A DNA stretch of 64,000 nucleotides, taken from positions 124,001-188,000 of the forward strand of contig NZ_VUNC01000004.1 of assembly GCF_009695875.1 (NCBI RefSeq), read 5' to 3'. The first letter of the stretch is position 1. The number at the start of each line of letters is the position of its first letter. The notes beneath the pieces were generated by a model. That model searched no databases and was not told the origin of the DNA. It saw only the letters and a program-made list of their open reading frames with translations. Both the position numbers and the translations under genes were made by a program. Shown piece by piece: positions 1 through 64,000 of the stretch. Source of the stretch: Olsenella porci. GTDB lineage: Bacteria > Actinomycetota > Coriobacteriia > Coriobacteriales > Atopobiaceae.

Positions 1-1
1 C

Positions 2-1063
2 ATCGTCTCGTTCCTCCCCAACATGCCCCTCGACCACCCCTACGTGGAGCTGTACCGCCATCGCAGCCTGCTGTTCTGCGTTGGGCAGGGCGCGTTTGAG
101 GACGGCCAGGACGACGTCCGCGCCATTGATCACGAGCTCGACCGCCTGGGCGTGCCCCACTGGTGCGACTTCTGGGGCTACGACGTGAACCACGACCCCT
201 ACTGGTGGAAGAAGCAGCTCCGCTACTTCATGCCCCTCATGCTTGAGGACATTCAGAAGGAGCTTGCGTCCGAGGGCGTGGACGTTGCGGCTAAGACCAA
301 GCCGGTTGCCAAGGCGGAGGCAAAGCCCGCTGCAAAGGCCACCGCGAAGCCGGCAGCCGCCAAGAAGGCGGCTCCCAAGGCCGTTGCCAAGCCCCAGGCG
401 AAGGCTTCCGCGAAGGCAAGCGAGAAGCCCGCGGCAAAGGCAGAGCCCAAGGCTAAGCCGGCGGCGCAGGGCGCTGCCAAGTCCGCCGCCGCGATGAAGG
501 CCCCTGCGAAGGCCGCGCCCGCGACCAAGGCTGCAGAGAAGCCCGAGGCAACCAAGGCCGCTTCCGCAAAGTCGGATGCCAAGACGGCCCCCAAGGCAAC
601 GGTCGCGAAGGCGGCAGCCAAGCCCGCGGCAAAGGCAGAGCCGGCGGCAAAGGCCGCTGCAAAGGCGACCACTAAGACCACACCCAAGACCGCCGCGAAG
701 GCAGCCGCAAAGCCGGAGCCCAAGACCGCTGCGAAGGCGACCGTGAGTGCAAAGGCCGCACCCGCCAAGGCAACGGCGGCTGCCGCGGCGAAGCCCGTCT
801 TCTCGCCCAAGCCCGCGGCAAAGGCTGCGAAGACGGAGGCCAAGGCAGTCTCGCCCAAGCCCGCTTCGAAGACCACGACGGCAGCTAAGCCTGAGCCCAA
901 GGCGTCCGAGACTAGCGCAACCAAGCCTGCCGCTACCAAGACCGTCGCGGCAAAGCCGGCGGCGACCAAGTCGACCGCCGCGAAGAGCGCCGCGGGCAAG
1001 GCATCCGCAAAGGGTGGCACCACCCGCACGAAGACCGTGAGGTCCAGCAGGAAGAAGAAGTAG
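2..1063 (+). CDS. C-terminal part of a putative esterase with a long Ala/Lys/Pro histone-H1-like tail (5' end outside window)
   Basis: The reading frame is already open at base 2 and no start is visible, so only the C-terminal part is present. The first 100 or so visible residues resemble the end of a putative esterase of the alpha/beta-hydrolase fold. They finish in DVNHDPYWWKKQLRYF, where the His after Asn is a plausible catalytic His. After that the chain is about 250 residues built almost only of Ala, Lys, Pro and Thr in irregular AKPAAK-type repeats, very basic, ending RSSRKKK. Such tails are known from bacterial histone-H1-like proteins and bind DNA or other polyanions. Having one on an esterase is odd. 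It could anchor the enzyme to nucleoid, wall polymer or polyphosphate (inference). The tail codons vary, so it is not a recent exact repeat expansion. A strong terminator follows. Confidence 0.75.
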   Translation: MVSFLPNMPLDHPYVELYRHRSLLFCVGQGAFEDGQDDVRAIDHELDRLGVPHWCDFWGYDVNHDPYWWKKQLRYFMPLMLEDIQKELASEGVDVAAKTKPVAKAEAKPAAKATAKPAAAKKAAPKAVAKPQAKASAKASEKPAAKAEPKAKPAAQGAAKSAAAMKAPAKAAPATKAAEKPEATKAASAKSDAKTAPKATVAKAAAKPAAKAEPAAKAAAKATTKTTPKTAAKAAAKPEPKTAAKATVSAKAAPAKATAAAAAKPVFSPKPAAKAAKTEAKAVSPKPASKTTTAAKPEPKASETSATKPAATKTVAAKPAATKSTAAKSAAGKASAKGGTTRTKTVRSSRKKK

Positions 1064-1088
1064 GGACGCAACAAGGTCCTGACGATAC

Positions 1089-1123
1089 GGGGACGGTTCC
1101 GCGCAGGGACCGTCCCCGTTTTT
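1089..1123 (+). terminator. Rho-independent terminator after the esterase gene
   Basis: A perfect 9-bp stem (GGGGACGGT at 1089-1097 with ACCGTCCCC at 1109-1117) is followed by a run of five T. It lies 25 bases after the esterase stop codon. Confidence 0.9.
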
Positions 1124-1330
1124 CTGGCTCGCCCATACGCCCCGGGGAGCGGCGGACGCATTGAGCCCGTTGAGCGCGCACCGCACCCCGGGTTCGTTCG
1201 AGCTGAGCCTCGGCTTGCTGAGTCTTATCGCCCGGGGAGTCTTCTCGCCCGGAGTCCGTGCCCCGGGACGGTTCTCCAGACCTAGAGAGCGGGCGTATTG
1301 CCATAGCCCGAGGCCCCTCCTTGCCGGTCA

Positions 1331-1526
1331 TGCTTAGTCTTCCCCGACCTCGTGTTGATTTGTCCTCGCGCTGCTAAGCTCCCCCCCCCGGCCTCATGGG
1401 GTTTTCCGTCGCGCTACCCACACGAGGGCTAGCGACATTAAGCATCTGCCTCCGAAATCCGCATGAGGGCTAGCGATGCTAAGCAGCGTGCCCCAAAACC
1501 CACACGGGAGCTAGTGGAGCTAAGCA
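1331..1526. repeat. Array A of the 41-bp-period intergenic repeat (5 units)
   Basis: Five copies of a 24-bp unit start at 1331, 1372, 1421, 1462 and 1503. The first two are inverted (TGCTTAG...CCTCGTG form). The last three are direct (CACGAGGGCTAG...TAAGCA form). The period is exactly 41 bp within each orientation, with 17-bp spacers that are themselves similar (CTCCRAAATCC-like). The second inverted copy is stretched to 27 bp by a poly-C run. The same unit occurs near 11.3 and 29.5 kb. The gap 1064-1602 holds no convincing gene; apart from the terminator, this array is its only clear structure. Confidence 0.85.
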
Positions 1527-1602
1527 CCCCCGACTGAGGCGACGCCAGGCGAATGACTCCCCCGTTATGCCGGCGGAAGCCGTTGTCGGGCGCGCCGCCT
1601 CG

Positions 1603-1848
1603 CTACTCTCCCTGAGCCAGGTCCAGCACCATCTGGTAGATGCCCTGGGCAGTGTTGAAGTTCTGCGGCACGATGTCCTTGGCGGGCACCGACACGTCGA
1701 ACTCGTCGTCAATCGCCCCGATGATCGAGAGGATATCGAACGAGTCCAGGATGCGGTCGTCCACCAGGTTCACCGCCGTGGAGAAGTCCACGCCGTCCTT
1801 GATCTGGTCCAGCATGTCGATGACCTGCTCAAGCGTGATGTCGTCCAT
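1603..1848 (-). CDS. DltC-like acyl/aminoacyl carrier protein
   Basis: An 81-residue acidic carrier protein. Ser36 in the motif ILDSFDIL is the expected 4'-phosphopantetheine attachment site. The VPQNFNTAQGIYQMV segment resembles the end of D-alanyl carrier proteins (DltC, about 78-81 residues). ATG at 1848 was chosen because AAGGGA lies about 10 bases upstream; the longer frame from 1905 adds a segment that does not look coding. It is the last gene of a minus-strand operon with a fold-III decarboxylase, an adenylating ligase, a DltD-like protein and an MBOAT protein, so it should accept an activated amino acid from the ligase. In an operon with a decarboxylase it may carry something other than D-alanine, as BtrI or VinL do. 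Confidence 0.85.
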   Translation of the reverse strand: MDDITLEQVIDMLDQIKDGVDFSTAVNLVDDRILDSFDILSIIGAIDDEFDVSVPAKDIVPQNFNTAQGIYQMVLDLAQGE

Positions 1849-1911
1849 GTCTGTGTTCCCTTCTCGCCCCCATGCCGGGGACACCACATGGGGCGTTGGC
1901 CCCACAACTTG

Positions 1912-3108
1912 CTATATCCCCATGCCCGGTACGGCTAGCGGCTGGTTGAGCACGCTCGTCTCGACCCTTTTGCGCGCAACGTGCCAACCGTCCTTCCCGC
2001 GGATCGCAACGAGCGGGAGCGCGCGGCTGAGGAACAGGGCGATGCCCTCGGTGACCGAGTAGGCGCCCAGGTTGTCAAACGCGAGCAGGTCCCCCTCCGC
2101 GAGCGGGATGCGAAGCTTGCGCACCAGGACGTCACCAGTGGTGCACAGGCTCCCACAGACGGTCCACTCCCGCTCCCGTCGCGCCCTTCCGTCTCCAAGC
2201 GAGAGGTTCCTCACCACCGGGACCTTGAGCCCCATCAACTGGCCCAGGTAGACCACGTGGTTGATGCCGCCGCCCACGAGGGCGTAGCTCGTCTCGTCGT
2301 CCGCATCCTTGAGGTCGACGACCTGCGTGACGTAGCTGCCGCACTCGCTGGCGAGGAAGCGGCCCATCTCCACGGTGAGGTCAAGGCGGGAGGCAACGTG
2401 CCACAGGTCGTCCGCGAGCTCCCGGGCGGGCGCGAGCGTGTTGGAGAAGTCGTCCCCCTCAAAGTACGGCACGGCGAGTCCGGGGCCATATTCCAGGCGA
2501 GAGGGGCGCCAACCGTGCTCTTGCTCCAGCTCGTCGGCAAGGCCCTGGAGCATGGCGAGGTCGCGCCGCTGGTGGTCGAGCCTCCTGCGCTGCGTGCCGG
2601 CGAAGTGGTGGATGCCCACTAGCTCGACGCCGGAAAGCGAGTCGCGCCCGTCCACGGCGCGGACGAGGTCCGCCCGCGACATCCCAAACTGGCTCCCGGC
2701 GTTAAGCCTGAGGAGCACGGGAATGCGCGCACTGCACGACCTCGCCGCGCGATCCACCAGCGCGAGCTGCCCCAGCGACTCGGCGGTGAAGGTCCCGGCG
2801 CCATACGAGATGGCCTCGCGGACGTCGTCCTCGCCCTTGCAGACGCCCGAGTACACGATCGTCTCGCCCGGCACGCCAAGTGCCTCGCAGATGGCGAGCT
2901 CGCCCGGGCTACAAACTTCCAGCCGCATCCCCGCGTCGCGGGAAGCGGGGACGAGGAAGGGGTTGGCCTTGATGGAGTAGCACAGGCCCACCCCAGGCCC
3001 AAACGTTTGACTCACCTGGGCGATCCGCCGCTCGAAGGCAGTCTCGTCAAACGCGAAGGTGGGCGTGCCAAACCGCTCCGCCACCCCCAGAAGCTCCTCC
3101 TTGGTCAT
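1912..3108 (-). CDS. Fold-III PLP-dependent decarboxylase (DAP/ornithine decarboxylase family; BtrK/VinO-like context)
   Basis: About 398 residues, the usual length of group-IV (alanine-racemase-fold) decarboxylases. The PLP lysine is in CYSIKANP, near residue 48. HHFAG is near 168 and CGSLCTTGD near 319-327, where the second Cys and the Asp match catalytic and substrate-binding positions of the family, and DNLGAYS follows. ATG at 3108 shares one base with the stop of the adenylating ligase; GTG at 3111 is an alternative. Canonical dlt operons have no such enzyme. It could be a lysA-type DAP decarboxylase, but its position between an A-domain and a carrier protein matches VinO and BtrK, which decarboxylate amino acids while bound to a carrier protein. 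Family is clear; substrate is inference. Confidence 0.85.
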   Translation of the reverse strand: MTKEELLGVAERFGTPTFAFDETAFERRIAQVSQTFGPGVGLCYSIKANPFLVPASRDAGMRLEVCSPGELAICEALGVPGETIVYSGVCKGEDDVREAISYGAGTFTAESLGQLALVDRAARSCSARIPVLLRLNAGSQFGMSRADLVRAVDGRDSLSGVELVGIHHFAGTQRRRLDHQRRDLAMLQGLADELEQEHGWRPSRLEYGPGLAVPYFEGDDFSNTLAPARELADDLWHVASRLDLTVEMGRFLASECGSYVTQVVDLKDADDETSYALVGGGINHVVYLGQLMGLKVPVVRNLSLGDGRARREREWTVCGSLCTTGDVLVRKLRIPLAEGDLLAFDNLGAYSVTEGIALFLSRALPLVAIRGKDGWHVARKRVETSVLNQPLAVPGMGI

Positions 3109-4628
3109 CACAGCCCCTCTCCCTCACGCAGCGCCGCGCGGTCGACCTTTCCGTTCTTGGTGAGCGGCATTGACTCGAGCCGCCTCGTGGTTCCCGGGAC
3201 CATGTGCGGCGGGAGCAACGCACGGAGCCCCTCCGTCACGTCCCGATGCTCGGCCTCGCCCACATAGAGCAGACGCAGGCGCTTCCTCCTCTGGTCGAGC
3301 AGGCAGACCGCCTGCTCGACCCCCTCGATCCGCGTCGCCGCCGCCTCGACCTCGCCCAGCTCGATCCTGTGCCCCAGCAGCTTGACCTGGTTGTCCCTGC
3401 GCGAGACGTACACCAGGTTGCCGCCGGCGTCGTAGCGCGCGAGGTCACCCGTGAGGTAGGCGCGATCGTCCCAGCGGTCGTTGAGGGGGTTCTGCACAAA
3501 CGCTGCGTCGGTGCGCTCGCGATCGCCCAGGTAGCCAAGGGCGAGCGCCGTGCCAGCCACGCAGACCTCGCCCGTCTCGCCTGGCGCAGTGACCTCTCCC
3601 CCATCGTCGCGGAGGAGAAACACTCGCTCGTTGGGGAACGGCCTGCCCATGGGTATGGTCTCGCCTGGCCCGTACTCGCGGTCCACCACGAAGTAGGTGC
3701 AGTTGCAGGTGACCTCCGTGGGCCCGTATAGGTTGGCGTAGAGCGCGTCCGGAAGGTGGCGACGCCACTTGGCAAGCTGCTTGGGAGGCATGACCTCACC
3801 CGAGAACAGGACCTTGTCCACCTCGCGCGGCACGCGGTATTCCAGGGCGTTCATGATCGTGACGAAGCACAGGGCGCTCACCGCCCACACCAGGGTCGTG
3901 GCGTGGCCGTTGGCCAGGTAGTCCATCAGACGGGTGGGGACGCTGAAGTACTCGCGCGGGACTAGCTGCAGGCGCGCGCCCGTGAGCAGGCAGGTGTAGA
4001 TGTCCTTGACCGACACGTCGAAGTCGAAGGGCGCCTGGTTGGCGAAGACGTCGCGCTCGCCCATGCCAAACGTGGACGCGAAGGTGGGGATGAAGTCGAT
4101 CACCGAGCGGTGCGCGACCACCACGCCCTTAGGAACCCCCGTGCTACCGCTGGTGAAGTTGACGTAGAGGGGGTCGACGTCGGTCGCCTGCCACCGAATG
4201 CGGCGGAGGGTCCCCTCGTCCACGGGACGCGAGAGGGGTTCGTCGAGCCTTGCCACTCGGACGCCTGTACCCGCGAAGACCTCGCGAGCGCCCTCTTCCG
4301 TCGCGTCGTCGCACAGGACGACCATGGGGCGGAGCGAGGCGCAGATGGCATGGACACGGGCCGCGGGCTGCCTGGGGTCGAGCACCGAGTAGAACCCACC
4401 CGCATACACCGCACCCAGCATGCAGGCGAGCGCCGGCACGCTCTTCTCCAGGTAGAGGGCGACCGCCGTGCGCGGCTGCACGCCCGCCTCGCAGGCAAGC
4501 CAGCTTCCCGCCGCCCTGCTTGCACGGAGCAGCTCGTCAAAGGTCATCGACGCATCGGGGTCCGCCGCGGCGACCTTGTCCGGCACCCTGCCTGCGGTCG
4601 CCTCGAGCCACTCGAGTACGTTGGTCAT
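3108..4628 (-). CDS. Amino-acid adenylating ligase, DltA-like (AMP-binding superfamily)
   Basis: 506 residues with the full set of adenylation motifs: FTSGSTGVPKG at 158-168, FDFDVSVKDIY near 201-211, YGPTE at 301-305, TGD at 393-395, and the C-terminal TKNGK with the catalytic Lys near 494. Overall length and spacing match D-alanine:D-alanyl-carrier-protein ligase DltA. It should make an aminoacyl adenylate and load it onto the carrier protein at the operon end. The segment that in DltA reads roughly STPSF...MC and carries the D-Ala-selecting Cys is here WAVSALCFVTIM, so D-alanine specificity should not be assumed (alignment by eye). Its stop overlaps the decarboxylase start, and its start overlaps the end of the DltD-like gene by 4 bases, indicating translational coupling. 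Confidence 0.88.
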   Translation of the reverse strand: MTNVLEWLEATAGRVPDKVAAADPDASMTFDELLRASRAAGSWLACEAGVQPRTAVALYLEKSVPALACMLGAVYAGGFYSVLDPRQPAARVHAICASLRPMVVLCDDATEEGAREVFAGTGVRVARLDEPLSRPVDEGTLRRIRWQATDVDPLYVNFTSGSTGVPKGVVVAHRSVIDFIPTFASTFGMGERDVFANQAPFDFDVSVKDIYTCLLTGARLQLVPREYFSVPTRLMDYLANGHATTLVWAVSALCFVTIMNALEYRVPREVDKVLFSGEVMPPKQLAKWRRHLPDALYANLYGPTEVTCNCTYFVVDREYGPGETIPMGRPFPNERVFLLRDDGGEVTAPGETGEVCVAGTALALGYLGDRERTDAAFVQNPLNDRWDDRAYLTGDLARYDAGGNLVYVSRRDNQVKLLGHRIELGEVEAAATRIEGVEQAVCLLDQRRKRLRLLYVGEAEHRDVTEGLRALLPPHMVPGTTRRLESMPLTKNGKVDRAALREGEGL

Positions 4629-5752
4629 GACTGCCTCCCAGCATCTGCGGCATCCGGCAGGTGCTCCCGCCGCCAGCCGTCCCAGTCGTCGTAGCTCCCA
4701 AGGGCCGCGTCCCTCTCGCCTGCCCCGTCAGGGCCAATCAGCCGGGCGAGGACGTCCGTGAGCCTCTCCGCACCCGTTGCGTTGAGGTGCTCGAAGTCGT
4801 CGAAGTCCGAGAGTGGCGGGTCGTAGTAGCTGCGGTGGGCGAGGTTGAGATCGAGGTATGTCGCACCCCTTGCCTGGACCATCCGCTGGAAGTCTGCCAT
4901 GATCCGCGGGTAGTCGTCTCCAAACGCCGCCACGTCGTATGCGGGGTGGGGCGTGGCGACGACCGTGAGCGAGACGTTGTGCTCGCGGCACCAGTCGCAG
5001 ATTGCCGCGTACTCGTCCCACACCACCCGATCCACATGGGGGCTGCCAAACACCTGGAGCGAGGTGCGGCCGTCACCTGGTGCGATCGTTCTGTCGTAGT
5101 TGCCATAGCCCCGACCCACGTAGTGCCACCCGCGCACGAGCTCCTCGGTGGCGTGAGCCACGTCCCCGCCCTGGATGCGGTTGCGGAGGTTGAGCGCGAC
5201 CGAACGGGGCGCGTAGGTGGGGAGGCAGGTCCAGGGAAAGAGGGCACGAACGGAGTCTCGCGTGCCAACCACGTCGGGGCGGAGGGCAAACGCAACGAGC
5301 GACGAGGCGGCACCCAGCGGGTCTCCCTCGTTGCGGCCGAGCACAAAGGCAACGTGCGAGTTGGTGTCAAGGCGCGTGCCGAGCGAGTCAAGCCCAACGG
5401 CGAGAATCACGTGGCACACGCCCTTCTCGCCCACCCCGCACTTGATGGCGTCGAGGGAGTCGTCCGGCGTCTGGCCGGGCGTCGCGAGGTTGACGGTCGT
5501 GGTGCCCAGACGCGCGTCGAGGGTGACGGGGTCGATCCCCTGCTGCCCAAAGGACGACCCCACCACCAGGGTGTCGAGCCTCTCCGCCGCATGGAAGTCG
5601 TGCCAGGCGACCGCCGTCGTGGAACCGTAGGCGCCCAGGCCCCACAGGGCGAGCAGGTAGGTGCCCGCGAAGATGGCAAGCGAGACGAGCGTGGCGACGC
5701 GGCGCGCAGCCGGACGCCGCTGGGTGGGACGGGAACCATCAGTAGTTGGCAT
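4625..5752 (-). CDS. DltD-like membrane-anchored SGNH-fold protein
   Basis: 375 residues. One N-terminal membrane segment lies near residues 19-41, followed by an extracytoplasmic domain. GSSFGQ near 65-70 supplies the SGNH-type Ser, and DFEHLN near 319-324 the Asp/His pair. This is the arrangement of DltD, which acts outside the membrane with the MBOAT DltB in moving D-alanine to teichoic acid. ATG at 5752 has a strong GGGAGGGGGG ribosome site and overlaps the end of the MBOAT gene by 14 bases. The C-terminal tail after the catalytic His is charged and has no recognisable motif. DltD assignment rests on context and the two motifs; overall sequence is divergent. Confidence 0.75.
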   Translation of the reverse strand: MPTTDGSRPTQRRPAARRVATLVSLAIFAGTYLLALWGLGAYGSTTAVAWHDFHAAERLDTLVVGSSFGQQGIDPVTLDARLGTTTVNLATPGQTPDDSLDAIKCGVGEKGVCHVILAVGLDSLGTRLDTNSHVAFVLGRNEGDPLGAASSLVAFALRPDVVGTRDSVRALFPWTCLPTYAPRSVALNLRNRIQGGDVAHATEELVRGWHYVGRGYGNYDRTIAPGDGRTSLQVFGSPHVDRVVWDEYAAICDWCREHNVSLTVVATPHPAYDVAAFGDDYPRIMADFQRMVQARGATYLDLNLAHRSYYDPPLSDFDDFEHLNATGAERLTDVLARLIGPDGAGERDAALGSYDDWDGWRREHLPDAADAGRQS

Positions 5753-7319
5753 ACATGAACCCCCCTCCCACACCGAACGAGAGCGAGAGCACGACCACCA
5801 GGCACATTACGGCGCAGGCGGCCGCCCTGACCGCGACGGGGCGGCGCGAGAGCCACCCGCTTGCGTCGCCGCCGCGCTCCTCGTACAGGCTGACGCAGGC
5901 CACCAGAAGCGCAACGGCCCCTGCCACGAGCACCTGGAGAAGCTCCGACTTCCCCATGTCCAAGGCCGCGAGCGCCTGGGGGAGCCCGGCGAAGTCTGGG
6001 TGGAGCACGGACTGGCGCAGGCAGGCGAGGCTGGCGCCAAAGTCGTAGATGCGGTCGAAGTACCAGCCCACGTTGACCACCACAAAGGTGCGCACGACCC
6101 TGAAGGCGTGCCAGCCCCGGGTGGAACGGTCGACCCGCAGCAGGGAGCTCGCGCGGTCGAAGGCGGGCCGCAGCAGGTCGGCCAACGCGATGACTAGCCC
6201 GTTGTATAGGCCCCAGACCAGGTAGTGCGTCTCGGCGCCATGCCACAGGCCAACGAGGAGGAACACCGCGACGTTGGCCACGCACGCGGGGAGCGTCCTG
6301 CCCACGTGGCTGCCAAGCCTCCCGCCCGCCACCTTCCCGAGCGCACGCATGGGGCGCGTGAGCGCGAGCGGGTAGAACACGTAGTCGCGCATCCAGGTGC
6401 CCAGGGTGATGTGCCACCGCCGCCAGAAGTCTGCGAGCGAGGTGGAGAGGTACGGGCGCCGGAAGTTGGGTGCCATGCGGATGCCCAGGAGCTCCGAGAC
6501 GGCCTCGACCATGTCTATGCCGCCGGAGAAGTCCCCGTACTGCTGGGCGGAGTAGAGCAGGATCGCCAGGATCGCGAGCGAGCCCGGAGCACCGTCGCCC
6601 GCACCCGCGAGCAGACGCGTGATGAGGCCCACCAGGAGGTCCGCCATCGCGTACTTCTTGAGCATGCCAAACAGCAGGAGCTGGAGCGAGCGCGAGAGGT
6701 CGACCTCGCGGGGCGCATGGGTTGAGAAGAGCTGCGGCGCCAGGTCACCATAGCGGTTGATGGGCCCTTGGATCAGCTGCGGAAAGTAGAGGAGGAAGGT
6801 GAGGTGCCTGGGGAGGCTGCGCTCCGCCTGGAGGCTGCCGCGATAGGCGTCGATCAGGTACGAGAGCGCCTGGAACGTGTAGAACGAGATGCCGAGCGGC
6901 AGAAGCAGCCCCATCCCGTGGGGTGACGACGCGAGCCCCAGCTCGAACAGCACCACGTTCCAGTACTTGAGGTACGCGAGGGTCCCCAGGCAGAGGGCGA
7001 GGCAGGCGAGAAGGACGAGCCTCTTGCGCCGATGGACCGCCGCCTTGGCAGCCTTGCGGGCTGAGCGGTCGCGCGTCTCGCCCAACCTTGCCTTGAGCCC
7101 GGCGTCGAGACGCGAGAACCCAAGCGCCGCAGCCCACGTTGAGACGCCGGCAACCAAGACGAACGCCAGGGTCTTCCAGGTCCCGGCCATGCCGTAGAAG
7201 GCAAGGCTCCCCAGCAGGAGCACGACCCACTGGCCCCGCCCCACCAGGCGGCCGACCGCGTAGTAGGCGGCAAGAAGCGCCACCAGGAAGATGGCGAACT
7301 GCAGCGAGAGCAACTCCAA
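5739..7319 (-). CDS. MBOAT-family O-acyltransferase (DltB/AlgI-like)
   Basis: About 526 residues with roughly ten hydrophobic segments. MBOAT signatures are clear: SFYTFQALSYLID near 145-157, YGDFSGGIDM at 261-270, FWRRWHITLGTW at 299-309 and GLWHGAETHY with the invariant His near 360. It is longer than typical DltB (about 400 residues) and closer in length to AlgI/PatA-type enzymes. It likely moves the activated group from the carrier protein across the membrane to an extracellular acceptor, working with the DltD-like protein. A TTG start at 7319 is preferred because GAGGGG lies 8 bases upstream and the hydrophobic N-terminus begins there; the open frame runs on to 7421. First gene of the operon. 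Confidence 0.85.
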   Translation of the reverse strand: MELLSLQFAIFLVALLAAYYAVGRLVGRGQWVVLLLGSLAFYGMAGTWKTLAFVLVAGVSTWAAALGFSRLDAGLKARLGETRDRSARKAAKAAVHRRKRLVLLACLALCLGTLAYLKYWNVVLFELGLASSPHGMGLLLPLGISFYTFQALSYLIDAYRGSLQAERSLPRHLTFLLYFPQLIQGPINRYGDLAPQLFSTHAPREVDLSRSLQLLLFGMLKKYAMADLLVGLITRLLAGAGDGAPGSLAILAILLYSAQQYGDFSGGIDMVEAVSELLGIRMAPNFRRPYLSTSLADFWRRWHITLGTWMRDYVFYPLALTRPMRALGKVAGGRLGSHVGRTLPACVANVAVFLLVGLWHGAETHYLVWGLYNGLVIALADLLRPAFDRASSLLRVDRSTRGWHAFRVVRTFVVVNVGWYFDRIYDFGASLACLRQSVLHPDFAGLPQALAALDMGKSELLQVLVAGAVALLVACVSLYEERGGDASGWLSRRPVAVRAAACAVMCLVVVLSLSFGVGGGFMYANY

Positions 7320-7369
7320 CCCAGACGCCCCTCTTCCCCGGGGAGGCGGCGGCCCGTCTCCCTCCGTTA

Positions 7370-7412
7370 TTGACCCGGTAATACTAGTACAGTTAATACA
7401 CTTAGTACAGTT
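7370..7412. promoter_or_regulatory. Divergent promoter region with 18-bp-spaced direct repeats
   Basis: Between the MBOAT operon and the ATP-grasp gene. A plus-strand promoter candidate is TTGACC (7370-7375), 17 bp, TTAATA (7393-7398). Two exact copies of TAGTACAGTT start at 7385 and 7403, 18 bp apart; the first overlaps the presumed -10. They look like operator half-sites that could co-regulate both directions. Confidence 0.45.
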
Positions 7413-7534
7413 GAGACGCAAGGCTGGCTACTCATTCGCAGTCGTTCGCGTCCAAGGGGAAAACGTCCCACCACGCCCTGACCTCCCACTGCTACGATTT
7501 CTCCCTGAAACGTCCACGAGGGTTGGAGGCAGGG

Positions 7535-8725
7535 GTGAACTTCGTCTTCGTCTCCCCGCAGTTTCCCAGCGGCTACTGGCAGTTCTGCGACCGGCTGGGG
7601 CGGCAGGGTGTGCGGGTGCTGGGGATTGGCGACACCCCCTACGACCAGCTTGATCAGCGGTTGCGCGACTCTCTCGCCGAGTACTACTACACCCCGTCGC
7701 TCGAGAACTACGACGCCGTGTTCAGGGCGGTCGCGTTCTTTAGCTACAAGTACGGCAAGGTCGACTGGATCGAGTCGAACAACGAGTACTGGCTCGAGCT
7801 CGACGCGCGCCTGCGCACGGACTTCAACGTGACGACCGGCCCGGGCGTGGAGGAGGTGGCGCGCCTGAGGTCCAAGGCGTGCATGAAGCCCCTCTACGCC
7901 GCCGCGGGCATCCCATCCGCCCGGCAGGAGCGGGTGACGACCCTCGCGGCGGCACGGCGCTTCTCGCTGGAGGTGGGATTTCCCCTGTTCGCCAAGCCCG
8001 AGGTGGGCATGGGTGCCGACGGCGCCAGGAAGATATGCGACGAGGCGGAGCTGGCCGCGTTCCTCTCCCCCGCCCCGCAGCGCCCCTACGTGATCGAGGA
8101 GTTTGTGCCAGGGGACATCGTGTCGTACGACGCGATCCTGGACTCGCACTCCAACCCGCTGTTCGAGAACATGGAGGAGTTCCCTCCCTCGATGGCAGAC
8201 GTGGCCGAGAGGAGCCTGGACCTGGCCTACTGGTGCCGCCCGAAGGTCGACCCGCGGCTGCGCTCGCTCGGGCGTGCCGCCGCGGTGAGCTTTGGCCTCA
8301 GGAGCAGGTTCGTGCACATGGAGTTCTTTAGGCTGTCGCAGTCGCGGCCCGGGTTGGGCGAGACGGGCGACTACGTTGGGCTTGAGGTCAACGTCCGGCC
8401 GCCGGGGGGCCACACCCCAGACATGATGGACTTTGCCCACTCAACCGACGTGTACCAGATCTGGGCGGACATGGTGTGCCACGACAGGCGCCTTGTCCCC
8501 CGCTCCGCACGCGCGAGCTACTGCGTGTACGCCGGGAGGCGAAAGGGGCATCGCTACGCCCACTCCGACGGGGAGATACGCGCGAGGTTTGGCGACGCCA
8601 TCCGCATGAGCGGACCCGTCCCCAGCGCCATCGCGGACGAGATGTGCGACTACTCGTACACCGCGACCTTTCAAACGGCACGCGAGCGCGACGCCTTCGT
8701 GCGCTACGTGCAGAGGCTGGCATAG
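7535..8725 (+). CDS. ATP-grasp domain ligase (carboxylate-amine ligase)
   Basis: 396 residues from GTG at 7535, which has GGAGG 5 bases upstream. N-terminal Rossmann-like part (VFVSPQFPSGYW), then an ATP-grasp core: FPLFAKPEVGMGADG with the nucleotide-binding Lys, YVIEEFVPGDIVSYD, and the Mg-binding GLEVNVRPPGG with Glu/Asn. ATP-grasp enzymes join a carboxylate, via an acyl phosphate, to an amine or thiol. It is divergent from the dlt-like operon across 215 bp with shared repeats, so it may serve the same pathway, for example loading or extending an amino acid as BtrJ does for butirosin. Substrate unknown. No partner gene follows it directly. Confidence 0.8.
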   Translation: MNFVFVSPQFPSGYWQFCDRLGRQGVRVLGIGDTPYDQLDQRLRDSLAEYYYTPSLENYDAVFRAVAFFSYKYGKVDWIESNNEYWLELDARLRTDFNVTTGPGVEEVARLRSKACMKPLYAAAGIPSARQERVTTLAAARRFSLEVGFPLFAKPEVGMGADGARKICDEAELAAFLSPAPQRPYVIEEFVPGDIVSYDAILDSHSNPLFENMEEFPPSMADVAERSLDLAYWCRPKVDPRLRSLGRAAAVSFGLRSRFVHMEFFRLSQSRPGLGETGDYVGLEVNVRPPGGHTPDMMDFAHSTDVYQIWADMVCHDRRLVPRSARASYCVYAGRRKGHRYAHSDGEIRARFGDAIRMSGPVPSAIADEMCDYSYTATFQTARERDAFVRYVQRLA

Positions 8726-8982
8726 GCCCGACCCGCCAATCGTGCAGCCGGCTTTCACGATGATGGAGGTTGTCCGCCGTGGCATGCCCACGGTGGACCA
8801 TTGCACCATCCGGCGAGGTACCGTTAAGCCATCCGCACCTCTCCCCTCCCCCGGTCGTTCGGTCATCGTTTTTATCCCATCAGGAGTTTTCTGATACACC
8901 CCACGCCCGAGGGGGAGAAGTACGGTGACCAGACGTCCCGTCGGCCCCTTCTGGCTGCACGGCATGGCGAGGGAGGTGCACG

Positions 8983-9762
8983 ATGGCTCGGGATGCAGAC
9001 AGCGCGCTGACGCGCAGGCGCAAGATCGCCTCGCTGGTGCGAGAGCAGTCACGCTGCACGGTCAACGACCTTGCCCGGCAGTTCGACGTCACCACGGCAA
9101 CCATCCGCACGGACCTCGCCGCGCTGGAGGCCGAGGGCAAGGTCGTGCGCACCTACGGCGGTGCCGTCCCGGCAAGCGGCATGCCGCGGGAGGCCTCCCC
9201 CGAGCTCCGCGGGTACGCAGCCGAGAAGCGCCGCATAGCCCACGCCGCGCTGCCCCTGGTTGGCTCCGAGGAGACCGTCGTGCTGGCGACGGGGACGACC
9301 GTCCTCGCCTTCGCCCGCGCGCTCGCGCGCTCCAACGTGCACGACCTGCGGATCATCACCCCCGACCTCAACGTCGCCCTCGCACTGGACGCGCGGGACG
9401 ACTTCACGGTAATCGTCCTGGGCGGCGAGCTGAGCCACAGGCAGCAGTACTCCTATGGCGACCAGGCCGAACTCATGGCGGACGCGTTTCACGCGCAGAA
9501 GTGCTTCATGTCCACGATGGGCGTGAGCCTGGAAGCGGGACTCACCGCCCCGGACGTCCGCGCCGCCCAGCTGGATCGCAGGCTCCTCTCCATGGCCGGG
9601 GAGCACACGCTCCTCGCGGACGCCTCAAAGCTGGGGGTCGTGGCCCTGGAGCGCTTTGCCGACCTGGGACAGATGGACAACGTGGTAATGGACGACTCGG
9701 TGGACGACCAGACGGCAGGGGCCATTGGCTCGCTGGGAGTCAACCTCGTCCTGGCGCCGTAG
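8983..9762 (+). CDS. DeoR/GlpR-family transcriptional regulator
   Basis: 259 residues. The N-terminal winged helix (RRRKIASLVREQSRCTVNDL, then TTATIRTDLAALEAEG) is followed by a sugar-phosphate sensor domain with the conserved VLATGTTV and ADASKLG motifs. GGGAGG lies 7 bases upstream of the ATG. These proteins usually repress a nearby sugar operon and respond to a phosphorylated sugar. No sugar gene adjoins it here: upstream is the ATP-grasp gene and downstream a LysR regulator, so its target is elsewhere or is its own gene. A weak promoter (TTTTAT, 16 bp, TGATAC) lies just upstream. Confidence 0.9.
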   Translation: MARDADSALTRRRKIASLVREQSRCTVNDLARQFDVTTATIRTDLAALEAEGKVVRTYGGAVPASGMPREASPELRGYAAEKRRIAHAALPLVGSEETVVLATGTTVLAFARALARSNVHDLRIITPDLNVALALDARDDFTVIVLGGELSHRQQYSYGDQAELMADAFHAQKCFMSTMGVSLEAGLTAPDVRAAQLDRRLLSMAGEHTLLADASKLGVVALERFADLGQMDNVVMDDSVDDQTAGAIGSLGVNLVLAP

Positions 9763-9991
9763 GCACGCCTGTGACCTTTCACGCCACTTTCTGGCGTCGC
9801 GCGAACGTGCATCTGCATATACCTGCTTCCCATAGGTGGCTATCTCTGTATTGGATATGTTGCTTTTTGGTATGTCTACCTGCAGTTTATTGAGTTGGCA
9901 CACCCATCCCACCCCTCTTGTCTCCCTTTGACACGTCCCTCTCCTATCGCTTAAATCGATTGGAGTTTGACACCTGTCAGAGGAGACTCCC

Positions 9992-10981
9992 ATGCGCCTA
10001 CAGCAGTTGCGCTACGTCATCGCCATCGCCGAGAGCGGCTCGATCAACGCCGTCGCGCACAGCATGTTCGTGTCGCAGTCATCGCTCTCCGTGTCGGTGA
10101 AGGAGCTCGAACAGGAGATGGGCATCACCATCTTCAACCGCTCGAGCCGGGGCATCTCGCTCACGAGTGACGGCGTCGAGTTCCTCTCGTATGCACGCCA
10201 GGTGGTGGAGCAGGCGGACCTCCTCTCGGACAGGTACCAGCGCGGCAGGACCAGGACCCACCAGAGGCTCTCGGTATCGTCGCAGCACTATGCCTTTGCC
10301 GTTAACGCATTCATCCGTTTTGTTTCCGAGCACGACAACGGCAACCCCGAGGAGTTCACCCTGAGGGAGACGCGCACGGCCGACGTGATCGAGGACGTGC
10401 GCAGCTTCAAGAGCGACCTCGGCATCCTCTACCTGGGAACGAGCAACGAGCGCCCACTGCGTCGCCGCCTGGAGGAGTGCAGCCTCCGCTTTGTCCCCCT
10501 GTTCAAGGCGCGGCCCCACGTGTTCGTGCACGAGGGCCATCCGCTTGCGTCCAAGAAGAGCGTGAGGACGCAGGACCTCGCCAACTGGCCGCGGTACACA
10601 TTTGAGCAGGGGCCGGACAGCTCGCTCTACTTCTCGGAGGAGCCCCTGAGCTCGCTACCCAACAGCCGGCAGATCATCGTGAGCGACCGCGCGACCATGA
10701 CCGGCCTGCTGCGCGACTACGACGGCTTCCTGGTGTCCACGGGCGTGCGGTCCGACGAGATGTTCGCGGGGATCGTCTCGATTCCCCTCGAGACCGACGA
10801 GGTCATGAACGTAGGGTACGTGGTCCACTCCCAGCGCAAGCTCTCCGAGCTGGCCCAGGACTACATCGAACAGCTCGAGGACCTCATCTCGCAGTTTGGC
10901 GACAGCACGGTACTGGTGCCGTCCCGCAGCACGACCCGTCACAGCTCAAAGGCAAAGACAAGCGAGACGGACGAGGCATAG
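9992..10981 (+). CDS. LysR-family transcriptional regulator
   Basis: 329 residues. The N-terminal helix-turn-helix is typical (MRLQQLRYVIAIAESGSINA, then SQSSLSVSVKELEQEMGITI) and a substrate-binding effector domain follows. AGGAGA lies 7 bases upstream. The last 20 or so residues are Ser/Thr/Lys-rich and probably disordered. The 228-bp AT-richer gap upstream should hold its own promoter and operator. No divergent target gene is present: the upstream DeoR gene runs in the same direction. Ligand unknown. Confidence 0.9.
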   Translation: MRLQQLRYVIAIAESGSINAVAHSMFVSQSSLSVSVKELEQEMGITIFNRSSRGISLTSDGVEFLSYARQVVEQADLLSDRYQRGRTRTHQRLSVSSQHYAFAVNAFIRFVSEHDNGNPEEFTLRETRTADVIEDVRSFKSDLGILYLGTSNERPLRRRLEECSLRFVPLFKARPHVFVHEGHPLASKKSVRTQDLANWPRYTFEQGPDSSLYFSEEPLSSLPNSRQIIVSDRATMTGLLRDYDGFLVSTGVRSDEMFAGIVSIPLETDEVMNVGYVVHSQRKLSELAQDYIEQLEDLISQFGDSTVLVPSRSTTRHSSKAKTSETDEA

Positions 10982-11274
10982 GAGCCAGCAAGGCTAGCCG
11001 CTTGCAGCACACCGGTCGTTGGCACGCTGGTCCTCACGCTCTCGCCAGAGGCAACGCATCGCGGTCAAGGAAGGGAGGAGCGTACCGATTGGCAGTCACC
11101 CTCCCCTCCGACACCCCACAGCACTGGGTGCCGCTTTGGATGCCAAAGAGAGGAAGGGCCGGCCTGCCGTACCCCACGGCGGAGGCTGAAGCCCGACGCC
11201 ACGCCGGCTTCCAAGCCCATCGGCGGACGAGCCACTCTGTCACACCTAAATCAGCAGCGACGGAAGGAGCGACG
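10982..11274. other. Non-coding stretch before array B
   Basis: No convincing gene, hairpin or promoter recognised. Short open frames here lack a ribosome site and family features. Together with array B and the mccBA leader it makes a 1.4-kb gap between the LysR gene and mccB. Confidence 0.5.
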
Positions 11275-11648
11275 TGCTTAGGGATTCCCTGGCTTGCACG
11301 TATTGGAAGGCATCGTGCTTAACAAAGCCAGGCCTCGCGAATATCACCCATGTCGGATGCTTAGCAATCCTAGCCCCCATGCAAATTCCAAAGCACGGTG
11401 CTTAGCGTCACTAGGCCTCGTGCGGATTTCCGTCCCGGAAGCTTAGAGGTGCTAGGCCTCGTGCGAGCAAAGCGCCGAAAACTCACACGAGGGCTAGGTT
11501 TGCTAAGCATTAGGGCGACCAATGGACATGGGGGCTAGGTTCATTAAGCACATCCCGACCCCACGTGGGCGATAGGAACGGGTGCTTAAAACCTCCGGGG
11601 CCCGCACAGGCGCAGGAGGGGCCGTGATTAAAGACTCCGAAGCCCGTG
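11275..11648. repeat. Array B of the 41-bp-period intergenic repeat (about 9 units, orientation switches)
   Basis: 24-bp units begin at 11275, 11316, 11358, 11399 and 11440 in inverted form (TGCTTAG...CCTCGTG), with steps of 41, 42, 41 and 41. Two follow in direct form at 11486 and 11527 (step 41; CACGAGGGCTAG...CTAAGCA). Two more inverted, more diverged units start at 11583 and 11625 (step 42). Spacers are mostly 17 bp. Longest array in the window. No open frame runs through it and no cas gene is nearby. Confidence 0.88.
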
Positions 11649-12013
11649 TGGGATACGACGATGTCAACATGCATGAGCTAGAGGCCAGGGGAGAGAGGAC
11701 GAGGCAAGCAAAGCAGGAACCTGGGACACTTGGCTCCACTATCCCCTTCTTTGTCCATCGTCGTCCCTTTGGGCACAGGCTACCGACCATGAGAGGGATG
11801 GCCACGACCAAGACCGACCAGGGGTGGGCAACCGAGACGTGCACATGCGGAGCACGGCTTCCCGGCTCCCCGCCCCTTCATTGCCCCTTTGAACATCCCT
11901 ACCCATTGGCTGCGACTCTCTGCTTTGGATAACCTGACCTGCCAAGGCACCCCCGATTGCCTTCCTGTCTCAGCCCCCTTTGTTTCCAACGGATGACTCG
12001 GTGGAAATCCGCG
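11649..12013. other. Non-coding stretch between array B and the mccBA promoter
   Basis: No gene with a ribosome site or recognisable family. Nothing clear seen on either strand. Confidence 0.5.
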
Positions 12014-12042
12014 TTGACAGCCCCTCTCGTCCGCCGTATAAA
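12014..12042 (+). promoter_or_regulatory. Strong sigma-70-type promoter for mccBA
   Basis: TTGACA at 12014-12019, a 17-bp spacer and TATAAA at 12037-12042: one mismatch to consensus. Transcription should start near 12049, giving a leader of about 355 nt before mccB. Confidence 0.8.
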
Positions 12043-12050
12043 GCATATAT

Positions 12051-12404
12051 CCTAGTTATTCACTAGGTTTTTCAATGAGGATTACCGGGAGGTGAGGGCG
12101 ACGGCAGCACGCACGAGCTCGCATGCAAAGGCGCTGTTGGTTCACTGGGTGCGTGCCTGTTGTGCCTGACACCCCGGGGATGAGGGATGGGTGCCGCCTT
12201 GCCTTCACGGCGAGTAGAGCCGTCGGAGCATAGGGCCACGTTCGTCTCCCCTACCACATGGGTCGCCCCACCCGAAGGGGCAATTCCAAACAAGACAAGT
12301 TGAGAGAAGAGTCCGCCTCCCCGTGAGGGGTGCCATGAGTCATGCCTCCCCGCCGTGGGAGCGTGAAACCCATGCGCCACAATGAGGCGGGAGAAGGGAA
12401 CAGC
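12051..12404 (+). promoter_or_regulatory. Long mccBA leader with a start-proximal dyad
   Basis: At the expected transcription start a dyad CCTAGT-TATTC-ACTAGG (12051-12067) is followed by five T. It could be an operator or a very early attenuator. Further on, GCACGCA pairs with TGCGTGC and GCCCC with GGGGC, so the RNA can fold. I could not match a SAM riboswitch or a T-box. The length and strong promoter still suggest control by sulfur amino acid supply (inference). Confidence 0.5.
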
Positions 12405-13580
12405 ATGCCACAGCAGAGCCAGCAGCCAACCCAGTCGTTTGCCACGCGCCTGATCCACGCCGGAGCGACTACCGACCCCGTCACGGGCGCGGTCAATATC
12501 CCCATCTACCAGACCTCGACGTACCAGCAGGACGGCGTGGGCAAGAACCGGGGCTGGGAGTACTCGCGCACGGGTAACCCAACGCGAGCGGCCCTCGAGC
12601 GCCTGATCGCCGACCTGGAGGGAGGCTACGCCGGCTTTGCGTTCGCAAACGGCATGGCGGCAATCACCGCGGTGCTGAGCCTTCTCTCTGCGGGCGACGA
12701 GGTCATCATTCCCACCAACGTGTACGGAGGCACCTATCGCGTACTGAACCAGGTGTTTGACCACTTTGGCCTCACGTTCCGCGTGGTGGACACCAGCGAC
12801 CCGGCAAACCTGGAGGCGGCCATCGGCCCCAACACCCGCGCAACGTTGGTGGAGAGCCCCGCAAACCCCCTGATGACCATCACCGACCTCAGGGAGGTGT
12901 CGCGCATCGCACACGAGCACGGGCTCCTCTCCATCGTGGACAACACCTTCATGACGCCCTATCTGCAAAGGCCGCTGGAGCTTGGGGCAGACGTGGTGGT
13001 CCACAGCGCCACCAAGTACCTGGGTGGGCACTCCGACGTTGTCGCCGGTCTCGCCGTGGTGGCGACGAAGGAGCTCGCCGACCGCCTGGCCTTCGTCCAG
13101 AACGCCACGGGAGGGGTGCTTGGCCCGTTTGACTCGTTCCTTCTCATCCGCGGGATCAAGACGCTGGGGGTGCGCATGGACCGTCACCTGCACAACGCGG
13201 GAGTCATCGCCCGGGCTCTTGAGGAGAACGACGCTGTGGCGCGCGTGTACTACCCCGGCCTGCCCGACTTCCCCGGCTACGAGGTCAACCGTCGCCAGGC
13301 TTCGGGCGCGGGCGCCATGGTGAGCTTTGAGCTCGCGGACGGATACGACGCGCACAGGTTCCTCGCGTCCACGCGCCTCGTCGCGCTGGCCGAGAGCCTG
13401 GGCGGTGTGGAGTCGCTGGTGTGCCACCCCGCTACCATGACGCACGCGGCAATCCCCAAGGAGGAGCGAGACCGCGTGGGGATCACCGACGGGCTCATCC
13501 GACTGTCGGTGGGAATCGAGGACGCAAGCGACATCCTCGCGGACATTGAGCAGGCAATCGCGGCGGCAAGGGAGGACTAG
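12405..13580 (+). CDS. mccB: Cys/Met-metabolism PLP enzyme, cystathionine gamma-lyase/synthase type (MccB-like)
   Basis: 391 residues, standard for the family. The PLP Lys is in SATKYLGGHSD, near residue 204. YSRTGNPTRAALE near 53-65 and ANGMAAI near 81-87 bind the cofactor phosphate. ATG at 12405 follows GGAGAAGG. The gene is directly coupled to a CysK-type partner two bases downstream. In other low-complexity sulfur pathways such a pair (MccA/MccB, formerly YrhA/YrhB) converts homocysteine to cysteine by reverse transsulfuration. Cystathionine gamma-synthase or O-acetylhomoserine sulfhydrylase cannot be separated from gamma-lyase by sequence reading alone. Confidence 0.85.
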   Translation: MPQQSQQPTQSFATRLIHAGATTDPVTGAVNIPIYQTSTYQQDGVGKNRGWEYSRTGNPTRAALERLIADLEGGYAGFAFANGMAAITAVLSLLSAGDEVIIPTNVYGGTYRVLNQVFDHFGLTFRVVDTSDPANLEAAIGPNTRATLVESPANPLMTITDLREVSRIAHEHGLLSIVDNTFMTPYLQRPLELGADVVVHSATKYLGGHSDVVAGLAVVATKELADRLAFVQNATGGVLGPFDSFLLIRGIKTLGVRMDRHLHNAGVIARALEENDAVARVYYPGLPDFPGYEVNRRQASGAGAMVSFELADGYDAHRFLASTRLVALAESLGGVESLVCHPATMTHAAIPKEERDRVGITDGLIRLSVGIEDASDILADIEQAIAAARED

Positions 13581-13582
13581 GG

Positions 13583-14497
13583 ATGCGCCACCACTATAAC
13601 TCGATGGGCGAGCTGGTGGGGAACACCCCCATGCTCAAGATCAACGAGATGGGCGTCAAGCCCGAGGTCGAGCTGTTCGCCAAACTGGAGCTCATGAACC
13701 CGGCGGGGTCCGTGAAGGACCGCACGGGCGTGTGGATGGTGCGCGACGCCGAGGAGCGCGGGCTCCTGAAGCCCGGCTCCACGATCGTGGAGGCAACCGC
13801 CGGCAACATGGGGCTGGGCATCGCCTTTGCTGCCCTGGGCAAGGGCTACAAGGTCGTGTTCGTGGTACCCGGTAAGTTCAGCGAGGAGAAGCAGACCCTG
13901 ATGCGCGCACTGGGGGCGAGCATCATCCACACGCCCGAGGAGGACGGGATGCTGGGCGCGCAGGCAAAGATGGAGGAGCTGCTGGGCCAGATTCCCGGCT
14001 CCGTCGCGCTGCGCCAGTTCAAGAACCAGGCAAACCCCCAGGCGCACTACGAGAGCACCGCGCCGGAGATCTGGCGCGACCTGGGCGGGCATATCGACTA
14101 CTTTGTGGCGGGCGCCGGCTCTGGCGGCACGTTCACCGGCATCATGCGCTACCTCAAGGAGAGGGACCCGGCAATACGGGGCGTGCTCGCCGATCCCGTT
14201 GGCTCCACGATGGGTGGCGGCGAGCATGCAGCCTACGCGATCGAGGGCATTGGCAACGACTTTGTGGCTGACACCATGGACATGGGTCTGGTCGACGAGG
14301 TCATCAAGGTGAACGACGACCAGGCGTACGGCGCCTCGCGCGAGCTTGCGCGAAAGGAGGGCGTGTTCGCCGGCTCCTCCTCCGGCGCGGCGCTGTTCGC
14401 CGCGCTGCAGGTTGCGGAGAGGATCGACCATGGCACGGTCGTGACCCTCTTCCCCGACCGAGGCGACCGCTACTTTAGCGAGCACCTGTACGAGTAG
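13583..14497 (+). CDS. mccA: CysK-family enzyme, probably O-acetylserine-dependent cystathionine beta-synthase (MccA-like)
   Basis: 304 residues. The PLP Lys is in NPAGSVKDR, near residue 45. The loop that in cysteine synthase reads TSGNTG is here ATAGNMG, and GGGEHAAYAIEGIGNDF follows later. I associate these features with MccA-like enzymes rather than classical CysK (from memory of the family). It starts two bases after the mccB stop, with its ribosome site inside the end of mccB, so the two proteins are made together. Expected reaction: O-acetylserine plus homocysteine to cystathionine, which MccB then cleaves to cysteine. A plain cysteine synthase is the alternative. Confidence 0.85.
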   Translation: MRHHYNSMGELVGNTPMLKINEMGVKPEVELFAKLELMNPAGSVKDRTGVWMVRDAEERGLLKPGSTIVEATAGNMGLGIAFAALGKGYKVVFVVPGKFSEEKQTLMRALGASIIHTPEEDGMLGAQAKMEELLGQIPGSVALRQFKNQANPQAHYESTAPEIWRDLGGHIDYFVAGAGSGGTFTGIMRYLKERDPAIRGVLADPVGSTMGGGEHAAYAIEGIGNDFVADTMDMGLVDEVIKVNDDQAYGASRELARKEGVFAGSSSGAALFAALQVAERIDHGTVVTLFPDRGDRYFSEHLYE

Positions 14498-14514
14498 GGT
14501 CGGGCGCGGAGCGC

Positions 14515-14563
14515 GAGGCCCCCGGAGCCATGGGCGGATGCCACGACTCCAGGGGCCTCTTCT
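14515..14563. terminator. Terminator between convergent mccA and aquaporin gene
   Basis: GAGGCCCC (14515-14522) pairs with GGGGCCTC (14552-14559), with an inner GGAG/CTCC helix, followed by TTCTCTCC. It lies between two converging genes. Confidence 0.7.
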
Positions 14564-14584
14564 CTCCCCTGGTGGGGCGCGATC

Positions 14585-15298
14585 CTATTTTTTGATGGGC
14601 TTGGCTCCCGGCTTGAGGAAGCCGTGGATTGCGGCCGCGAGGGATGCGCCGACGAACGGTGCGACGATGAAAACCCAGAGCTGGCCCAAGGGGACGGGGT
14701 CGCCCGCAAAGGCCATCATGAGCGCCGGGCCAAAGCTCCGTGCGGGGTTTGCGGAGGCACGGGTAAGCGGAGCGGCGAACATGGTGACACCCGCCAGAGC
14801 GACGCCGCGCGCCACTCCGGAGGACTGCTCTCTCCCGCGCCCGCCAGTCGAACCCAGCGCGACGAGGGTCAGGATGCAGCTGATGGCGACCTCGACCAGG
14901 ATGGCGCCAAAGAGCCACACGCCCACCGGGGAGCGGGAGCCAAACCCGTTGCAGCCCAGGTCCGCCGCCGTCGCGACGCCCACGTTGGACAGGGCCACGA
15001 GGAGGAACACCATAGCCGCCCCCGCAAGCGCGCCCAGGAACTGGCCCGCCCAGTAGCCAAACAGGTCGCGGGCGTCAATGCGACGGTCGAGGTACATCCC
15101 CAGCGACACCGCGGGGTTGAGATGGGCGCCCGAGACCTGCCCCAGCGCATAGCCCATGGCAGCGGTGGCAAGCCCAACGGCAAGGGCGACCCCAACGTAT
15201 CCCACCGCCTTCAGCTCGAGCCACGCCCCACAGCTGCAGAGCACGAGCACAAACGTCCCAACAAACTCCGCAGAATACCGCTTGAGAGACTCCCTCAT
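14585..15298 (-). CDS. Aquaporin/MIP-family channel
   Basis: 237 residues with six predicted membrane helices. Both NPA boxes are present: SGAHLNPAVS and TRASANPARSFGPAL. The Arg after the second NPA is the pore-selectivity residue. The length and the small insert suggest a water channel (AqpZ type) more than a glycerol facilitator (usually longer, with NLA or Asp after NPA). GGGGGG lies just upstream of the ATG. It stands alone, convergent with mccA. Confidence 0.88.
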   Translation of the reverse strand: MRESLKRYSAEFVGTFVLVLCSCGAWLELKAVGYVGVALAVGLATAAMGYALGQVSGAHLNPAVSLGMYLDRRIDARDLFGYWAGQFLGALAGAAMVFLLVALSNVGVATAADLGCNGFGSRSPVGVWLFGAILVEVAISCILTLVALGSTGGRGREQSSGVARGVALAGVTMFAAPLTRASANPARSFGPALMMAFAGDPVPLGQLWVFIVAPFVGASLAAAIHGFLKPGAKPIKK

Positions 15299-15481
15299 CT
15301 TCCCCCCTCAACGCGCGCCGGGGCAGGCAGCCCCCTCGATTGCGCCATTCAACCATGATAGTTCCCCGTCACCGCCCCGTCGCATCATCTGGGCGACGTG
15401 ACGCCACGGCTCTGCTATCGTTCGTCTAGCTTGCAGCTAGCTTGCAAAAACCTCGGAATCTCTTCGGAAACGGGGGCGGCC

Positions 15482-16660
15482 ATGAGGGACACACGAGAGC
15501 CGCGACAATGCAAACGCACGCGCTTCCACCAGCACGGAGGGGTGACGAGCCTGGTCTGGGCGATTCTCCTGTCCTGCTGCCTGGCAACGAGTGGCCTGCT
15601 CCTCTCGGCGTGTGACGAAAGCGGCGGAGACGCCCAGGCGGATTCCACCCCAACCTATGCCTCGCAGTCCGAGCCCAGCACGGACTCCGCGGACTCCAAG
15701 CCCGCGGCGGACTCCCAGGCGACGGAAGACCAGCCGGCGGCCTCGCAGCCCAAGGCGCAGGAGACGGCGTCCCAGAAGCCCGTCACCTACGCCTACACCG
15801 CCTGGAACGAGGCAGAGAGCCCAAACTACGTCCGCCACGTTGGCGACGCGCGCATTTCCCAGCAGCTGAGCCCCGGCGAGGTCAGGTACTCGCAGCTCGA
15901 CTCCCTGGGCCGCGCCGGCCAGGTCGCCGCATGCGTCACCAAGCAGATGATGGACGAGGGCACGGCAAGCGAGAGGGGCGACCTCCCCGACCCCGCGGGA
16001 TGGGGCAACAACGAGAGGGTGCAGATTGAGCTCCCCAACGGCCGCCTGTACCACGGCTGGTTCTGGAACCGCTCGCACCTGCTGGCCAAGTCGCTCGGGG
16101 GCGACGCGGAGCTCCACAACCTGGTGACCGGCACGCGCATGCAGAACGTGGGCGCAAACAACGACCAGGGCGGCATGGAGATGACCGAGGCCGCCGTGCG
16201 AGCCCTGCTCCGCCAGCATCCCGACACCACCGTCATGTACGTGGCGACGCCCGTGTACGAGGGGAGCGAGCTGATCCCCCGGTCCGTCTTTGTGGACGTG
16301 CTCTCGAGCGACGGGATCATCAACGAGGAGGTCGAGGTCTACAACGCCGCCAAGGGGTTCCAGATCAACTACACCACGGGAAGCGTGACCGCGGTCGGCG
16401 AGGGTGCCCAGGTTGAGACGGGAGGCACGACGTCCGGGTCTGGATCGGCATCCTCTGGCACAAGCGGGCAGTCGGCGGCGCCCACCGCGGCACCCTCGGC
16501 GAGCGAGGACAAGGGCCAGGTCGTATACGTGACCAAGTCAGGCAAGCGCTACCACTCCACGCCAAACTGCCGCGGGCTCAGGAACGCCAAGACGGTCACC
16601 GAGACCACGCTGGGCGACGCCGAGGCACGCGGCCTCACTCCCTGCAAGATTTGCGAGTAG
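15482..16660 (+). CDS. Secreted lipoprotein DNA/RNA non-specific endonuclease with C-terminal Cys module
   Basis: 392 residues from ATG at 15482. A hydrophobic segment ends in the lipobox LSAC (Cys44), so it should be a lipoprotein. A Ser/Asp/Ala-rich linker follows (about 45-100). The nuclease domain has WNRSHLLAKSLGG near 195-207, the NRSH version of the DRGH motif found in streptococcal secreted DNases, then HNLVTGTRMQNVGANN with the metal-binding Asn. After a second Gly/Ser/Ala linker comes a module of about 46 residues (YVTKSGKRYHSTPNC ... CKICE) with three Cys and one His, probably metal-binding. Nearly the same module ends the convergent neighbour at 16822-17547. Probable role: nutrient scavenging or competence-type DNA processing. 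Confidence 0.85.
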   Translation: MRDTREPRQCKRTRFHQHGGVTSLVWAILLSCCLATSGLLLSACDESGGDAQADSTPTYASQSEPSTDSADSKPAADSQATEDQPAASQPKAQETASQKPVTYAYTAWNEAESPNYVRHVGDARISQQLSPGEVRYSQLDSLGRAGQVAACVTKQMMDEGTASERGDLPDPAGWGNNERVQIELPNGRLYHGWFWNRSHLLAKSLGGDAELHNLVTGTRMQNVGANNDQGGMEMTEAAVRALLRQHPDTTVMYVATPVYEGSELIPRSVFVDVLSSDGIINEEVEVYNAAKGFQINYTTGSVTAVGEGAQVETGGTTSGSGSASSGTSGQSAAPTAAPSASEDKGQVVYVTKSGKRYHSTPNCRGLRNAKTVTETTLGDAEARGLTPCKICE

Positions 16661-16752
16661 GGGCGCACGGGGCGTCTATCCACTCGCCGAGGAAATCGCG
16701 CAAGGTGAGACGGGCGTGAGAAGATGGGCGGTGGCCTCGCCAGGTGGTCACA

Positions 16753-16802
16753 GAGAGGGCGGGGGACGTGCCATCGCGCGTCCCCCGCCCTCTCTTGTAT
16801 TT
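16753..16802. terminator. Strong terminator between convergent secreted-protein genes
   Basis: A perfect 16-bp stem (16753-16768 with 16779-16794; GAGAGGGCGGGGGACG arm) and a 10-base loop, followed by TTGTATTT on the plus strand. It should act for both converging genes. Confidence 0.9.
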
Positions 16803-16821
16803 ATGTTTTCTAAGATGAATC

Positions 16822-17547
16822 CTAGTGCCAGCATTCCTTGCAAGGCTTGAGGCCCATTTGCTGGGCATCCGTCAGGCTGGCAGGGAGAATTGTCTTCGAA
16901 CGCCTAAGCGTCCTACAGCTCGCTGTCTTGTGATAACAGCCTCCGTTCGGGGTGTAGTACACCACATTCGTGACCGTGCTGCCGCCACCCTGCGATGAGG
17001 ATCCGCCGTCGGTTCCGGGGTTGCTCGGAGCGGGCTTGTCCGCGTTGGGGTCAGCCCTTCCCGGACCAAGCGCGTACCAGGCGAGGCCCTCGTCACGCCA
17101 GCCAAGCGAGACGAGCCAGTCCCTCTCCGATCCGTTGGTGGTGTAGTTGTGCGACCCCGAGCGCGCGTTGGGGTTGTACTGGCGGAACATCGTCACGGAG
17201 TGAGCGTCGTCCGAGTACCAGCCAATGCCCTCGAATCTCCAGCCGGCGTTGACCAGCATGTCCTTCTCGTTGGAGTTCATGGTGTAGTGGTGGTCGCCCG
17301 CGTTGGGTTTATACAGGCGGTAGACGGGAGTCGCCGAGTGGTCGGGCGCGACCCAGCCAACCTGCTCGTAGCGCCAACCCACCCGCCTGAGCGAGTCCCT
17401 CTCCGCCACGTTCGCGGTGTAGAAGTGCTCCCCCGAGTTGGGGTTGTAGAGCCGGTACATGTCCTGCGCGGCGAGCGCCGTTGCCGGAGCCGCCATCGCG
17501 GTCACCAGGGCGACGACCGCGGCAAGCCAACCCGTACCCTTGTGCAT
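16822..17547 (-). CDS. Secreted DUF5648-type repeat protein with C-terminal Cys module
   Basis: 241 residues from ATG at 17547, with AGGAGG 9 bases upstream. A signal peptide (hydrophobic LAAVVALVTAMA, cleavage near ALAAQ) is followed by three repeats of about 45 residues: MYRLYNPNSGEHFYT, VYRLYKPNAGDHHYT and MFRQYNPNARSGSHNYT, each ending in a GW.YEG.GW-like segment. This is the DUF5648 pattern of cell-surface and secreted proteins. A Gly/Ser linker leads to a C-terminal module (YYTPNGGCYHKTASC ... CKECWH) shared with the neighbouring nuclease. The repeats probably bind carbohydrate or wall (inference). Confidence 0.85.
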   Translation of the reverse strand: MHKGTGWLAAVVALVTAMAAPATALAAQDMYRLYNPNSGEHFYTANVAERDSLRRVGWRYEQVGWVAPDHSATPVYRLYKPNAGDHHYTMNSNEKDMLVNAGWRFEGIGWYSDDAHSVTMFRQYNPNARSGSHNYTTNGSERDWLVSLGWRDEGLAWYALGPGRADPNADKPAPSNPGTDGGSSSQGGGSTVTNVVYYTPNGGCYHKTASCRTLRRSKTILPASLTDAQQMGLKPCKECWH

Positions 17548-17708
17548 TGTTGGTGCCTCCTTCTTCCAAAAGTTCCTGAACGTAACCTTGGCAAGAGTAT
17601 ACGGGGCAGGTGCACCGTCCCCGGGGGCATTCGGCGGGTGGCCCGACGGGAACCCGACTGACGGGGCAAATCGGCGGCCGTGCCGGTTGTGTGGGAGGAA
17701 AACGCGCT

Positions 17709-17737
17709 TTGCGGCCACATTCAGCGTCACGTATAGT
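17709..17737 (+). promoter_or_regulatory. Promoter for the zinc-ribbon membrane protein gene
   Basis: TTGCGG (17709-17714), 17 bp, TATAGT (17732-17737), 50 bases before the chosen ATG. Divergent from the DUF5648 gene. Confidence 0.6.
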
Positions 17738-17786
17738 GGGGGTACATATGCGACCGAGTCGCACTTTCGTAAGAACCGGAGTCGCC

Positions 17787-18884
17787 ATGACCTCAAAGAA
17801 GTTTTGTCCCCACTGCGGTGCGCCCCTCAAGCCCGGCCAGCTGTTCTGCATGAGCTGCGGCGAGAGGCTCGAGCACTGGCTGAGCGAAGACGAGGTGGAG
17901 GCCATCCGTGCCGAGGGCGAGAGGCTCGAGGCGGGGCAGGCCGCGGGAGACGAGCTCTCGAGCGAGCCCACCCGCATCATCGACGCGAAGGCCGTGCACG
18001 AGGCGGGCGAGAGGGCACGCGAGGCAGCCGAGGCGATGAGCGAGGAGCACGTGGGCGACGAGGCGCCCATCGAGGGGTATCCCAGCCACGCGCAGCACGT
18101 CTCCCCCACCCATGCCACGGAGCCCGAGCAGCCCGAGCACCTGGTGACGGGCGAGGGCTACATCAGCGAGAACCCCATCCACCCCGTGGTCCCGCAGGGG
18201 CACGCGTACGTCTCGCGCCACTCGGGCGACGACTGGGAGACGTCCGACAACCGCAAGCTCATGAAGATCCTGGGAATCGCCGCGATTGTGGTCGTGGTCC
18301 TTCTCGCCCTCATCATGCACGGGTGCTTCTCCGCAAGCGACAAGGTGGCAAAGCCAGACCTGACCAAGATCGGGGCAGACAGCGACAGCACGGCTGTGGT
18401 GGACTCCGCGTCGTCCGACTCCGCCGACTCGGCGAGCACCGAGAGCGATGCGGACAAGCAGGCAAAGCAGACCGTGAAGGACCTGTACGACAAGCTCGCG
18501 GACCTCGACAAGCAGGTGAGCGCAGCCGAGTCGACCTTTGACAGCACCTACCTCAACGACAAGGACGAGCGCCAGTCCAACTCCGATGCTGCCTCCACCC
18601 TGGCCGACACCGTTGACCAGGCCCTGCAGACGGCGCAGTCCACCACCGTGGACTCCAGCTCAAAGTACTACGCAACCTACCAGCAGGTGCTGCAGTGCTA
18701 CCAGGACCTCTCGGACCGCATGTCCATCGTGACCGAGTTGTGGAAGCGCGACCTCTGGTACAACTACCCGCAGTACTACACGGACAACATCCTCGAGCCC
18801 AAGACCGAGAACACCGACGACGGCCAGACCGACGTCAAGCCCAAGGTCGACTACCAGACCGTGTACGCGCAGATCAAGCTCTAG
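17787..18884 (+). CDS. Zinc-ribbon, single-pass membrane protein of unknown function
   Basis: 365 residues. An N-terminal double-CxxC zinc ribbon (CPHCG at 7-11, CMSCG at 21-25) is followed by an acidic cytoplasmic segment, one membrane helix near 159-178 (ILGIAAIVVVVLLALIM) and a Ser/Asp-rich extracellular stalk. The outer domain is helical, about 160 residues, with coiled-coil character (VKDLYDKLADLDKQVSAAES). This topology, zinc ribbon inside and helical sensor outside, is common in Actinobacteria and Firmicutes, but I do not recognise a named family. ATG at 17787 has GGAG upstream; an in-frame ATG at 17748 is possible. A terminator follows. Confidence 0.75.
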   Translation: MTSKKFCPHCGAPLKPGQLFCMSCGERLEHWLSEDEVEAIRAEGERLEAGQAAGDELSSEPTRIIDAKAVHEAGERAREAAEAMSEEHVGDEAPIEGYPSHAQHVSPTHATEPEQPEHLVTGEGYISENPIHPVVPQGHAYVSRHSGDDWETSDNRKLMKILGIAAIVVVVLLALIMHGCFSASDKVAKPDLTKIGADSDSTAVVDSASSDSADSASTESDADKQAKQTVKDLYDKLADLDKQVSAAESTFDSTYLNDKDERQSNSDAASTLADTVDQALQTAQSTTVDSSSKYYATYQQVLQCYQDLSDRMSIVTELWKRDLWYNYPQYYTDNILEPKTENTDDGQTDVKPKVDYQTVYAQIKL

Positions 18885-18910
18885 GCACGGCTGACAAAAC
18901 GACGCGATGA

Positions 18911-18961
18911 CAGGCGCCTCTCCCCCGACCGGACGGTCCACGGGAGGGGCGTCTGGTCTTT
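18911..18961 (+). terminator. Terminator after the zinc-ribbon gene
   Basis: CAGGCGCCTCTCCC (18911-18924) pairs with GGGAGGGGCGTCTG (18942-18955) with G-U and minor mismatches, followed by GTCTTT. Confidence 0.75.
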
Positions 18962-19349
18962 GCGTATGGAGCGTTCGCTGGCTGGGGCTCCAGAGGCGAT
19001 GGGGACATCGAGCGGCGCCAGCCCGTTCTCTCCACGAAGGCGCGGCGGCCGTTGAGCCCTTAGGATTTGGAGCTGAGGCAGGCCCAACTGCCCCGCGACG
19101 ATCACGATGGGGAATCAATGGGCTAAGAATGGGGGGCCGGCTTTCGTGCAAACCGCGCCCCTCCGCGTGCGACGGTCGGCCATGGCCCCACGTCTTAGAT
19201 CCTTCCCCCCCCCGCCGAGGAGGGTCACGCTACGAATCGGGCGCCTCCCGCGGCATGGCGTTGCACATCCGGTTCCCTGGCCCTCGGCCTCCTGGTCGAG
19301 TCGAAGGCTGGCGGGAGCCCGGACACTTATGCCAGGGCTGGTTTAACAG

Positions 19350-19411
19350 CGAATCGTAAAGATTTGACGCGGTTAGGGTCGGTCTAACCGCGTTAATCCT
19401 TACGAGACTCG
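19350..19411. repeat. Large inverted repeat with 7-base loop
   Basis: The arm at 19350-19376 pairs with 19384-19411 around loop GGTCGGT. The inner parts are exact: GACGCGGTTAG-type against CTAACCGCGTT, and ATCGTAAAGAT against ATCCTTACGA with few mismatches. The sequence is AT-richer than its surroundings. It lies downstream of the PlsC-like gene and after the terminator of the zinc-ribbon gene, so it may be a bidirectional terminator, a protein site or a small mobile remnant. The gap 18885-19454 contains no gene that I can support. Confidence 0.7.
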
Positions 19412-19454
19412 TTGGCGGGGAACCACATCCGCGGGACGCCACGCCCTCCCCTGC

Positions 19455-20270
19455 TCAGTCCCCCACGGCACCCGCTCGCAGGGCGGCATCCATGGCCTGC
19501 CAGCAACGCTCGGCGAGGTCGTAGGTAGCATCGACCCTCCCCAGCGACTCATCCGGGTAGATGGCGGGCAAACACGTGAGCGTGAGGCACGGCTTGCGCT
19601 TGAGGACGCGCCAGAGCCCCCTTCGCTCGCGCTGAGTAATCACCATGGGGAGCACGGGCACGTGGTTCCTCACGGCGAGGTTGAAGGCGCCGGTGGCGAA
19701 GGCACGCAGGTCCCGATGGTACGGCAGCAGCGCCGTCTCGGGATACACGTGGACCACGTCGCCGTGCCCGAGGGCGTCGCCCATCGCCACAACGAGCTCG
19801 TGGAGCTGCCGATGGTTGGGCGAGAGCGGAACCGCTCCGCCCCAGCGCACGAACTGCCCGGAGAGCGCGATGGAGAAGTTGCTCTCGATGCTGAGGAGAT
19901 AGACGCGGTGCCCCCGCAGTGCCTGGAGGACCATGCCGCAGTCGAGCGTCTGGACGTGGTTGCACACGCTCACGAAGCCGCCTTGCAGGGCACGCACGTT
20001 CTCGCGCCCACGCAGCTTGAACCCCAGGAACAGGCGCGTCACCACACAGGCGGCCGCGTCGAGGATGGCGCGGAACACGTGGTATCCCACGACCTGCGAC
20101 CTGCTGCGACGCAGGTAGTCGTATCCCAACGGGGTCGAGAAGGTCCCCCAATGCGGCATCTCGACCACGTGCTCGGGCTTGACCTCGCTCACGTGGAGGG
20201 GGTTCACCCGAACGCGACGGGAGGGGTTGATGCCGGATGCCGCGCCCCTCTCCCCTACCTGGTCATGCAT
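19455..20270 (-). CDS. PlsC-like 1-acyl-glycerol-3-phosphate acyltransferase family protein
   Basis: 271 residues. Acyltransferase motif I is NHVQTLD (H-x4-D) and motif III is VYPETALLPY, a variant of FPEG; VPVLPMVI is the conserved motif-IV-like strand. ATG at 20270 overlaps the end of the glycosyltransferase gene by 8 bases, so the two are translationally coupled. PlsC proteins acylate lysophosphatidic acid, but a paralogue tied to a glycosyltransferase more likely acylates a glycolipid or polymer anchor (inference). The variant motif III fits a non-standard acceptor. Confidence 0.8.
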   Translation of the reverse strand: MHDQVGERGAASGINPSRRVRVNPLHVSEVKPEHVVEMPHWGTFSTPLGYDYLRRSRSQVVGYHVFRAILDAAACVVTRLFLGFKLRGRENVRALQGGFVSVCNHVQTLDCGMVLQALRGHRVYLLSIESNFSIALSGQFVRWGGAVPLSPNHRQLHELVVAMGDALGHGDVVHVYPETALLPYHRDLRAFATGAFNLAVRNHVPVLPMVITQRERRGLWRVLKRKPCLTLTCLPAIYPDESLGRVDATYDLAERCWQAMDAALRAGAVGD

Positions 20271-21495
20271 CGCCGTCGCCCTCTGCCTCGGGAAGAGACG
20301 ACGACGGAGGGATAGCCATCTCGTCGACGATCCCGGGCGCGGGAGTCCTGCCGGCGTGCGCGTCGTCGACCGCCTTGCAGAGCATGCGTTCGAACCGGCT
20401 GACGCACGCGCCCACCCGATAGCGTTCCGCGAGCCTTGCGTACTCCTGGCCCATGCGCTCGCGCTCGTCCGGGTGCTCGAGCCACCAGTCCACCTGGCTC
20501 GCCAGGCTCGCGGGATCGCCCGCCCTGAACAGGGACCGGTCGCACAGCGCAAACTGGGACGTGGCGGAGAGGGGCGAATTAGCAATCACGGGAACCAACC
20601 CGGTGGCAAATGCCTCCATGCAGCTCATGGCCTCTGTCTCCATGTCAGACGCGTGCACGTACAGATCGGTCATCGAGAGCAGGTCGTGGAGTTGGGCCTG
20701 CGAGAGGAACCCAAAGCGGACGTCGACCCCCAGCGAGTCGGCAAGCCGGCGCAGGCGACGCTCGGTGGGACCCTGCCCGGCAAGGACCAGCACGATCGTG
20801 GCGCGATGGCGGGAGCGAGCGATGGCACGGATCACGACGTCCTGCCGCTTCTCCACCGAGTAGCGGCCCACCATGGTCACCACGAGCCGGCCCTGGAGCG
20901 AGGGTTCCTTGGAGATGCGCCGGTACGCGTACGAGTCGTCGATGCCGTTGCTGATTACGTGCAGCGCGTTGGTGTAGCCGTGGTCGACCAGCTGGCGGGC
21001 GATCATCATGCTCGGGCACTGGACGTGGTCCACGTACTGGTATAGATACCTCCAGAACAGGCGAAAGATGAGGTCGTTGAGAGGGGCGAACTTCCCAAGG
21101 TGGATGGAGCTGGAGAGGTTTTGGGGCTGGACGTGGAACGCCGCGGTGGCGGGAACGCCCATCTCGCGCGCGATCCGCGCGGCATGGTACGCGAGGTCCG
21201 ACGGCATGAGCAGGTGGACCACGTCGCACCAGGCAAGCGCCTCGCGCAGCGAGACGTCGTCCGGGCGCGCGAAGGCCATGCCCTGCTCGTCGATGAGGTG
21301 CTGGATCAAAGGGTAGCGCAGCTCCCCCTGGGGATAGACGCCGAGAGGGGCGCGGGCGGCGGAGTCAGGGTCCGCCCTGCAGACCACGCGGACCTCGTGG
21401 CCGTTGTGGGCGAGCTCCCTGGCAAAGCGCTCCGACGTGATGGTGGTGCCGTTGTTGGCGCCGAGGAACTGGTCCATCACCATGAGGACCCTCAC
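20263..21495 (-). CDS. GT4-type glycosyltransferase
   Basis: 410 residues from GTG at 21495, which puts MRVLMVMDQFLGANNGTT at the N-terminus, the usual start of this family, with GGGGAGGTGA 8 bases upstream. The C-terminal Rossmann domain has VTMVGRYSVEKRQD and the E-x7-E motif in METEAMSCMEAFATG. GT4 enzymes are retaining and use nucleotide sugars. The coupled PlsC-like gene suggests a membrane glycolipid product, for example a diacylglycerol glycoside (inference). A predicted lipoprotein lies 70 bases upstream on the same strand. Confidence 0.85.
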   Translation of the reverse strand: MRVLMVMDQFLGANNGTTITSERFARELAHNGHEVRVVCRADPDSAARAPLGVYPQGELRYPLIQHLIDEQGMAFARPDDVSLREALAWCDVVHLLMPSDLAYHAARIAREMGVPATAAFHVQPQNLSSSIHLGKFAPLNDLIFRLFWRYLYQYVDHVQCPSMMIARQLVDHGYTNALHVISNGIDDSYAYRRISKEPSLQGRLVVTMVGRYSVEKRQDVVIRAIARSRHRATIVLVLAGQGPTERRLRRLADSLGVDVRFGFLSQAQLHDLLSMTDLYVHASDMETEAMSCMEAFATGLVPVIANSPLSATSQFALCDRSLFRAGDPASLASQVDWWLEHPDERERMGQEYARLAERYRVGACVSRFERMLCKAVDDAHAGRTPAPGIVDEMAIPPSSSLPEAEGDGDA

Positions 21496-21565
21496 CTGCG
21501 CCTTCACCTCCCCTCTCGCCCGACGCGTGCCACGCACTGCCGGTTGCCGCAGTCCGTCTCGCCCG

Positions 21566-22252
21566 CTACTTGGGGAACACGCCCGTGATGGCGGTCTTGG
21601 TGTAGTTGTACTCCGCCATCGAGACGTCGTCAGCGCTCACAGCGGCCTTCACGTCATCGTAGCTTAGCTGGCCTCCGGTGGAGAGGTCCACGAGGGTCGC
21701 GGCGGACTCGTCGCTCAGGCCGGGGAGGGAGTCGGACTTGATGAGGTACGGGAAGTTAGTGGTCCACACCTCCACGGTACCGCTGCCGCAGCGGAAGTAG
21801 GCAACCAGATGGTTGGCGATGTCACCAGCGACCTGCGGCTCCGTCTCGTCGACGTAGCTGAGGGTCATGAGCCGGCCCTGGTCATGCACGTCCTTGGAGT
21901 AGATCGTCGCCTCGTCGCCGTTGACCTCCACATCTACCTTGCCCTTCCAGTAGGAGGGGAGGTCGAACGAGTACGAGTCGAGTTCGACGTCGTGTGCGGC
22001 GTTCGCCTGCGACGAGCCAGAGCCGGCGGCGGAGTCAGCCTTGGAGTCCGCCTTCGCAGGGGTGGACGACGGGACCGAGTCCTCCTTGGTCACCTTCGAG
22101 TCCGACACCGACGGGTCGGTGACGACCACGCCGGAGTCGGTCGCCGCGTCCGTGCTGCCGGTGCCCACCGAGCACCCGGAGAGGAGCGCCGCCACCGTGG
22201 CCGTCGCGGCAATCGTGCCTGCCAGTGCCTTCACCCGCGAGCCTGCAACCAT
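21566..22252 (-). CDS. Predicted lipoprotein of unknown function
   Basis: 228 residues. The signal peptide ends in the lipobox LLSGC, near residue 27. A disordered Ser/Asp/Thr/Lys linker runs to about residue 85, then a compact domain begins (VELDSYSFDLPSYWKGKVDV). The wording YSFDLPSYWKGKVDVEV resembles short lipoprotein domains seen in many Coriobacteriia surface proteins (impression, not a database result). ATG at 22252 has GGGGGGAGAGG upstream. It may be transcribed with the glycosyltransferase-acyltransferase pair. Confidence 0.75.
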   Translation of the reverse strand: MVAGSRVKALAGTIAATATVAALLSGCSVGTGSTDAATDSGVVVTDPSVSDSKVTKEDSVPSSTPAKADSKADSAAGSGSSQANAAHDVELDSYSFDLPSYWKGKVDVEVNGDEATIYSKDVHDQGRLMTLSYVDETEPQVAGDIANHLVAYFRCGSGTVEVWTTNFPYLIKSDSLPGLSDESAATLVDLSTGGQLSYDDVKAAVSADDVSMAEYNYTKTAITGVFPK

Positions 22253-22472
22253 GAGCCTCTCCCCCCTGCCCTGACGGATGCCTCCGCGCGAACCTGCAAC
22301 CTTCCTGACAAGTTCATTGTCCCCCAAGGCGGGCGTCCCATGCAGCGGTCCTGGGGATGGGAACGACAGCTGGACGCCTTCGCTGGGCACGCGGGTGCAT
22401 GAGAACAGGAGTAGTCTCGTGGAGTCGGCAATTTGACGTGGTTGGCAGATGCATGCGCCGAGAGGAGACACG

Positions 22473-22814
22473 ATGGACGAGAGCGACGAGGAGCTTGCCG
22501 AGCGCCTGAGGAGGGACCTCGAGGCCAGCGGGAGGAGGACGGCTTTTCCGGACGGCCCGGACGAACGCCCTGCGGAGGGGGACGCGCAGGTCTCTCCCCA
22601 AACCTTTGGCCACATTGCGGGCCAGGGTTCCGGCGCCCAGGGGGACGTCCCCGACACTGAGGACCTGCAGAGCCCGTTCTTCCAGGCAATGAACGCGTAT
22701 CGGGCGGCGCGGAACTCGGGTGACCGCGAGGCGATGGCCGAGGCTGAGAGGATCCTCCACGACGTGGTTCGCGACGAGCTCAGGGGCGGCGACACGTGCC
22801 CAGACGAGGGATAG
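22473..22814 (+). CDS. Small acidic protein of unknown function
   Basis: 113 residues from ATG at 22473 with GAGGAGA upstream. An acidic N-terminal helix (MDESDEELAERLRRDLEA) is followed by a Gly/Pro-rich middle and a C-terminal helix pair (FFQAMNAYRAARNSGDREAM). No Cys, no membrane segment, no family recognised. It is divergent from the lipoprotein gene and just upstream of the OYE-type oxidoreductase, with which it may be co-transcribed. Confidence 0.6.
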   Translation: MDESDEELAERLRRDLEASGRRTAFPDGPDERPAEGDAQVSPQTFGHIAGQGSGAQGDVPDTEDLQSPFFQAMNAYRAARNSGDREAMAEAERILHDVVRDELRGGDTCPDEG

Positions 22815-22876
22815 GGGATCCATGGTCAGAGTCCATTGCCGCTGAGGACGGGTCGTCGCACACACCCGGGCGAGAG

Positions 22877-23977
22877 GTGACCGCCACGACTGCCGAGGTG
22901 TGTTCGTCTGGGAGAGACGACTCCCCCGCGTTAGCCGCCCCCACCGAGGGCAGCCGGACCCCCTCGCTCGCGGACGACGTGGCGGTTGGCCCCGTCACCC
23001 TCCACGGCAGGCTGGCGATACCGCCCATGGCGTGCGGGAGGGCGTCGCGAAGCGGCGAGGTCACCGAGGCGCTGCTCGCCCGCGACCGGCGTCTTCTGCA
23101 GGGCGGCGCCCCGGGCGTGCTCTCGCTCGTAACGCTCGAGCACCACTACGTGAGCCCCGAGGGCAGGGCCACGCCGGGCCAGCCGTCCGCAAGCCGCGAC
23201 CGTGACGTGAATGGCCTCTCCCGCGAGGCAGACGTGGTCCACGCCAGCGGGGCCAGGGCATTTCTGCAGCTGAGCCATGCCGGGTCGGCGGCGTCCTCGC
23301 GCCTGACGGGCCAGCCCACGCTCGCGGCAAGCGCCGTCGCCTGCCCGGGCGCCAAGCACGGCCACGAGCTCCCCCGCGCCATGACCGAGCAGGAGGCGGA
23401 GAGGGTCGTGGCCGATTTCGCCCGCGCCGCCGCTCGCGCGCGGCTGGCGGGATTTGATGGCGTGGAGGTTCACACCGCCCACGGCTACCTGCTCGACCAG
23501 TTTCTCTCCCCTCTCACCAACCACCGCACCGACCACTGGGGCGGCAGTCTGGAGGGAAGGGCCCGCCTGCTGCTCCGCGTAGTGGGGGCCGTGCGCCAGG
23601 CGCTTGGGACGGGGATGGCACTCTCGGTCCGCCTCGGCGCGTGCGACTACCTGCCGGGAGGTCTCACCATCGACGACGGCGTGCAGGTTGCCCGCTGGTG
23701 CGAGGCCCGCGGTGCCGACCTGCTGAGCGTCTCCGGCGGCATGTGCTACTACTCCCGCGTGGGGCATGACGAGCCAGGCTGGTTTGCCGACGCCTCCCGT
23801 GCGGTGCGTGCGGCGGTCGGCGTCCCCGTGATGCTTGCGGGAGGCGTGCGCACCCTGGCCCAGGCGCAGGACCTCGTCCGCGGAGGCGCATGCGACCTGG
23901 TGGGCGTGGGGCGCGCCATCGCGAACAACCCCAAGTGGCTGGCCCGCGAGCTCAGGCGGCAGGGCCTCTCCCGTTAG
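22877..23977 (+). CDS. NADH:flavin oxidoreductase, Old Yellow Enzyme family
   Basis: About 366 residues from a tentative GTG at 22877; the open frame continues back to 22796. The TIM-barrel begins VGPVTLHGRLAIPPMA. GFDGVEVHTAHGYLLDQFLS carries the substrate-binding His pair region, SPLTNHRTDHWGGSLEGR is a family signature, and LAGGVRTLAQAQDLVRGG with VGVGRAIANNP forms the FMN phosphate site. It lacks the C-terminal Fe-S and NAD domains of 2,4-dienoyl-CoA reductase, so it is the short OYE type that reduces enones or nitro compounds. N-terminus uncertain: the segment before about residue 30 looks non-conserved. Confidence 0.82.
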   Translation: MTATTAEVCSSGRDDSPALAAPTEGSRTPSLADDVAVGPVTLHGRLAIPPMACGRASRSGEVTEALLARDRRLLQGGAPGVLSLVTLEHHYVSPEGRATPGQPSASRDRDVNGLSREADVVHASGARAFLQLSHAGSAASSRLTGQPTLAASAVACPGAKHGHELPRAMTEQEAERVVADFARAAARARLAGFDGVEVHTAHGYLLDQFLSPLTNHRTDHWGGSLEGRARLLLRVVGAVRQALGTGMALSVRLGACDYLPGGLTIDDGVQVARWCEARGADLLSVSGGMCYYSRVGHDEPGWFADASRAVRAAVGVPVMLAGGVRTLAQAQDLVRGGACDLVGVGRAIANNPKWLARELRRQGLSR

Positions 23978-24008
23978 CCGGAACGCACGCCATGACACGC
24001 CAGCGCAA

Positions 24009-24030
24009 CCCGCCCCACGCGTGGGGCGGG
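24009..24030. promoter_or_regulatory. Perfect 22-bp GC palindrome upstream of the helicase gene
   Basis: CCCGCCCCACG followed directly by its exact complement CGTGGGGCGGG. No T-run follows, so a terminator is unlikely. A TATACT hexamer sits 15 bases on (24045-24050), 33 bases before the helicase start. Operator or transcript-end hairpin. Confidence 0.5.
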
Positions 24031-24082
24031 GGATGCCCAACGGCTATACTCAGTCCCTGAAAGCGAGGCAGGCGGGAGGGCC

Positions 24083-26704
24083 ATGGCAGACATCGACGCG
24101 CGCGACGCGGCAGGCGAGACGGACGAGGCACGCGGGGAGGGGGACGTCTCACTGGGGCAGCTGGTCCCCTGGCCCGACGACGAGCACTTTCCCAACATCC
24201 CGCCCGAGGACGCCCTGGAGCTCTTCCTGGGCTGGGTCGAGAGCCACGGGATCACCCCCTGGGACCACCAGGAGGAGGCGCTCCTCGACCTGGCCGCCGG
24301 GGACAACGTGATCCTGGGGACCCCCACGGGCTCGGGCAAGTCGCTCGTGGCCCTGGGCATGTGCTTCATCGCCATGTGCACCGACCGCCGCAGCTACTAC
24401 ACGGCCCCCATCAAGGCGCTGGTGAGCGAGAAGTTCTTCGAGATGGTGGACGTGCTCGGGCGCGACAACGTGGGCATGATCACGGGCGATGTGACGATAA
24501 ACCCGCAGGCACCGGTCGTGTGCTGCACCGCCGAGATCCTGGCCAACCTCGCCCTCGCCGAGGGGGAGCGCGCGGACGTGGGCTGCGTCGCAATGGACGA
24601 GTTCCACTTCTACGGCGACCGCGACCGCGGCTGGGCCTGGCAGGTGCCCCTCCTCACCCTCCCCCACGTGCAGTTCCTGCTCATGAGCGCCACGCTGGGA
24701 GACGTCACGCAGATTGCCGAGTCGCTAGAGCTCCACACCGGCCGCCCCGTGGACCGCATCCTCGACGCTCCGCGCCCCGTGCCCCTCTCGTACGAGTTTG
24801 TGGAGACGGGCCTGGAGGCCACGGTCGAGCGCGCCCTCAACGACGGCGACGCGCCCGTCTACATCGTCCACTTTGCCCAGGACAGCGCCCTCGCCAGCGC
24901 CCAGTCGCTCGCGAGCTACGGCGTGAGCACCCGCGAACAGCGCGACGCCATCAAGGCGGCGGTCGCCGGGACCCGCTTCACCACCACCTTTGGCAAGACA
25001 TTGCGGAGGCTGCTGCTTCAGGGCGTGGGCGTCCACCACGCAGGCATGCTCCCCCGCTACCGCCTGCTGGTGGAGAAGCTCGCACAGCAGGGGCTGCTCC
25101 CCGTGATCTGCGGCACCGACACGCTTGGCGTGGGCATCAACGTGCCCATCCACACCGTCTTGCTTACCTCGCTCACCAAGTTCGACGGCAGGAGGCAGCG
25201 CCGTCTCAACGCGCGCGAGTTCCACCAGATCGCCGGCCGCGCGGGTCGCTCTGGCTTTGACACCGAGGGCCTGGTCATCGCCCAGGCGACCATCTACGAC
25301 ATCGAGAAGGCACGCGCCCTCGCAAAGGCGGGCGGCGACCCCAAGAAGGCCCGGAGCATCAAGACCAAGAAGCCGCCCGCGGGCTTTGTGGGCTGGAACG
25401 AGCAGACCTTCCAGCACCTCATCGAGGCTGCGCCCGAGACCCTGCACCCCCACATGAAGGTCACGCACTCCATGGTCCTCTCCGAGGTGGAGCAGGGCGG
25501 CGACGCCCACGCGCGCGTCATGCGGCTGATCGACGACTCCAACCAGACCGACGAGCAGAAGCTCCGCCTGGTGACCCGCGCGGACGAGATCTTCGCCACC
25601 CTCATTGACGCCGGCGTGGTCGAGAGGCGCGAGGCGGAGGGAGAGAACGGCGAGACGACCGTGGAGTACGGCCTGACCGTCGACCTTCCGGAGGACTTTG
25701 CCCTGGACCAGCCCCTCTCGCCCTTCCTCCTCGCGGCACTGGAACTGCTGGACCGCGAGAGCGACACCTACGCGCTGGACGTGATCAGCATGGTCGAGGC
25801 CACGCTCGAGGACCCGCGCCAGATCCTGCGCGTGCAGGAGCGCCAGGCGAGGGACCGCGCCATGGCCCAGATGAAGGCCGACGGGGTGGACTACGACGAG
25901 AGGATCGACCGCATCCAGGAGGTCACCTACCCCAAGCCGCTGGAGGAGCTTCTCCAGGCGGCCTTTGCCCAGTACTGCGAGAAGGTGCCCTGGGCAAGCG
26001 ACTTCGAGCTCTCGCCCAAGAGCGTCCTGCGCGACATGGTCGAGACCGCCAGCGACTTCAAGGGCTACGTGGCACGCTACGGCATCGCCCGGAGCGAGGG
26101 CACGCTGCTGCGCTACCTGAGCGACGCCTACCGCGTGCTCGACCGCACGGTCCCGGCGGACAAACTGGACGAGCGCCTTCAGGACATCGTGCACTGGCTG
26201 GGCCTTGTGGTGCGCACCGTGGACTCCTCGCTGGTGGACGAGTGGTCGCAGGCCGAGACGGACGAGGGCGCGGGCGCCGAGCTCGCCGCGCCGGATGCGG
26301 ACGTGGTGGTGCGCGACCGCCGCGCCGTGACGTTGCTGGTTCGCAACGCCCTCTGGCGCCGTGTGAGGCTCGCCGCCGTGCGGGACGAGGCGGGACTGGG
26401 CGAGCTGGACGGCGACTGGGGTTGGCGCGAGGCCCGCTGGCGCGACGCGCTGGACGGCCTGTACGACGAGCACGAGGAGATTCTCCTCGACGGGGACGCT
26501 CACAGCTCGCGCTACCTGGTGGTGGACGAGACCGACGAGCGCAAGGACCACGTGTGGCACGTGCGGCAGATGTTCCACGACTCGGACGGCGACGACGACT
26601 TTGGCATCGCGGCAGACGTGGACCTGGACGCCACGCAGGACGAGGGCTCCGTGGTCTTCTCCAACTACCGCGTGGGCTTTGTGGAGGACCTGCTGCATCC
26701 GTAG
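24083..26704 (+). CDS. Ski2-like DEAD/DEAH-box RNA helicase with DUF3516-type C-terminus
   Basis: 873 residues. Helicase motifs in order: Walker A GTPTGSGKS at 79-87, TAPIKALVSEKFF (Ia), ITGDVTINP, the motif II variant DEFH near 173, LMSATLGD (III), GTDTLGVGINVPIHTV (V) and QIAGRAGRSGFD (VI). The second half is a long helical region matching the DUF3516 domain that follows this type in many actinobacteria. Probable role: RNA or ribonucleoprotein remodelling. DEFH instead of DEVH is shared with relatives of the group (from memory). Stands alone, behind a GC palindrome. Confidence 0.88.
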   Translation: MADIDARDAAGETDEARGEGDVSLGQLVPWPDDEHFPNIPPEDALELFLGWVESHGITPWDHQEEALLDLAAGDNVILGTPTGSGKSLVALGMCFIAMCTDRRSYYTAPIKALVSEKFFEMVDVLGRDNVGMITGDVTINPQAPVVCCTAEILANLALAEGERADVGCVAMDEFHFYGDRDRGWAWQVPLLTLPHVQFLLMSATLGDVTQIAESLELHTGRPVDRILDAPRPVPLSYEFVETGLEATVERALNDGDAPVYIVHFAQDSALASAQSLASYGVSTREQRDAIKAAVAGTRFTTTFGKTLRRLLLQGVGVHHAGMLPRYRLLVEKLAQQGLLPVICGTDTLGVGINVPIHTVLLTSLTKFDGRRQRRLNAREFHQIAGRAGRSGFDTEGLVIAQATIYDIEKARALAKAGGDPKKARSIKTKKPPAGFVGWNEQTFQHLIEAAPETLHPHMKVTHSMVLSEVEQGGDAHARVMRLIDDSNQTDEQKLRLVTRADEIFATLIDAGVVERREAEGENGETTVEYGLTVDLPEDFALDQPLSPFLLAALELLDRESDTYALDVISMVEATLEDPRQILRVQERQARDRAMAQMKADGVDYDERIDRIQEVTYPKPLEELLQAAFAQYCEKVPWASDFELSPKSVLRDMVETASDFKGYVARYGIARSEGTLLRYLSDAYRVLDRTVPADKLDERLQDIVHWLGLVVRTVDSSLVDEWSQAETDEGAGAELAAPDADVVVRDRRAVTLLVRNALWRRVRLAAVRDEAGLGELDGDWGWREARWRDALDGLYDEHEEILLDGDAHSSRYLVVDETDERKDHVWHVRQMFHDSDGDDDFGIAADVDLDATQDEGSVVFSNYRVGFVEDLLHP

Positions 26705-26743
26705 GGTGGGGCCTGGGGTCGGGAGGGTCGCCCCTCTCCCCCG

Positions 26744-27526
26744 CTATGCCAGCGAGCGGACCTCGGCCATTCCCGCCTCCGCCGCCTCCGGGTCAAGGTA
26801 GCGGCCCTCTCCCCTCACCTGCAGGCCACCAAAGGCGTCCACCCTAAAGTCGTACACGCGCGGGATGCCCGTGGGGACGTTGACGTGGACGATCTGGTCG
26901 TCCGAGACGCCCTCGATGACCTTGATGAGCGACCGCACCACCGAGCCGTGCGTGACCACCAGCACCGTGCTCCCCTGCAGGAGCACGGGCACCACGTATG
27001 CCTGCCAGAAGGGCTCCAGACGGGCGATCACGTCCTTCAGGCACTCGCTCCGGATGGCGCTGGGGTCGGGGCCGCCCAGCGCGTCACCCGCGGCGGCGGA
27101 GTAGCGCGGGTCGCCTCCGGTGAAGTACGGGGACGACGGGTCGATCTGCGGCGGGCGCACGTCAAAGCTCCTGCGGTAGGCCTGGAACAGCTCGTCGCCG
27201 TACCGCTCTCGCATGGCGGGACGCGTCTGGCCCTGGAAGGCCCCGTAGTGCCGCTCGTTGAGCCTCCAGGTGCGGATCACGGGAATCCACATGCGGTCGA
27301 GCACGTCCAGGGCGATGTCTGCCGAGACGATCGTGCGACGCAGCAGCGACGTGAAGAGCGCGTCGGGCGCGATGCCCTCCGCCGCCATGAGCTCGCCGGC
27401 GTGGCGCGCCTGCTCCCTCCCCCGCTCGGTGAGGGGGACGTCCACCCAGCCGGCAAAGCGGTTCTGGGTCTTGTCCGTCCAGACGCTCTCCCCATGCCTC
27501 ATGACCACGAGCCGTGCGTTCCTCAT
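26744..27526 (-). CDS. gpmA: 2,3-bisphosphoglycerate-dependent phosphoglycerate mutase
   Basis: 260 residues. RHGES near 10-14 carries the phospho-accepting His, NRFAGWVDVPLTERG is the GpmA signature, ERHYGAFQGQTR holds the catalytic Glu, and THGSVVRSL the second His. Interconverts 3- and 2-phosphoglycerate in glycolysis. The usual GpmA residues GNSLRAL-like are replaced by GSVVRSL. ATG at 27526 has GAGAGGGGAG upstream. Convergent with the helicase gene, with only 39 bases between. Confidence 0.92.
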   Translation of the reverse strand: MRNARLVVMRHGESVWTDKTQNRFAGWVDVPLTERGREQARHAGELMAAEGIAPDALFTSLLRRTIVSADIALDVLDRMWIPVIRTWRLNERHYGAFQGQTRPAMRERYGDELFQAYRRSFDVRPPQIDPSSPYFTGGDPRYSAAAGDALGGPDPSAIRSECLKDVIARLEPFWQAYVVPVLLQGSTVLVVTHGSVVRSLIKVIEGVSDDQIVHVNVPTGIPRVYDFRVDAFGGLQVRGEGRYLDPEAAEAGMAEVRSLA

Positions 27527-27660
27527 GACCGCTCCCCTCTCCCTGGCCCCATTGTCGCACAGGCCGAGGGGGATGCCGGGACCCGTGATGCTAGAATTAC
27601 CTGCATGTCTGTCGTGCCGGCCGTGCTGGTCGCCCCAATTTCGAACCCGAAAGACCATCC

Positions 27661-29388
27661 ATGCCCAACCCCATCAAGTTCGCGCGCTCGCTCCACGCCA
27701 AGAAGCCGCGCGCCATGCGCTATGCCACCTGCCTCGCCGCGGTCATCGCGGTTGTCACCGCCGTCTCCACCATGGCCAACTGCGGAGACGGCATCAACTT
27801 TCAGCCGTCCTCATACCTGGAGGGGCTCCTCTCGCTGGTGGGGACCTTCGCGGTGTTCTGGTGCCTCCTTGCCGCCGTCGTCTTCCTGTGGGAGCCGGCG
27901 AGGCACATCATGAGCTCGCGTCACGACCGCCTAATCGACGCCGCCCCGCTCTCCCTCAACGGGCGAGACGTGCGCAGGCTCACCCTCGTGATTCTCGCCG
28001 CCTGGGCCATCTGGGTCATCCCCGCCCTGCCCTGCATGACCGACTGGGACACGCTCCACCAGATTGCGCAGACCACGACGTCGGCGCCAACCTACTACGC
28101 CGCCCGTGCCGTCAGCGTGGTGATCGACCACAAGTACATCGACCACGACCCCTTCCTCACCACGCTCGTCTACGGGGCCGCACACGACCTTGGCCAGGCG
28201 CTGGGAGACCAGCGCATCGGCTACGGTGCGTTCGTGCTGCTGCAGACGGTGCTCTCCGCGACCGTGCTCGCCACCACCACCTGCTACCTGGAGCGCCTGC
28301 GCGTCCCGCGCGTGCTGCGCCTCGCCGTCGCGGTCTTCACCTGCGTCTTCGTCCCCTATGCTCGCTATGCCGCGGATATGCTCAAGGACTCGCTCTTCGC
28401 GCCGTTCTTCCTGGCATTCCTCCTGTGCTACTGCGAGGCCGCACGCACGCGCGGCGAGTTCCTCCGGCGCCCGCGCAACCTGGTTGCGACCATTGCGTTC
28501 TCAACCCTCTCCATCCTCACCAAGAAGGTCGGCATCTACGTCGTGGTTCCCTCCCTCCTGGTGCTCCTGCCGCTCTGCCGCCCTGCCTGGGGGCGCGCCC
28601 TCGTGGCGCTTGCCGTCCCCGTGGCGCTGGGGGTCGTCGCATTCCCCGCACTGAGCTACGCCTGCTTTGACCTGGCGCCCGGCGGCAGGCAGGAGAGCCT
28701 GGGCTTCACCATGCAGCAGGTCGCCACGGTCCTCAAGTACGACGGGGACTCCGTGAGTCAGGAGGACAAGGAGGTGATCGAGCGCATCATGCCCATAGGC
28801 CAGGTGCTCAAGGTCTACGACCCCACCTTTATCGACCCCACCAAGAACCTGTACGAGTGGGACGCGTCGAGCGAGGACGTGCGTGCCTACCTCAAGGCAT
28901 GGGTGCGCCTGGGGCTCACGCACCCCTGGCACTACATCCAGTCAACGGTGAAGGTGGCGGGGAGCCTGTTCATCCCGTCCACGCCCATCCAGATTCCCGT
29001 CACCTCGTGCGAGGAGGCCGTCCCCGCGCTCGACGGGTACGAGGGCGACACGGGGATCGACACCACGCAACCCTATGCCCTGAAGCAGCTCAACGACGCT
29101 GCAAGCGGCTATTACTACAACACGCTCCTCCAGCTGGTCCCCCAGGCCCTCAAGATTGGCACCTACGGCGGGCTGCTGCCCCTTCTCGCCCTGTTTGCCG
29201 CGCTCTATCGCCGCAACCGCTCCGGGGCAGTGATGGTCCCCATCGCGCTTGCCAGCCTGTCGATGCTCGTGTGCCCTGGCGCCATCACCCGCTACGCGCT
29301 CCCGCTGATGTACGCGACCCCCCTCATGCTGGGGCTGATCCTCTCGCCCCAGGCGCCAGCGGAGGGAGTCTCATCCAAGAGGGGCTAG
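27661..29388 (+). CDS. DUF6020-like polytopic membrane protein
   Basis: 575 residues with about ten to twelve hydrophobic segments and a large loop around residues 350-470 (between FDLAPGGRQ and the final membrane block). The arrangement DWDTLHQIAQ ... HDPFLTTLVYG ... YARYAADMLKDSLFAPFF, with an Asp in the first outer loop, resembles GT-C-fold glycosyltransferases and the DUF6020 family of Coriobacteriia and Firmicutes. A role in transferring sugars from a lipid carrier on the outer face is possible but not shown. ATG at 27661 has a weak AAAGA ribosome site. Confidence 0.75.
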   Translation: MPNPIKFARSLHAKKPRAMRYATCLAAVIAVVTAVSTMANCGDGINFQPSSYLEGLLSLVGTFAVFWCLLAAVVFLWEPARHIMSSRHDRLIDAAPLSLNGRDVRRLTLVILAAWAIWVIPALPCMTDWDTLHQIAQTTTSAPTYYAARAVSVVIDHKYIDHDPFLTTLVYGAAHDLGQALGDQRIGYGAFVLLQTVLSATVLATTTCYLERLRVPRVLRLAVAVFTCVFVPYARYAADMLKDSLFAPFFLAFLLCYCEAARTRGEFLRRPRNLVATIAFSTLSILTKKVGIYVVVPSLLVLLPLCRPAWGRALVALAVPVALGVVAFPALSYACFDLAPGGRQESLGFTMQQVATVLKYDGDSVSQEDKEVIERIMPIGQVLKVYDPTFIDPTKNLYEWDASSEDVRAYLKAWVRLGLTHPWHYIQSTVKVAGSLFIPSTPIQIPVTSCEEAVPALDGYEGDTGIDTTQPYALKQLNDAASGYYYNTLLQLVPQALKIGTYGGLLPLLALFAALYRRNRSGAVMVPIALASLSMLVCPGAITRYALPLMYATPLMLGLILSPQAPAEGVSSKRG

Positions 29389-29530
29389 GGAGCTGTGCTG
29401 GCATTACCCGCGTCAGCGGTTACCGACGTCGGCGGGATGTTCTGCGGGAGCAGCAAAACCACACCCGACCAAAGTGCTCGAAGAGGGGCGAGAGGGGCCG
29501 GCCTCGTGCGGATTATTGTCGCCCAATCCA

Positions 29531-29676
29531 CAAGAGGGCTAGCAAGATTAAGCAGACGACTCAAAAACCCGCATGAGGCCTAGCGATACTAAACAGGCGG
29601 CTCCAAAATACGCATGAGGGCTAGGGGGTTAAGCACCGTGCACCGCAATCAACACGAGCCCGGAGAAGGTTAAGCG
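29531..29676. repeat. Array C of the 41-bp-period intergenic repeat (4 units)
   Basis: Direct units start at 29531, 29572, 29613 and 29653 (CAAGAGGGCTAG...TAAGCA, CATGAGGCCTAG...TAAACA and so on). Steps are 41, 41 and 40; the one-base shortfall matches a one-base deletion inside the third unit. Spacers again read CTCAAAAACCC or CTCCAAAATAC. A worn inverted copy may lie at about 29474-29508 and a worn direct one near 29692. The 458-bp gap 29389-29846 contains no gene that I can support. Confidence 0.85.
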
Positions 29677-29846
29677 GGCACTCCGCACCCGCACGGGAAC
29701 CGTTACCTTTTCCAAGCCTTCCAGCAGCCCAATAGCATGGATGCCCGCCGCCAGACACGACGCCATGCTGCCTGGTGCCTCATTCTCTGGGCATTCTTTT
29801 CCATGGCCGCCTGCTGCCTTGGCTCCCCAGGCGTACCATGGGGACC

Positions 29847-31247
29847 ATGGCAGCAGGCGAGGACACGACACGCGAGAAGTTCAGGCAGATGACCCAGGAG
29901 CCCATCCGCCCCCTCATCCTATCCCTCGCGGCCCCGTCCATCCTCTCCAACCTGGTCACGAGCATCTACAACCTGAGCGACACGTTCTTCGTGAGTGGGC
30001 TCGGGACCTCTGCCGCGGGCGCCATCGGCATCTCGTTCGTAGTGATGACCGCCATCCAGGCAGTGGGGTTTTGCATGGGCCAGGGCACGGGCGGAGCCAT
30101 CGCCCGCTACCTGGGAGCCAAGCGTAGGGAGCGGGCATGCGAGATTGCCAGCACGGGCCTGGCCTGCACCCTGGTCGCCGGGGCGGTCATCGCCCTCGTG
30201 GGCAACCTCCTCATCAATCCCATCTGCATGCTCGCGGGGTCCACCGCCACAATCCTCCCGTACGCTCGCACCTTCGTGGGAATCATCCTTCTGGGAGCAC
30301 CCTTCATGTGCAGCTCCCTCATGCTCAACATGCAGCTCCGCTTTGAGGGAGAGGCCCTGTACTCCATGGTCGCCATCATGTCGGGCGCCGTCCTCAACAT
30401 GTTCCTCACCCCGGTCCTCATCTATGTGGTGGGCATGGGTATAGCGGGAAGTGCCACGTCCACGGTGGTGTGCGAGGGGCTGAGCTTCCTGCTCCTGGTG
30501 CGTCAGATGCAGCGCGTTGGCATCACGCCCCTCTCGCCCCGCTGGGTCACCAGGCCCACGGGGGCCTTTGCCCAGGAGGTGGCAAACGGCGGACTTCCCT
30601 CATTCGTGCGCCAGGTCATGCTGGGCGTGGCGACCACGCTCCTCAACGGCGCGGCAAGGCCCTACGGGGACGCCGCCATCGCCGCCCTCGCCATCGTCCA
30701 GCGCATCACCGGCTTTGGCAACTACGTTCAGATTGGCATCGGCCAGGGCTTCCAGCCACTGATCGGCTACAACTACGGCGCCCGCAGGTATGAGCGCATC
30801 CGCGAGGGCTACTTCTTCTCGGTGCGCGTGGCCCTCGCCCTGGTCTTTGGCATCGGCATCCTCACCTGCGCGTTCGCCGAGCCCCTCATACGCCTCTTCT
30901 CGAGCGACCCCGAGGTCCTTGCCGTCGGCGTGCTCGCCCTCAGGGTCGAGAGCCTGACCATGCCCCTCACGGGCACGGCCATGATCACCAACTTCCTCCT
31001 GCAGACCACCGGCCGCATGTGGCGCGCGACCATCCTGGGCGCCTGCAGGCTCGGCCTGGTCCTGGCCCCGGTCGTCCTCGTGCTCCCCCACCTCATGGGC
31101 ATCACGGGCGTCCAGCTCGCCCAGCCCGTCACCGACTGCGTCACCTTCTGTGTGACAATCCCCATGGCGTGGTCGATCCTCCGGGAGCTCCGCGAGGAGG
31201 AGGCGGGCACCAGGCTGGCCCCGTCCTTCTCCAAGGCGATGCACTAG
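29847..31247 (+). CDS. MATE-family multidrug/Na+ antiporter
   Basis: 466 residues and about twelve hydrophobic helices in two similar halves. MATE features: PILSNLVTSIYNLSDTFFVS, QGTGGAIARYLGAKRRERA at the end of the first half-repeat, and GIGQGFQPLIGYNYGARRYE in the second half. Exports cationic compounds using a Na+ or H+ gradient; substrate unknown. ATG at 29847 is preferred because the preceding GGGGACC offers a weak ribosome site; ATG at 29838 is equally possible. Confidence 0.9.
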   Translation: MAAGEDTTREKFRQMTQEPIRPLILSLAAPSILSNLVTSIYNLSDTFFVSGLGTSAAGAIGISFVVMTAIQAVGFCMGQGTGGAIARYLGAKRRERACEIASTGLACTLVAGAVIALVGNLLINPICMLAGSTATILPYARTFVGIILLGAPFMCSSLMLNMQLRFEGEALYSMVAIMSGAVLNMFLTPVLIYVVGMGIAGSATSTVVCEGLSFLLLVRQMQRVGITPLSPRWVTRPTGAFAQEVANGGLPSFVRQVMLGVATTLLNGAARPYGDAAIAALAIVQRITGFGNYVQIGIGQGFQPLIGYNYGARRYERIREGYFFSVRVALALVFGIGILTCAFAEPLIRLFSSDPEVLAVGVLALRVESLTMPLTGTAMITNFLLQTTGRMWRATILGACRLGLVLAPVVLVLPHLMGITGVQLAQPVTDCVTFCVTIPMAWSILRELREEEAGTRLAPSFSKAMH

Positions 31248-31363
31248 CGGCGACGGCAGTCCTTCTCGCCTACATCGGGCATGGGGTCTCGCGCCACGTG
31301 CGCAACTACAAGTTCTACTCCATCTCGACCCACTGAGGCCGCAGGGGAGAGACACGACGCAAC

Positions 31364-31402
31364 GAGGCCCCCTCGCCGACCCACCGGCCGCGAGGGGGCC
31401 TC
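31364..31402. terminator. Hairpin terminator between MATE gene and the HAD-xpt operon
   Basis: A 13-bp stem (GAGGCCCCCTCGC at 31364-31376 with GCGAGGGGGCCTC at 31390-31402). Between convergent genes. No long T-run on either side. Confidence 0.7.
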
Positions 31403-31423
31403 CGTGGTGCACGATGCCCCCGC

Positions 31424-31660
31424 CTACTTTCTCCCGCCGCGGGGGCGGTGGTGCGTGAGGTGCCAGCCGCCGCAGTACTCGCAGCGGTACACGAAGATCT
31501 TGGGTGCGTCCTTTCTGCGCGAGCTCCTCTCGGCCGCCTTCTTGGCCTCGGCCTCGCTCGCGTAGCGGCGCTTCCTGGTGCAGGCCTTGAACTCGCCCGC
31601 GTCCTCGCCCTCCAGGCGGGTGTGCAACCCCTCGTCGCGCCTCGCCCTACCGCTGCCCAT
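31424..31660 (-). CDS. Small Cys/His zinc-binding protein
   Basis: 78 residues, basic. The core FVYRCEYCGGWHLTHHR has CxxC plus a His cluster, a likely zinc site. The N-terminal helix is rich in Arg, Lys and Ala (KRRYASEAEAKKAAERS). The ATG lies two bases after the xpt stop, with AGGGA in the end of xpt, so it is translationally coupled to it. Similar short CGGWHLT proteins occur in actinobacteria without assigned function (from memory). Confidence 0.7.
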   Translation of the reverse strand: MGSGRARRDEGLHTRLEGEDAGEFKACTRKRRYASEAEAKKAAERSSRRKDAPKIFVYRCEYCGGWHLTHHRPRGGRK

Positions 31661-31662
31661 GG

Positions 31663-32241
31663 CTAGTCCCTAAAGGTGATGTCCCCGGTCTGGGGGTCCA
31701 TCGATTCGACGATCGCCAGCGAGTCCACGCGGATACCGCGCTGGCGGAGACGGTCACCACCGGGCTGGAAGCCCTTCTCGATGGCAATCCCCACCCCCTC
31801 GACGGTGGCTCCTGCCGCGTCGCAGATCTGGAGCAGCCCGTCCATGGCGCAGCCGTTTGCCATGAAGTCGTCGATGACGAGCACGTGGTCGTCCGGCCCC
31901 AGGAAGCGGGTTGAGACGATGACGCTGTAGACCCTCTGGTGGGTGAACGAGCGCACGCTGGTGGCATAGTAGGTCCCGTCGATGTTGATGCTCTCGCTCT
32001 TCTTGGCGAAGACCGCAGGGACGCCAAACTCCTCCGCCACGACGGCCGCTATGCCGATGCCGCTCGCCTCGATGGTCAGGACCTTGTTGATGGGGGCGTC
32101 GGCAAAGTCCTGACGCCACTGCCTGGCCATTGCCCTGAAGAGGCCGATGTCCATCTGATGGTTGAGAAACGAGTCGACCTTGAGCACCTGGTCGCTCTTC
32201 ACGACCCCATCACGCCTGATCCTCTCCTCAAGAAGCCTCAC
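31663..32241 (-). CDS. xpt: Xanthine phosphoribosyltransferase
   Basis: 192 residues from GTG at 32241, which has GGAGGGGGAG upstream; this gives the normal family length. [18 protein letters not shown] is the PRPP-binding motif. The N-terminal [17 protein letters not shown] is the Xpt signature that separates it from adenine and other purine transferases. Converts xanthine and PRPP to XMP for purine salvage. It is the middle gene of a three-gene operon (HAD hydrolase, xpt, small zinc protein). The 46-base gap upstream leaves no room for a purine riboswitch. Confidence 0.93.
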
Positions 32242-32287
32242 GGCTCCCCCTCCCCTCGTCGCGCGGAGCACTGGGCCCCAGTCGTTC

Positions 32288-33142
32288 CTATCCCTGCATG
32301 AACGCGGGAACGCCACCGGTCCCTGCCGCCTCGGCGATCTGGAGGAGGGCGTCGGCCACGGCGTCGTCCTTGCTCGCCCCGATGTGCCACGTCGCGGCCT
32401 GGCGGACCTCCTCGCTCGCATTTTCCACGGCAACAGAGTTGGGAAAGCCCTCTATCATGCCCAGGTCGTTCTCGGAGTCCCCGAAGGTCACCACCTCGTC
32501 GAGCCCGATGCCAAGGGCCTGCGCCAGGACGCGCACGCCAGACCCCTTGTCCCAGCCACGGGGCATTATGTCCACGATTGGGGCGATGTTGCTGGGGAGC
32601 ACGAAGTCGAACGCTGGGAACTCGCTGCGGAGTGCGTCCCTCACCCAAACGAGGTGCTCCCTGCCCCCACCGCAGAACACGTTGGCCTTGATCTGGTCAT
32701 GCGCAGGGACCTTCGCCCACACGTCGCGTGGGCCAAATGTCTGGGGATCACGCTCGATGCGGGCGGGATCGGCCGTGACGTAGTGGCCGCTCTCGCTGGG
32801 GACACCGTCCCCGTTGCCGTACAGCACGAGCGACGCGTCAACGGTGTTCTCGAGCACCCAGCGGGCAACGCGCGAGAGTTCCGCCGCGTCGAGCCACTCC
32901 TCGTGCACCAGTTCGCCGTCAAGGTAGACCATCTGGCCGTTGACAAAGGCGCCGGTGGCGTAGCACTCCTCCCTGCCATCGAACATCCACGACATCGCGT
33001 TGGGCACGCGCCCGCTCACCGGGCCAAAGTGCAGGCCGACAGAGAGCATCGCGTCGATGGCATCCAGGGCATAGTCGGTCACGCGAGGGTGGCACATCGC
33101 CTTGAGCGTGTCGTCCATGTCTGTGAGCGCTAGCTTGATCAT
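32288..33142 (-). CDS. HAD-superfamily phosphatase (Cof/IIB type)
   Basis: 284 residues. TDMDDTL at 7-13 carries the nucleophile Asp and the acid/base Asp, PVSGRV is motif II, and GDSENDLGM with a Lys upstream are motifs III and IV. The type-IIB cap lies between. Such enzymes dephosphorylate sugar phosphates, nucleotides or flavin precursors; co-transcription with xpt favours a nucleotide-related substrate (inference). ATG at 33142 has GAGGGG upstream. Confidence 0.85.
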
Positions 33143-33232
33143 GCGGTGACTGCCCCTCGCGATTCCTCTGATGGCTTGATAGCTTGGCCCGCCAAGACGG
33201 CAGGCCATTTCATCCTATCCCAAACAAGACGA

Positions 33233-33258
33233 GGCGGGCGACCCGCAGGTCGCCCGCC
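33233..33258. other. Perfect 11-bp hairpin upstream of the HAD gene
   Basis: GGCGGGCGACC with GGTCGCCCGCC around loop CGCA. On the minus strand it is followed by TCGTCTTGTTT, so it could end a transcript coming from the 33.7-kb side, or shape the leader of the HAD-xpt operon. In the gap 33143-33752. Confidence 0.5.
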
Positions 33259-33466
33259 CTTGGATTTGGAACCTTGGCGATTACTTTGGTATCACCCGTT
33301 TCGCCATGTCTCAAAACCTGTTTGCTATGCACTTGTCGGTCATACTGGCCACGCCCGCACCCATTACTGGATGCCCAGCTCCTGCGTGGCGACACCGGCT
33401 CTTCCGTCTGCCTTCTGGCTTGTGCGATGCCTGTTCGCTTAACATGTTCCCGACGATGCGGGACTC

Positions 33467-33679
33467 CTACGCTAAGACGGGGCACTCGGTGTCATCCACG
33501 GGACGCCAAAAATACGGTTCCTCGCTGTTGATGGGCACCACCTCCCCAATCGTGCCGCCCGTAGGGGCGACTTCCTTGCTTGCTGCAATAATACCCCTGC
33601 CCAGGCAAATGTATCCCAATCTCTGGTCAACCTGGCGAACGGTCGGTTTTGGCCGCAGACGGCATGACGTCTCCCCCAA
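33467..33679 (-). pseudogene. Possible remnant of a small gene in an AT-richer island
   Basis: This minus-strand frame reads like a real protein end (CLGRGIIAASKEVAPTGGTI, then PYFWRPVDDTECPVLA) and is AT-richer than its neighbours. It has only a TTG start at 33679 with no ribosome site, so it may be the tail of a gene that lost its front. Family not recognised. Nothing else coding is seen in 33143-33752. Confidence 0.3.
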
Positions 33680-33752
33680 ATGCGAGGGGACAGCCCCTCT
33701 CCCCTTGGACTAGAATTTTCTCTTCGGAATCTTGAGTGCACGGGAGGTTGCG

Positions 33753-35888
33753 ATGTCCGATCCGGTGTTTGACGAGGAGCAGGCCCACCTGAGCGAGGTA
33801 TACGCAAAGCTCGAGGCCATTCGCGACAGCCTCACGAGAGAGATCGAGGTCACCCACCGCGAGGCCGCCCAAGACCTGAGGGACATGAGCGAGGAGGTCC
33901 GCCTCAACTTCAGCAGCGCGGACGAGACCATGGAGACGCTCGCCGCCATCGAGACCCTCAACTCGGTCATCGACGCCTACAACCAGAACCACGACTTCAC
34001 CGTGGACAAGCTGAGGCGCACCATCGCCCTTCTAGCCCAGCCCTACTTTGCCAAGGTCAGGCTTCAGATGCGCCCCGGCAGGCCGGCGCGTGACGTCTAC
34101 ATCGGCCTCGCGGGCGTCACGGACGAGAACCGCCGGCCCCTCATTGTGGACTGGCGCAGCCCCATCGCCGAGACGTACTACAACCAGCAGATGGGCCCCA
34201 CCTCCTACCAGGTGGATGGGCGCACCCGCAATGTGAGCCTGGAGCTGCGCAGGCAGTTCGACATCACCCGCGACCACCTTAACGGCTACTTTGACACCAC
34301 CGTGGCGATCGAGGACTCGCTGCTGCTTGGGGCCCTCCGCCGCCACCACACCGAGAAGCTCCAGGCGATCACGGCCACCATCCAGCGCGAGCAGAACGAG
34401 GTCGTGCGCCACTCCGACGTCCCGGTACTCCTCGTCAACGGCATCGCCGGCTCGGGCAAGACCTCGGTCCTCCTCCAGCGCATCGCCTTCCTGTTCTACG
34501 GCCAGAGGGACACGCTGCGGGCAGACCAGGTGGTCCTTCTCTCCCCCAACGACGTGTTCGCGCGCTACATCGACGCGGTGCTCCCCTCGCTGGGCGAGTC
34601 CAACCCGCAGATCATGACCTGGCGCGAGTGGGTCGCCAGGCTGGGGCTGGCGGACAGGGCGAGCGGGGCGGATGTCGACGCGGTGTCGCTCCGCGCCCTG
34701 GAGGAGGGGCTCCCCTCACTCACGCTGGAGGAGCAGGACTTTCGCGACGTGCGCGAGGGCGGGCTCTCGATGCTCAAGGCGTCCTCCATCGCCGCGTCGG
34801 TTCGAAAGTTCGAGCGCTTTGGCGTTGGGCCCAAGCTCATGACGCTGGTGCGCGAGGACCTGCGCTCCAAGCTCGAGCGCAGGATCACCCAGATATCCAA
34901 GAACGACGAGCTGCAGGAGGAGATGCTGGGGCTGGACGTCGAGCGCCAGGTGGAGGTGTTTGGCGAGACGATCGCACCCTCCGACGAGCGTGAGACCGAC
35001 GCCCTGGCCAGGCGCTACGCCGAGTTCCTGTATGGCGGTGCCCGCACGCAGATCGACGACGCGAGCTGGCTCAGGTTTGACCGCGTGGGCATGCGCCTGA
35101 CGGGCGGGAGGCCCCTTAGCGCCGCCGAGTACCTGTACCTCAAGATCCTGGTGACCGGCACGGGCGACGACGACGTGCGCTACGTGATGGTCGACGAGGT
35201 ACAGGACTACACGCAGACCCAGCTCATGGTCCTGGCCAGCTACTTCCCGCGTGCCCACTTCCTGCTTCTGGGCGACCAGCACCAGGCCATCGTGGAGGGA
35301 AGCGCCAGCTTTGGGCAGATTGGCCAGGTGTTCGCCCAGACCCACGGCAGCGTGGAGGAGTGCCGCCTGCTCACGAGCTACCGCTCGTCTCCCGAGATCA
35401 CCGAGCTGTTCTGCAGCCTGCTGCCCCCCGAGGAGCGCGTGACGCTGAGTTCGGTGCAGCGCCCCGGCGTGGACCCCGTCATCCGCGAGTGTCCCTCCGA
35501 TGCCGGGGGATACCTGCAGGTGCTGCGCAGGATCGCCGAGGACGCGCATGCCAAGGAGGGGCTCTGCGCCATCGTTGCCCAGGACGGAGCACGCGCCAAC
35601 TGGATAGCGAGGCAGCTGGGTGACCTGGCCCCGCTGGTGGGCAAGGGAGACACGCTCCCCAAGGAGGGCGTGGTCACGCTCGACCTCAGGCTCGCCAAGG
35701 GCCTGGAGTTTGACTCGGTCATCATCCCCGACGCGCAGGCCGAGGTCTACCCCGACGAACCCCTCGCGCGCAGGCGCCTCTACACCGCCGTAAGCCGTGC
35801 CATGCACGAGGTCACCATCCTGAGCCAGGGCCAGATGACCCCGCTCCTCTCCCCCTACCTCGCATCGCGCCAAGGCAAGAGGGACTAG
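33753..35888 (+). CDS. HelD-like UvrD/Rep-family helicase (RNA polymerase-associated type)
   Basis: 711 residues. The N-terminal coiled region (EEQAHLSEVYAKLEAIRDSL) is typical of HelD and inserts into RNA polymerase. Then come the HelD motif PLIVDWRSPIAETYYNQ, Walker A NGIAGSGKTSVL, DEVQDYTQTQ (motif II), LLGDQHQAI (motif III), LTSYRSSPEITELF (motif IV) and YTAVSRAMHEV (motif VI). HelD releases stalled RNA polymerase from DNA using ATP. ATG at 33753 follows GGGAGG. Confidence 0.88.
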   Translation: MSDPVFDEEQAHLSEVYAKLEAIRDSLTREIEVTHREAAQDLRDMSEEVRLNFSSADETMETLAAIETLNSVIDAYNQNHDFTVDKLRRTIALLAQPYFAKVRLQMRPGRPARDVYIGLAGVTDENRRPLIVDWRSPIAETYYNQQMGPTSYQVDGRTRNVSLELRRQFDITRDHLNGYFDTTVAIEDSLLLGALRRHHTEKLQAITATIQREQNEVVRHSDVPVLLVNGIAGSGKTSVLLQRIAFLFYGQRDTLRADQVVLLSPNDVFARYIDAVLPSLGESNPQIMTWREWVARLGLADRASGADVDAVSLRALEEGLPSLTLEEQDFRDVREGGLSMLKASSIAASVRKFERFGVGPKLMTLVREDLRSKLERRITQISKNDELQEEMLGLDVERQVEVFGETIAPSDERETDALARRYAEFLYGGARTQIDDASWLRFDRVGMRLTGGRPLSAAEYLYLKILVTGTGDDDVRYVMVDEVQDYTQTQLMVLASYFPRAHFLLLGDQHQAIVEGSASFGQIGQVFAQTHGSVEECRLLTSYRSSPEITELFCSLLPPEERVTLSSVQRPGVDPVIRECPSDAGGYLQVLRRIAEDAHAKEGLCAIVAQDGARANWIARQLGDLAPLVGKGDTLPKEGVVTLDLRLAKGLEFDSVIIPDAQAEVYPDEPLARRRLYTAVSRAMHEVTILSQGQMTPLLSPYLASRQGKRD

Positions 35889-35957
35889 CCAACCTGGCCC
35901 CAAAAGCCGACAGGCAAACATGCTGCGGGCTCATCCCGGTGGGGTGGGCCCGCCGCT

Positions 35958-36566
35958 CTAGTTCCGCGCCTCTGCCCCACGTGGTGACGTGCGCCACATG
36001 AGGACGGCCTCGGCCCCGCTCGCACAGGCGAAGGAATACTCGTGGTCATCCTCCGAGTCCATGACCTCGGGCCGAATCAGGCGGTTGTGAGAGAACGGGG
36101 CATCGGTGACCTGCATCACGCCAGGACCCCACTCCCTCTGGCCCGGGGCGCTCCAGAATGGGTCGAACACGCGCACGCAGCCGTCCTGGAACCCCGTGAG
36201 GACCACGTAGTGATCGACGTCCAGGCGCACGCCCGCCACGGCGACCCCACCCTGCCCCAGGCTCTCCCTGAGGGGCGATCCCTCGGCCAGGCTCACCTGC
36301 TGGCCGGTGATCCTCATGGCCCTGAGGGGGAAGCCGGTCCTGTCGGCGTAGTCCTGGAGCCAGAACGCAATGTGCGCCATCGCCATGCCAGACGTGCCGC
36401 CGTGATAGGCCAGCCCGTCGTAGTAGCGGTCGAGCGAGAGTGCGTAGACGCCCTTCAACACGTCGGGCGGGAGCTCGTCGCGGTCAAAGAGCACCGCGAG
36501 CGCGTTGAGCAGCGACGTGGGCCCGCAGTCGTAGTGTGTCACCTGGTACCTGAGCGGCGTTGGCAT
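35958..36566 (-). CDS. C39-like papain-fold peptidase domain protein
   Basis: 202 residues with no signal peptide or membrane segment. YDCGPTSLLNAL near the N-terminus carries the catalytic Cys of a C39-type peptidase, DVDHYVVLTGF the His, and VFDPF the Asp. Stand-alone C39 domains may process double-glycine leaders or cleave other peptides. No bacteriocin, ABC exporter or leader peptide gene is next to it. ATG at 36566 with GGGGAG upstream; ATG at 36575 is an alternative. Convergent with the HelD-like gene. Confidence 0.8.
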   Translation of the reverse strand: MPTPLRYQVTHYDCGPTSLLNALAVLFDRDELPPDVLKGVYALSLDRYYDGLAYHGGTSGMAMAHIAFWLQDYADRTGFPLRAMRITGQQVSLAEGSPLRESLGQGGVAVAGVRLDVDHYVVLTGFQDGCVRVFDPFWSAPGQREWGPGVMQVTDAPFSHNRLIRPEVMDSEDDHEYSFACASGAEAVLMWRTSPRGAEARN

Positions 36567-36617
36567 GCGCCTCATCTCCCCTTCTGGTCGTCCCAATTCA
36601 AGCACATGCGCACCACG

Positions 36618-36654
36618 AAAAGGGCCGGACCGGGAATCAATCCCGGTCCGGCCC
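36618..36654 (-). terminator. Terminator after nifJ
   Basis: A perfect 14-bp stem (36622-36635 with 36641-36654; GGGCCGGACCGGGA arm) with a 5-base loop. On the minus strand it is followed by TTTT. Confidence 0.9.
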
Positions 36655-36686
36655 CATCGGTTCGCTAGGCTTTTAGCCCGGCTGGC

Positions 36687-39600
36687 CTACTCGCTGGCGT
36701 ACATCTCCTTGAGCTTGAGAAGGTGCGCATAGCGGGCCATGGCCGCCTCCTCGTTCTGGGCGAAGAGCTCCTCTGCGCGGCCGGGGAACTCGCGCGTCAG
36801 GCGCGCGTAGCGGGCCTCGTTCATCAGGAAGTCCTGATAGCCGCCCTTCGGCTCCTTGGAGTCGAGCGTGAACTTCTTGCCCTCGGCAGCGGCGGGGTTG
36901 TAGCGGAAGAGGTTCCAGTAGCCGCAGTCGACTGCGCGCTTCATCTCCTCCTGGCAGTGCATCATGCCGCCCTTCTTGATGCTGTGCATCTCGCAGGGGC
37001 TGTAGCCGATGATCAGCGACGGGCCGTCGTAGGCCTCGGCCTCGCGGATTGCCTTGAGGGTCTGCATGGGGTTGGCACCCATGGCGACCTGGGCGACGTA
37101 CACGTAGCCGTAGCTCATCTCGATCTCGGCGAGGGACTTCTTCTTCGTGTCCTTGCCCGCGGCAGCGAACTGCGCGACCTGGCCGAGGTTAGAGGCCTTG
37201 GAGGCCTGTCCGCCGGTGTTGGAGTACACCTCGGTGTCGAACACGAAGACGTTGACGTCGCGGTTCTGCGCCAGAACGTGGTCCAGGCCACCAAAGCCGA
37301 TGTCGTACGCCCAGCCGTCGCCGCCGAAGATCCAGAAGGACTTCTTGGTGAGGAAGGACTTCTCCGCGAGGAGCTTCTCTGCCTCGGGGGTGCCGGCGCC
37401 CTCGAGCTGCTTCACGTACTCGGCAGCGGTGGTCTTGGAGCCCTCGGCGTCGCCCTTGGCCTCGAGCCACGCGGTCGCCGCGGCCTTGAGGTCGTCGGAC
37501 GCCCAGTTGGACTCGAGCAGCGCCTGCGTCATCACGACGACGCGCTCGCGCTCTGCCTCGTAGCCGACCTCCATACCAAAGCCGTGCTCGGCGTTGTCCT
37601 CGAAGAGCGAGTTGTTCCAAGCGGGGCCGTGGCCGTTGGCGTCGGTGGTGTAGGGGCAGGTCGCCGCGGGGTTGCCCCAGATGGAGGAGCAGCCGGTGGC
37701 GTTGGAGATGAACATGCGGTCACCAAAGAGCTGGGTCACGAGGCGAGCGTAGCTGGTCTCGGCGCAGCCGGCGCAGGACCCGGAGAACTCGAGCAGCGGC
37801 TTGTGGAACTGGGACGCCTTGACGTTGGAGTCGCCCGCGAGCTCGTCCTTCTGGGTGACCTTGTTGACGGCGTAGTCCCAGACCTCGGCCTGAGCGGCCT
37901 CTTCCTCCTGGGGCACCATCGTGAGGGCGCCACCCTCCTTGACGTCGCTCTTGGGGCACATGGCGACGCAGTTGTAGCAGCCCATGCAGTCAAGCGGCGA
38001 AACGGCGATGGTGAACTTGTAGCCGGTGCCCTTGGGGACCTTGAGGTCGGTGGTGCGCATGGCCTCGGGTGCGGAGGCCGCCTCCTCCTCGGTCATGACG
38101 ACCGGGCGGATCGTGGCGTGCGGGCACACGAACGAGCAGGTGTTGCACTGGATGCACTTCGAGGGATCCCAGCGCGGGACCATGACGGCGACGCCACGCT
38201 TCTCGTACGCGGACGCGCCAAGCTCCCACTGGCCGTCTGCGTGCTCCTCGAACGCGGAGACGGGCAGGTTGTCGCCCTCCATCTGGTTGATGGGCTGCAT
38301 GAGCTCCCTGACCTGCTTGACGAGCTCCTCGCGGCCCTCGAGCTTGACCTCCTTGGGCTCATCGGTGGCGTTGGCCCAGTCGGCGGGAACCTCGAACTTG
38401 TGGAACGCGGTGGCGCCGGCGTCGATGGCCTTCCAGTTGGCCTCGACGATGGCCTGGCCCTTCTTGGCGTAGGACTTCTCGGCGGCGTCCTTCATGTACT
38501 TGAGGGCGTCCTCGGCGGGAAGCACCTTGGCCAGCGCGAAGAAGGCGGACTGGAGCACCGTGTTGGTGCGCTTGCCCATGCCGACCTTCGCGGCCAGGTC
38601 GATGGCGTCGATCAGGTAGACCGAGATGTTGTTGTTGGCGATATAGCGCTTGGCGACCGCCGGCAGCTGGCGCGCGAACTCCTCGTCGCTCCACTGCGAG
38701 TTGACGAGGAAGGTGCCGCCCGGCTTGACGTCGCGGACCATCTTGAAGCCCTTGACGATGTAGGAGGGGTTGTGGCACGCCACGAAGTCGGCCTTGGTGA
38801 TGTAGTACGGGGAGCGGATGGGCGAGTCGCCAAAGCGCAGGTGCGAGATGGTCACGCCACCCGTCTTCTTGGAGTCGTACTGGAAGTACGCCTGAACGTA
38901 CTTGTCGGTGTGGTCACCGATGATCTTGATGGAGTTCTTGTTTGCACCGACGGTGCCGTCGCCGCCGAGGCCCCAGAACTTGCACTCGATGGTGCCGGGC
39001 GCAGAGGTGTTGGGGGCATCGGGGTCCATGGGGAGCGACAGGTTGGTGACGTCGTCCACGATGCCCAGGGTGAACTCGCGCTTGGGCTCGTCCTTCTTGA
39101 GCTCCTCGAAGACCGAGAACGCAACCGCGGGGGGCTCGTCCTTGGAGCCCAGGCCGTAGCGGCCGCCCACCACGGTGATGTTGGAGAGGCCAGCCTCGTA
39201 CAGGGCCGAGACCACGTCCTCGTACAGCGGCTCGCCCACGGAGCCGGGCTCCTTGGTGCGGTCGAGGACGGCGATCTTCTTCACCGTCTCGGGCAGGACG
39301 GCAACCAGGTGCTTGATGGAGAACGGGCGATAGAGGTGAACCTCGACCAGGCCGACCTTCTCACCGTTGGCATTGAGGTAGTCGATGACCTCCTTGAGCG
39401 TGTCGCAGAAGGAACCCATGCAGACCACGACGCGGTCGGCGTCGGGAGCGCCGTAGTAGTTGAACGGCTTGTAATCGGTGCCGATGCGCTTGTTGATCTC
39501 GTCCATGTAGTGCTCGACGACGTCGGGGAGCTCGTCGTAGAGCGTGTTGCAGGCCTCGCGGTTCTGGAAGAACGTGTCGCCGTTCTCGTGGCTGCCGCGG

Positions 39601-40244
39601 GCATGCGGGTGCTCGGGGTTGAGCGCGTGGTCGCGGAAGGCCTGGACGCTGGCCATGTCGAGCATGTCGCCAAGGTCCTTGTAGTCCCACACGGCGACCT
39701 TCTGGATCTCGTGCGAGGTGCGGAAGCCGTCAAAGAAGTTGAGGAAGGGCGTCTTGCCCTTGACGGCTGCCAGGTGTGCCACGGGCGAGAGGTCCATGAC
39801 CTGCTGGACGTTGCTCTCGGCGAGCATCGCGAAGCCGGTCTGGCGGCACGCCATGACGTCGGAGTGGTCGCCGAAGATGTTCAGCGACTGCGTGGCGACG
39901 GTACGGGCGCTCACGTGGAAGACGGCGGGCAGCTGCTCTGCCGCGATCTTGTACATGTTGGGAATCATGAGGAGCAGGCCCTGCGAGGCGGTGTAGGTGC
40001 TGGTGAGGGCACCTGCGCCCAGGGAGCCATGAACGGTGCCGGAGGCTCCGGCCTCAGACTCCATCTCTACGACCTTGACGGGCGTGCCGAAGATGTTCTT
40101 CATGCCCTTGGCTGCCCACTGGTCGACGTGGTCGGCCATGGGGCTGGACGGCGTAATCGGGTAGATGCCCGCCACCTCGGTGTAGGCGTACGAGACGTAT
40201 GCCGCTGCCTCGTTGCCGTCCATAGACTTGTATTTCCTTGCCAT
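36687..40244 (-). CDS. nifJ: Pyruvate:ferredoxin (flavodoxin) oxidoreductase
   Basis: 1185 residues, the standard single-chain length. Domains in order: pyruvate-binding domain (YVSYAYTEVAGIYPITPSSP); middle gamma-type domain (KFWGLGGDGTVGANKNSIKI); two-cluster ferredoxin domain with CIQCNTCSFVCP and CMGCYNCVAMCP; and a C-terminal TPP domain with GSCAGCAETSY, GCSSIWG and GGDGWAYDIGFGG. The Cys of GSCAGC and a later Cys hold the third cluster. It oxidises pyruvate to acetyl-CoA and CO2 and reduces ferredoxin, a core step of anaerobic fermentation. ATG at 40244 has AAGGAGAGG upstream. Monocistronic, with its own terminator. Confidence 0.97.
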   Translation of the reverse strand: MARKYKSMDGNEAAAYVSYAYTEVAGIYPITPSSPMADHVDQWAAKGMKNIFGTPVKVVEMESEAGASGTVHGSLGAGALTSTYTASQGLLLMIPNMYKIAAEQLPAVFHVSARTVATQSLNIFGDHSDVMACRQTGFAMLAESNVQQVMDLSPVAHLAAVKGKTPFLNFFDGFRTSHEIQKVAVWDYKDLGDMLDMASVQAFRDHALNPEHPHARGSHENGDTFFQNREACNTLYDELPDVVEHYMDEINKRIGTDYKPFNYYGAPDADRVVVCMGSFCDTLKEVIDYLNANGEKVGLVEVHLYRPFSIKHLVAVLPETVKKIAVLDRTKEPGSVGEPLYEDVVSALYEAGLSNITVVGGRYGLGSKDEPPAVAFSVFEELKKDEPKREFTLGIVDDVTNLSLPMDPDAPNTSAPGTIECKFWGLGGDGTVGANKNSIKIIGDHTDKYVQAYFQYDSKKTGGVTISHLRFGDSPIRSPYYITKADFVACHNPSYIVKGFKMVRDVKPGGTFLVNSQWSDEEFARQLPAVAKRYIANNNISVYLIDAIDLAAKVGMGKRTNTVLQSAFFALAKVLPAEDALKYMKDAAEKSYAKKGQAIVEANWKAIDAGATAFHKFEVPADWANATDEPKEVKLEGREELVKQVRELMQPINQMEGDNLPVSAFEEHADGQWELGASAYEKRGVAVMVPRWDPSKCIQCNTCSFVCPHATIRPVVMTEEEAASAPEAMRTTDLKVPKGTGYKFTIAVSPLDCMGCYNCVAMCPKSDVKEGGALTMVPQEEEAAQAEVWDYAVNKVTQKDELAGDSNVKASQFHKPLLEFSGSCAGCAETSYARLVTQLFGDRMFISNATGCSSIWGNPAATCPYTTDANGHGPAWNNSLFEDNAEHGFGMEVGYEAERERVVVMTQALLESNWASDDLKAAATAWLEAKGDAEGSKTTAAEYVKQLEGAGTPEAEKLLAEKSFLTKKSFWIFGGDGWAYDIGFGGLDHVLAQNRDVNVFVFDTEVYSNTGGQASKASNLGQVAQFAAAGKDTKKKSLAEIEMSYGYVYVAQVAMGANPMQTLKAIREAEAYDGPSLIIGYSPCEMHSIKKGGMMHCQEEMKRAVDCGYWNLFRYNPAAAEGKKFTLDSKEPKGGYQDFLMNEARYARLTREFPGRAEELFAQNEEAAMARYAHLLKLKEMYASE

Positions 40245-40489
40245 ATCCTCTCCTTCGAAGCGATACGGTCCGCCACCAAAGGCGGCTGTTCCACACACGA
40301 ACGCGCTTGGCGCCCCGTCTCTCGACGGCGTGCAGGACCGCGACTTGGATCCCCCATCCCAGTTTTGGCCACGATTCATAATAACGCAAAGCCAAGGGTC
40401 GGTTTCGTCCCCGAACATCCCTTTTGGCCGCGTTTGATGCATCGCGGCACGGGTGAGAAAACCCCTGCTAGATGGGCATCCAAGACGAC

Positions 40490-40520
40490 GGCGGGGCCGG
40501 ACTTGGCACCCGACCCCGCC
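40490..40520 (-). terminator. Probable terminator after the sucrose hydrolase gene
   Basis: GGCGGGG (40490-40496) pairs with CCCCGCC (40514-40520), with further CCGG/CCGA-type pairing inside. It lies 22 bases after the GH32 stop on the minus strand. The rest of 40245-40541 is the nifJ upstream region with no gene. Confidence 0.6.
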
Positions 40521-40541
40521 GCCCATCCGTGCTACGGCTGC

Positions 40542-42059
40542 CTATACCCCGAGAAAGGTCCAGCCATCCAGGCGCCATGCGGAGTGGTCGCCCTGCAAGG
40601 TGCTGGAGACGCCCAGCCGGTCCACCCGGTCCGGATACCAGCGCGTGGTGAGCGTCACCTCTCCCCCGTTGAGGAATACCTCGACCACCGAGGTGTCCAC
40701 GAGCACGCGGACGCTCCTGAGCGCGCCCTCGGACAGCGCCGAGAGGGGCACCCTGCGAACGCCCCTGCCCCTGCCCGCACGGCGGAGGAACGCGAGCTCC
40801 ACCGCCTGCCCGACCACGGAGAGCTCGAGGTCGGCGTTGAGGCAGATCCTGCCGCCGCCTCGGATGCCGCTCACGATCAGGTCCAGCTGGCAGCCAGGGA
40901 CGGTCGCACCCACCGCGCCGTCCATGCACACCATGTCGTAGGGAGAGGAGCCAATTAGCCCGGAGGTGCCATGGGCCCCCTCTGGCGTGAGGGCCACCCG
41001 CTCGCCACGGAGCGCGTCGACCTCGGCGACCGGCCACTGGCAGAGACGCCCCGCCGCGTTGGTGCTCAGCTCGCGGGGCACGGTGATGCTGCACTTCCAG
41101 GCCCGCGTGGGGTCGTCGTACTCGCCCACCACGTCGGGCAGCCCGATCCAACCCATGAGCATGGTCCTGCCGGACTCGTCCGTGAACGCCTGGGGAGCAT
41201 AGAAGTCAAAGCCATAGTCCAGCTCAACGAACGATTCCGGGTCCAGGACGCGCTGGGGACCGGCTGCCTCCATGCGACCGACGTCGCCGCGTGCCATCTC
41301 CACCAGGTCACCCGGCAGGGGGAAGACGCCGCAGTTGTAGATGCTCTGGAAGGCGAGGTCGCGCTTGGGCACGCCCTGCGGGCACACGAGCAGGTACTGC
41401 CTGCCCCCCACCGCGATGCGCCCCGGGCACTCCCACATGTAGCCAAGGGGCCTCTCGCCCACGGTGCTCAGCGACCCCTCCATCTGCCAGTCGATGCCAT
41501 TCCGCGAGTGGTAGAGAATGACCGCCGAGCGGTTCTTAACCGTACGCACGCCCAGGAGCATGTGGTACTCGCCGCCCTGCCCCCACACGTAGGGGTCGCG
41601 CACGTGGTTGGAGCAGTACGCGGGGTAGTCCGCGTTGGAGAGGACCAGGCGCTTGCAGTCAAAGTGGTCCCCGTCGTCGCTCACGCACAGGAGCTCGTTG
41701 GCCTTGCGACCGGCGAAGTCGTAGTCGTAGTTTCCGGGCTCCTTGACGTTGCCCGTGAGGTAGCACCACATCCTGCCGTCGCGAACCACGGCGGAACCGG
41801 AATATGACCCGTTGCGGTCGAGGTCGCCGTCGGGATGGATGGGGGAGCCGTGGAACTCCCACGTGCGGAAGTCGCGCGTGGTCCAGTGCGCCCAGCACAC
41901 GCCGCGCGCCGGCCAGCTGGGGGTGTACTGGTGAAACACATGGTAGGTCCCGTCGATCTGGCAGAGCCCATTTGGGTCGTTGAGCGACCCGTTGGGAACC
42001 GTGATGTGATATGCGGGACGCCAGTCGTGCGCGGGATGCTCCGTGTTGCTGCCTGCCAT
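40542..42059 (-). CDS. GH32 sucrose-6-phosphate hydrolase (invertase family)
   Basis: 505 residues. NGSLNDPNG near 23-31 carries the nucleophile Asp28, RDPYVW the transition-state Asp near 155, and MWECPG the acid/base Glu near 210. A C-terminal beta-sandwich ends with DTSVVEVFLNGGE. The partner is the sucrose-type PTS EIIBCA just upstream, so the substrate should be sucrose 6-phosphate, giving glucose 6-phosphate and fructose. ATG at 42059; a hairpin separates it from the EIIBCA gene, so expression may be reduced relative to the transporter. Confidence 0.9.
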   Translation of the reverse strand: MAGSNTEHPAHDWRPAYHITVPNGSLNDPNGLCQIDGTYHVFHQYTPSWPARGVCWAHWTTRDFRTWEFHGSPIHPDGDLDRNGSYSGSAVVRDGRMWCYLTGNVKEPGNYDYDFAGRKANELLCVSDDGDHFDCKRLVLSNADYPAYCSNHVRDPYVWGQGGEYHMLLGVRTVKNRSAVILYHSRNGIDWQMEGSLSTVGERPLGYMWECPGRIAVGGRQYLLVCPQGVPKRDLAFQSIYNCGVFPLPGDLVEMARGDVGRMEAAGPQRVLDPESFVELDYGFDFYAPQAFTDESGRTMLMGWIGLPDVVGEYDDPTRAWKCSITVPRELSTNAAGRLCQWPVAEVDALRGERVALTPEGAHGTSGLIGSSPYDMVCMDGAVGATVPGCQLDLIVSGIRGGGRICLNADLELSVVGQAVELAFLRRAGRGRGVRRVPLSALSEGALRSVRVLVDTSVVEVFLNGGEVTLTTRWYPDRVDRLGVSSTLQGDHSAWRLDGWTFLGV

Positions 42060-42132
42060 GGGCGATTGTCTCCCCTCCCCCACCCGGGAGCTGACACGGG
42101 CGGGACGTCGTGCGATGTGTGCCTAGGCGAGA

Positions 42133-42174
42133 CGCCCGTGCGCCGTCCCCGTGGCGGGGGGCGACGCACGGGCG
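42133..42174 (-). terminator. Hairpin between EIIBCA and GH32 genes
   Basis: CGCCCGTGCG (42133-42142) pairs with CGCACGGGCG (42165-42174), with a second inner stem CGTCCCC/GGGGGGCG. No long T-run, so probably an attenuating or RNA-stabilising hairpin inside the sucrose operon. Confidence 0.65.
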
Positions 42175-42196
42175 GTCGGTGTGACTCCCGGCGAAA

Positions 42197-44173
42197 CTAG
42201 GACAGGCTCACCAGGTCGTCCCCAAGGCCGACCTGACCGGTCTTCCCGGTGACCGAGCCGTAGTCGTCGGTGTTGGTGACCACGACCATGGTGGTGGTGT
42301 CGAGCCCCGCGGCACGGATGGCGTCGAGGTCGACGTCCATGAGCAGGTCTCCCTTGCCCACGTGCGCCCCCACCTGGGTGTGCGGCGTGAACGGGCCGCC
42401 CTTGAGGGTCACGGTGTCGATGCCGATGTGGATGAGGACCTCGGCACCGTTGTCGGACAGGAGCCCGATGGCATGGCCGGTCTCGGCCAGCACGGTGATG
42501 GTGCCGCTGACGGGGGCGTACACGGAGCCCTCGGAGGGCACGACCGCCGCGCCGCCGCCCATGGCGCCACTCGCGAACACGGGGTCCTTCACGTCGGCCA
42601 TGGCGATTGCCTTGCCGGCGACGGGAGAAGCGATGACCTCTGCCTTGGGGGCGGGGACGCTGCCGGCGCCCTTCTCCTCAACGGACCTCTCCTCGGCCAC
42701 GGCCTCGTCGGCGGCAGCCTTGGCCTCGGCGAGCGCCTGGCCGGCGGGCTCGGCCTGTGCCTCGGCGTCACGGTAGATCGTGCTGGTGAGGCCAAAGGCC
42801 ACGCCAAAGGCGACCGCGAACATGATCACGTACTGCAGGGGCTGGGTGATGCAGAGCAGGATGCCAAAGATGCCGGTGACGCCGGTGCCGCTGGCTGCGA
42901 GGTGGAAGACATAGCAGCACAGGGCGCCGCACGCGGAGCCGATCATGCCGCAGACGAAGGGCTTGACCTTGGGCAGGTTGACGCCGAAGATCGCGGGCTC
43001 GGTGATGCCGAGCAGGCACGAGATGCCAGACGGGACGGCGAGCGACTTGGTCTTCTCGGAGCGGGTCTTGAGCGCGACGGCCAGGCAGGCGCCACCCTGG
43101 GAGATGTTGGCGGCGCTGGCGATGGGCAGCCAGTAGGTCACGCCGTACTGCGCGAGCATCGAGACGTCGATGGCGGTGTACATCTGGTGCAGGCCCGTGA
43201 CGACCGACGGCGAGTAGATGAGGCCGATGATCACGTAGCCAATGCCAAGGGGCACGGAGAGCAGGAACATGAGCAGGCCGAGGATGTTGTTCTCGAGCCA
43301 CACGAAGACGGGACCCACGAACAGGATGGTGATGTATGCGGCAAGCGACACGGAGAGCAGCGGGGTCAGGAACAGGTCGAACATCTCGGGCACGACCTTG
43401 TGCAGGCGCTTCTCGAAGAAGCACAGGATCCAGACTCCCACCAGGATGGGAATGACGTGGCCCTGGTAGCCGATCCAGTCGATGCTATAGACGCCGGGGA
43501 TGACGTCGAGCGTGATCATGGTGCCCTTGGCGATGGCGTCAGACGCGCTGTAGGCGTTAATGAAGTCGGAGCTGATGAGCAGGGCTCCCAGGGAGGCGCC
43601 CAGGTATGGGTTGCCGCCAAAGACCGTCGCAGCGGAGAAGCCCAGCAGGATCTGCAGGTTGCCCAGCGCGCATGCGTTGATCAGCGAGGCGATGCGCCAC
43701 CACACGTTGGAGGTGTCGAGCGCGAAGAACCCGGCGCCGCCGTCTGCCACGGGGGTGCCCATGTACTGCAGGGCGCTCATGATGCCCATGAGCATGCCGG
43801 AGGCCACGATGGCGGGGATGATGGGGACGAAGACGTCGGAGAGGACCTTGATGGCGCGCTGGAAGCCGTTGCCCTTGGCGGCGGCGGCCTGCTTGACGTC
43901 TGCCTTGGAGCCGCCGGTGATGCCCGCCTGCGCCACGAACTCGTCGAACACCTTGTCGACGGTCCCCGTGCCGTAGATGATCTGCAGCTGGCCAGAAGCC
44001 TGGAAGTTACCCTTGGCGCCCACGGCGTCCTCGAGCTTCTTCTTGTCGACCTTTGAGTCGTCCGCGATCACAAGACGCAGACGCGTCGCACAGTGCGCCG
44101 CCGACACGATGTTGCCGGGCCCGCCAACGGCCTCGAGGGCCTCCTTCGCGGCTTGCTTGTAGTCAAGAGCCAT
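42197..44173 (-). CDS. PTS sugar transporter EIIBCA, sucrose-specific type
   Basis: 658 residues in the order B-C-A. EIIB: SAAHCATRLRLV with phospho-Cys28. EIIC: about ten membrane segments between 105 and 460, including GITEPAIFGVNLPKVKPF, the sucrose/trehalose-family signature. An Ala/Glu linker near 470-500 leads to an EIIA domain of the glucose type with LIHIGIDTV, phospho-His near 582. Imports and phosphorylates sucrose for the GH32 enzyme. The trehalose type is the main alternative; the neighbour GH32 argues for sucrose. ATG at 44173 with AAGGGGAG upstream. Confidence 0.92.
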   Translation of the reverse strand: MALDYKQAAKEALEAVGGPGNIVSAAHCATRLRLVIADDSKVDKKKLEDAVGAKGNFQASGQLQIIYGTGTVDKVFDEFVAQAGITGGSKADVKQAAAAKGNGFQRAIKVLSDVFVPIIPAIVASGMLMGIMSALQYMGTPVADGGAGFFALDTSNVWWRIASLINACALGNLQILLGFSAATVFGGNPYLGASLGALLISSDFINAYSASDAIAKGTMITLDVIPGVYSIDWIGYQGHVIPILVGVWILCFFEKRLHKVVPEMFDLFLTPLLSVSLAAYITILFVGPVFVWLENNILGLLMFLLSVPLGIGYVIIGLIYSPSVVTGLHQMYTAIDVSMLAQYGVTYWLPIASAANISQGGACLAVALKTRSEKTKSLAVPSGISCLLGITEPAIFGVNLPKVKPFVCGMIGSACGALCCYVFHLAASGTGVTGIFGILLCITQPLQYVIMFAVAFGVAFGLTSTIYRDAEAQAEPAGQALAEAKAAADEAVAEERSVEEKGAGSVPAPKAEVIASPVAGKAIAMADVKDPVFASGAMGGGAAVVPSEGSVYAPVSGTITVLAETGHAIGLLSDNGAEVLIHIGIDTVTLKGGPFTPHTQVGAHVGKGDLLMDVDLDAIRAAGLDTTTMVVVTNTDDYGSVTGKTGQVGLGDDLVSLS

Positions 44174-44262
44174 GCCCACTCCCCTTCGACTGGGACCGTT
44201 CCCACACCATGCGGAATCGCGTCCTCGCCCCAAACCCACGACTTCCACGAACGTCCTTTGGC

Positions 44263-44320
44263 ATTTCGTATGAAATCGTTCTCACAATTCAGTGATACTC
44301 CAGGTTGTGGAGCTTGTGAG
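44263..44320. promoter_or_regulatory. Operator candidates upstream of the EIIBCA gene
   Basis: A perfect 14-bp dyad, ATTTC-GTAT-GAAAT (44263-44276), lies 90 bases before the EIIBCA start. A second, wider inverted pair is CTCACAA (44281-44287) and TTGTGAG (44314-44320). The adjacent LacI-family regulator probably binds here. The region is clearly AT-richer than its surroundings. Confidence 0.55.
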
Positions 44321-44417
44321 GGTTCGCCCCCAGGGTGGCGGCAGACGGTCGCTTATCTGCCATGAGCGGCAGTTGGGGGGAGGGGCCGCGCTCCTCTCCC
44401 CCAGCGCATCGCAACGA

Positions 44418-45401
44418 TTACAGCGTGGAGTTGCGGCGAAGCACCCCGTAGCTCATGCGGACCTCACGGTCGACGTCGTCACGCTCGCCCATGGCGCCCA
44501 CCAGCACCTTGGCCGCCTCCATGCCGGCGGTCTTGTAGTGGTGGTGCACCGTGGTGAGCGTGGGTGTGATGACGCGGGCCAGATCGGTGTCGCCCACGCC
44601 GGTGACCTGGACGTCCTGGGGGATGCGCCGCCCGTACTCGCGAAGACAGGTCATGGCGCCAAAGGCGATGTTGTCAGAGGCGCAGACCATGGCGTCTGCC
44701 TCCGGGTAGGCCTCGAGCAGCCGCTCGGCGGCAAGATAGCCCGCGTCCACGGTGAAGTCGCTCACGCACTGCGCACGCTCGGGCACCTCGATGCCGTGGT
44801 CGCGGCAGGCGTCCAGGAAGCCTCGGTGGCGCATCTGGCCCGCCGAGACGTCGTCCTCCAGCACGCCGATGAAGGCGGGGTGGGTGCCGTGCTCCAGCAC
44901 GATGTTGGTGACGTCGAGAAGCGCGTGGTAGTCGTCGTTGAACACGCTCGTGCAGCCAGAGAGCTCCTGCCCCAGCACCACCACGGGCACGCGCGTCTCG
45001 CCCAGCACCTTGCGGTGGGCGGGGGTGATGACCGTGGCGATGAGCACGATGCCGTCCACGCGGTTGCGCTCCGCGAACAGCTTGAGGTACTCCACCTCTA
45101 GCCCCGTGTTATTGTCGGTGTTGGCCAGCAGCATCTGGTACTTGCTCTCGTTGAGCACCGACGTGAGGCCGGCTACCATGCGCGAGACGGACTGCGAGTT
45201 GATCTTGGGGATGACCACGCCCACCAGGTTGGTCTTCCCCGTGCGGAGCGTCTTGGCCTGCTGCGAGGGAACGTAGCCCGTCTCGTCGATGACCTGCTTG
45301 ATGAGCCGGCGCTTCTCCTCGGACACGTAGCCGTCGTTGAGGTAGCGCGAGACGGTCGCCCGCGACACGCCCGCGAGACGCGCTATGCCGTTGATGTCCA
45401 T
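44418..45401 (-). CDS. LacI-family regulator of the sucrose genes
   Basis: 327 residues. The N-terminal HTH and hinge are classical (IARLAGVSRATVSRYLNDG, then YVPSQQAKTLRTGKT), followed by a periplasmic-binding-type sugar domain ending HHYKTAGMEAAKVLVGA. The position between the EIIA and EIIBCA genes and the dyad just downstream point to control of the sucrose block. ATG at 45401 with GGGGAGGGGAG upstream. Confidence 0.9.
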   Translation of the reverse strand: MDINGIARLAGVSRATVSRYLNDGYVSEEKRRLIKQVIDETGYVPSQQAKTLRTGKTNLVGVVIPKINSQSVSRMVAGLTSVLNESKYQMLLANTDNNTGLEVEYLKLFAERNRVDGIVLIATVITPAHRKVLGETRVPVVVLGQELSGCTSVFNDDYHALLDVTNIVLEHGTHPAFIGVLEDDVSAGQMRHRGFLDACRDHGIEVPERAQCVSDFTVDAGYLAAERLLEAYPEADAMVCASDNIAFGAMTCLREYGRRIPQDVQVTGVGDTDLARVITPTLTTVHHHYKTAGMEAAKVLVGAMGERDDVDREVRMSYGVLRRNSTL

Positions 45402-45452
45402 GCTCCCCTCCCCTGGCAGCGTATGGGGTCGCGCACCAAGATGGCGGCGCGG

Positions 45453-45971
45453 CTAGATCACGCGCAGCAGCTCCTCGCCCTGCGCAACGGGGCCGAGGTG
45501 TCCCTCGACCTTTGAGGTGTCGTCCGTCGACATCACCACCACCATGACCGTGGCGGGAACGCCGGCACCGCGGATGGCGTCGAGGTCGGTACGCATGAGC
45601 GGCTGGCCCCCACGGACCACCTGGCCCTCGTCGCAGAGCAGGTCAAACGGCGCACCGCCGAGCCCCACCGAGTCGATGCCCACGTGGACGAGCACATCCA
45701 AGCCCGTCTTGGTGGTCATGCAGAGGGCGTGCTTTGCGCGGGCCACGACCGAGACCGTGCCGTCCGCCGGCGAGCATACCACGCCTGAGCTGGGCTCCAC
45801 GGCCGCGCCCTTGCCCAGCATCCCGCTCGAGAACACCGGGTCGTCCACGTCGCTCATGCGCATCGCCATGCCCGACACGGGCGAGAGGAGCACCTCGCCC
45901 GCCGGGCGAGGTCTGGAGCCGTCGGTCGCGGGGAGGTCCTCCCCCAAAGCGCTTTTGTCAGCAACCGCCAT
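45453..45971 (-). CDS. Stand-alone glucose-type EIIA (Crr-like)
   Basis: 172 residues, the normal length of EIIA-Glc. VLVHVGIDSVGL holds the phospho-His near residue 96; the second active-site His region is less clear. It is an extra EIIA, since the EIIBCA two genes downstream carries its own. It may serve other EIIBC transporters that lack an A domain, or act in regulation. It is 51 bases upstream of the LacI gene on the same strand. AGAGGTG precedes the ATG. Confidence 0.88.
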   Translation of the reverse strand: MAVADKSALGEDLPATDGSRPRPAGEVLLSPVSGMAMRMSDVDDPVFSSGMLGKGAAVEPSSGVVCSPADGTVSVVARAKHALCMTTKTGLDVLVHVGIDSVGLGGAPFDLLCDEGQVVRGGQPLMRTDLDAIRGAGVPATVMVVVMSTDDTSKVEGHLGPVAQGEELLRVI

Positions 45972-46092
45972 GAGCAGGCACCTCTCGCCTAGAAACCAAC
46001 AGAAACAGCCACAGGATAGCAGCGCGGAGGGACGCGGGGCGGCGGAACCGTCCCGCAAGCCCCGGAGGGTGGTCCCTCTCGCCTGCCGTCGC

Positions 46093-47904
46093 CTACAGCA
46101 GCGACGAGAGCTCGTCCACCAGCTCGGCGAACTGCGCCAGCGCGGCATCGACGGCCTGGCCGGACTCCATGTTCACCCCCGCCCCACGCAGGAGCTCGAT
46201 GGGCGGCTTGGAGCAGCCGCCCGAGAGGAAGGCCAGGTAGTCGTCCACCGCGGGCTGGCCCTCGCCCAGGATGCGCTGCGAGAGCGCCACCGCGGCCGCA
46301 AAGCTCGTGGCATACACGTAAACGTAGTAGTCGTAGTAGAAGTGCGGGATGCGCGACCACTCCAGCGCGATCTCGTCGTCCGACTCGATGGCGGGACCGT
46401 AGTAGGCGTCGCAGAGCTGCCGGTAGCGCTCGCTCAGGGCATCGGCGCCCATCCCCTCTCCCCTGGAGCACGCCTGGTTTGCGTCGCGCTCGAACTCGGC
46501 GAAGAGGGTCTGGCGGTACAGGGTGCCGCGAAACTGCTCGCAGAAGTGGTTGATGATAAACGCGCGCTCGGCGGGGTCGTCCGCCTGCGAGAGCAGGTGG
46601 CGGGTGAGGAGGCACTCGTTGGTCGTGGACGCCACCTCGGCCACGAACATGGGGTACTCCGCGTAGCGCGCCGGCTGGGAATGGTTGCTGAGCCAGGTCT
46701 GCATGGCGTGGCCCATCTCGTGACACAGCGTGAACACGTCGTCGAGCGTGCCCTGGAAGTTGAGAAGCACCAGGGGCTCCATGCCGTGGCCGTCCGCGGA
46801 GTAGGCTCCGCTCACCTTGCCCGGCGTCTCGTACACGTCGATCCAGCGCGACGCGATGCCGTGCCTGACGGTGGCGAGGTAGTCGTCGCCCAGCGGGGCG
46901 AGCGCCCGGAGCATGAGGTCGCATGCCTCCTCAAAGGTGTAGCGGCGGTCGGGCGACTGGACGATGGGCACGTACGCGTCCCAGTAGCGCAGGTGGTCCA
47001 CCCCCAGCGCGCGCTTCCTGAGCGCCATATAGGAGTGCATGGCGGGCGCGTTGCGGCGGACCGACTGAATGAGGCTCTGGTACACGGCGACCGGGACCTC
47101 GGTGGGGACCAGGGACGCCTCGAGCGACGAGCTGTACCCGCGCGCACGGGAGAAGAACGCGAGCTGCCGCATCTGGGCGGCGAGCAGGGCGGCACTGGTG
47201 TTGCGGACCTTGCCGTAGGTGCCATAGACGCTGTGGTAGGCGCTCTCGCGCAGCACGCGGTCGCGGGACTGCTCCAGCGGGACGAAGCTGCCGTGCGTCA
47301 CGGGATGCGCCTCTCCCCCGGCGTCCACTGCGTCGGGGAAGCGGAGGTCGGCGTCGTTGAGCATGGTGAAGGCGAGTCCCGGCTGCGCCGCCATCTCGCC
47401 CGCCTGGGCCAGGAGTGCCTCCTCGGACTCGCCCAGCACGTGCGGGGCGAGGGCACGGATGCGGTCGAGCGCGCGACGGTAGAGCTCAAGACCGGGAGTC
47501 GAGCGGTACCAGCCCTCCAGGGTCTGGGCATCGAGGGCGCAGACGGCGGGCTCAAACCACGCCGCGGCAGCCCCCACGCGCGAGAGGAGCGAGGTCACCT
47601 GGGCGTTGAGGTCCTGGCAGCGGCTCACGCGGGTGTCCTCGTCCGCGCGGCGGCCGGCGTAGTTCCACAGCCTCTGGAGGCGCAGGGTGGCGTCGTCGTC
47701 AAAGCGCAGGTAGGCCAGGAGCCCCTCGCCCGACGCCGTGGCGGACTCCCTCTTGGATGCATACTCGTCGGGAATCGACTGGGCCTCCGCGAGGGCGCGC
47801 TCAAACTCGTCGTCGCTCGCGAAGAGCGACGAGAGGTCCCACCTGTACCGCTCCGGGACCTCTTCCCTGCTGGCGTATGCCCCCTGCCGGTCGTTCGAGC
47901 CCAT
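46093..47904 (-). CDS. pepF: Oligoendopeptidase F (M3 family)
   Basis: 603 residues, the standard length. HEMGHAM with the zinc-binding pair is near 395-401, and EVASTTNECLLTRHLL about 30 residues later supplies the third ligand Glu. The N-terminal PERYRWDLSSLFASDDEFE is the PepF start signature. Cytoplasmic metallopeptidase for oligopeptides of about 7-17 residues. ATG at 47904 with AAAGGGGAA upstream. Confidence 0.95.
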   Translation of the reverse strand: MGSNDRQGAYASREEVPERYRWDLSSLFASDDEFERALAEAQSIPDEYASKRESATASGEGLLAYLRFDDDATLRLQRLWNYAGRRADEDTRVSRCQDLNAQVTSLLSRVGAAAAWFEPAVCALDAQTLEGWYRSTPGLELYRRALDRIRALAPHVLGESEEALLAQAGEMAAQPGLAFTMLNDADLRFPDAVDAGGEAHPVTHGSFVPLEQSRDRVLRESAYHSVYGTYGKVRNTSAALLAAQMRQLAFFSRARGYSSSLEASLVPTEVPVAVYQSLIQSVRRNAPAMHSYMALRKRALGVDHLRYWDAYVPIVQSPDRRYTFEEACDLMLRALAPLGDDYLATVRHGIASRWIDVYETPGKVSGAYSADGHGMEPLVLLNFQGTLDDVFTLCHEMGHAMQTWLSNHSQPARYAEYPMFVAEVASTTNECLLTRHLLSQADDPAERAFIINHFCEQFRGTLYRQTLFAEFERDANQACSRGEGMGADALSERYRQLCDAYYGPAIESDDEIALEWSRIPHFYYDYYVYVYATSFAAAVALSQRILGEGQPAVDDYLAFLSGGCSKPPIELLRGAGVNMESGQAVDAALAQFAELVDELSSLL

Positions 47905-48097
47905 GCCATTCCCCTTTCGTGCCGCACGCGGCGGCGTCGGTTTTCCCTCCCGATTGTACGTGCCGCCCGGCCAGTCGCAAGCGCCGCGCCACGGGAGTGC
48001 CAGCGCGTCTCTCCCCCGGCCCTGCGGTATCGTGGTTGGGCCACACGAGACCCATGCGCGGCGGGATGCCAGAGAGCCGTCGCGGGGAGGGAGCAGC

Positions 48098-49006
48098 ATG
48101 CGCGTCACCGAGGGATACATGCCCTACCTGGGATACAGGACCTACTACCGCATCGTGGAACCGGATCACCCGATCGCGGGGCGCGCGCCTATCGTGCTGT
48201 TGCATGGGGGACCGGGCTCCACGCACAACTACCTGGAGACCCTTGACCCGCTCGCCGATCGCGACGGGCGCACGCTGGTAACCTACGACCAGATTGGCTG
48301 CGGGAGGTCGTGGGATGACTCCATGACCGACCACACCGAGCTCTGGGTCGCATCCACGTGGGTGAACGAGCTGGCCGCACTCCGCGAGCACCTGGGCCTG
48401 GGCGAGGTACACCTGCTCGGACAGTCGTGGGGAGGCGCCACCTGCATCATCTACCTGTGCGACCACAAGCCCGCGGGCGTGAGGTCGGTCGTGCTCAGCA
48501 GCACGCTCGCCTCGTCCCGCCTGTGGGGCGAGGAGGGACATCGCAGGCTGCGCTACCTGAGCGATGCGGAGCAGGACGCGTTCGCCACGGCCGAGCGGAC
48601 GGGCGACTTCGACGATCCCGAGTTCCAGGCGGCGCTGGAGCGCTACATGGAGCTCTTCTGCTCCGGCCCCGTGACGGAGAACAGCCCCGAGTGCCTGCGC
48701 CGTCCCAAGCGCACGGGCCGGGAGTCGTACGTGCACGCGTGGGGCGACAACGAGCTGATGCCCTCGGGGACCCTGCGCGACTACGACTACTCCGACCGCC
48801 TGGGACAAATCACCTGTCCGGCCCTGGTGATCAACGGCACGCAGGACCTGTGCTCGCCGCTCATCGCCAAGCAGATGTATGACGCCATCCCCAACGCGCG
48901 GTGGGAGATCTTCCCCAACTGCCGCCACATGTGCTATGTGGACGACAACCCGCGCTACCTGGCCCTTTTGCAGGAGTGGCTCGACGGCGTCGACGAGGTG
49001 CGATAG
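48098..49006 (+). CDS. Proline iminopeptidase-type alpha/beta hydrolase
   Basis: 302 residues. HGGPGSTHNYL forms the oxyanion loop, DQIGCGRSW is the S33 signature, GQSWGG holds the nucleophile Ser110, NGTQD the Asp and CRHMCYVD the His. Releases N-terminal proline or small residues from peptides. Divergent from pepF across 193 bases, so the two peptidase genes may share control. GGGGAGGGAG precedes the ATG. Confidence 0.9.
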   Translation: MRVTEGYMPYLGYRTYYRIVEPDHPIAGRAPIVLLHGGPGSTHNYLETLDPLADRDGRTLVTYDQIGCGRSWDDSMTDHTELWVASTWVNELAALREHLGLGEVHLLGQSWGGATCIIYLCDHKPAGVRSVVLSSTLASSRLWGEEGHRRLRYLSDAEQDAFATAERTGDFDDPEFQAALERYMELFCSGPVTENSPECLRRPKRTGRESYVHAWGDNELMPSGTLRDYDYSDRLGQITCPALVINGTQDLCSPLIAKQMYDAIPNARWEIFPNCRHMCYVDDNPRYLALLQEWLDGVDEVR

Positions 49007-49063
49007 CAGGGCGAGAGGGGCTGGGCGCCAGGACGCGTCGGCGTAAACCCCGGGCGCCCCGTC

Positions 49064-49096
49064 CCCACGCCGCGTGCCGTCATGGGGACGGGGCGC
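49064..49096. terminator. Terminator between convergent iminopeptidase and asrC genes
   Basis: A perfect 14-bp stem (GCGCCCCGTCCCCA at 49064-49077 with 49083-49096) around a 5-base loop. Confidence 0.8.
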
Positions 49097-49127
49097 GACC
49101 CGAGGGCGCGCCACCGAAAAGGGTGCC

Positions 49128-50117
49128 CTAACGCAAATCGTTGTCCCGGTCGTAGCGCCTTGAGTCCCAGTACACGCGGGTGGCGCGCTGGCACTTCTCC
49201 CCCAGCTCCACCCCCTCGAGCGCCCACTTGCAGAACTCGTCGAAGCCCACGCGGTCCACGATGTAGCCTATGTGCTCCTTGCCCTCGGGCGCGTTGGGGT
49301 CAATGTACTCGTCAATGAAGGCGTAGGTGTTCTTCACGATCTTCACGATGGAGTCCTCGTCCACCCAGCGCAGCCAGTCCTGGGCCAGGCGCGGGTTCTG
49401 CTTGCCCGTGCGGCCCATGATCTTGACGCGGAAGTAGTGCTCGCTGCTGCGCGTCCACGCGCGCGTGGGGCAGTACACCACGCAGACGCCGCAGCCGATG
49501 CAGCGGTCCTCGTTGCGCACGACCTTGCCGTTCACCAGGCTGAGCGCGCTCACCGACCTGCGCCTGCACCATTCGACGCACTGTCCGCAGCCGATGCAAC
49601 GGGCGGGATCGTACTGGGGCTCGGTCATGCCGATGACGCCAAAGTCGTTGAGGGCCACGTGCGCGCAGTCGTTGGAGCACCCGGTGAAGGCGACCTTCAC
49701 GTGGCGGTCGTTGGGAAAGATCGCGCGGTCCATGCGCTGCGCGAAGGCGGTGGTGTCGTAGCAGCCGAAGGGGCACAGCCTCTTGCCGGGGCAGGCCACG
49801 ACGTTGCGCGTGCCGCTGGCGAGGTAGCCGTGCTCGCTGTCACCCTGGTTGATCCCCGTGTCCTTGATGATCGAGCGCAGGAGCTCGTTGACCTTGGGCA
49901 TGTCCTCCATGTGGATGCCCGGGATCTCGACCCCCTGCCGGTTGGTGAGGAAGATCTCGCCCCTCCCGTACTCCTCGGCGATCTCCACGATGCGCGCCAT
50001 GCTCCTGGCGCTCACGAGCCCTCCGGGAACGCGCACGCGGCTTGCGGTCATGCCGCGCTCCTTGCTCACGCGGAAGGCGTTCTTCTTCATCGCCTTGACG
50101 TCGACGTCCTGTATCAC
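49128..50117 (-). CDS. asrC: Anaerobic sulfite reductase subunit C
   Basis: 329 residues from GTG at 50117, with AGGAGG 6 bases upstream. The siroheme-[4Fe-4S] site is CPGKRLCPFGC ... CSNDCAH, and two ferredoxin motifs follow, CIGCGQCVEWC and CIGCGVCVVYC. This is the catalytic subunit that reduces sulfite to sulfide with electrons from AsrAB. Last gene of the asrABC block. Confidence 0.95.
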   Translation of the reverse strand: MIQDVDVKAMKKNAFRVSKERGMTASRVRVPGGLVSARSMARIVEIAEEYGRGEIFLTNRQGVEIPGIHMEDMPKVNELLRSIIKDTGINQGDSEHGYLASGTRNVVACPGKRLCPFGCYDTTAFAQRMDRAIFPNDRHVKVAFTGCSNDCAHVALNDFGVIGMTEPQYDPARCIGCGQCVEWCRRRSVSALSLVNGKVVRNEDRCIGCGVCVVYCPTRAWTRSSEHYFRVKIMGRTGKQNPRLAQDWLRWVDEDSIVKIVKNTYAFIDEYIDPNAPEGKEHIGYIVDRVGFDEFCKWALEGVELGEKCQRATRVYWDSRRYDRDNDLR

Positions 50118-50130
50118 GGCGGCCTCCTTC

Positions 50131-50928
50131 CTAGTCCAGCAACTGCTTGCTCTGGGTGTAGTTGAAGACGGGCCCATCCAGGCACACGTACTTCTCGCCT
50201 ATGCGGCAATGGCCGCACTTGCCCAGGCCGCAGCACATCTTGCGCTCCTGGCTCACCCAGATGTTCTCCTCCGCCAGCCCGAGTTCGAGGAGCCCCTTCA
50301 CGGAGAAGCGCATCATGGGCGGCGGGCCCACGACGACCGCCTGGGTGGTGGACGGGTCGCGCAGCGGCAGGTCTGGGATGAACTTGGTCACCAGGCCGAC
50401 GTTGCCCTGGTATCCCTCGGGGGCGACGTCCACGGTGAGGATAAGGTCAAGTGCCTGGTCCCACCGTGCGAGGTCATCGCGGAACAGCATGTCGTCGGGG
50501 CTGCGGAAGCCCACGATCACGTGCTTGTCCCGCGGCGTCGCGCTCTCCGCGAGGGCGTTGACGACCCCGCGCACGGGGCTCACCCCCGTTCCACCGGCAA
50601 CGACCACGCACTCGCCGTCCACGTAGCGGCTCACGTCGAAGCCGTTGCCGTACGGCCCGCGCAGGAGGAGCGACTGCCCCTCGTAGGCCTTGAACACCTC
50701 GTTGGTCACCACGCCCACCCGGCGGATGGTGAGGTCCACGGACTCCCCGGGAACGATGCCGCTCACGCTGATGGGGGCCTCGCCGTACTTGGGAACCGAC
50801 ACCTCGAAGAACTGGCCCGGGCGCACCTCTCCCCCAAACGCCATGCGGAAGGTGAACTCCTTCTGCGTGTGCTGGATCACCTGGAGCACCCTGGAGGGAA
50901 ACGGCAGGTACGGGTTGCTGCTAGTCAT
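50131..50928 (-). CDS. asrB: Anaerobic sulfite reductase subunit B
   Basis: 265 residues. FAD-binding beta-barrel with a GGEVRPGQFFEVSVP segment, then an NAD-binding half (VVVAGGTGVSPVRGVVNAL) and a C-terminal [2Fe-2S] Cys cluster (CCGLGKCGHCRIGEKYVCLDGP), as in dihydroorotate dehydrogenase electron-transfer subunits. Passes electrons from NADH to AsrA and AsrC. ATG at 50928 overlaps the asrA stop by 8 bases. The asrC start lies 13 bases after its end. Confidence 0.95.
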   Translation of the reverse strand: MTSSNPYLPFPSRVLQVIQHTQKEFTFRMAFGGEVRPGQFFEVSVPKYGEAPISVSGIVPGESVDLTIRRVGVVTNEVFKAYEGQSLLLRGPYGNGFDVSRYVDGECVVVAGGTGVSPVRGVVNALAESATPRDKHVIVGFRSPDDMLFRDDLARWDQALDLILTVDVAPEGYQGNVGLVTKFIPDLPLRDPSTTQAVVVGPPPMMRFSVKGLLELGLAEENIWVSQERKMCCGLGKCGHCRIGEKYVCLDGPVFNYTQSKQLLD

Positions 50929-51997
50929 CTGAGACCACGCTCCCCTCGTGCTGGGCATCCCAGGCGCTGACGGCGTCCGTGACCTTGTTGACGCACGCCG
51001 CGAAGCTGATGTACTCGGGGCAGACGTCGTCGCAGCGCCCGCAGCCAACGCACATGTCGTAGCCAAAGCGCTGGCGGAAGTCGTAGACCTTGTGCAGCAC
51101 CTTGAAGCGCATGCGCTCCCCGTTGCGCTTGCGGTAGCTCGCGCCGCCCGCGACCGTGGAGTAGCCGTCGATCATGCAGCTGGCCTGGACGCGGCGCCTC
51201 TCACCCACCCTGCCGTTCTCGGTGTAGAGCACGTCCTGCATGGTGAAGCAGGTGCAGGTGGGGCACACCAGCGTGCACCTTCCGCAGCCTATGCAGCGGC
51301 GGGTGTATTCGTCCCACAGGTCGCTGGTGCGCACCTCCATCGGCATGGACCCGGGAACGCTCACGTGCACCTCGTTCTGGGAGACGTGCGCGGGCACGAC
51401 CTCGCTGGCCCCCTTGGCGTGGCGCTCGAACAGCGGGCGCAGCGACTCTCCCTCGACCGCGCAGACGTAGCCGTCGCCCCGGCGCTCGAGCGAGAACTCC
51501 CAGTTGTCGGGGGCCACGTTCGTGCCCATGTCGACGCAGAAGCAGTGCTCAAAGCCCTCGGGGCACCCGATGAGCGCAAAGTGCACGCGCTCGCGGACCC
51601 GGCGGTAGAAGCTGTCCTCGGGCCCGTTGTGCAGGTACATGTCGTCGAGGCGCCTGACGCCGTGCAGGTCGCACGCGCGCATGAGGACGAAGACATCGCG
51701 GTCGTCGCCGCCCTGGCCGGAGCCGCCGGCGGGCCCGATGCCCCGCGCCTCTCTCACCTGGTCCTCGGTGAAGTAGAACAGCGTCTGCGAGAGGGGCGTG
51801 AGCAGCTCCTTGAACGAGTAGTCGCTCTTGGCGTCGAGCTCTATCTGCGAGGCGTCGTCCACGAAGTCGTAGATCACCTGGTCGACGTCGGTGAACCGGC
51901 CCGCGCCGACCTTCCGCACCGGGGCAAAGACCAGGTAGTCGCGCGCAAGCTCGCGGACCAGCCCGTCCAGCCCCTCCCCATCAAGCACGTATCCCAC
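50921..51997 (-). CDS. asrA: Anaerobic sulfite reductase subunit A
   Basis: 358 residues from GTG at 51997, with GAGAGGGGG upstream. Two ferredoxin-like clusters near the C-terminus: CIGCGRCTLVCPTCTCF and CVGCGRCDDVCP. The N-terminal half has the AsrA pattern (LMRACDLHGVRRLDDMYL). Electron-transfer subunit. It starts 61 bases after the ABC ATPase gene on the same strand, so it may be co-transcribed with the transporter. Confidence 0.95.
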   Translation of the reverse strand: MGYVLDGEGLDGLVRELARDYLVFAPVRKVGAGRFTDVDQVIYDFVDDASQIELDAKSDYSFKELLTPLSQTLFYFTEDQVREARGIGPAGGSGQGGDDRDVFVLMRACDLHGVRRLDDMYLHNGPEDSFYRRVRERVHFALIGCPEGFEHCFCVDMGTNVAPDNWEFSLERRGDGYVCAVEGESLRPLFERHAKGASEVVPAHVSQNEVHVSVPGSMPMEVRTSDLWDEYTRRCIGCGRCTLVCPTCTCFTMQDVLYTENGRVGERRRVQASCMIDGYSTVAGGASYRKRNGERMRFKVLHKVYDFRQRFGYDMCVGCGRCDDVCPEYISFAACVNKVTDAVSAWDAQHEGSVVSDD

Positions 51998-52058
51998 GCA
52001 TCCCCCTCTCGTTCGCGCCCCGACGGGGCGCCCTTCCCTTTCCGTATCCCGCGCGCCA

Positions 52059-52820
52059 TCACGTGCGCGTGAGCGCATACCCCCACAGCAGCCCGGGGCC
52101 CTCCTGCCGCTCCACGCCAACGCCAAGCGCCTGGGGCACCCTCCCGCTCGCGGCAACCTCCTCCGGGGTCCCCCGGGCGACCACGTCCCCCTCGGCCATG
52201 AGGCAGACCTGGTCGGAGGACGAGAATGCCGCCTCCACGTCGTGGGTCGCCACCACCACCGCGAGCCCCTCCCCCGCGAGCCGGCGGAGAAGGTCGGCGA
52301 GCTCCCGGCACCTGAGGGCGTCCAGGTGGGCGGAGGGCTCGTCGAGCAGGAGCGTCCCGCTGTCCTGGGCGACGACCATGGCGATGTACGCCAGCTGAAG
52401 CTCGCCGCCGGACACGTCCGAGAGCCACCGGTCGCGAAGCTGCCACACTCCCGTGAGCCCCATGGCTCGGCGCACGAGGGCCCGGTCCCTCTCGCCCATG
52501 GTCCTGACAGCGCCGAGCGTTGCGTAGCGGCCATGGCTCACCAGGGTGCGCACGTCCATGTGGGGACATCCCGGGTCCTGCGGCAGGTATGCGAGCCTGC
52601 GAGCGCGTTCGCGGTGGCCGAGCCCACGGACCTCCCTCCCGTCGACGAGCGCGCTCCCCTCGTACGGGAGGATCCCCGCGAGGCACCTGAGCAGGGTGGA
52701 CTTGCCGCAGCCGTTCTTGCCCACGAGGGCGCAGACCTGGCCGTCCGCCGCCTGGAGGGAGTCGACCCGCAGGGTGAACCCGCCGTCGCGCCTGAACGAG
52801 AGCCCGCTCACGGAGATCAC
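52059..52820 (-). CDS. FecE/BtuD-type ABC transporter ATPase
   Basis: 253 residues. Walker A GKNGCGKST, signature VSGGELQLAYIA, Walker B LLLDEPSAHLD and switch ATHDVEAA. GTG at 52820 overlaps the permease stop by 4 bases (GTGA). Powers uptake of an iron siderophore, heme or cobalamin-type compound with the two preceding genes. Signature LSDVSGGE differs slightly from the usual LSGGE. Confidence 0.92.
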   Translation of the reverse strand: MISVSGLSFRRDGGFTLRVDSLQAADGQVCALVGKNGCGKSTLLRCLAGILPYEGSALVDGREVRGLGHRERARRLAYLPQDPGCPHMDVRTLVSHGRYATLGAVRTMGERDRALVRRAMGLTGVWQLRDRWLSDVSGGELQLAYIAMVVAQDSGTLLLDEPSAHLDALRCRELADLLRRLAGEGLAVVVATHDVEAAFSSSDQVCLMAEGDVVARGTPEEVAASGRVPQALGVGVERQEGPGLLWGYALTRT

Positions 52821-53881
52821 CGGGCATCACCCCCGCGTGCCGCGGCGACGGAGTGGGAGCGGCGGCCACGCCCCCTGCGCACGAGCAGCGAGATGAAGAA
52901 CGGCGCGCCCAGGAGCGAGAGCACCAGGCCGACCGGCAGCTCGTACGGGAAGGCGACCGTGCGCGCCACGAGGTCGCACGCGACCAGGAGAGAGGCGCCC
53001 CACACCGCGCACAGCGCGAGTCCGGGACGGGTGCCGGGACTCGCCCACATGCGCACGAGGTTGGGGACGATCAGACCCACGAAGCCCAGGAGCCCGCAGA
53101 CCGAGACCGCGGAGGCCGCGAGGACCGCCGCACACACGATCGCGGCGAGCCGGGAGGCACGAACGTTGAGCCCCAGGCCGTGCGCCGTCTCGTCGCCCAG
53201 GGCGAGAAGGTCGATGCCGCGGCCCAGGGCCACCGCCGCCGCGAGCGCCGCCGCCATCGCGGGGACGCCGAGGGCAAGCCGCTGGAAGGTCTGACCGGAG
53301 AGGCCGCCCAGGGTGAAGGCAACCCGGTCCGCCACCGACTCGGGCCAGATGGTCACGACGGCGTCGATGCCCGCGCCCATGAGGCTCGAGACCGCCACCC
53401 CGGCCAGCACCACGGTGCCGCGGCTGCTGCCGGCGCGACGCGAGACCAGGTACACCAGGAGCGTGGAGACGAGCGCGCCGACGAACGCCATGCCCTGCCG
53501 CACGACCGGGTGCCCCGGCACCAGCAGTGCGGCGACGAGCCAGAACAGCCCCGCCCCGGAGTTGACGCCCATCACGCCCGGGGAGGCAAGGTCGTTGTCG
53601 AGCGACGCCTGCAGCAGCAGGCCGGAGCAGGCGAGCGCCGCGCCGCAGCAGGCACCCGCGACCACGCGCGGGGCGCGCACGCCGAGCAGGACGAGGGACG
53701 CCGTGGCTCCGGCGTCACCTCCCAGGGCGAGTGTGCCGAGCGCGTTCAGCGAGTCGAGTGTGCCGAGCGCAGCGGTTCCCGTGACGAGGGAGGCGAGCGC
53801 GACGGCGACGAGCACCGTCACACCCAACGCGAGCGCCACACGGCACCGCGTGCCCGTCCTCTCTCCCCCGCCAGCGGACAT
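52817..53881 (-). CDS. FecCD/BtuC-type ABC transporter permease
   Basis: 354 residues and about ten membrane helices. Family features: APRVVAGACCGAALACSGLLL near the N-terminus and GFVGLIVPNLVRMWASP for contact with the ATPase. A single permease is present, so it should act as a homodimer. ATG at 53881, two bases after the stop of the binding-protein gene. Imports an iron complex or a corrinoid. Confidence 0.92.
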   Translation of the reverse strand: MSAGGGERTGTRCRVALALGVTVLVAVALASLVTGTAALGTLDSLNALGTLALGGDAGATASLVLLGVRAPRVVAGACCGAALACSGLLLQASLDNDLASPGVMGVNSGAGLFWLVAALLVPGHPVVRQGMAFVGALVSTLLVYLVSRRAGSSRGTVVLAGVAVSSLMGAGIDAVVTIWPESVADRVAFTLGGLSGQTFQRLALGVPAMAAALAAAVALGRGIDLLALGDETAHGLGLNVRASRLAAIVCAAVLAASAVSVCGLLGFVGLIVPNLVRMWASPGTRPGLALCAVWGASLLVACDLVARTVAFPYELPVGLVLSLLGAPFFISLLVRRGRGRRSHSVAAARGGDAR

Positions 53882-53883
53882 GG

Positions 53884-54804
53884 CTAGCCCTGCTTCCCTC
53901 TGAGGTCGAGGATGTAGGAGTACGCCTCGGCCCAGCGGTCGTTGGGCTTGTACTCGAAGAGGTCCTTGGGCAGGACGTCGACCCTTCCCTCCTTGGAGGC
54001 TGCGAGCGACGACCACGCGGGCTGGGACTGGAAGTCCTGTTCAAAGGCCTCGCGCGCCTTGTCCTCGTCCCCGCGGGGAATCACGAAGACGTAGTGGGGG
54101 TCTGCCGCCACGATCGCCTCTACCGAGAGGTCATCGAGCGCGCTGCCGTCGTCCGCGATGTTGTGCATTGACAGGTTGTCGAGGATCTCGCAGGCGAAGT
54201 AGTCCGACTTCGCGACCTTGGCCTTGGTGGACGAGACCAGCAGCGCGAGGTAGCTCACCTGGGGGAGGTCCCCCGCCTTCGCCTTGACGCCGTCGATCGC
54301 GCTCGCCACGTCCTCCACGTTCTTCTCGTACAGGTCGCCGCGGCCGCTCAGCTGGGTGAGCTCCTGCATGTTGCTGGCGTAGTCGTCAAAGGAGTTGACG
54401 TCCACCTCGCGCCACGCGATCCCCGCGTCGTCCAGGCCGGACTCGAGCTCCCGCTGCGTGGGGACCTCGCCGGTGAGAAGCACGAGGGTGGGTTGGAGGG
54501 AGACGATCTTCTCCAGGCTGGGGTGGGCGCTGGTGCCCACGACCTGCACGTCTGACGGCAGCCCGTCGAGGTCGGTCGCGTCCTTGGAGACGCCGACCGG
54601 CGGCAGCCCCGCGAGGACCGCCATCTGCGCCAGGGAGCGCAGGGTCGCGACCACGCGCTGGTTGCCGGAGGAGCTTTGGGAGTCGCTGTCCCCTCCGCCG
54701 GAGTCGGAGGCGCTGGCGGCACCCGACCGCTGCGCGGCGCACCCGGCGAGGGCGCCGGAGCCAAGCACCATGGCAAGACGCAGGAAATCTCTTCTCTCGA
54801 GCAC
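53884..54804 (-). CDS. Substrate-binding lipoprotein of a FecB/BtuF-type ABC transporter
   Basis: 306 residues from GTG at 54804 with GGGGGAGG upstream; a TTG at 54828 is an alternative. The signal has RRDFLRLAMVLGSGALAGC: a twin-Arg-like start and a lipobox ending in Cys. The binding fold shows VQVVGTSAHPSLEKIVSLQP and LVLLTGEV, typical of metal-chelate binding proteins. First gene of an operon with permease, ATPase and then asrABC, which needs iron and siroheme. The ligand could be a siderophore, heme or cobalamin (not decidable here). Confidence 0.88.
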   Translation of the reverse strand: MLERRDFLRLAMVLGSGALAGCAAQRSGAASASDSGGGDSDSQSSSGNQRVVATLRSLAQMAVLAGLPPVGVSKDATDLDGLPSDVQVVGTSAHPSLEKIVSLQPTLVLLTGEVPTQRELESGLDDAGIAWREVDVNSFDDYASNMQELTQLSGRGDLYEKNVEDVASAIDGVKAKAGDLPQVSYLALLVSSTKAKVAKSDYFACEILDNLSMHNIADDGSALDDLSVEAIVAADPHYVFVIPRGDEDKAREAFEQDFQSQPAWSSLAASKEGRVDVLPKDLFEYKPNDRWAEAYSYILDLRGKQG

Positions 54805-55419
54805 GGGGCCTCCCCCATTGGCGGACAACCGCCGCCTGGTTTCAAAAAGAACCTTAAAGATGCTGTGAAGATATCAGAGCGCGGGATGTCTTTCCGTTGT
54901 CCTCGCAACAGATTCCGGCCTCTGGTCAAAGTGGAGGGCTCGACGAACGCGGGGAGGGAGCTGCGCTGCCGGGGCTGCCTCGGGGACGGGCAGACGACGT
55001 CGTCGCGGCGTGGACGGGAGCCGTCGAGACCGTCGTCGCCCGTCCCTCGTCTCACCCGCGGGCCGCTGTCGGACATTCCATCTGGGGATGGACCGGATAT
55101 CCCACGCCAACTGCCAGTTTGAGGGGCGGTGGAAGTCAAGGAAGGGAGAGTGGCCGGTGGCCCTCGGGGAAGGGTAATCGCCCCCGATCCTCCACTCGGA
55201 ATGCGCGGGCAGCCCAGGGCATTCCTCAAGATGGGGCCAACCGCCTCAACAGACCACGCCGCTCGTGACCGGGGAATCGGGGTCATTGAATGGATCGGGC
55301 ATCTGCCGCCCAGCACGGGCAGCCACCCCGCAGATCATTCCGTCTCCATGCCCCTTCGAGCGACATTCCGCCCGAGAATGGGGCCGTGACCTTGGCCACC
55401 CCCTTCTTCGACGGACCGA
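54805..55419. other. Non-coding upstream region of the ABC-asr operon
   Basis: No gene that I can support. Several imperfect dyads of the type GACATTCC...GAATGG occur near 55070, 55230 and 55360; they may be a worn third repeat family. An AT-rich patch at 54840-54885 probably holds the operon promoter on the minus strand. No cobalamin riboswitch box was recognised. Confidence 0.5.
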
Positions 55420-56138
55420 CTGGCGGAAGGTCGCCGTGCGAGCACTCGTGCAAGGCTTCCGCTGCCAATCAGGGTGGGAAAGGGACCGGTTTGACTGGGG
55501 CTCGCTCGCGTGAGTGCTCACGCGAGGCGTTCGTTGCCAGAGGACGAAGCCACATATGTTCCTTGAGCCGCCCACCTGGAAAACGTCGCTTCACCCGCAG
55601 GCCTCTCTTGACCACAAAGTGCTCACACGCGCTCCTCTACCAGAAGTGCCTTGGCTCCCGCCGGAAAAGCCCCCAATGGCCAAAGAGGGAAAGGGGCCGC
55701 GTCCTCTGTCGGAAGCTTCCCCGGGGACCGTGCCCTTTCCCTTCTCTGAGCCCTTCTATCGGCATGGGCCAGCATCAAGGGTCGAGCCGTGGCAACGGAT
55801 TCCCGATGTGAGCACTTTTGTCGGGCCATCTCCTTCAGACCGCGAGACGAGCGCCGAGTTTCTGCAGGTGATTGGGTCGCCTTGGGTCACCGGGGCCAGC
55901 CCATGGCAGCAAACTCCCGATGTGAGCACTCACTTCGGACTCCTCTTGCCAATTGGGTTGGAAGTCGAAACCAGATGGCGACGGGAGCCTGACGTGAGTG
56001 CTCACATCAGGCTTCGGCTGCCAGTGATTTATACCTGGAATCATGGCTGGTCTTATTACCTGCGGTTACGCTGAAATCAACCGGCCAGGGACACAGGGGA
56101 CTCGCGACGAAGGCACTCACATCGGGCGCTACATGCCA
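55420..56138. repeat. Cluster of about seven 48-bp dyad elements
   Basis: Dyad centres lie at 55443.5, 55515.5, 55620.5, 55813.5, 55927.5, 55999.5 and 56114.5. The best copies are 55904-55951 and 55976-56023. Each is 48 bp with outer arms TGGCA/TGCCA and a core of GTGAG-TG-CTCAC or GTGAG-CA-CTCAC; flanking CCTGA or CCCGA pairs with TCAGG or TCGGG. The middle dinucleotide is TG or CA, which gives each copy a direction; CA then TG neighbours are both exactly 72 bp apart (a-b and e-f). Copies at 55620, 55813 and 56114 are worn on one side. No gene lies in the cluster. Confidence 0.8.
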
Positions 56139-56306
56139 TGGTTTGAACTCCGATGCTGTCCGCAGGCGTCAAATTACGTTCAAGGGAAATTCGCTCCACG
56201 TCCACGGAGGCCCTCCCGTGAGATGGGCGGGCTTCCCCCTTCTTTGACATCCGATGGCCTTTGCCCCTCACCAACGGCTTCCACCGAGCGCGTTGGCGCC
56301 TGTCTG

Positions 56307-56453
56307 CTGAGGAAATGCGAGTATTGGCAATTGGGAAGGCCACGCAACTGAGGAAAGCGGAGTATTGGCAGTCGAAGACGCCTGTTTTCTGCCAACACTC
56401 GCGATTCCTCAGCGGAATCCGTCCGGAGATTGCCAACACTCGCATTTCCTCAG
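56307..56453. repeat. Array D: four 24-bp units at exact 41-bp period, two direct and two inverted
   Basis: Units at 56307-56330, 56348-56371 (direct; CTGAGGAAATGCGAG, then TATTGGCA), 56389-56412 and 56430-56453 (inverted; TGCCAACACTCGC, then TTTCCTCAG). Steps are 41, 41 and 41; spacers are 17 bp each and unlike one another. The whole 147 bp is a dyad centred at 56380. Aligned without gaps to arrays A-C, the units share TGAGG-N4-GCGA-N3-T-N2-GCA (13 of 23 positions), so they are a diverged branch of the same family. fprA starts 187 bases later. Confidence 0.9.
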
Positions 56454-56639
56454 CAGCTCCCGTTGTCGGACGCCGTCCTGCCCACGCAAACACGCCTCCG
56501 CACCGTTGTCATCCTCGACCCCGCCGCAGCCCGAGCCTTAATCGCGCCCAAGATCCCACGCGTCCCGTCGCGGTAGAATCGCGTGGACTATGTGTGAGCG
56601 GGTGAGAAGGAGTCTCTCCCCTTCCCAAAGGAGGAAGCT

Positions 56640-57794
56640 GTGAAGGTCTCTGACGACATCGCCTTCGTAGGCGTGAACGACCACAGGATCGACCTGTTCG
56701 AGGGCCAGTACGACGTGCGCGAGATCGGCATGTCCTACAACTCCTATGTGATACTGGACCAGAAGGTCGCGGTCATGGACAGCGTGGACGCCGCCTTCCG
56801 CGACGAGTGGTTTGCCAACCTGGACCAGGTGCTGGGCGACAGTAAGCCCGACTACCTGGTGGTCCACCACATGGAGCCCGACCACTCCGCTAACATCGCG
56901 GCGTTCATGGACCGCTATCCCGAGGCCCAGGTCGTCTCGTCCGCCCAGTCCTTCAAGATGATGCAGGCCTACTTTGGCGTGGACTACAGCGACCGCGGCG
57001 TGGTCGTGAAGCAGGGCAGCACCCTCAAGCTGGGGAAGCACACCCTGAGCTTTGTCGCCGCCCCACAGGTGCACTGGCCCGAGGTCATGTTCAGCTACGA
57101 CGAGACGGACAAGGTGCTATTCTCGGCGGACGCCTTCGGCAAGTTTGGCGCGCTCGACGTTGAGGACGACTGGGTCACCAACGCCCGCAGCTACTACTTT
57201 GGCATCGTGGGCAAGTTTGGCAAGAACGTCCAGATGGCGCTGAGCAAGGTCGCAGGCTGCTACGTCAAGGCCATCTGCCCGCTGCACGGACCCGTGCTCA
57301 CGGGCGACCTCTCGCGCTACCTGCGCCTGTACGACACCTGGTCGAGCTACCGCCCCGAGCAGAGCGGCGTGACGCTGGCCTACACCTCGGTGTACGGCCA
57401 CACCAAGGAGGCGGTGCGCGAGCTCGAGGCCAAGCTGCGCGACGGCGGCGCCACGGTTGCCACCTTCGACCTGGCGCGCGATGACATGGCCCAGGCGCTG
57501 GCGAGCGCGTTCCGCTACGACCGCCTGGTCCTGGCCACCACCACCTACGCCAACAGCTACTTCCCCTTCATGCACACGTTCGTGACCGACCTCGTGGAGC
57601 ACAACTACCAAAACCGCACCGTGGGCATGGTCGAGAACGGCAGCTGGATGCCCGTCGCCGCCAAGCAGATGCGCGAGGCACTGGAGGGGCTGCCCAACAT
57701 CGCGTTCGCCCACAACGTCGTGACCCTCAAGGGAGCACTCAACGACGACTCCCGCGGCCAGCTCGACGCCCTGGCCAAGGAGCTCCTGGCCTAG
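56640..57794 (+). CDS. fprA: Flavodiiron protein (FprA family)
   Basis: 384 residues from GTG at 56640 with AAAGGAGG upstream. Metallo-beta-lactamase-type di-iron domain: HHMEPDHSAN with His77, Glu79, Asp81 and His82, then QVHWPEV, FSADAFG and CPLHGPV. The C-terminal flavodoxin domain begins LAYTSVYGHTKEAV, which binds FMN. Reduces O2 to water or NO to N2O; in anaerobes it protects against oxygen. No rubredoxin domain is fused. Monocistronic, followed by a terminator. Confidence 0.95.
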   Translation: MKVSDDIAFVGVNDHRIDLFEGQYDVREIGMSYNSYVILDQKVAVMDSVDAAFRDEWFANLDQVLGDSKPDYLVVHHMEPDHSANIAAFMDRYPEAQVVSSAQSFKMMQAYFGVDYSDRGVVVKQGSTLKLGKHTLSFVAAPQVHWPEVMFSYDETDKVLFSADAFGKFGALDVEDDWVTNARSYYFGIVGKFGKNVQMALSKVAGCYVKAICPLHGPVLTGDLSRYLRLYDTWSSYRPEQSGVTLAYTSVYGHTKEAVRELEAKLRDGGATVATFDLARDDMAQALASAFRYDRLVLATTTYANSYFPFMHTFVTDLVEHNYQNRTVGMVENGSWMPVAAKQMREALEGLPNIAFAHNVVTLKGALNDDSRGQLDALAKELLA

Positions 57795-57843
57795 CGTTGG
57801 CAGGGGAGACGGGCGCGGCTCCCACATGGCCAATCGGCACAAC

Positions 57844-57877
57844 ACGGGGGAGGTCCCACTGGGGCCTCCCCCGTTTT
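57844..57877 (+). terminator. Terminator after fprA
   Basis: ACGGGGGAGG (57844-57853) pairs with CCTCCCCCGT (57865-57874), followed by TTT. Confidence 0.88.
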
Positions 57878-57910
57878 CGCCTTGCGCAGGCGAGGGGAAC
57901 GGGCCTCTCG

Positions 57911-58441
57911 CTAGATCCTCACGACCATCTGGTCCAGGGGCCGCCGGTCGCCGTGATGGTGGCTGGGCTCGACGCCCTCGGCGGGATACCCCAGGTCGAG
58001 CAGGCACACCGGCACGACACCGTCCGGGGTCCCCAGGGCCTCGGCCACGGCGCGTGTGTCATATCCGCGGGCCCACAAGGTCCCCAGCCCCAGGTCGGTG
58101 GCCTCCATCATCATCTGGTCGCAGGCGATGGAGGCGTCCATCTCCCGCGTGGTGTAGTCCTCGTACAGGGTCTCGTGCCTGTTGTGGTACACGCGCGAGA
58201 GGTCGCAGCACACCGCCAGCACCACGGGTGCGTCAAAGGCCATGCGGGTCGCCTGGCGCAGGCGGGCGAGAGACTCCGGCGACTGCACCACATAGACCAC
58301 GATCGGCTGGAAGTTGCACGCGGAGGGCGCGATGCGCCCAGCCTCCAGGACCTTGTCCAGCTTCTCGTCCTCCACGGGGCGCTGGTCGAACCTCCTCACC
58401 GAGAAGCGCCTGCGGGCGAGGTCGAGGTAGTCCTTCTCCAT
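57911..58441 (-). CDS. Nitroreductase-family FMN enzyme
   Basis: 176 residues. The N-terminus DLARRRFSVRRFDQRPVEDE is the family signature with FMN-binding Arg residues; APSACNFQP follows and GLGTLWARGYD is the C-terminal FMN contact. Probably reduces quinones or nitro compounds with NAD(P)H; substrate unknown. ATG at 58441 with GGGAGG upstream. It follows mgtA on the minus strand after 160 bases and is convergent with fprA. Confidence 0.88.
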   Translation of the reverse strand: MEKDYLDLARRRFSVRRFDQRPVEDEKLDKVLEAGRIAPSACNFQPIVVYVVQSPESLARLRQATRMAFDAPVVLAVCCDLSRVYHNRHETLYEDYTTREMDASIACDQMMMEATDLGLGTLWARGYDTRAVAEALGTPDGVVPVCLLDLGYPAEGVEPSHHHGDRRPLDQMVVRI

Positions 58442-58601
58442 GTGTCCTCCCAACTGGGCCCCTGGGGGCCAGGCTTGTGTTCCGTCGCGCCACAGCATAC
58501 CGCTCGGGAGGCGCGGGGTGCCTGCGGGGGGCCGCCACCGGGACGGAGGGGCCGCAGCAACCCCACCGAGGCGCCGCGCGCCGGCACACCGCCCACATCC
58601 C

Positions 58602-61340
58602 CTACATCAGGTGGCCAAAGCGGCGCACGTAGAGCGCCCTCATCACCATGACCAGGGCGACGTAGCCCAGCACGATGAGCGGCAGCATGCCGAGGAACGC
58701 CGCGGGGATCGCCGCCATGCCCAGTGCGGTCCCCACCCCGGTGAAGGGGATGACCAGCGCCAGGGCGATGGCGACGGCGCCGAGCAGCAGCACGCGCCAG
58801 TCGGCCATGCTCTGGAAGAACGGGATGCGCTCCGTGCGGACCAGGTGCACAAAGAGCACCTGTGTGCACATGGACTCGGCAAACCAGCAGGCCTGGAAGG
58901 TCCCCGCAAACAGGGCGGCGGCAGCCGGATTGCCCGCGACCTGCGCCCAGGTGCCGCCCGCGACCGTCGGGCACACCACAAAGAACAGCAGCGCGTAGGT
59001 CAGGATGTCAAGCACCGAGCTGGTTGGCCCAATCCACCGCATGAAGCTCGCAATGGAGCCGGGCTGCCAGGCACGCGGGTGCATGAGCTCCGAGCCGTCG
59101 ACCCTGTCCCAGGGGATGGCCGTGCAGGCGCAGTCGTAGATGAAGTTGAGCAGGAGCAGCTGCACGGCGGTCATGGGCAGGAAGGGCAGGAACACGCTGG
59201 CGACCAGCACCGAGAAGATGTTGCCAAAGTTGGAGCTGGCGGTCATCTTCACGTACTTGTTCATGTTGAAGTAGGTGCGGCGCCCCTCGACGATGCCGCG
59301 CTCCAGCACACCAAGGTCCTTCTCCAGAAGGATGATGTCCGCCGCCTCCTTGGCCACGTCGGCACCGGAGTCGACCGACACGCCGCAGTCGCTGGCACCC
59401 ATGGCAGCCGCGTCGTTGACGCCGTCGCCCATGAAGCCGACCACGTGACCGCGGGCGCGCAGGGCCCTGACCACGCGTACCTTCTGGTCGGGCGAGAGCT
59501 TGGCAAACACCGTCACGTCCTCAACGCGGGCATCCAGCTCCTCGTCGCTCATCCCCGCGATCTGCGCGCCGTCCAGGGTCCCCCGCACGTCGAGCCCGAT
59601 GGTGCGGCACACGTTTGCCGCGACCCTCATGGAGTCGCCCGTGAGGACCTTGGTGGTGACCCCGTGCTGGGTCAGCGCCGCCACGGCATCGGCCGCGCTC
59701 CGCTTGGGCGGGTCAAGGAATGCCAGGTACCCAATCAGCGTCATCCCCCGCTCGTCACTGCCCGAGAGGACCCCGACGCCCGACGGGTCGGCCTTGCGCG
59801 CCACGCCCAGCACGCGCATGCCCTTGTCCGCCAGGTCGTAGGCCTTCTGCAGGACGATGCGCTGCATGTCGTCGGTGAGCTCCACGACCTCGCCGTCAAA
59901 CTCAACGTCGCTGCAGACCTGCAGCACCTCCTCGATCGCGCCCTTGGTGATCATGCGCGTGTTGCCGTGGGAGTCGCCCACCACCACGCTGACGCGGCGG
60001 CGCTCAAAGTCGAAGGGGACCTCGTCCAGCAGGTGCCACTCGCTGGTGAGTGCGTCCACGTCCAGCCCGGGCGTGCCCGCACGCCCCTCCTCGGTCGCGC
60101 GCCGGATGATGGCGGAGTCGATGAGGTTGCGCATGCCTGTCTCGTAGAAGCTGTTGAGGAAGGCGTAGCGCAGCACGCGACTATCTTGCTCCCCCATCAC
60201 GTTGAGGTGGCGCTCCAGGACCACGCGGTCCTCGGTGAGCGTTCCGGTCTTGTCGGTGCACAGCACGTCCATGGCACCCAGGTTCTGGATGGAGTCCAGG
60301 TGTTTCACGATCACGCGGTCGCGCGAGAGGTCCACTGCCCCCTTTGCCAGGCAGGTCGTGACGATCATGGGCAGCATCTCGGGCGTCAGGCCCACGGCCA
60401 CCGAGAGGGCAAACAGCAGTGCGGAAAGCCAGTCTCCCTTGGTGATGCCGTTGATCACAAACACCAGCGGCGCCATGACGACCATGAGTCGCAGGAGCAG
60501 CCTGCTGACCGAGGCGATGCCCTCGTCGTAGGCGGTCTTGCCGCGCTTGACCCCCAGGCTGGAGGCCATATTGCCAAACATCGTGTTGGCGCCCACCGCG
60601 CACACCACGGCGACGCCGCTGCCCGAGACCACGGTCGAACCCATGAACACGATGTTGGAGAGGTCCGTGGCCGCCATGCTCCCGTCGGATGCCGCCTGGG
60701 GGCAGGCCGCCGCGGTCCTCTCCACCGGAATGCTCTCGCCCGTGAGCGAAGACATGCCCAGGAAGAGGTCGCGAGCGGATATCACGCGCGCGTCCGCCGG
60801 AACGATGTCACCCGCGGACAGGTGCACGATGTCACCCACCACCACGTCTGCCAGCGGGACCTCGCTGCGGCCGCCGTCCGCGCGCTCCACGCAGCAGGTG
60901 GTCTGGATGGTCTTTGCCAGGGCCTCCGCGGCGTCACCGCTCCTGCCCTCCTGCACAAAGCGGAGCGTCGCCGAAAGCAGGATCATCGCCACAATGATGA
61001 TGACCGTGGACGGGTTGCGGTCCCCCGGCGCGGAGAAGATCACGTCGGTGAGCAGCGAGACCAGCGCAAGGAGCGCGAGGATGCCCGTGAACGGGTCGAG
61101 AAACGCCTTGAGGAAGCGGACCGGCGCGGAGTCCCTGTGGCCATGCGAGACCTCGTTGGCCCCGTACGAGGCGCGCGAGAGCTCTATCTGGGCCTGGGAG
61201 AGGCCCTTTCTTTGCGAGTTAAGCTCGGCGAGCGCGTGGTCCACGTCGAGAGCGGATATCCTGCGCAGCCAGTCGAACTGGAACTCCCTGCGCTCCTGCG
61301 CCCTCTTGTCGGTTACGGTCTTCTTGGTGTGCAGCGCCAT
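58602..61340 (-). CDS. mgtA: Magnesium-transporting P-type ATPase (P3B)
   Basis: 912 residues. SSLTGES near 197-203 is the dephosphorylation loop, GLTPEMLPM near 317-325 the ion-site helix, CTDKTGTLTE near 361-370 the phosphorylation site with Asp363, and GDGVNDAAAMGASDCG the hinge. The C-terminal membrane block is intact. P3B ATPases bring Mg2+ in under low Mg2+. ATG at 61340 with GGGGAGGTG upstream. The upstream 520 bases hold a short ORF and a foldable RNA element that may control it. Confidence 0.93.
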   Translation of the reverse strand: MALHTKKTVTDKRAQERREFQFDWLRRISALDVDHALAELNSQRKGLSQAQIELSRASYGANEVSHGHRDSAPVRFLKAFLDPFTGILALLALVSLLTDVIFSAPGDRNPSTVIIIVAMILLSATLRFVQEGRSGDAAEALAKTIQTTCCVERADGGRSEVPLADVVVGDIVHLSAGDIVPADARVISARDLFLGMSSLTGESIPVERTAAACPQAASDGSMAATDLSNIVFMGSTVVSGSGVAVVCAVGANTMFGNMASSLGVKRGKTAYDEGIASVSRLLLRLMVVMAPLVFVINGITKGDWLSALLFALSVAVGLTPEMLPMIVTTCLAKGAVDLSRDRVIVKHLDSIQNLGAMDVLCTDKTGTLTEDRVVLERHLNVMGEQDSRVLRYAFLNSFYETGMRNLIDSAIIRRATEEGRAGTPGLDVDALTSEWHLLDEVPFDFERRRVSVVVGDSHGNTRMITKGAIEEVLQVCSDVEFDGEVVELTDDMQRIVLQKAYDLADKGMRVLGVARKADPSGVGVLSGSDERGMTLIGYLAFLDPPKRSAADAVAALTQHGVTTKVLTGDSMRVAANVCRTIGLDVRGTLDGAQIAGMSDEELDARVEDVTVFAKLSPDQKVRVVRALRARGHVVGFMGDGVNDAAAMGASDCGVSVDSGADVAKEAADIILLEKDLGVLERGIVEGRRTYFNMNKYVKMTASSNFGNIFSVLVASVFLPFLPMTAVQLLLLNFIYDCACTAIPWDRVDGSELMHPRAWQPGSIASFMRWIGPTSSVLDILTYALLFFVVCPTVAGGTWAQVAGNPAAAALFAGTFQACWFAESMCTQVLFVHLVRTERIPFFQSMADWRVLLLGAVAIALALVIPFTGVGTALGMAAIPAAFLGMLPLIVLGYVALVMVMRALYVRRFGHLM

Positions 61341-61427
61341 AGCGGCACCTCCCCTGCACGGGGCTTGGCACGTGGCCGCCCGCATGGGCATCTGGCACGC
61401 GCGGGGACCGGCGGGCGCTGGGCGCGA

Positions 61428-61514
61428 CTACCGGCGGCGTCCGCCACCCCGACCGGCGGCCGCCATCCCATGTGAGTACGTTGTGGCTGTTCGATGCGAA
61501 CTGTCGCCGTCCAT
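61428..61514 (-). CDS. Candidate 28-residue leader peptide upstream of mgtA
   Basis: A short frame with one of the best ribosome sites in the region (AGAGGAGGT, 7 bases before ATG 61514). The product starts MDGDSSHRTATTYSH and ends in Gly, Ala and Arg (GRGGGRRR). It ends 87 bases before mgtA. Enterobacterial mgtA is preceded by a leader ORF (mgtL), but no sequence similarity is claimed. Function as leader is inference. Confidence 0.45.
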   Translation of the reverse strand: MDGDSSHRTATTYSHGMAAAGRGGGRRR

Positions 61515-61566
61515 GGATGGCACCTCCTCTTGGTCGTGGCATCTGTCTGGGCCATGGCTGCCCCTT

Positions 61567-61707
61567 CCGCCCCACCGTGGGGCGGCTGTAACCAACATGG
61601 TACCCACCCGTGCGAGTGTGCAAGCGCGGGTGAGAAATACGCGACACGCGCATCCCAACGTGTCGCCCTGGCAGGGGGCGGGAGCAGGTCGCCGCGCTCG
61701 TCTCACC
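61567..61707 (-). promoter_or_regulatory. Structured RNA leader candidate upstream of mgtA
   Basis: A 79-nt domain (61629-61707) is closed by the helix GGTGAGA (61629-61635) with TCTCACC (61701-61707). Inside is a perfect 8-bp hairpin, GCGACACG (61641-61648) with CGTGTCGC (61659-61666). A separate hairpin CCGCCCCA/TGGGGCGG sits at 61567-61585. I could not fit the M-box consensus with confidence. The rest of 61515-61862 shows no gene. Confidence 0.45.
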
Positions 61708-61862
61708 TGGAAAGGGAGACTCTGGTGGCCCGCCCGTGCCGCTCAGGAAGTCACCTCGCCTCGGCCGACGCGGATGGCTCGGACCACACGCAGCCGCACC
61801 TGTCTCGCCCGGCGAAGGGACGCGGGGCCGCTCGTCCGCCCCTCCCCTACGGCGAGTCATGC

Positions 61863-62213
61863 CTACTGGTCCTTGCCTTCCCTCTCCCTGAGGTAGTCGA
61901 TGTACCGCTCGCCCCACGTCTGGATGCTGTCGAGCACCGGCCCAAAGTCGCGGCCGATTGCAGTGAGCGAGTACTCCACGCGCGGCGGGACCTCGGGAAA
62001 CACCTCACGCTTCACGAGCCCCTCTGCCTCGAGCGCCTTGAGCTGCGACGACAGCGTGGAGTGCGTGAGGTTGGGCATGAGCCTCTGGAGCTCGCCAAAC
62101 CGCAGGGTGCCCCCGCTCAGGTGGTGCATCACGAGGATGGCCCACTTTCCTTGCAGGAGCCTCTGCGCCGTCACGAACGGGCAGTTGCCAAAGCCGTCCT
62201 GTCCCCTGTCCAT
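61863..62213 (-). CDS. HxlR-family redox-type regulator
   Basis: 116 residues, one winged-helix domain: FVTAQRLLQGKWAILVMHHL, LRFGELQRLMPNLTHSTLSS and VEYSLTAIGRDF. Cys11 sits in NCPF, the place where YodB/HypR-type HxlR proteins have their redox-sensing Cys. Divergent from a dioxygenase-like gene and an FMN reductase across 135 bases that contain a dyad, so it probably represses them until quinones or electrophiles modify the Cys (inference). Confidence 0.9.
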   Translation of the reverse strand: MDRGQDGFGNCPFVTAQRLLQGKWAILVMHHLSGGTLRFGELQRLMPNLTHSTLSSQLKALEAEGLVKREVFPEVPPRVEYSLTAIGRDFGPVLDSIQTWGERYIDYLREREGKDQ

Positions 62214-62291
62214 CTCCCCTCCCCTTGGTATGCCAGAAGATACCTGGTAGCGAGAAAAAACGTTATTTGCTGTCTCAATTGTAGCAGTTAT

Positions 62292-62328
62292 GCTTGCTAT
62301 AGTACAAAGTCACTACCTACTAGCAAGC
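62292..62328 (+). promoter_or_regulatory. HxlR operator candidate overlapping the ygiD promoter
   Basis: Exact inverted repeat GCTTGCTA (62292-62299) and TAGCAAGC (62321-62328). The left arm overlaps an extended -10 element, TGCTATAGT (62295-62303). A related TAGCGAG lies at 62248-62254 near the HxlR start. Confidence 0.65.
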
Positions 62329-62348
62329 AACAACCAAGGAGGTTCGAG

Positions 62349-63131
62349 ATGGCTGACACGAGGCAGTCCGCACTGTTCGTGGGACACGGCGACCCGATGA
62401 TGGCCCTGCGGGACGACGACGTGGCGCATGCGCTCGGGAGAGTCGGTGCCCGCATGAAGGCGATGGCGCCCAGGGCAATCCTGGCCGTCTCGGCCCACTG
62501 GTACACGCGCGGGACGCTGGTGCAGAGCGACCCACACCCGCGCCAGGTCAACGACATGTACGGGTTTCCCGAGGAGCTGTATGCAATCCACTACCGCCCC
62601 GAAGGCAACGCGCAGCTGACCGAGCGCGTGCGGGAGCTTCTGGGCGACGACGTCCAGGTGGATGACACCTGGGGAATCGACCACGGCGTCTGGACGCCGC
62701 TGCACCACATGCTCCCCAAGGCGGACGTGCCCGTGGTGGAGCTCTCCGTGAACGGCCTGCGCGACGCCCGGTACGCGTACGACCTGGGCAGGAGGCTCGC
62801 CCCTCTCCGCGACGAGGGCTTTGTGGTGATGGGGAGCGGCAACGTGGTCCACAACCTCCGCCAGGTGGAGTGGGACAACCCCGACGGCACGCCACAGAAC
62901 GTGGCCTTTGACCAGGCGGTGCGCAAGGCGGTCGAGGCGCGCGACGACCAGGCGGCGGTGGACTACCAGGCGCTTCCCTCGTGGGATTACGCAGTGCCTA
63001 CACCGGACCACTACCTGCCGCTCCTGACCGTGCTGGGGGCATCAGAGGGCGAGGCCCCGGAGGTCTTCAACGACGTGAGGAACCTGGGGGCAATCTCGAT
63101 GACCAGCTACGCCTTTGGGCTTGCTGGGTAG
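62349..63131 (+). CDS. ygiD: Extradiol ring-cleavage dioxygenase family protein (YgiD-like)
   Basis: 260 residues. Metal-ligand motifs are in place: FVGHGDPM near the N-terminus, VSAHWYTRG, and IDHGVWTPLHHM. The family includes 4,5-DOPA dioxygenase and bacterial YgiD. AAGGAGG precedes ATG 62349. An O2-using enzyme is odd in an apparent anaerobe; it may have another role or act in detoxification of catechols. Followed after 100 bases by an FMN reductase gene; both likely under HxlR. Confidence 0.9.
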   Translation: MADTRQSALFVGHGDPMMALRDDDVAHALGRVGARMKAMAPRAILAVSAHWYTRGTLVQSDPHPRQVNDMYGFPEELYAIHYRPEGNAQLTERVRELLGDDVQVDDTWGIDHGVWTPLHHMLPKADVPVVELSVNGLRDARYAYDLGRRLAPLRDEGFVVMGSGNVVHNLRQVEWDNPDGTPQNVAFDQAVRKAVEARDDQAAVDYQALPSWDYAVPTPDHYLPLLTVLGASEGEAPEVFNDVRNLGAISMTSYAFGLAG

Positions 63132-63231
63132 GAGCGAGGCAGGGCCAGAGCGGCCCCGCGCAATGGTGACAAACCCGCGGTGTTATCGCGGGGAGTTGAC
63201 GGATTCGCAGAACAAAGGGAAAGGATCGAAC

Positions 63232-63786
63232 ATGGCAGAGAAGAACGTGCTCATCGTGGTGGGGACCCTGCGCAGGGACGGGTTCAACCTGCAGCTGGCA
63301 AAGAGGATCGAGGAGCTGCTCAAGGGGCGCGCCAACGTGAGCTACCTTGACTACTCGCAGCTTCCGCTGATGAACCAGGACCTGGAGGACCCCGAGCTCC
63401 AGGCCGTTGCCCAGGTGCGCCAGGCCGTGCGCGACGCAGACGGCGTGTGGTTTGTGAGCCCGCAGTACAACGCGTCGTTCCCCGGCCATGTCAAGAACCT
63501 GGTCGACTGGCTGAGCCGCCCGCTGCCCGGAAAGGGTCGCGACTCCGCGGCCATCGGCGGCGTCAAGACCACGGTCTCTGGCGCGGGCGGACGCACCGCC
63601 ACCGCCGAGATGCGCGAGGCACTGGACAACCTGCTCGAGTTCGTGGGGGCCAAGACCCTTCGCGAGCACGAGACCGGCATCGCCCTGTCCGGCGAGTCCT
63701 GGATGTCCGGCAAGCTGACCCTCTCCCCCGAGGACGAGGCGGCACTGGCGGCACAGGCAGACGCCTTCCTGGAGTTCATCGCGTAG
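63232..63786 (+). CDS. NADPH-dependent FMN reductase / quinone reductase family protein
   Basis: 184 residues, flavodoxin-like fold. VVGTLRRDGFNLQLAKRIEE is the FMN-phosphate loop region and SPQYNASFPGHVKNLVDWLS is the family signature (P.YN.S.PG.LKN.IDW). Probably reduces quinones or azo compounds. ATG 63232 follows AAAGGGAAAGG. In the HxlR-controlled block with ygiD. A terminator follows. Confidence 0.9.
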   Translation: MAEKNVLIVVGTLRRDGFNLQLAKRIEELLKGRANVSYLDYSQLPLMNQDLEDPELQAVAQVRQAVRDADGVWFVSPQYNASFPGHVKNLVDWLSRPLPGKGRDSAAIGGVKTTVSGAGGRTATAEMREALDNLLEFVGAKTLREHETGIALSGESWMSGKLTLSPEDEAALAAQADAFLEFIA

Positions 63787-63823
63787 CCAAGGGCACGATT
63801 CAAGCGAATTGCGGGCACCCCCA

Positions 63824-63856
63824 GACCCAAGCTTTGGGAACGGGGGTGCCTTTTTG
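63824..63856 (+). terminator. Terminator after the FMN reductase gene
   Basis: GGCACCCCC (63824-63832) pairs with GGGGGTGCC (63842-63850), with an inner CCCA/TGGG helix, followed by TTTTT. The remaining 63857-64000 shows no gene. Confidence 0.92.
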
Positions 63857-64000
63857 TTGGGTGAGAAGAGCGCAGGGATGCGGCCCAAACCCCACCCACC
63901 GGCATCGCGGGTCACGTTGTCCCGACGGAGGAAGAGAGGGCAAACCTTAAGCTCCGAGGTCAACGCACGCGAGACGGACTCAAGTCTAAGAAGGGACGGG

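Follow-up and report, generated by a model that had tools for sequence, protein, structure and literature searches.

The F1 array upstream of fprA

The window analysed here, a stretch of 64,000 nucleotides from Olsenella porci (contig NZ_VUNC01000004.1, positions 124,001 to 188,000), contains one intergenic region of 1.8 kb in which two repeat arrays of different families neighbour each other, F3 at 55445–56139 and, just downstream of it, F1 at 56305–56455. The downstream neighbour of the F1 array is an fprA-like gene on the plus strand (56640–57794), which encodes a flavodiiron protein and whose GTG start at 56640 is 186 bp from the end of the last F1 unit.

The F1 array consists of four units, two direct and two inverted (>><<), around a dyad centre at 56380, as a sequence-only reading of this DNA had described and as we confirm. 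Unit 1 (56305–56332, plus strand) has its 23-bp core, CTGAGGAAATGCGAGTATTGGCA, at 56307–56329, and unit 2 (56346–56373, plus; core 56348–56370) follows after 41 bp. The inverted unit 3 (56387–56414, minus; core 56390–56412) stands 42 bp after unit 2, and unit 4 (56428–56455, minus, also inverted; core 56431–56453) a further 41 bp on. The pattern of units plus spacing matched four times in the window but never in 100 shuffles, which excludes chance.

The same reading had set 24-bp units exactly 41 bp apart in a perfect dyad. The units are real, but the conserved stretch is longer, about 28 bp. The 24-mer starts stand as given (read in this way, the minus units begin at 56389 and 56430), while genome-wide the spacing takes several whole numbers of helical turns. 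The arrangement is perfect and the sequence is not, the outer pair of units being 96% complementary and the inner pair 79%.

The F1 family in the genome

The window array is one of 34 F1 elements in this genome. BLAST with it returned 37 matches in its own genome, and the strict unit pattern, applied genome-wide, matched 92 times against 0 for the reversed control, all 92 matches falling inside the 34 elements. A position weight matrix run over the fetched DNA counted 140 units in the 34 elements (genome size 2.36 Mb) and one solitary unit at C11:49156; in 20 unbiased 20-kb stretches and the window it found no unit outside arrays. The element list was seeded from similarity searches, and both the strict genome-wide pattern and the unbiased sample agree with it; the count is to be read as at least 34 elements, in one genome only. 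According to our analysis the unit is asymmetric, with the consensus TGCTGAGRAAWnnCGAGTnGTGGCAATC.

Most elements have the layout >><, >><< or >><<<, and both the number and the position of units at the ends of the elements vary. The elements are scattered over several chromosomal contigs, and none of the 34 occurs in 757 kb made up of C1:1-368k (with dnaA at 150k) and C8:1-389k. Their distribution is strongly uneven, with ten of them in C8:389-453k. Two near-identical elements, C9:161037-161199 and C9:163976-164190 (locus L019), flank one gene at a distance of 3 kb and make the clearest recent duplication.

Orientation and helical phasing

Two rules govern the F1 elements. The rule of orientation is that every forward unit lies to the left of every reverse unit, with no violation in 34 elements. 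The rule of spacing is seen in the 106 distances between neighbouring units, which fall at 40-44, 51-53, 62-64, 73, 84, 92-96, 103-106 and 147 bp and at nothing in between. These are multiples of 10.45 bp, and the residuals from n x 10.45 have an SD of 0.8 bp. In a scan of periods from 5 to 40 bp the 72 same-orientation spacings gave a vector strength of 0.916 at 10.47 bp, and the 34 convergent spacings 0.942 at 10.49 bp. Rayleigh p-values overstate this phasing because some elements are relatives, as the duplicated C9 pair exemplifies; taken alone, the 12 spacing classes still have R=0.945, and 0 of 5000 random sets reached as high a value. Measured centre to centre, the convergent pairs are in phase with the direct ones, and both orientations therefore present the same face of the DNA.

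The spacers follow no such rule. Conservation ends at the edges of the units, and between copies the spacers are mostly unrelated; few pairs of elements have them in common, for example C9:161037 and C9:163976. Several of the wide gaps (84-147 bp) hold decayed units at phased positions. Since spacing is quantised while spacers are free, the constraint on F1 is one of helical phase and orientation and not of 41 bp as such. The suggestion of selection on geometry under drifting sequence is thus supported as far as spacers are concerned, and the comparison of spacer length with spacer sequence comes out in the same sense, with spacing quantised at 10.45 bp and spacer sequence unconserved.

Gene context

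All 34 elements are intergenic, between convergent genes in 13 cases, tandem genes in 16 and divergent genes in 5. Stop codons lie within 120 bp of an element in 28 of 42 cases (null 12%) and start codons in 0 of 26 (null 26%). Genes were called with a home-made caller, and the null was a random sample; both null percentages are rough, since this sample contains some over-long intergenic stretches in which genes were probably missed. The zero itself is a direct count, and the nearest start codon is 121 bp away. Intrinsic terminators occur with much the same frequency at 3' ends that bear an array (7/28) and at other 3' ends (37/134); we therefore reject the idea that the arrays substitute for them.

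Genes beside the elements are functionally mixed. Among those that turn their start side towards an element there are several that look related to stress or redox functions, namely FprA, glutathione peroxidase, YaaA, a small heat-shock protein and MarR-type regulators. About 30 bp separate one F1 element from the end of L012:3613-5214 (C10:191613-193214), which encodes a protein with a C-terminal Wadjet JetD domain.

Relatives and the link to fprA

The location of the window array had invited a link to fprA, as the leader of this gene. None of 29 fprA homologues in the family (59-66% identity) has an F1 unit or a comparable array upstream, and the array is therefore not an fprA feature. The 33 sister elements, beside genes of mixed function, likewise speak against the link. 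The occurrence of fprA without the array, which the sequence-only reading had named as evidence against itself, bears on its fprA part only; the claim about geometry is untouched, because the F1 unit is confined to one genome. In 139 other family genomes the unit pattern was not enriched over the control as it is in the own genome (141 vs 26). Outside the own genome, neither the GTDB species genomes nor IMG/VR contained the paired pattern, the array had no match in phage and plasmid records, and a search for related loci via FprA gave one distant match only.

When stretches of four relatives were screened de novo for phased dyads, repeat clusters came up, none of them this regular in architecture. 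Two of the four, G017 and G077, have REP-like repeats of the type GGGGACGGG instead. The relative G148 carries a 33-bp palindromic repeat, GGGACGGTTCTC (TTCGACC-N19-GGTCGAA), which is always inward-facing in our sample (L112:1140-1417, on contig C21 of G148; L232, L239 and L240), and one array of it stands beside the 3' end of the G148 fprA homologue. Its phasing is not significant at the few copies available (direct pairs, R=0.67, n=6).

Other repeat families of the same genome

The second family, F2, comprises the arrays that had been named A to C in the window (1331-1526, 11316-11550 and 29529-29676) and occurs at about 20 loci genome-wide, with the motif CnCACGAGGnCTAGSnnnRYTAAGCA. Its units face outward in the register of the sequence-only reading, in steps of 41 bp and mostly with 44-45 bp at the dyad, and its spacing hardly varies by turns. 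The window F1 array had been taken for a diverged form of these arrays. We do not find this: F1 and F2 motifs are no closer to each other than column-shuffled motifs (p=0.44), and F1 units face inward where those of F2 face outward.

The third family, F3, is built of the half-unit TGGCARSAAASTCCCGATGTGAG, laid out as <<>><><< in the array next to F1 in the window, and has further arrays at C1:425178, C8:412559, C8:419375, C10:69327 and other places. Its arrays take layouts such as > 115 >26< 46 >26< 115 <, and the family is partly palindromic. Direct pairs are quantised at 10.46 bp (R=0.79), many of them repeating the same template. Helical phasing is thus found in this genome in two families that are unrelated to each other. 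Homology of F1 with F3 was considered and rejected on motif comparison (p=0.85). None of the three comparisons among F1, F2 and F3 is significant (p=0.44, 0.85 and 0.96), and the common geometry is therefore not a matter of common descent of the site.

A proposed mechanism and its alternatives

No process of RNA or of mobile elements is known to us from which 10.45-bp quantisation in both orientations would result. Such quantisation is what an assembly on one face of B-DNA requires, and from it we infer a cooperative, symmetric assembly of protein. Each asymmetric unit of about 28 bp would be one binding site of a single putative DNA-binding protein. Since the distances between the sites of an array are whole helical turns, proteins bound in either orientation would be aligned on one face and able to touch; since every site points inward, the complex would be symmetric about the dyad. 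Contacts between proteins across the array, either direct or by way of bent or looped intervening DNA, may then produce a compact nucleoprotein block at gene 3' ends. That proteins occupy one face of the arrays is, taken alone, very probable in our judgement. Towards the fuller proposal, in which a sequence-specific protein binds cooperatively and the resulting block serves as a boundary, we lean with some reserve.

The block would be a boundary or an architectural element, one that limits read-through between adjacent transcription units or constrains supercoils, and not a promoter operator. The avoidance of start codons together with the closeness of stop codons favours such a boundary, roadblock or architectural role over that of an operator. 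The sequence gives no sign of a terminator role, since intrinsic terminators are no more and no less frequent where a 3' end bears an array. At the 21 of 34 elements that lie in tandem or divergent gene pairs, the array may influence a downstream promoter. A search for the F1 binder by paralogue expansion, covering about 30% of the genome, yielded no candidate.

Regulators typically show helical phasing and cooperative arrays, and the F1 layout would suit a transcription factor with operators or upstream activating sites 120-400 bp upstream of start codons, controlling a regulon, perhaps one of stress or redox response, with which the several start-side genes of that kind would agree. We consider such a regulon rather unlikely, as 13 of the 34 elements are flanked by convergent genes and so face no start codon at all, none is within 120 bp of a start codon, and the remaining neighbours are functionally mixed; F1 lacks the start-codon-facing position of promoter operators and resembles their one-face cooperative sites in geometry only. 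Remnants of mobile elements, MITE or REP-like, non-autonomous and with several transposase sites at their ends, would also be dispersed, multicopy, intergenic and limited to one genome, and the few pairs of elements with common spacers could be read in this sense. Neutral copies are, however, not expected to have mostly unrelated spacers or to keep phase over spacings of 4 to 14 turns. The sequence between terminal repeats, which copies of a MITE have in common, is with few exceptions not common to F1 elements, whose ends differ in the number and position of units. The genome is without a Y1 transposase and F1 without a phage or plasmid match, and altogether such an origin appears improbable.

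A role at the level of RNA, as a large 3'-end stem-loop that acts as a bidirectional terminator or mRNA stabiliser, would be in line with placement at 3' ends and with the strong transcript folding that inverted units give to whole elements (mean z -7.4). We hold it for very improbable: stems have no need of 10.45-bp quantisation, the two arms often differ in spacing by whole turns (e.g. 104/52/93), nested pairs of units do not significantly exceed mixed pairs in similarity (p=0.09), single units fold no better than shuffles (mean MFE -3.94 vs -3.89), and a comparison with Rfam gave nothing near the gathering score. The 41-bp step common to F1 and F2 could suggest that F1 consists of functionless decay products of one old tandem repeat, represented by arrays A to C. 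This explanation, to which we give next to no probability, is contradicted by the phasing, spacer and motif-comparison results: the two motifs are unrelated, their orientations are opposite, and conserved units between free spacers are the reverse of decay.

Returning to the nucleoprotein block as our preferred explanation, we may suggest, as a tentative extension that we would not yet call probable, that two or more unrelated families of dyad-symmetric, phase-locked arrays are dedicated boundary elements at gene 3' ends, read by putative proteins, and would represent a class of chromosomal insulators not described before, in which the sequence of the site evolves fast and the geometry is fixed.

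The usual interpretation of intergenic repeats is as selfish DNA or as RNA hairpins. In F1 the sequence itself contains a physical ruler: 106 spacings in a single genome keep to the DNA helix even as the spacers drift, and phase locking of this kind can be used in any genome as a criterion to separate functional from neutral repeat arrays. It also gives a clear and cheaply testable prediction, in which insertions of 5 bp are set against insertions of 10 bp, and it makes the F1 array a handle for finding a new DNA-organising protein.

Comparison with known systems

F1 belongs with the dispersed intergenic repeat arrays, which are a known kind, and in the open-access literature we found no earlier description of phase-locked ones. 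Helically phased operators and looping sites (lac, ara, NtrC enhancers) occupy one face of the helix and tolerate whole-turn spacing, at the promoters of one or few genes. F1 shares with them the single face and the whole turns; unlike them it is spread genome-wide, away from start codons, and always faces inward. Sites of the matS or parS type are short single palindromes for one chromosomal protein, dispersed and unevenly distributed. F1 is similarly dispersed and uneven along the chromosome, and the single binding protein proposed for it would extend the likeness, while its multi-unit phased arrays set it apart.

REPs and BIMEs are dispersed, species-specific intergenic repeats in both orientations, with proposed roles in chromosome organisation and termination (PMC2817692, PMC3733652). 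Most REPs lie on the downstream side of genes, where the flanking ORFs are co-directional or convergent (PMC3733652). Their units are imperfect palindromes associated with RAYT (Y1) transposases (PMC2817692, PMC3733652); they bind DNA polymerase I, and in BIMEs, which bind IHF and gyrase, they are regularly spaced in alternating orientation (PMC2817692). F1 is likewise dispersed, extragenic and of high copy number (34 elements, 140 units), and its preference for stops over starts (28/42 against 0/26 within 120 bp) is the same downstream-of-gene placement. The F1 unit, however, is asymmetric and forms no hairpin, its MFE when single being equal to that of shuffles, and the REP tags GTAG and CGTC occur, on both strands together, in only 5 and 4 of 140 units. 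In place of the alternation of BIMEs, all 34 elements follow the order >..>..<..< and are phase-locked. The Y1/RAYT profile PF01797 had no match in the own genome, while control matches were obtained in 5 of 14 genomes. With no palindromic unit, no alternation and no Y1 transposase, we reject membership of F1 in the REP/RAYT group.

In L5-like (cluster A) mycobacteriophages, stoperators are single 13-bp sites of the phage genome that lie between genes, are asymmetric and oriented with transcription, and have been proposed to stop its elongation (PMC9283540). F1 resembles them in having many asymmetric intergenic sites. It differs in being chromosomal, multi-site, dyad-symmetric and phase-locked, with units of about 28 bp that occur in both orientations within each element, whatever the direction of the neighbouring genes, and it lies on several chromosomal contigs with no match in phage records. 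The likeness to stoperators would be one of functional analogy and not of membership.
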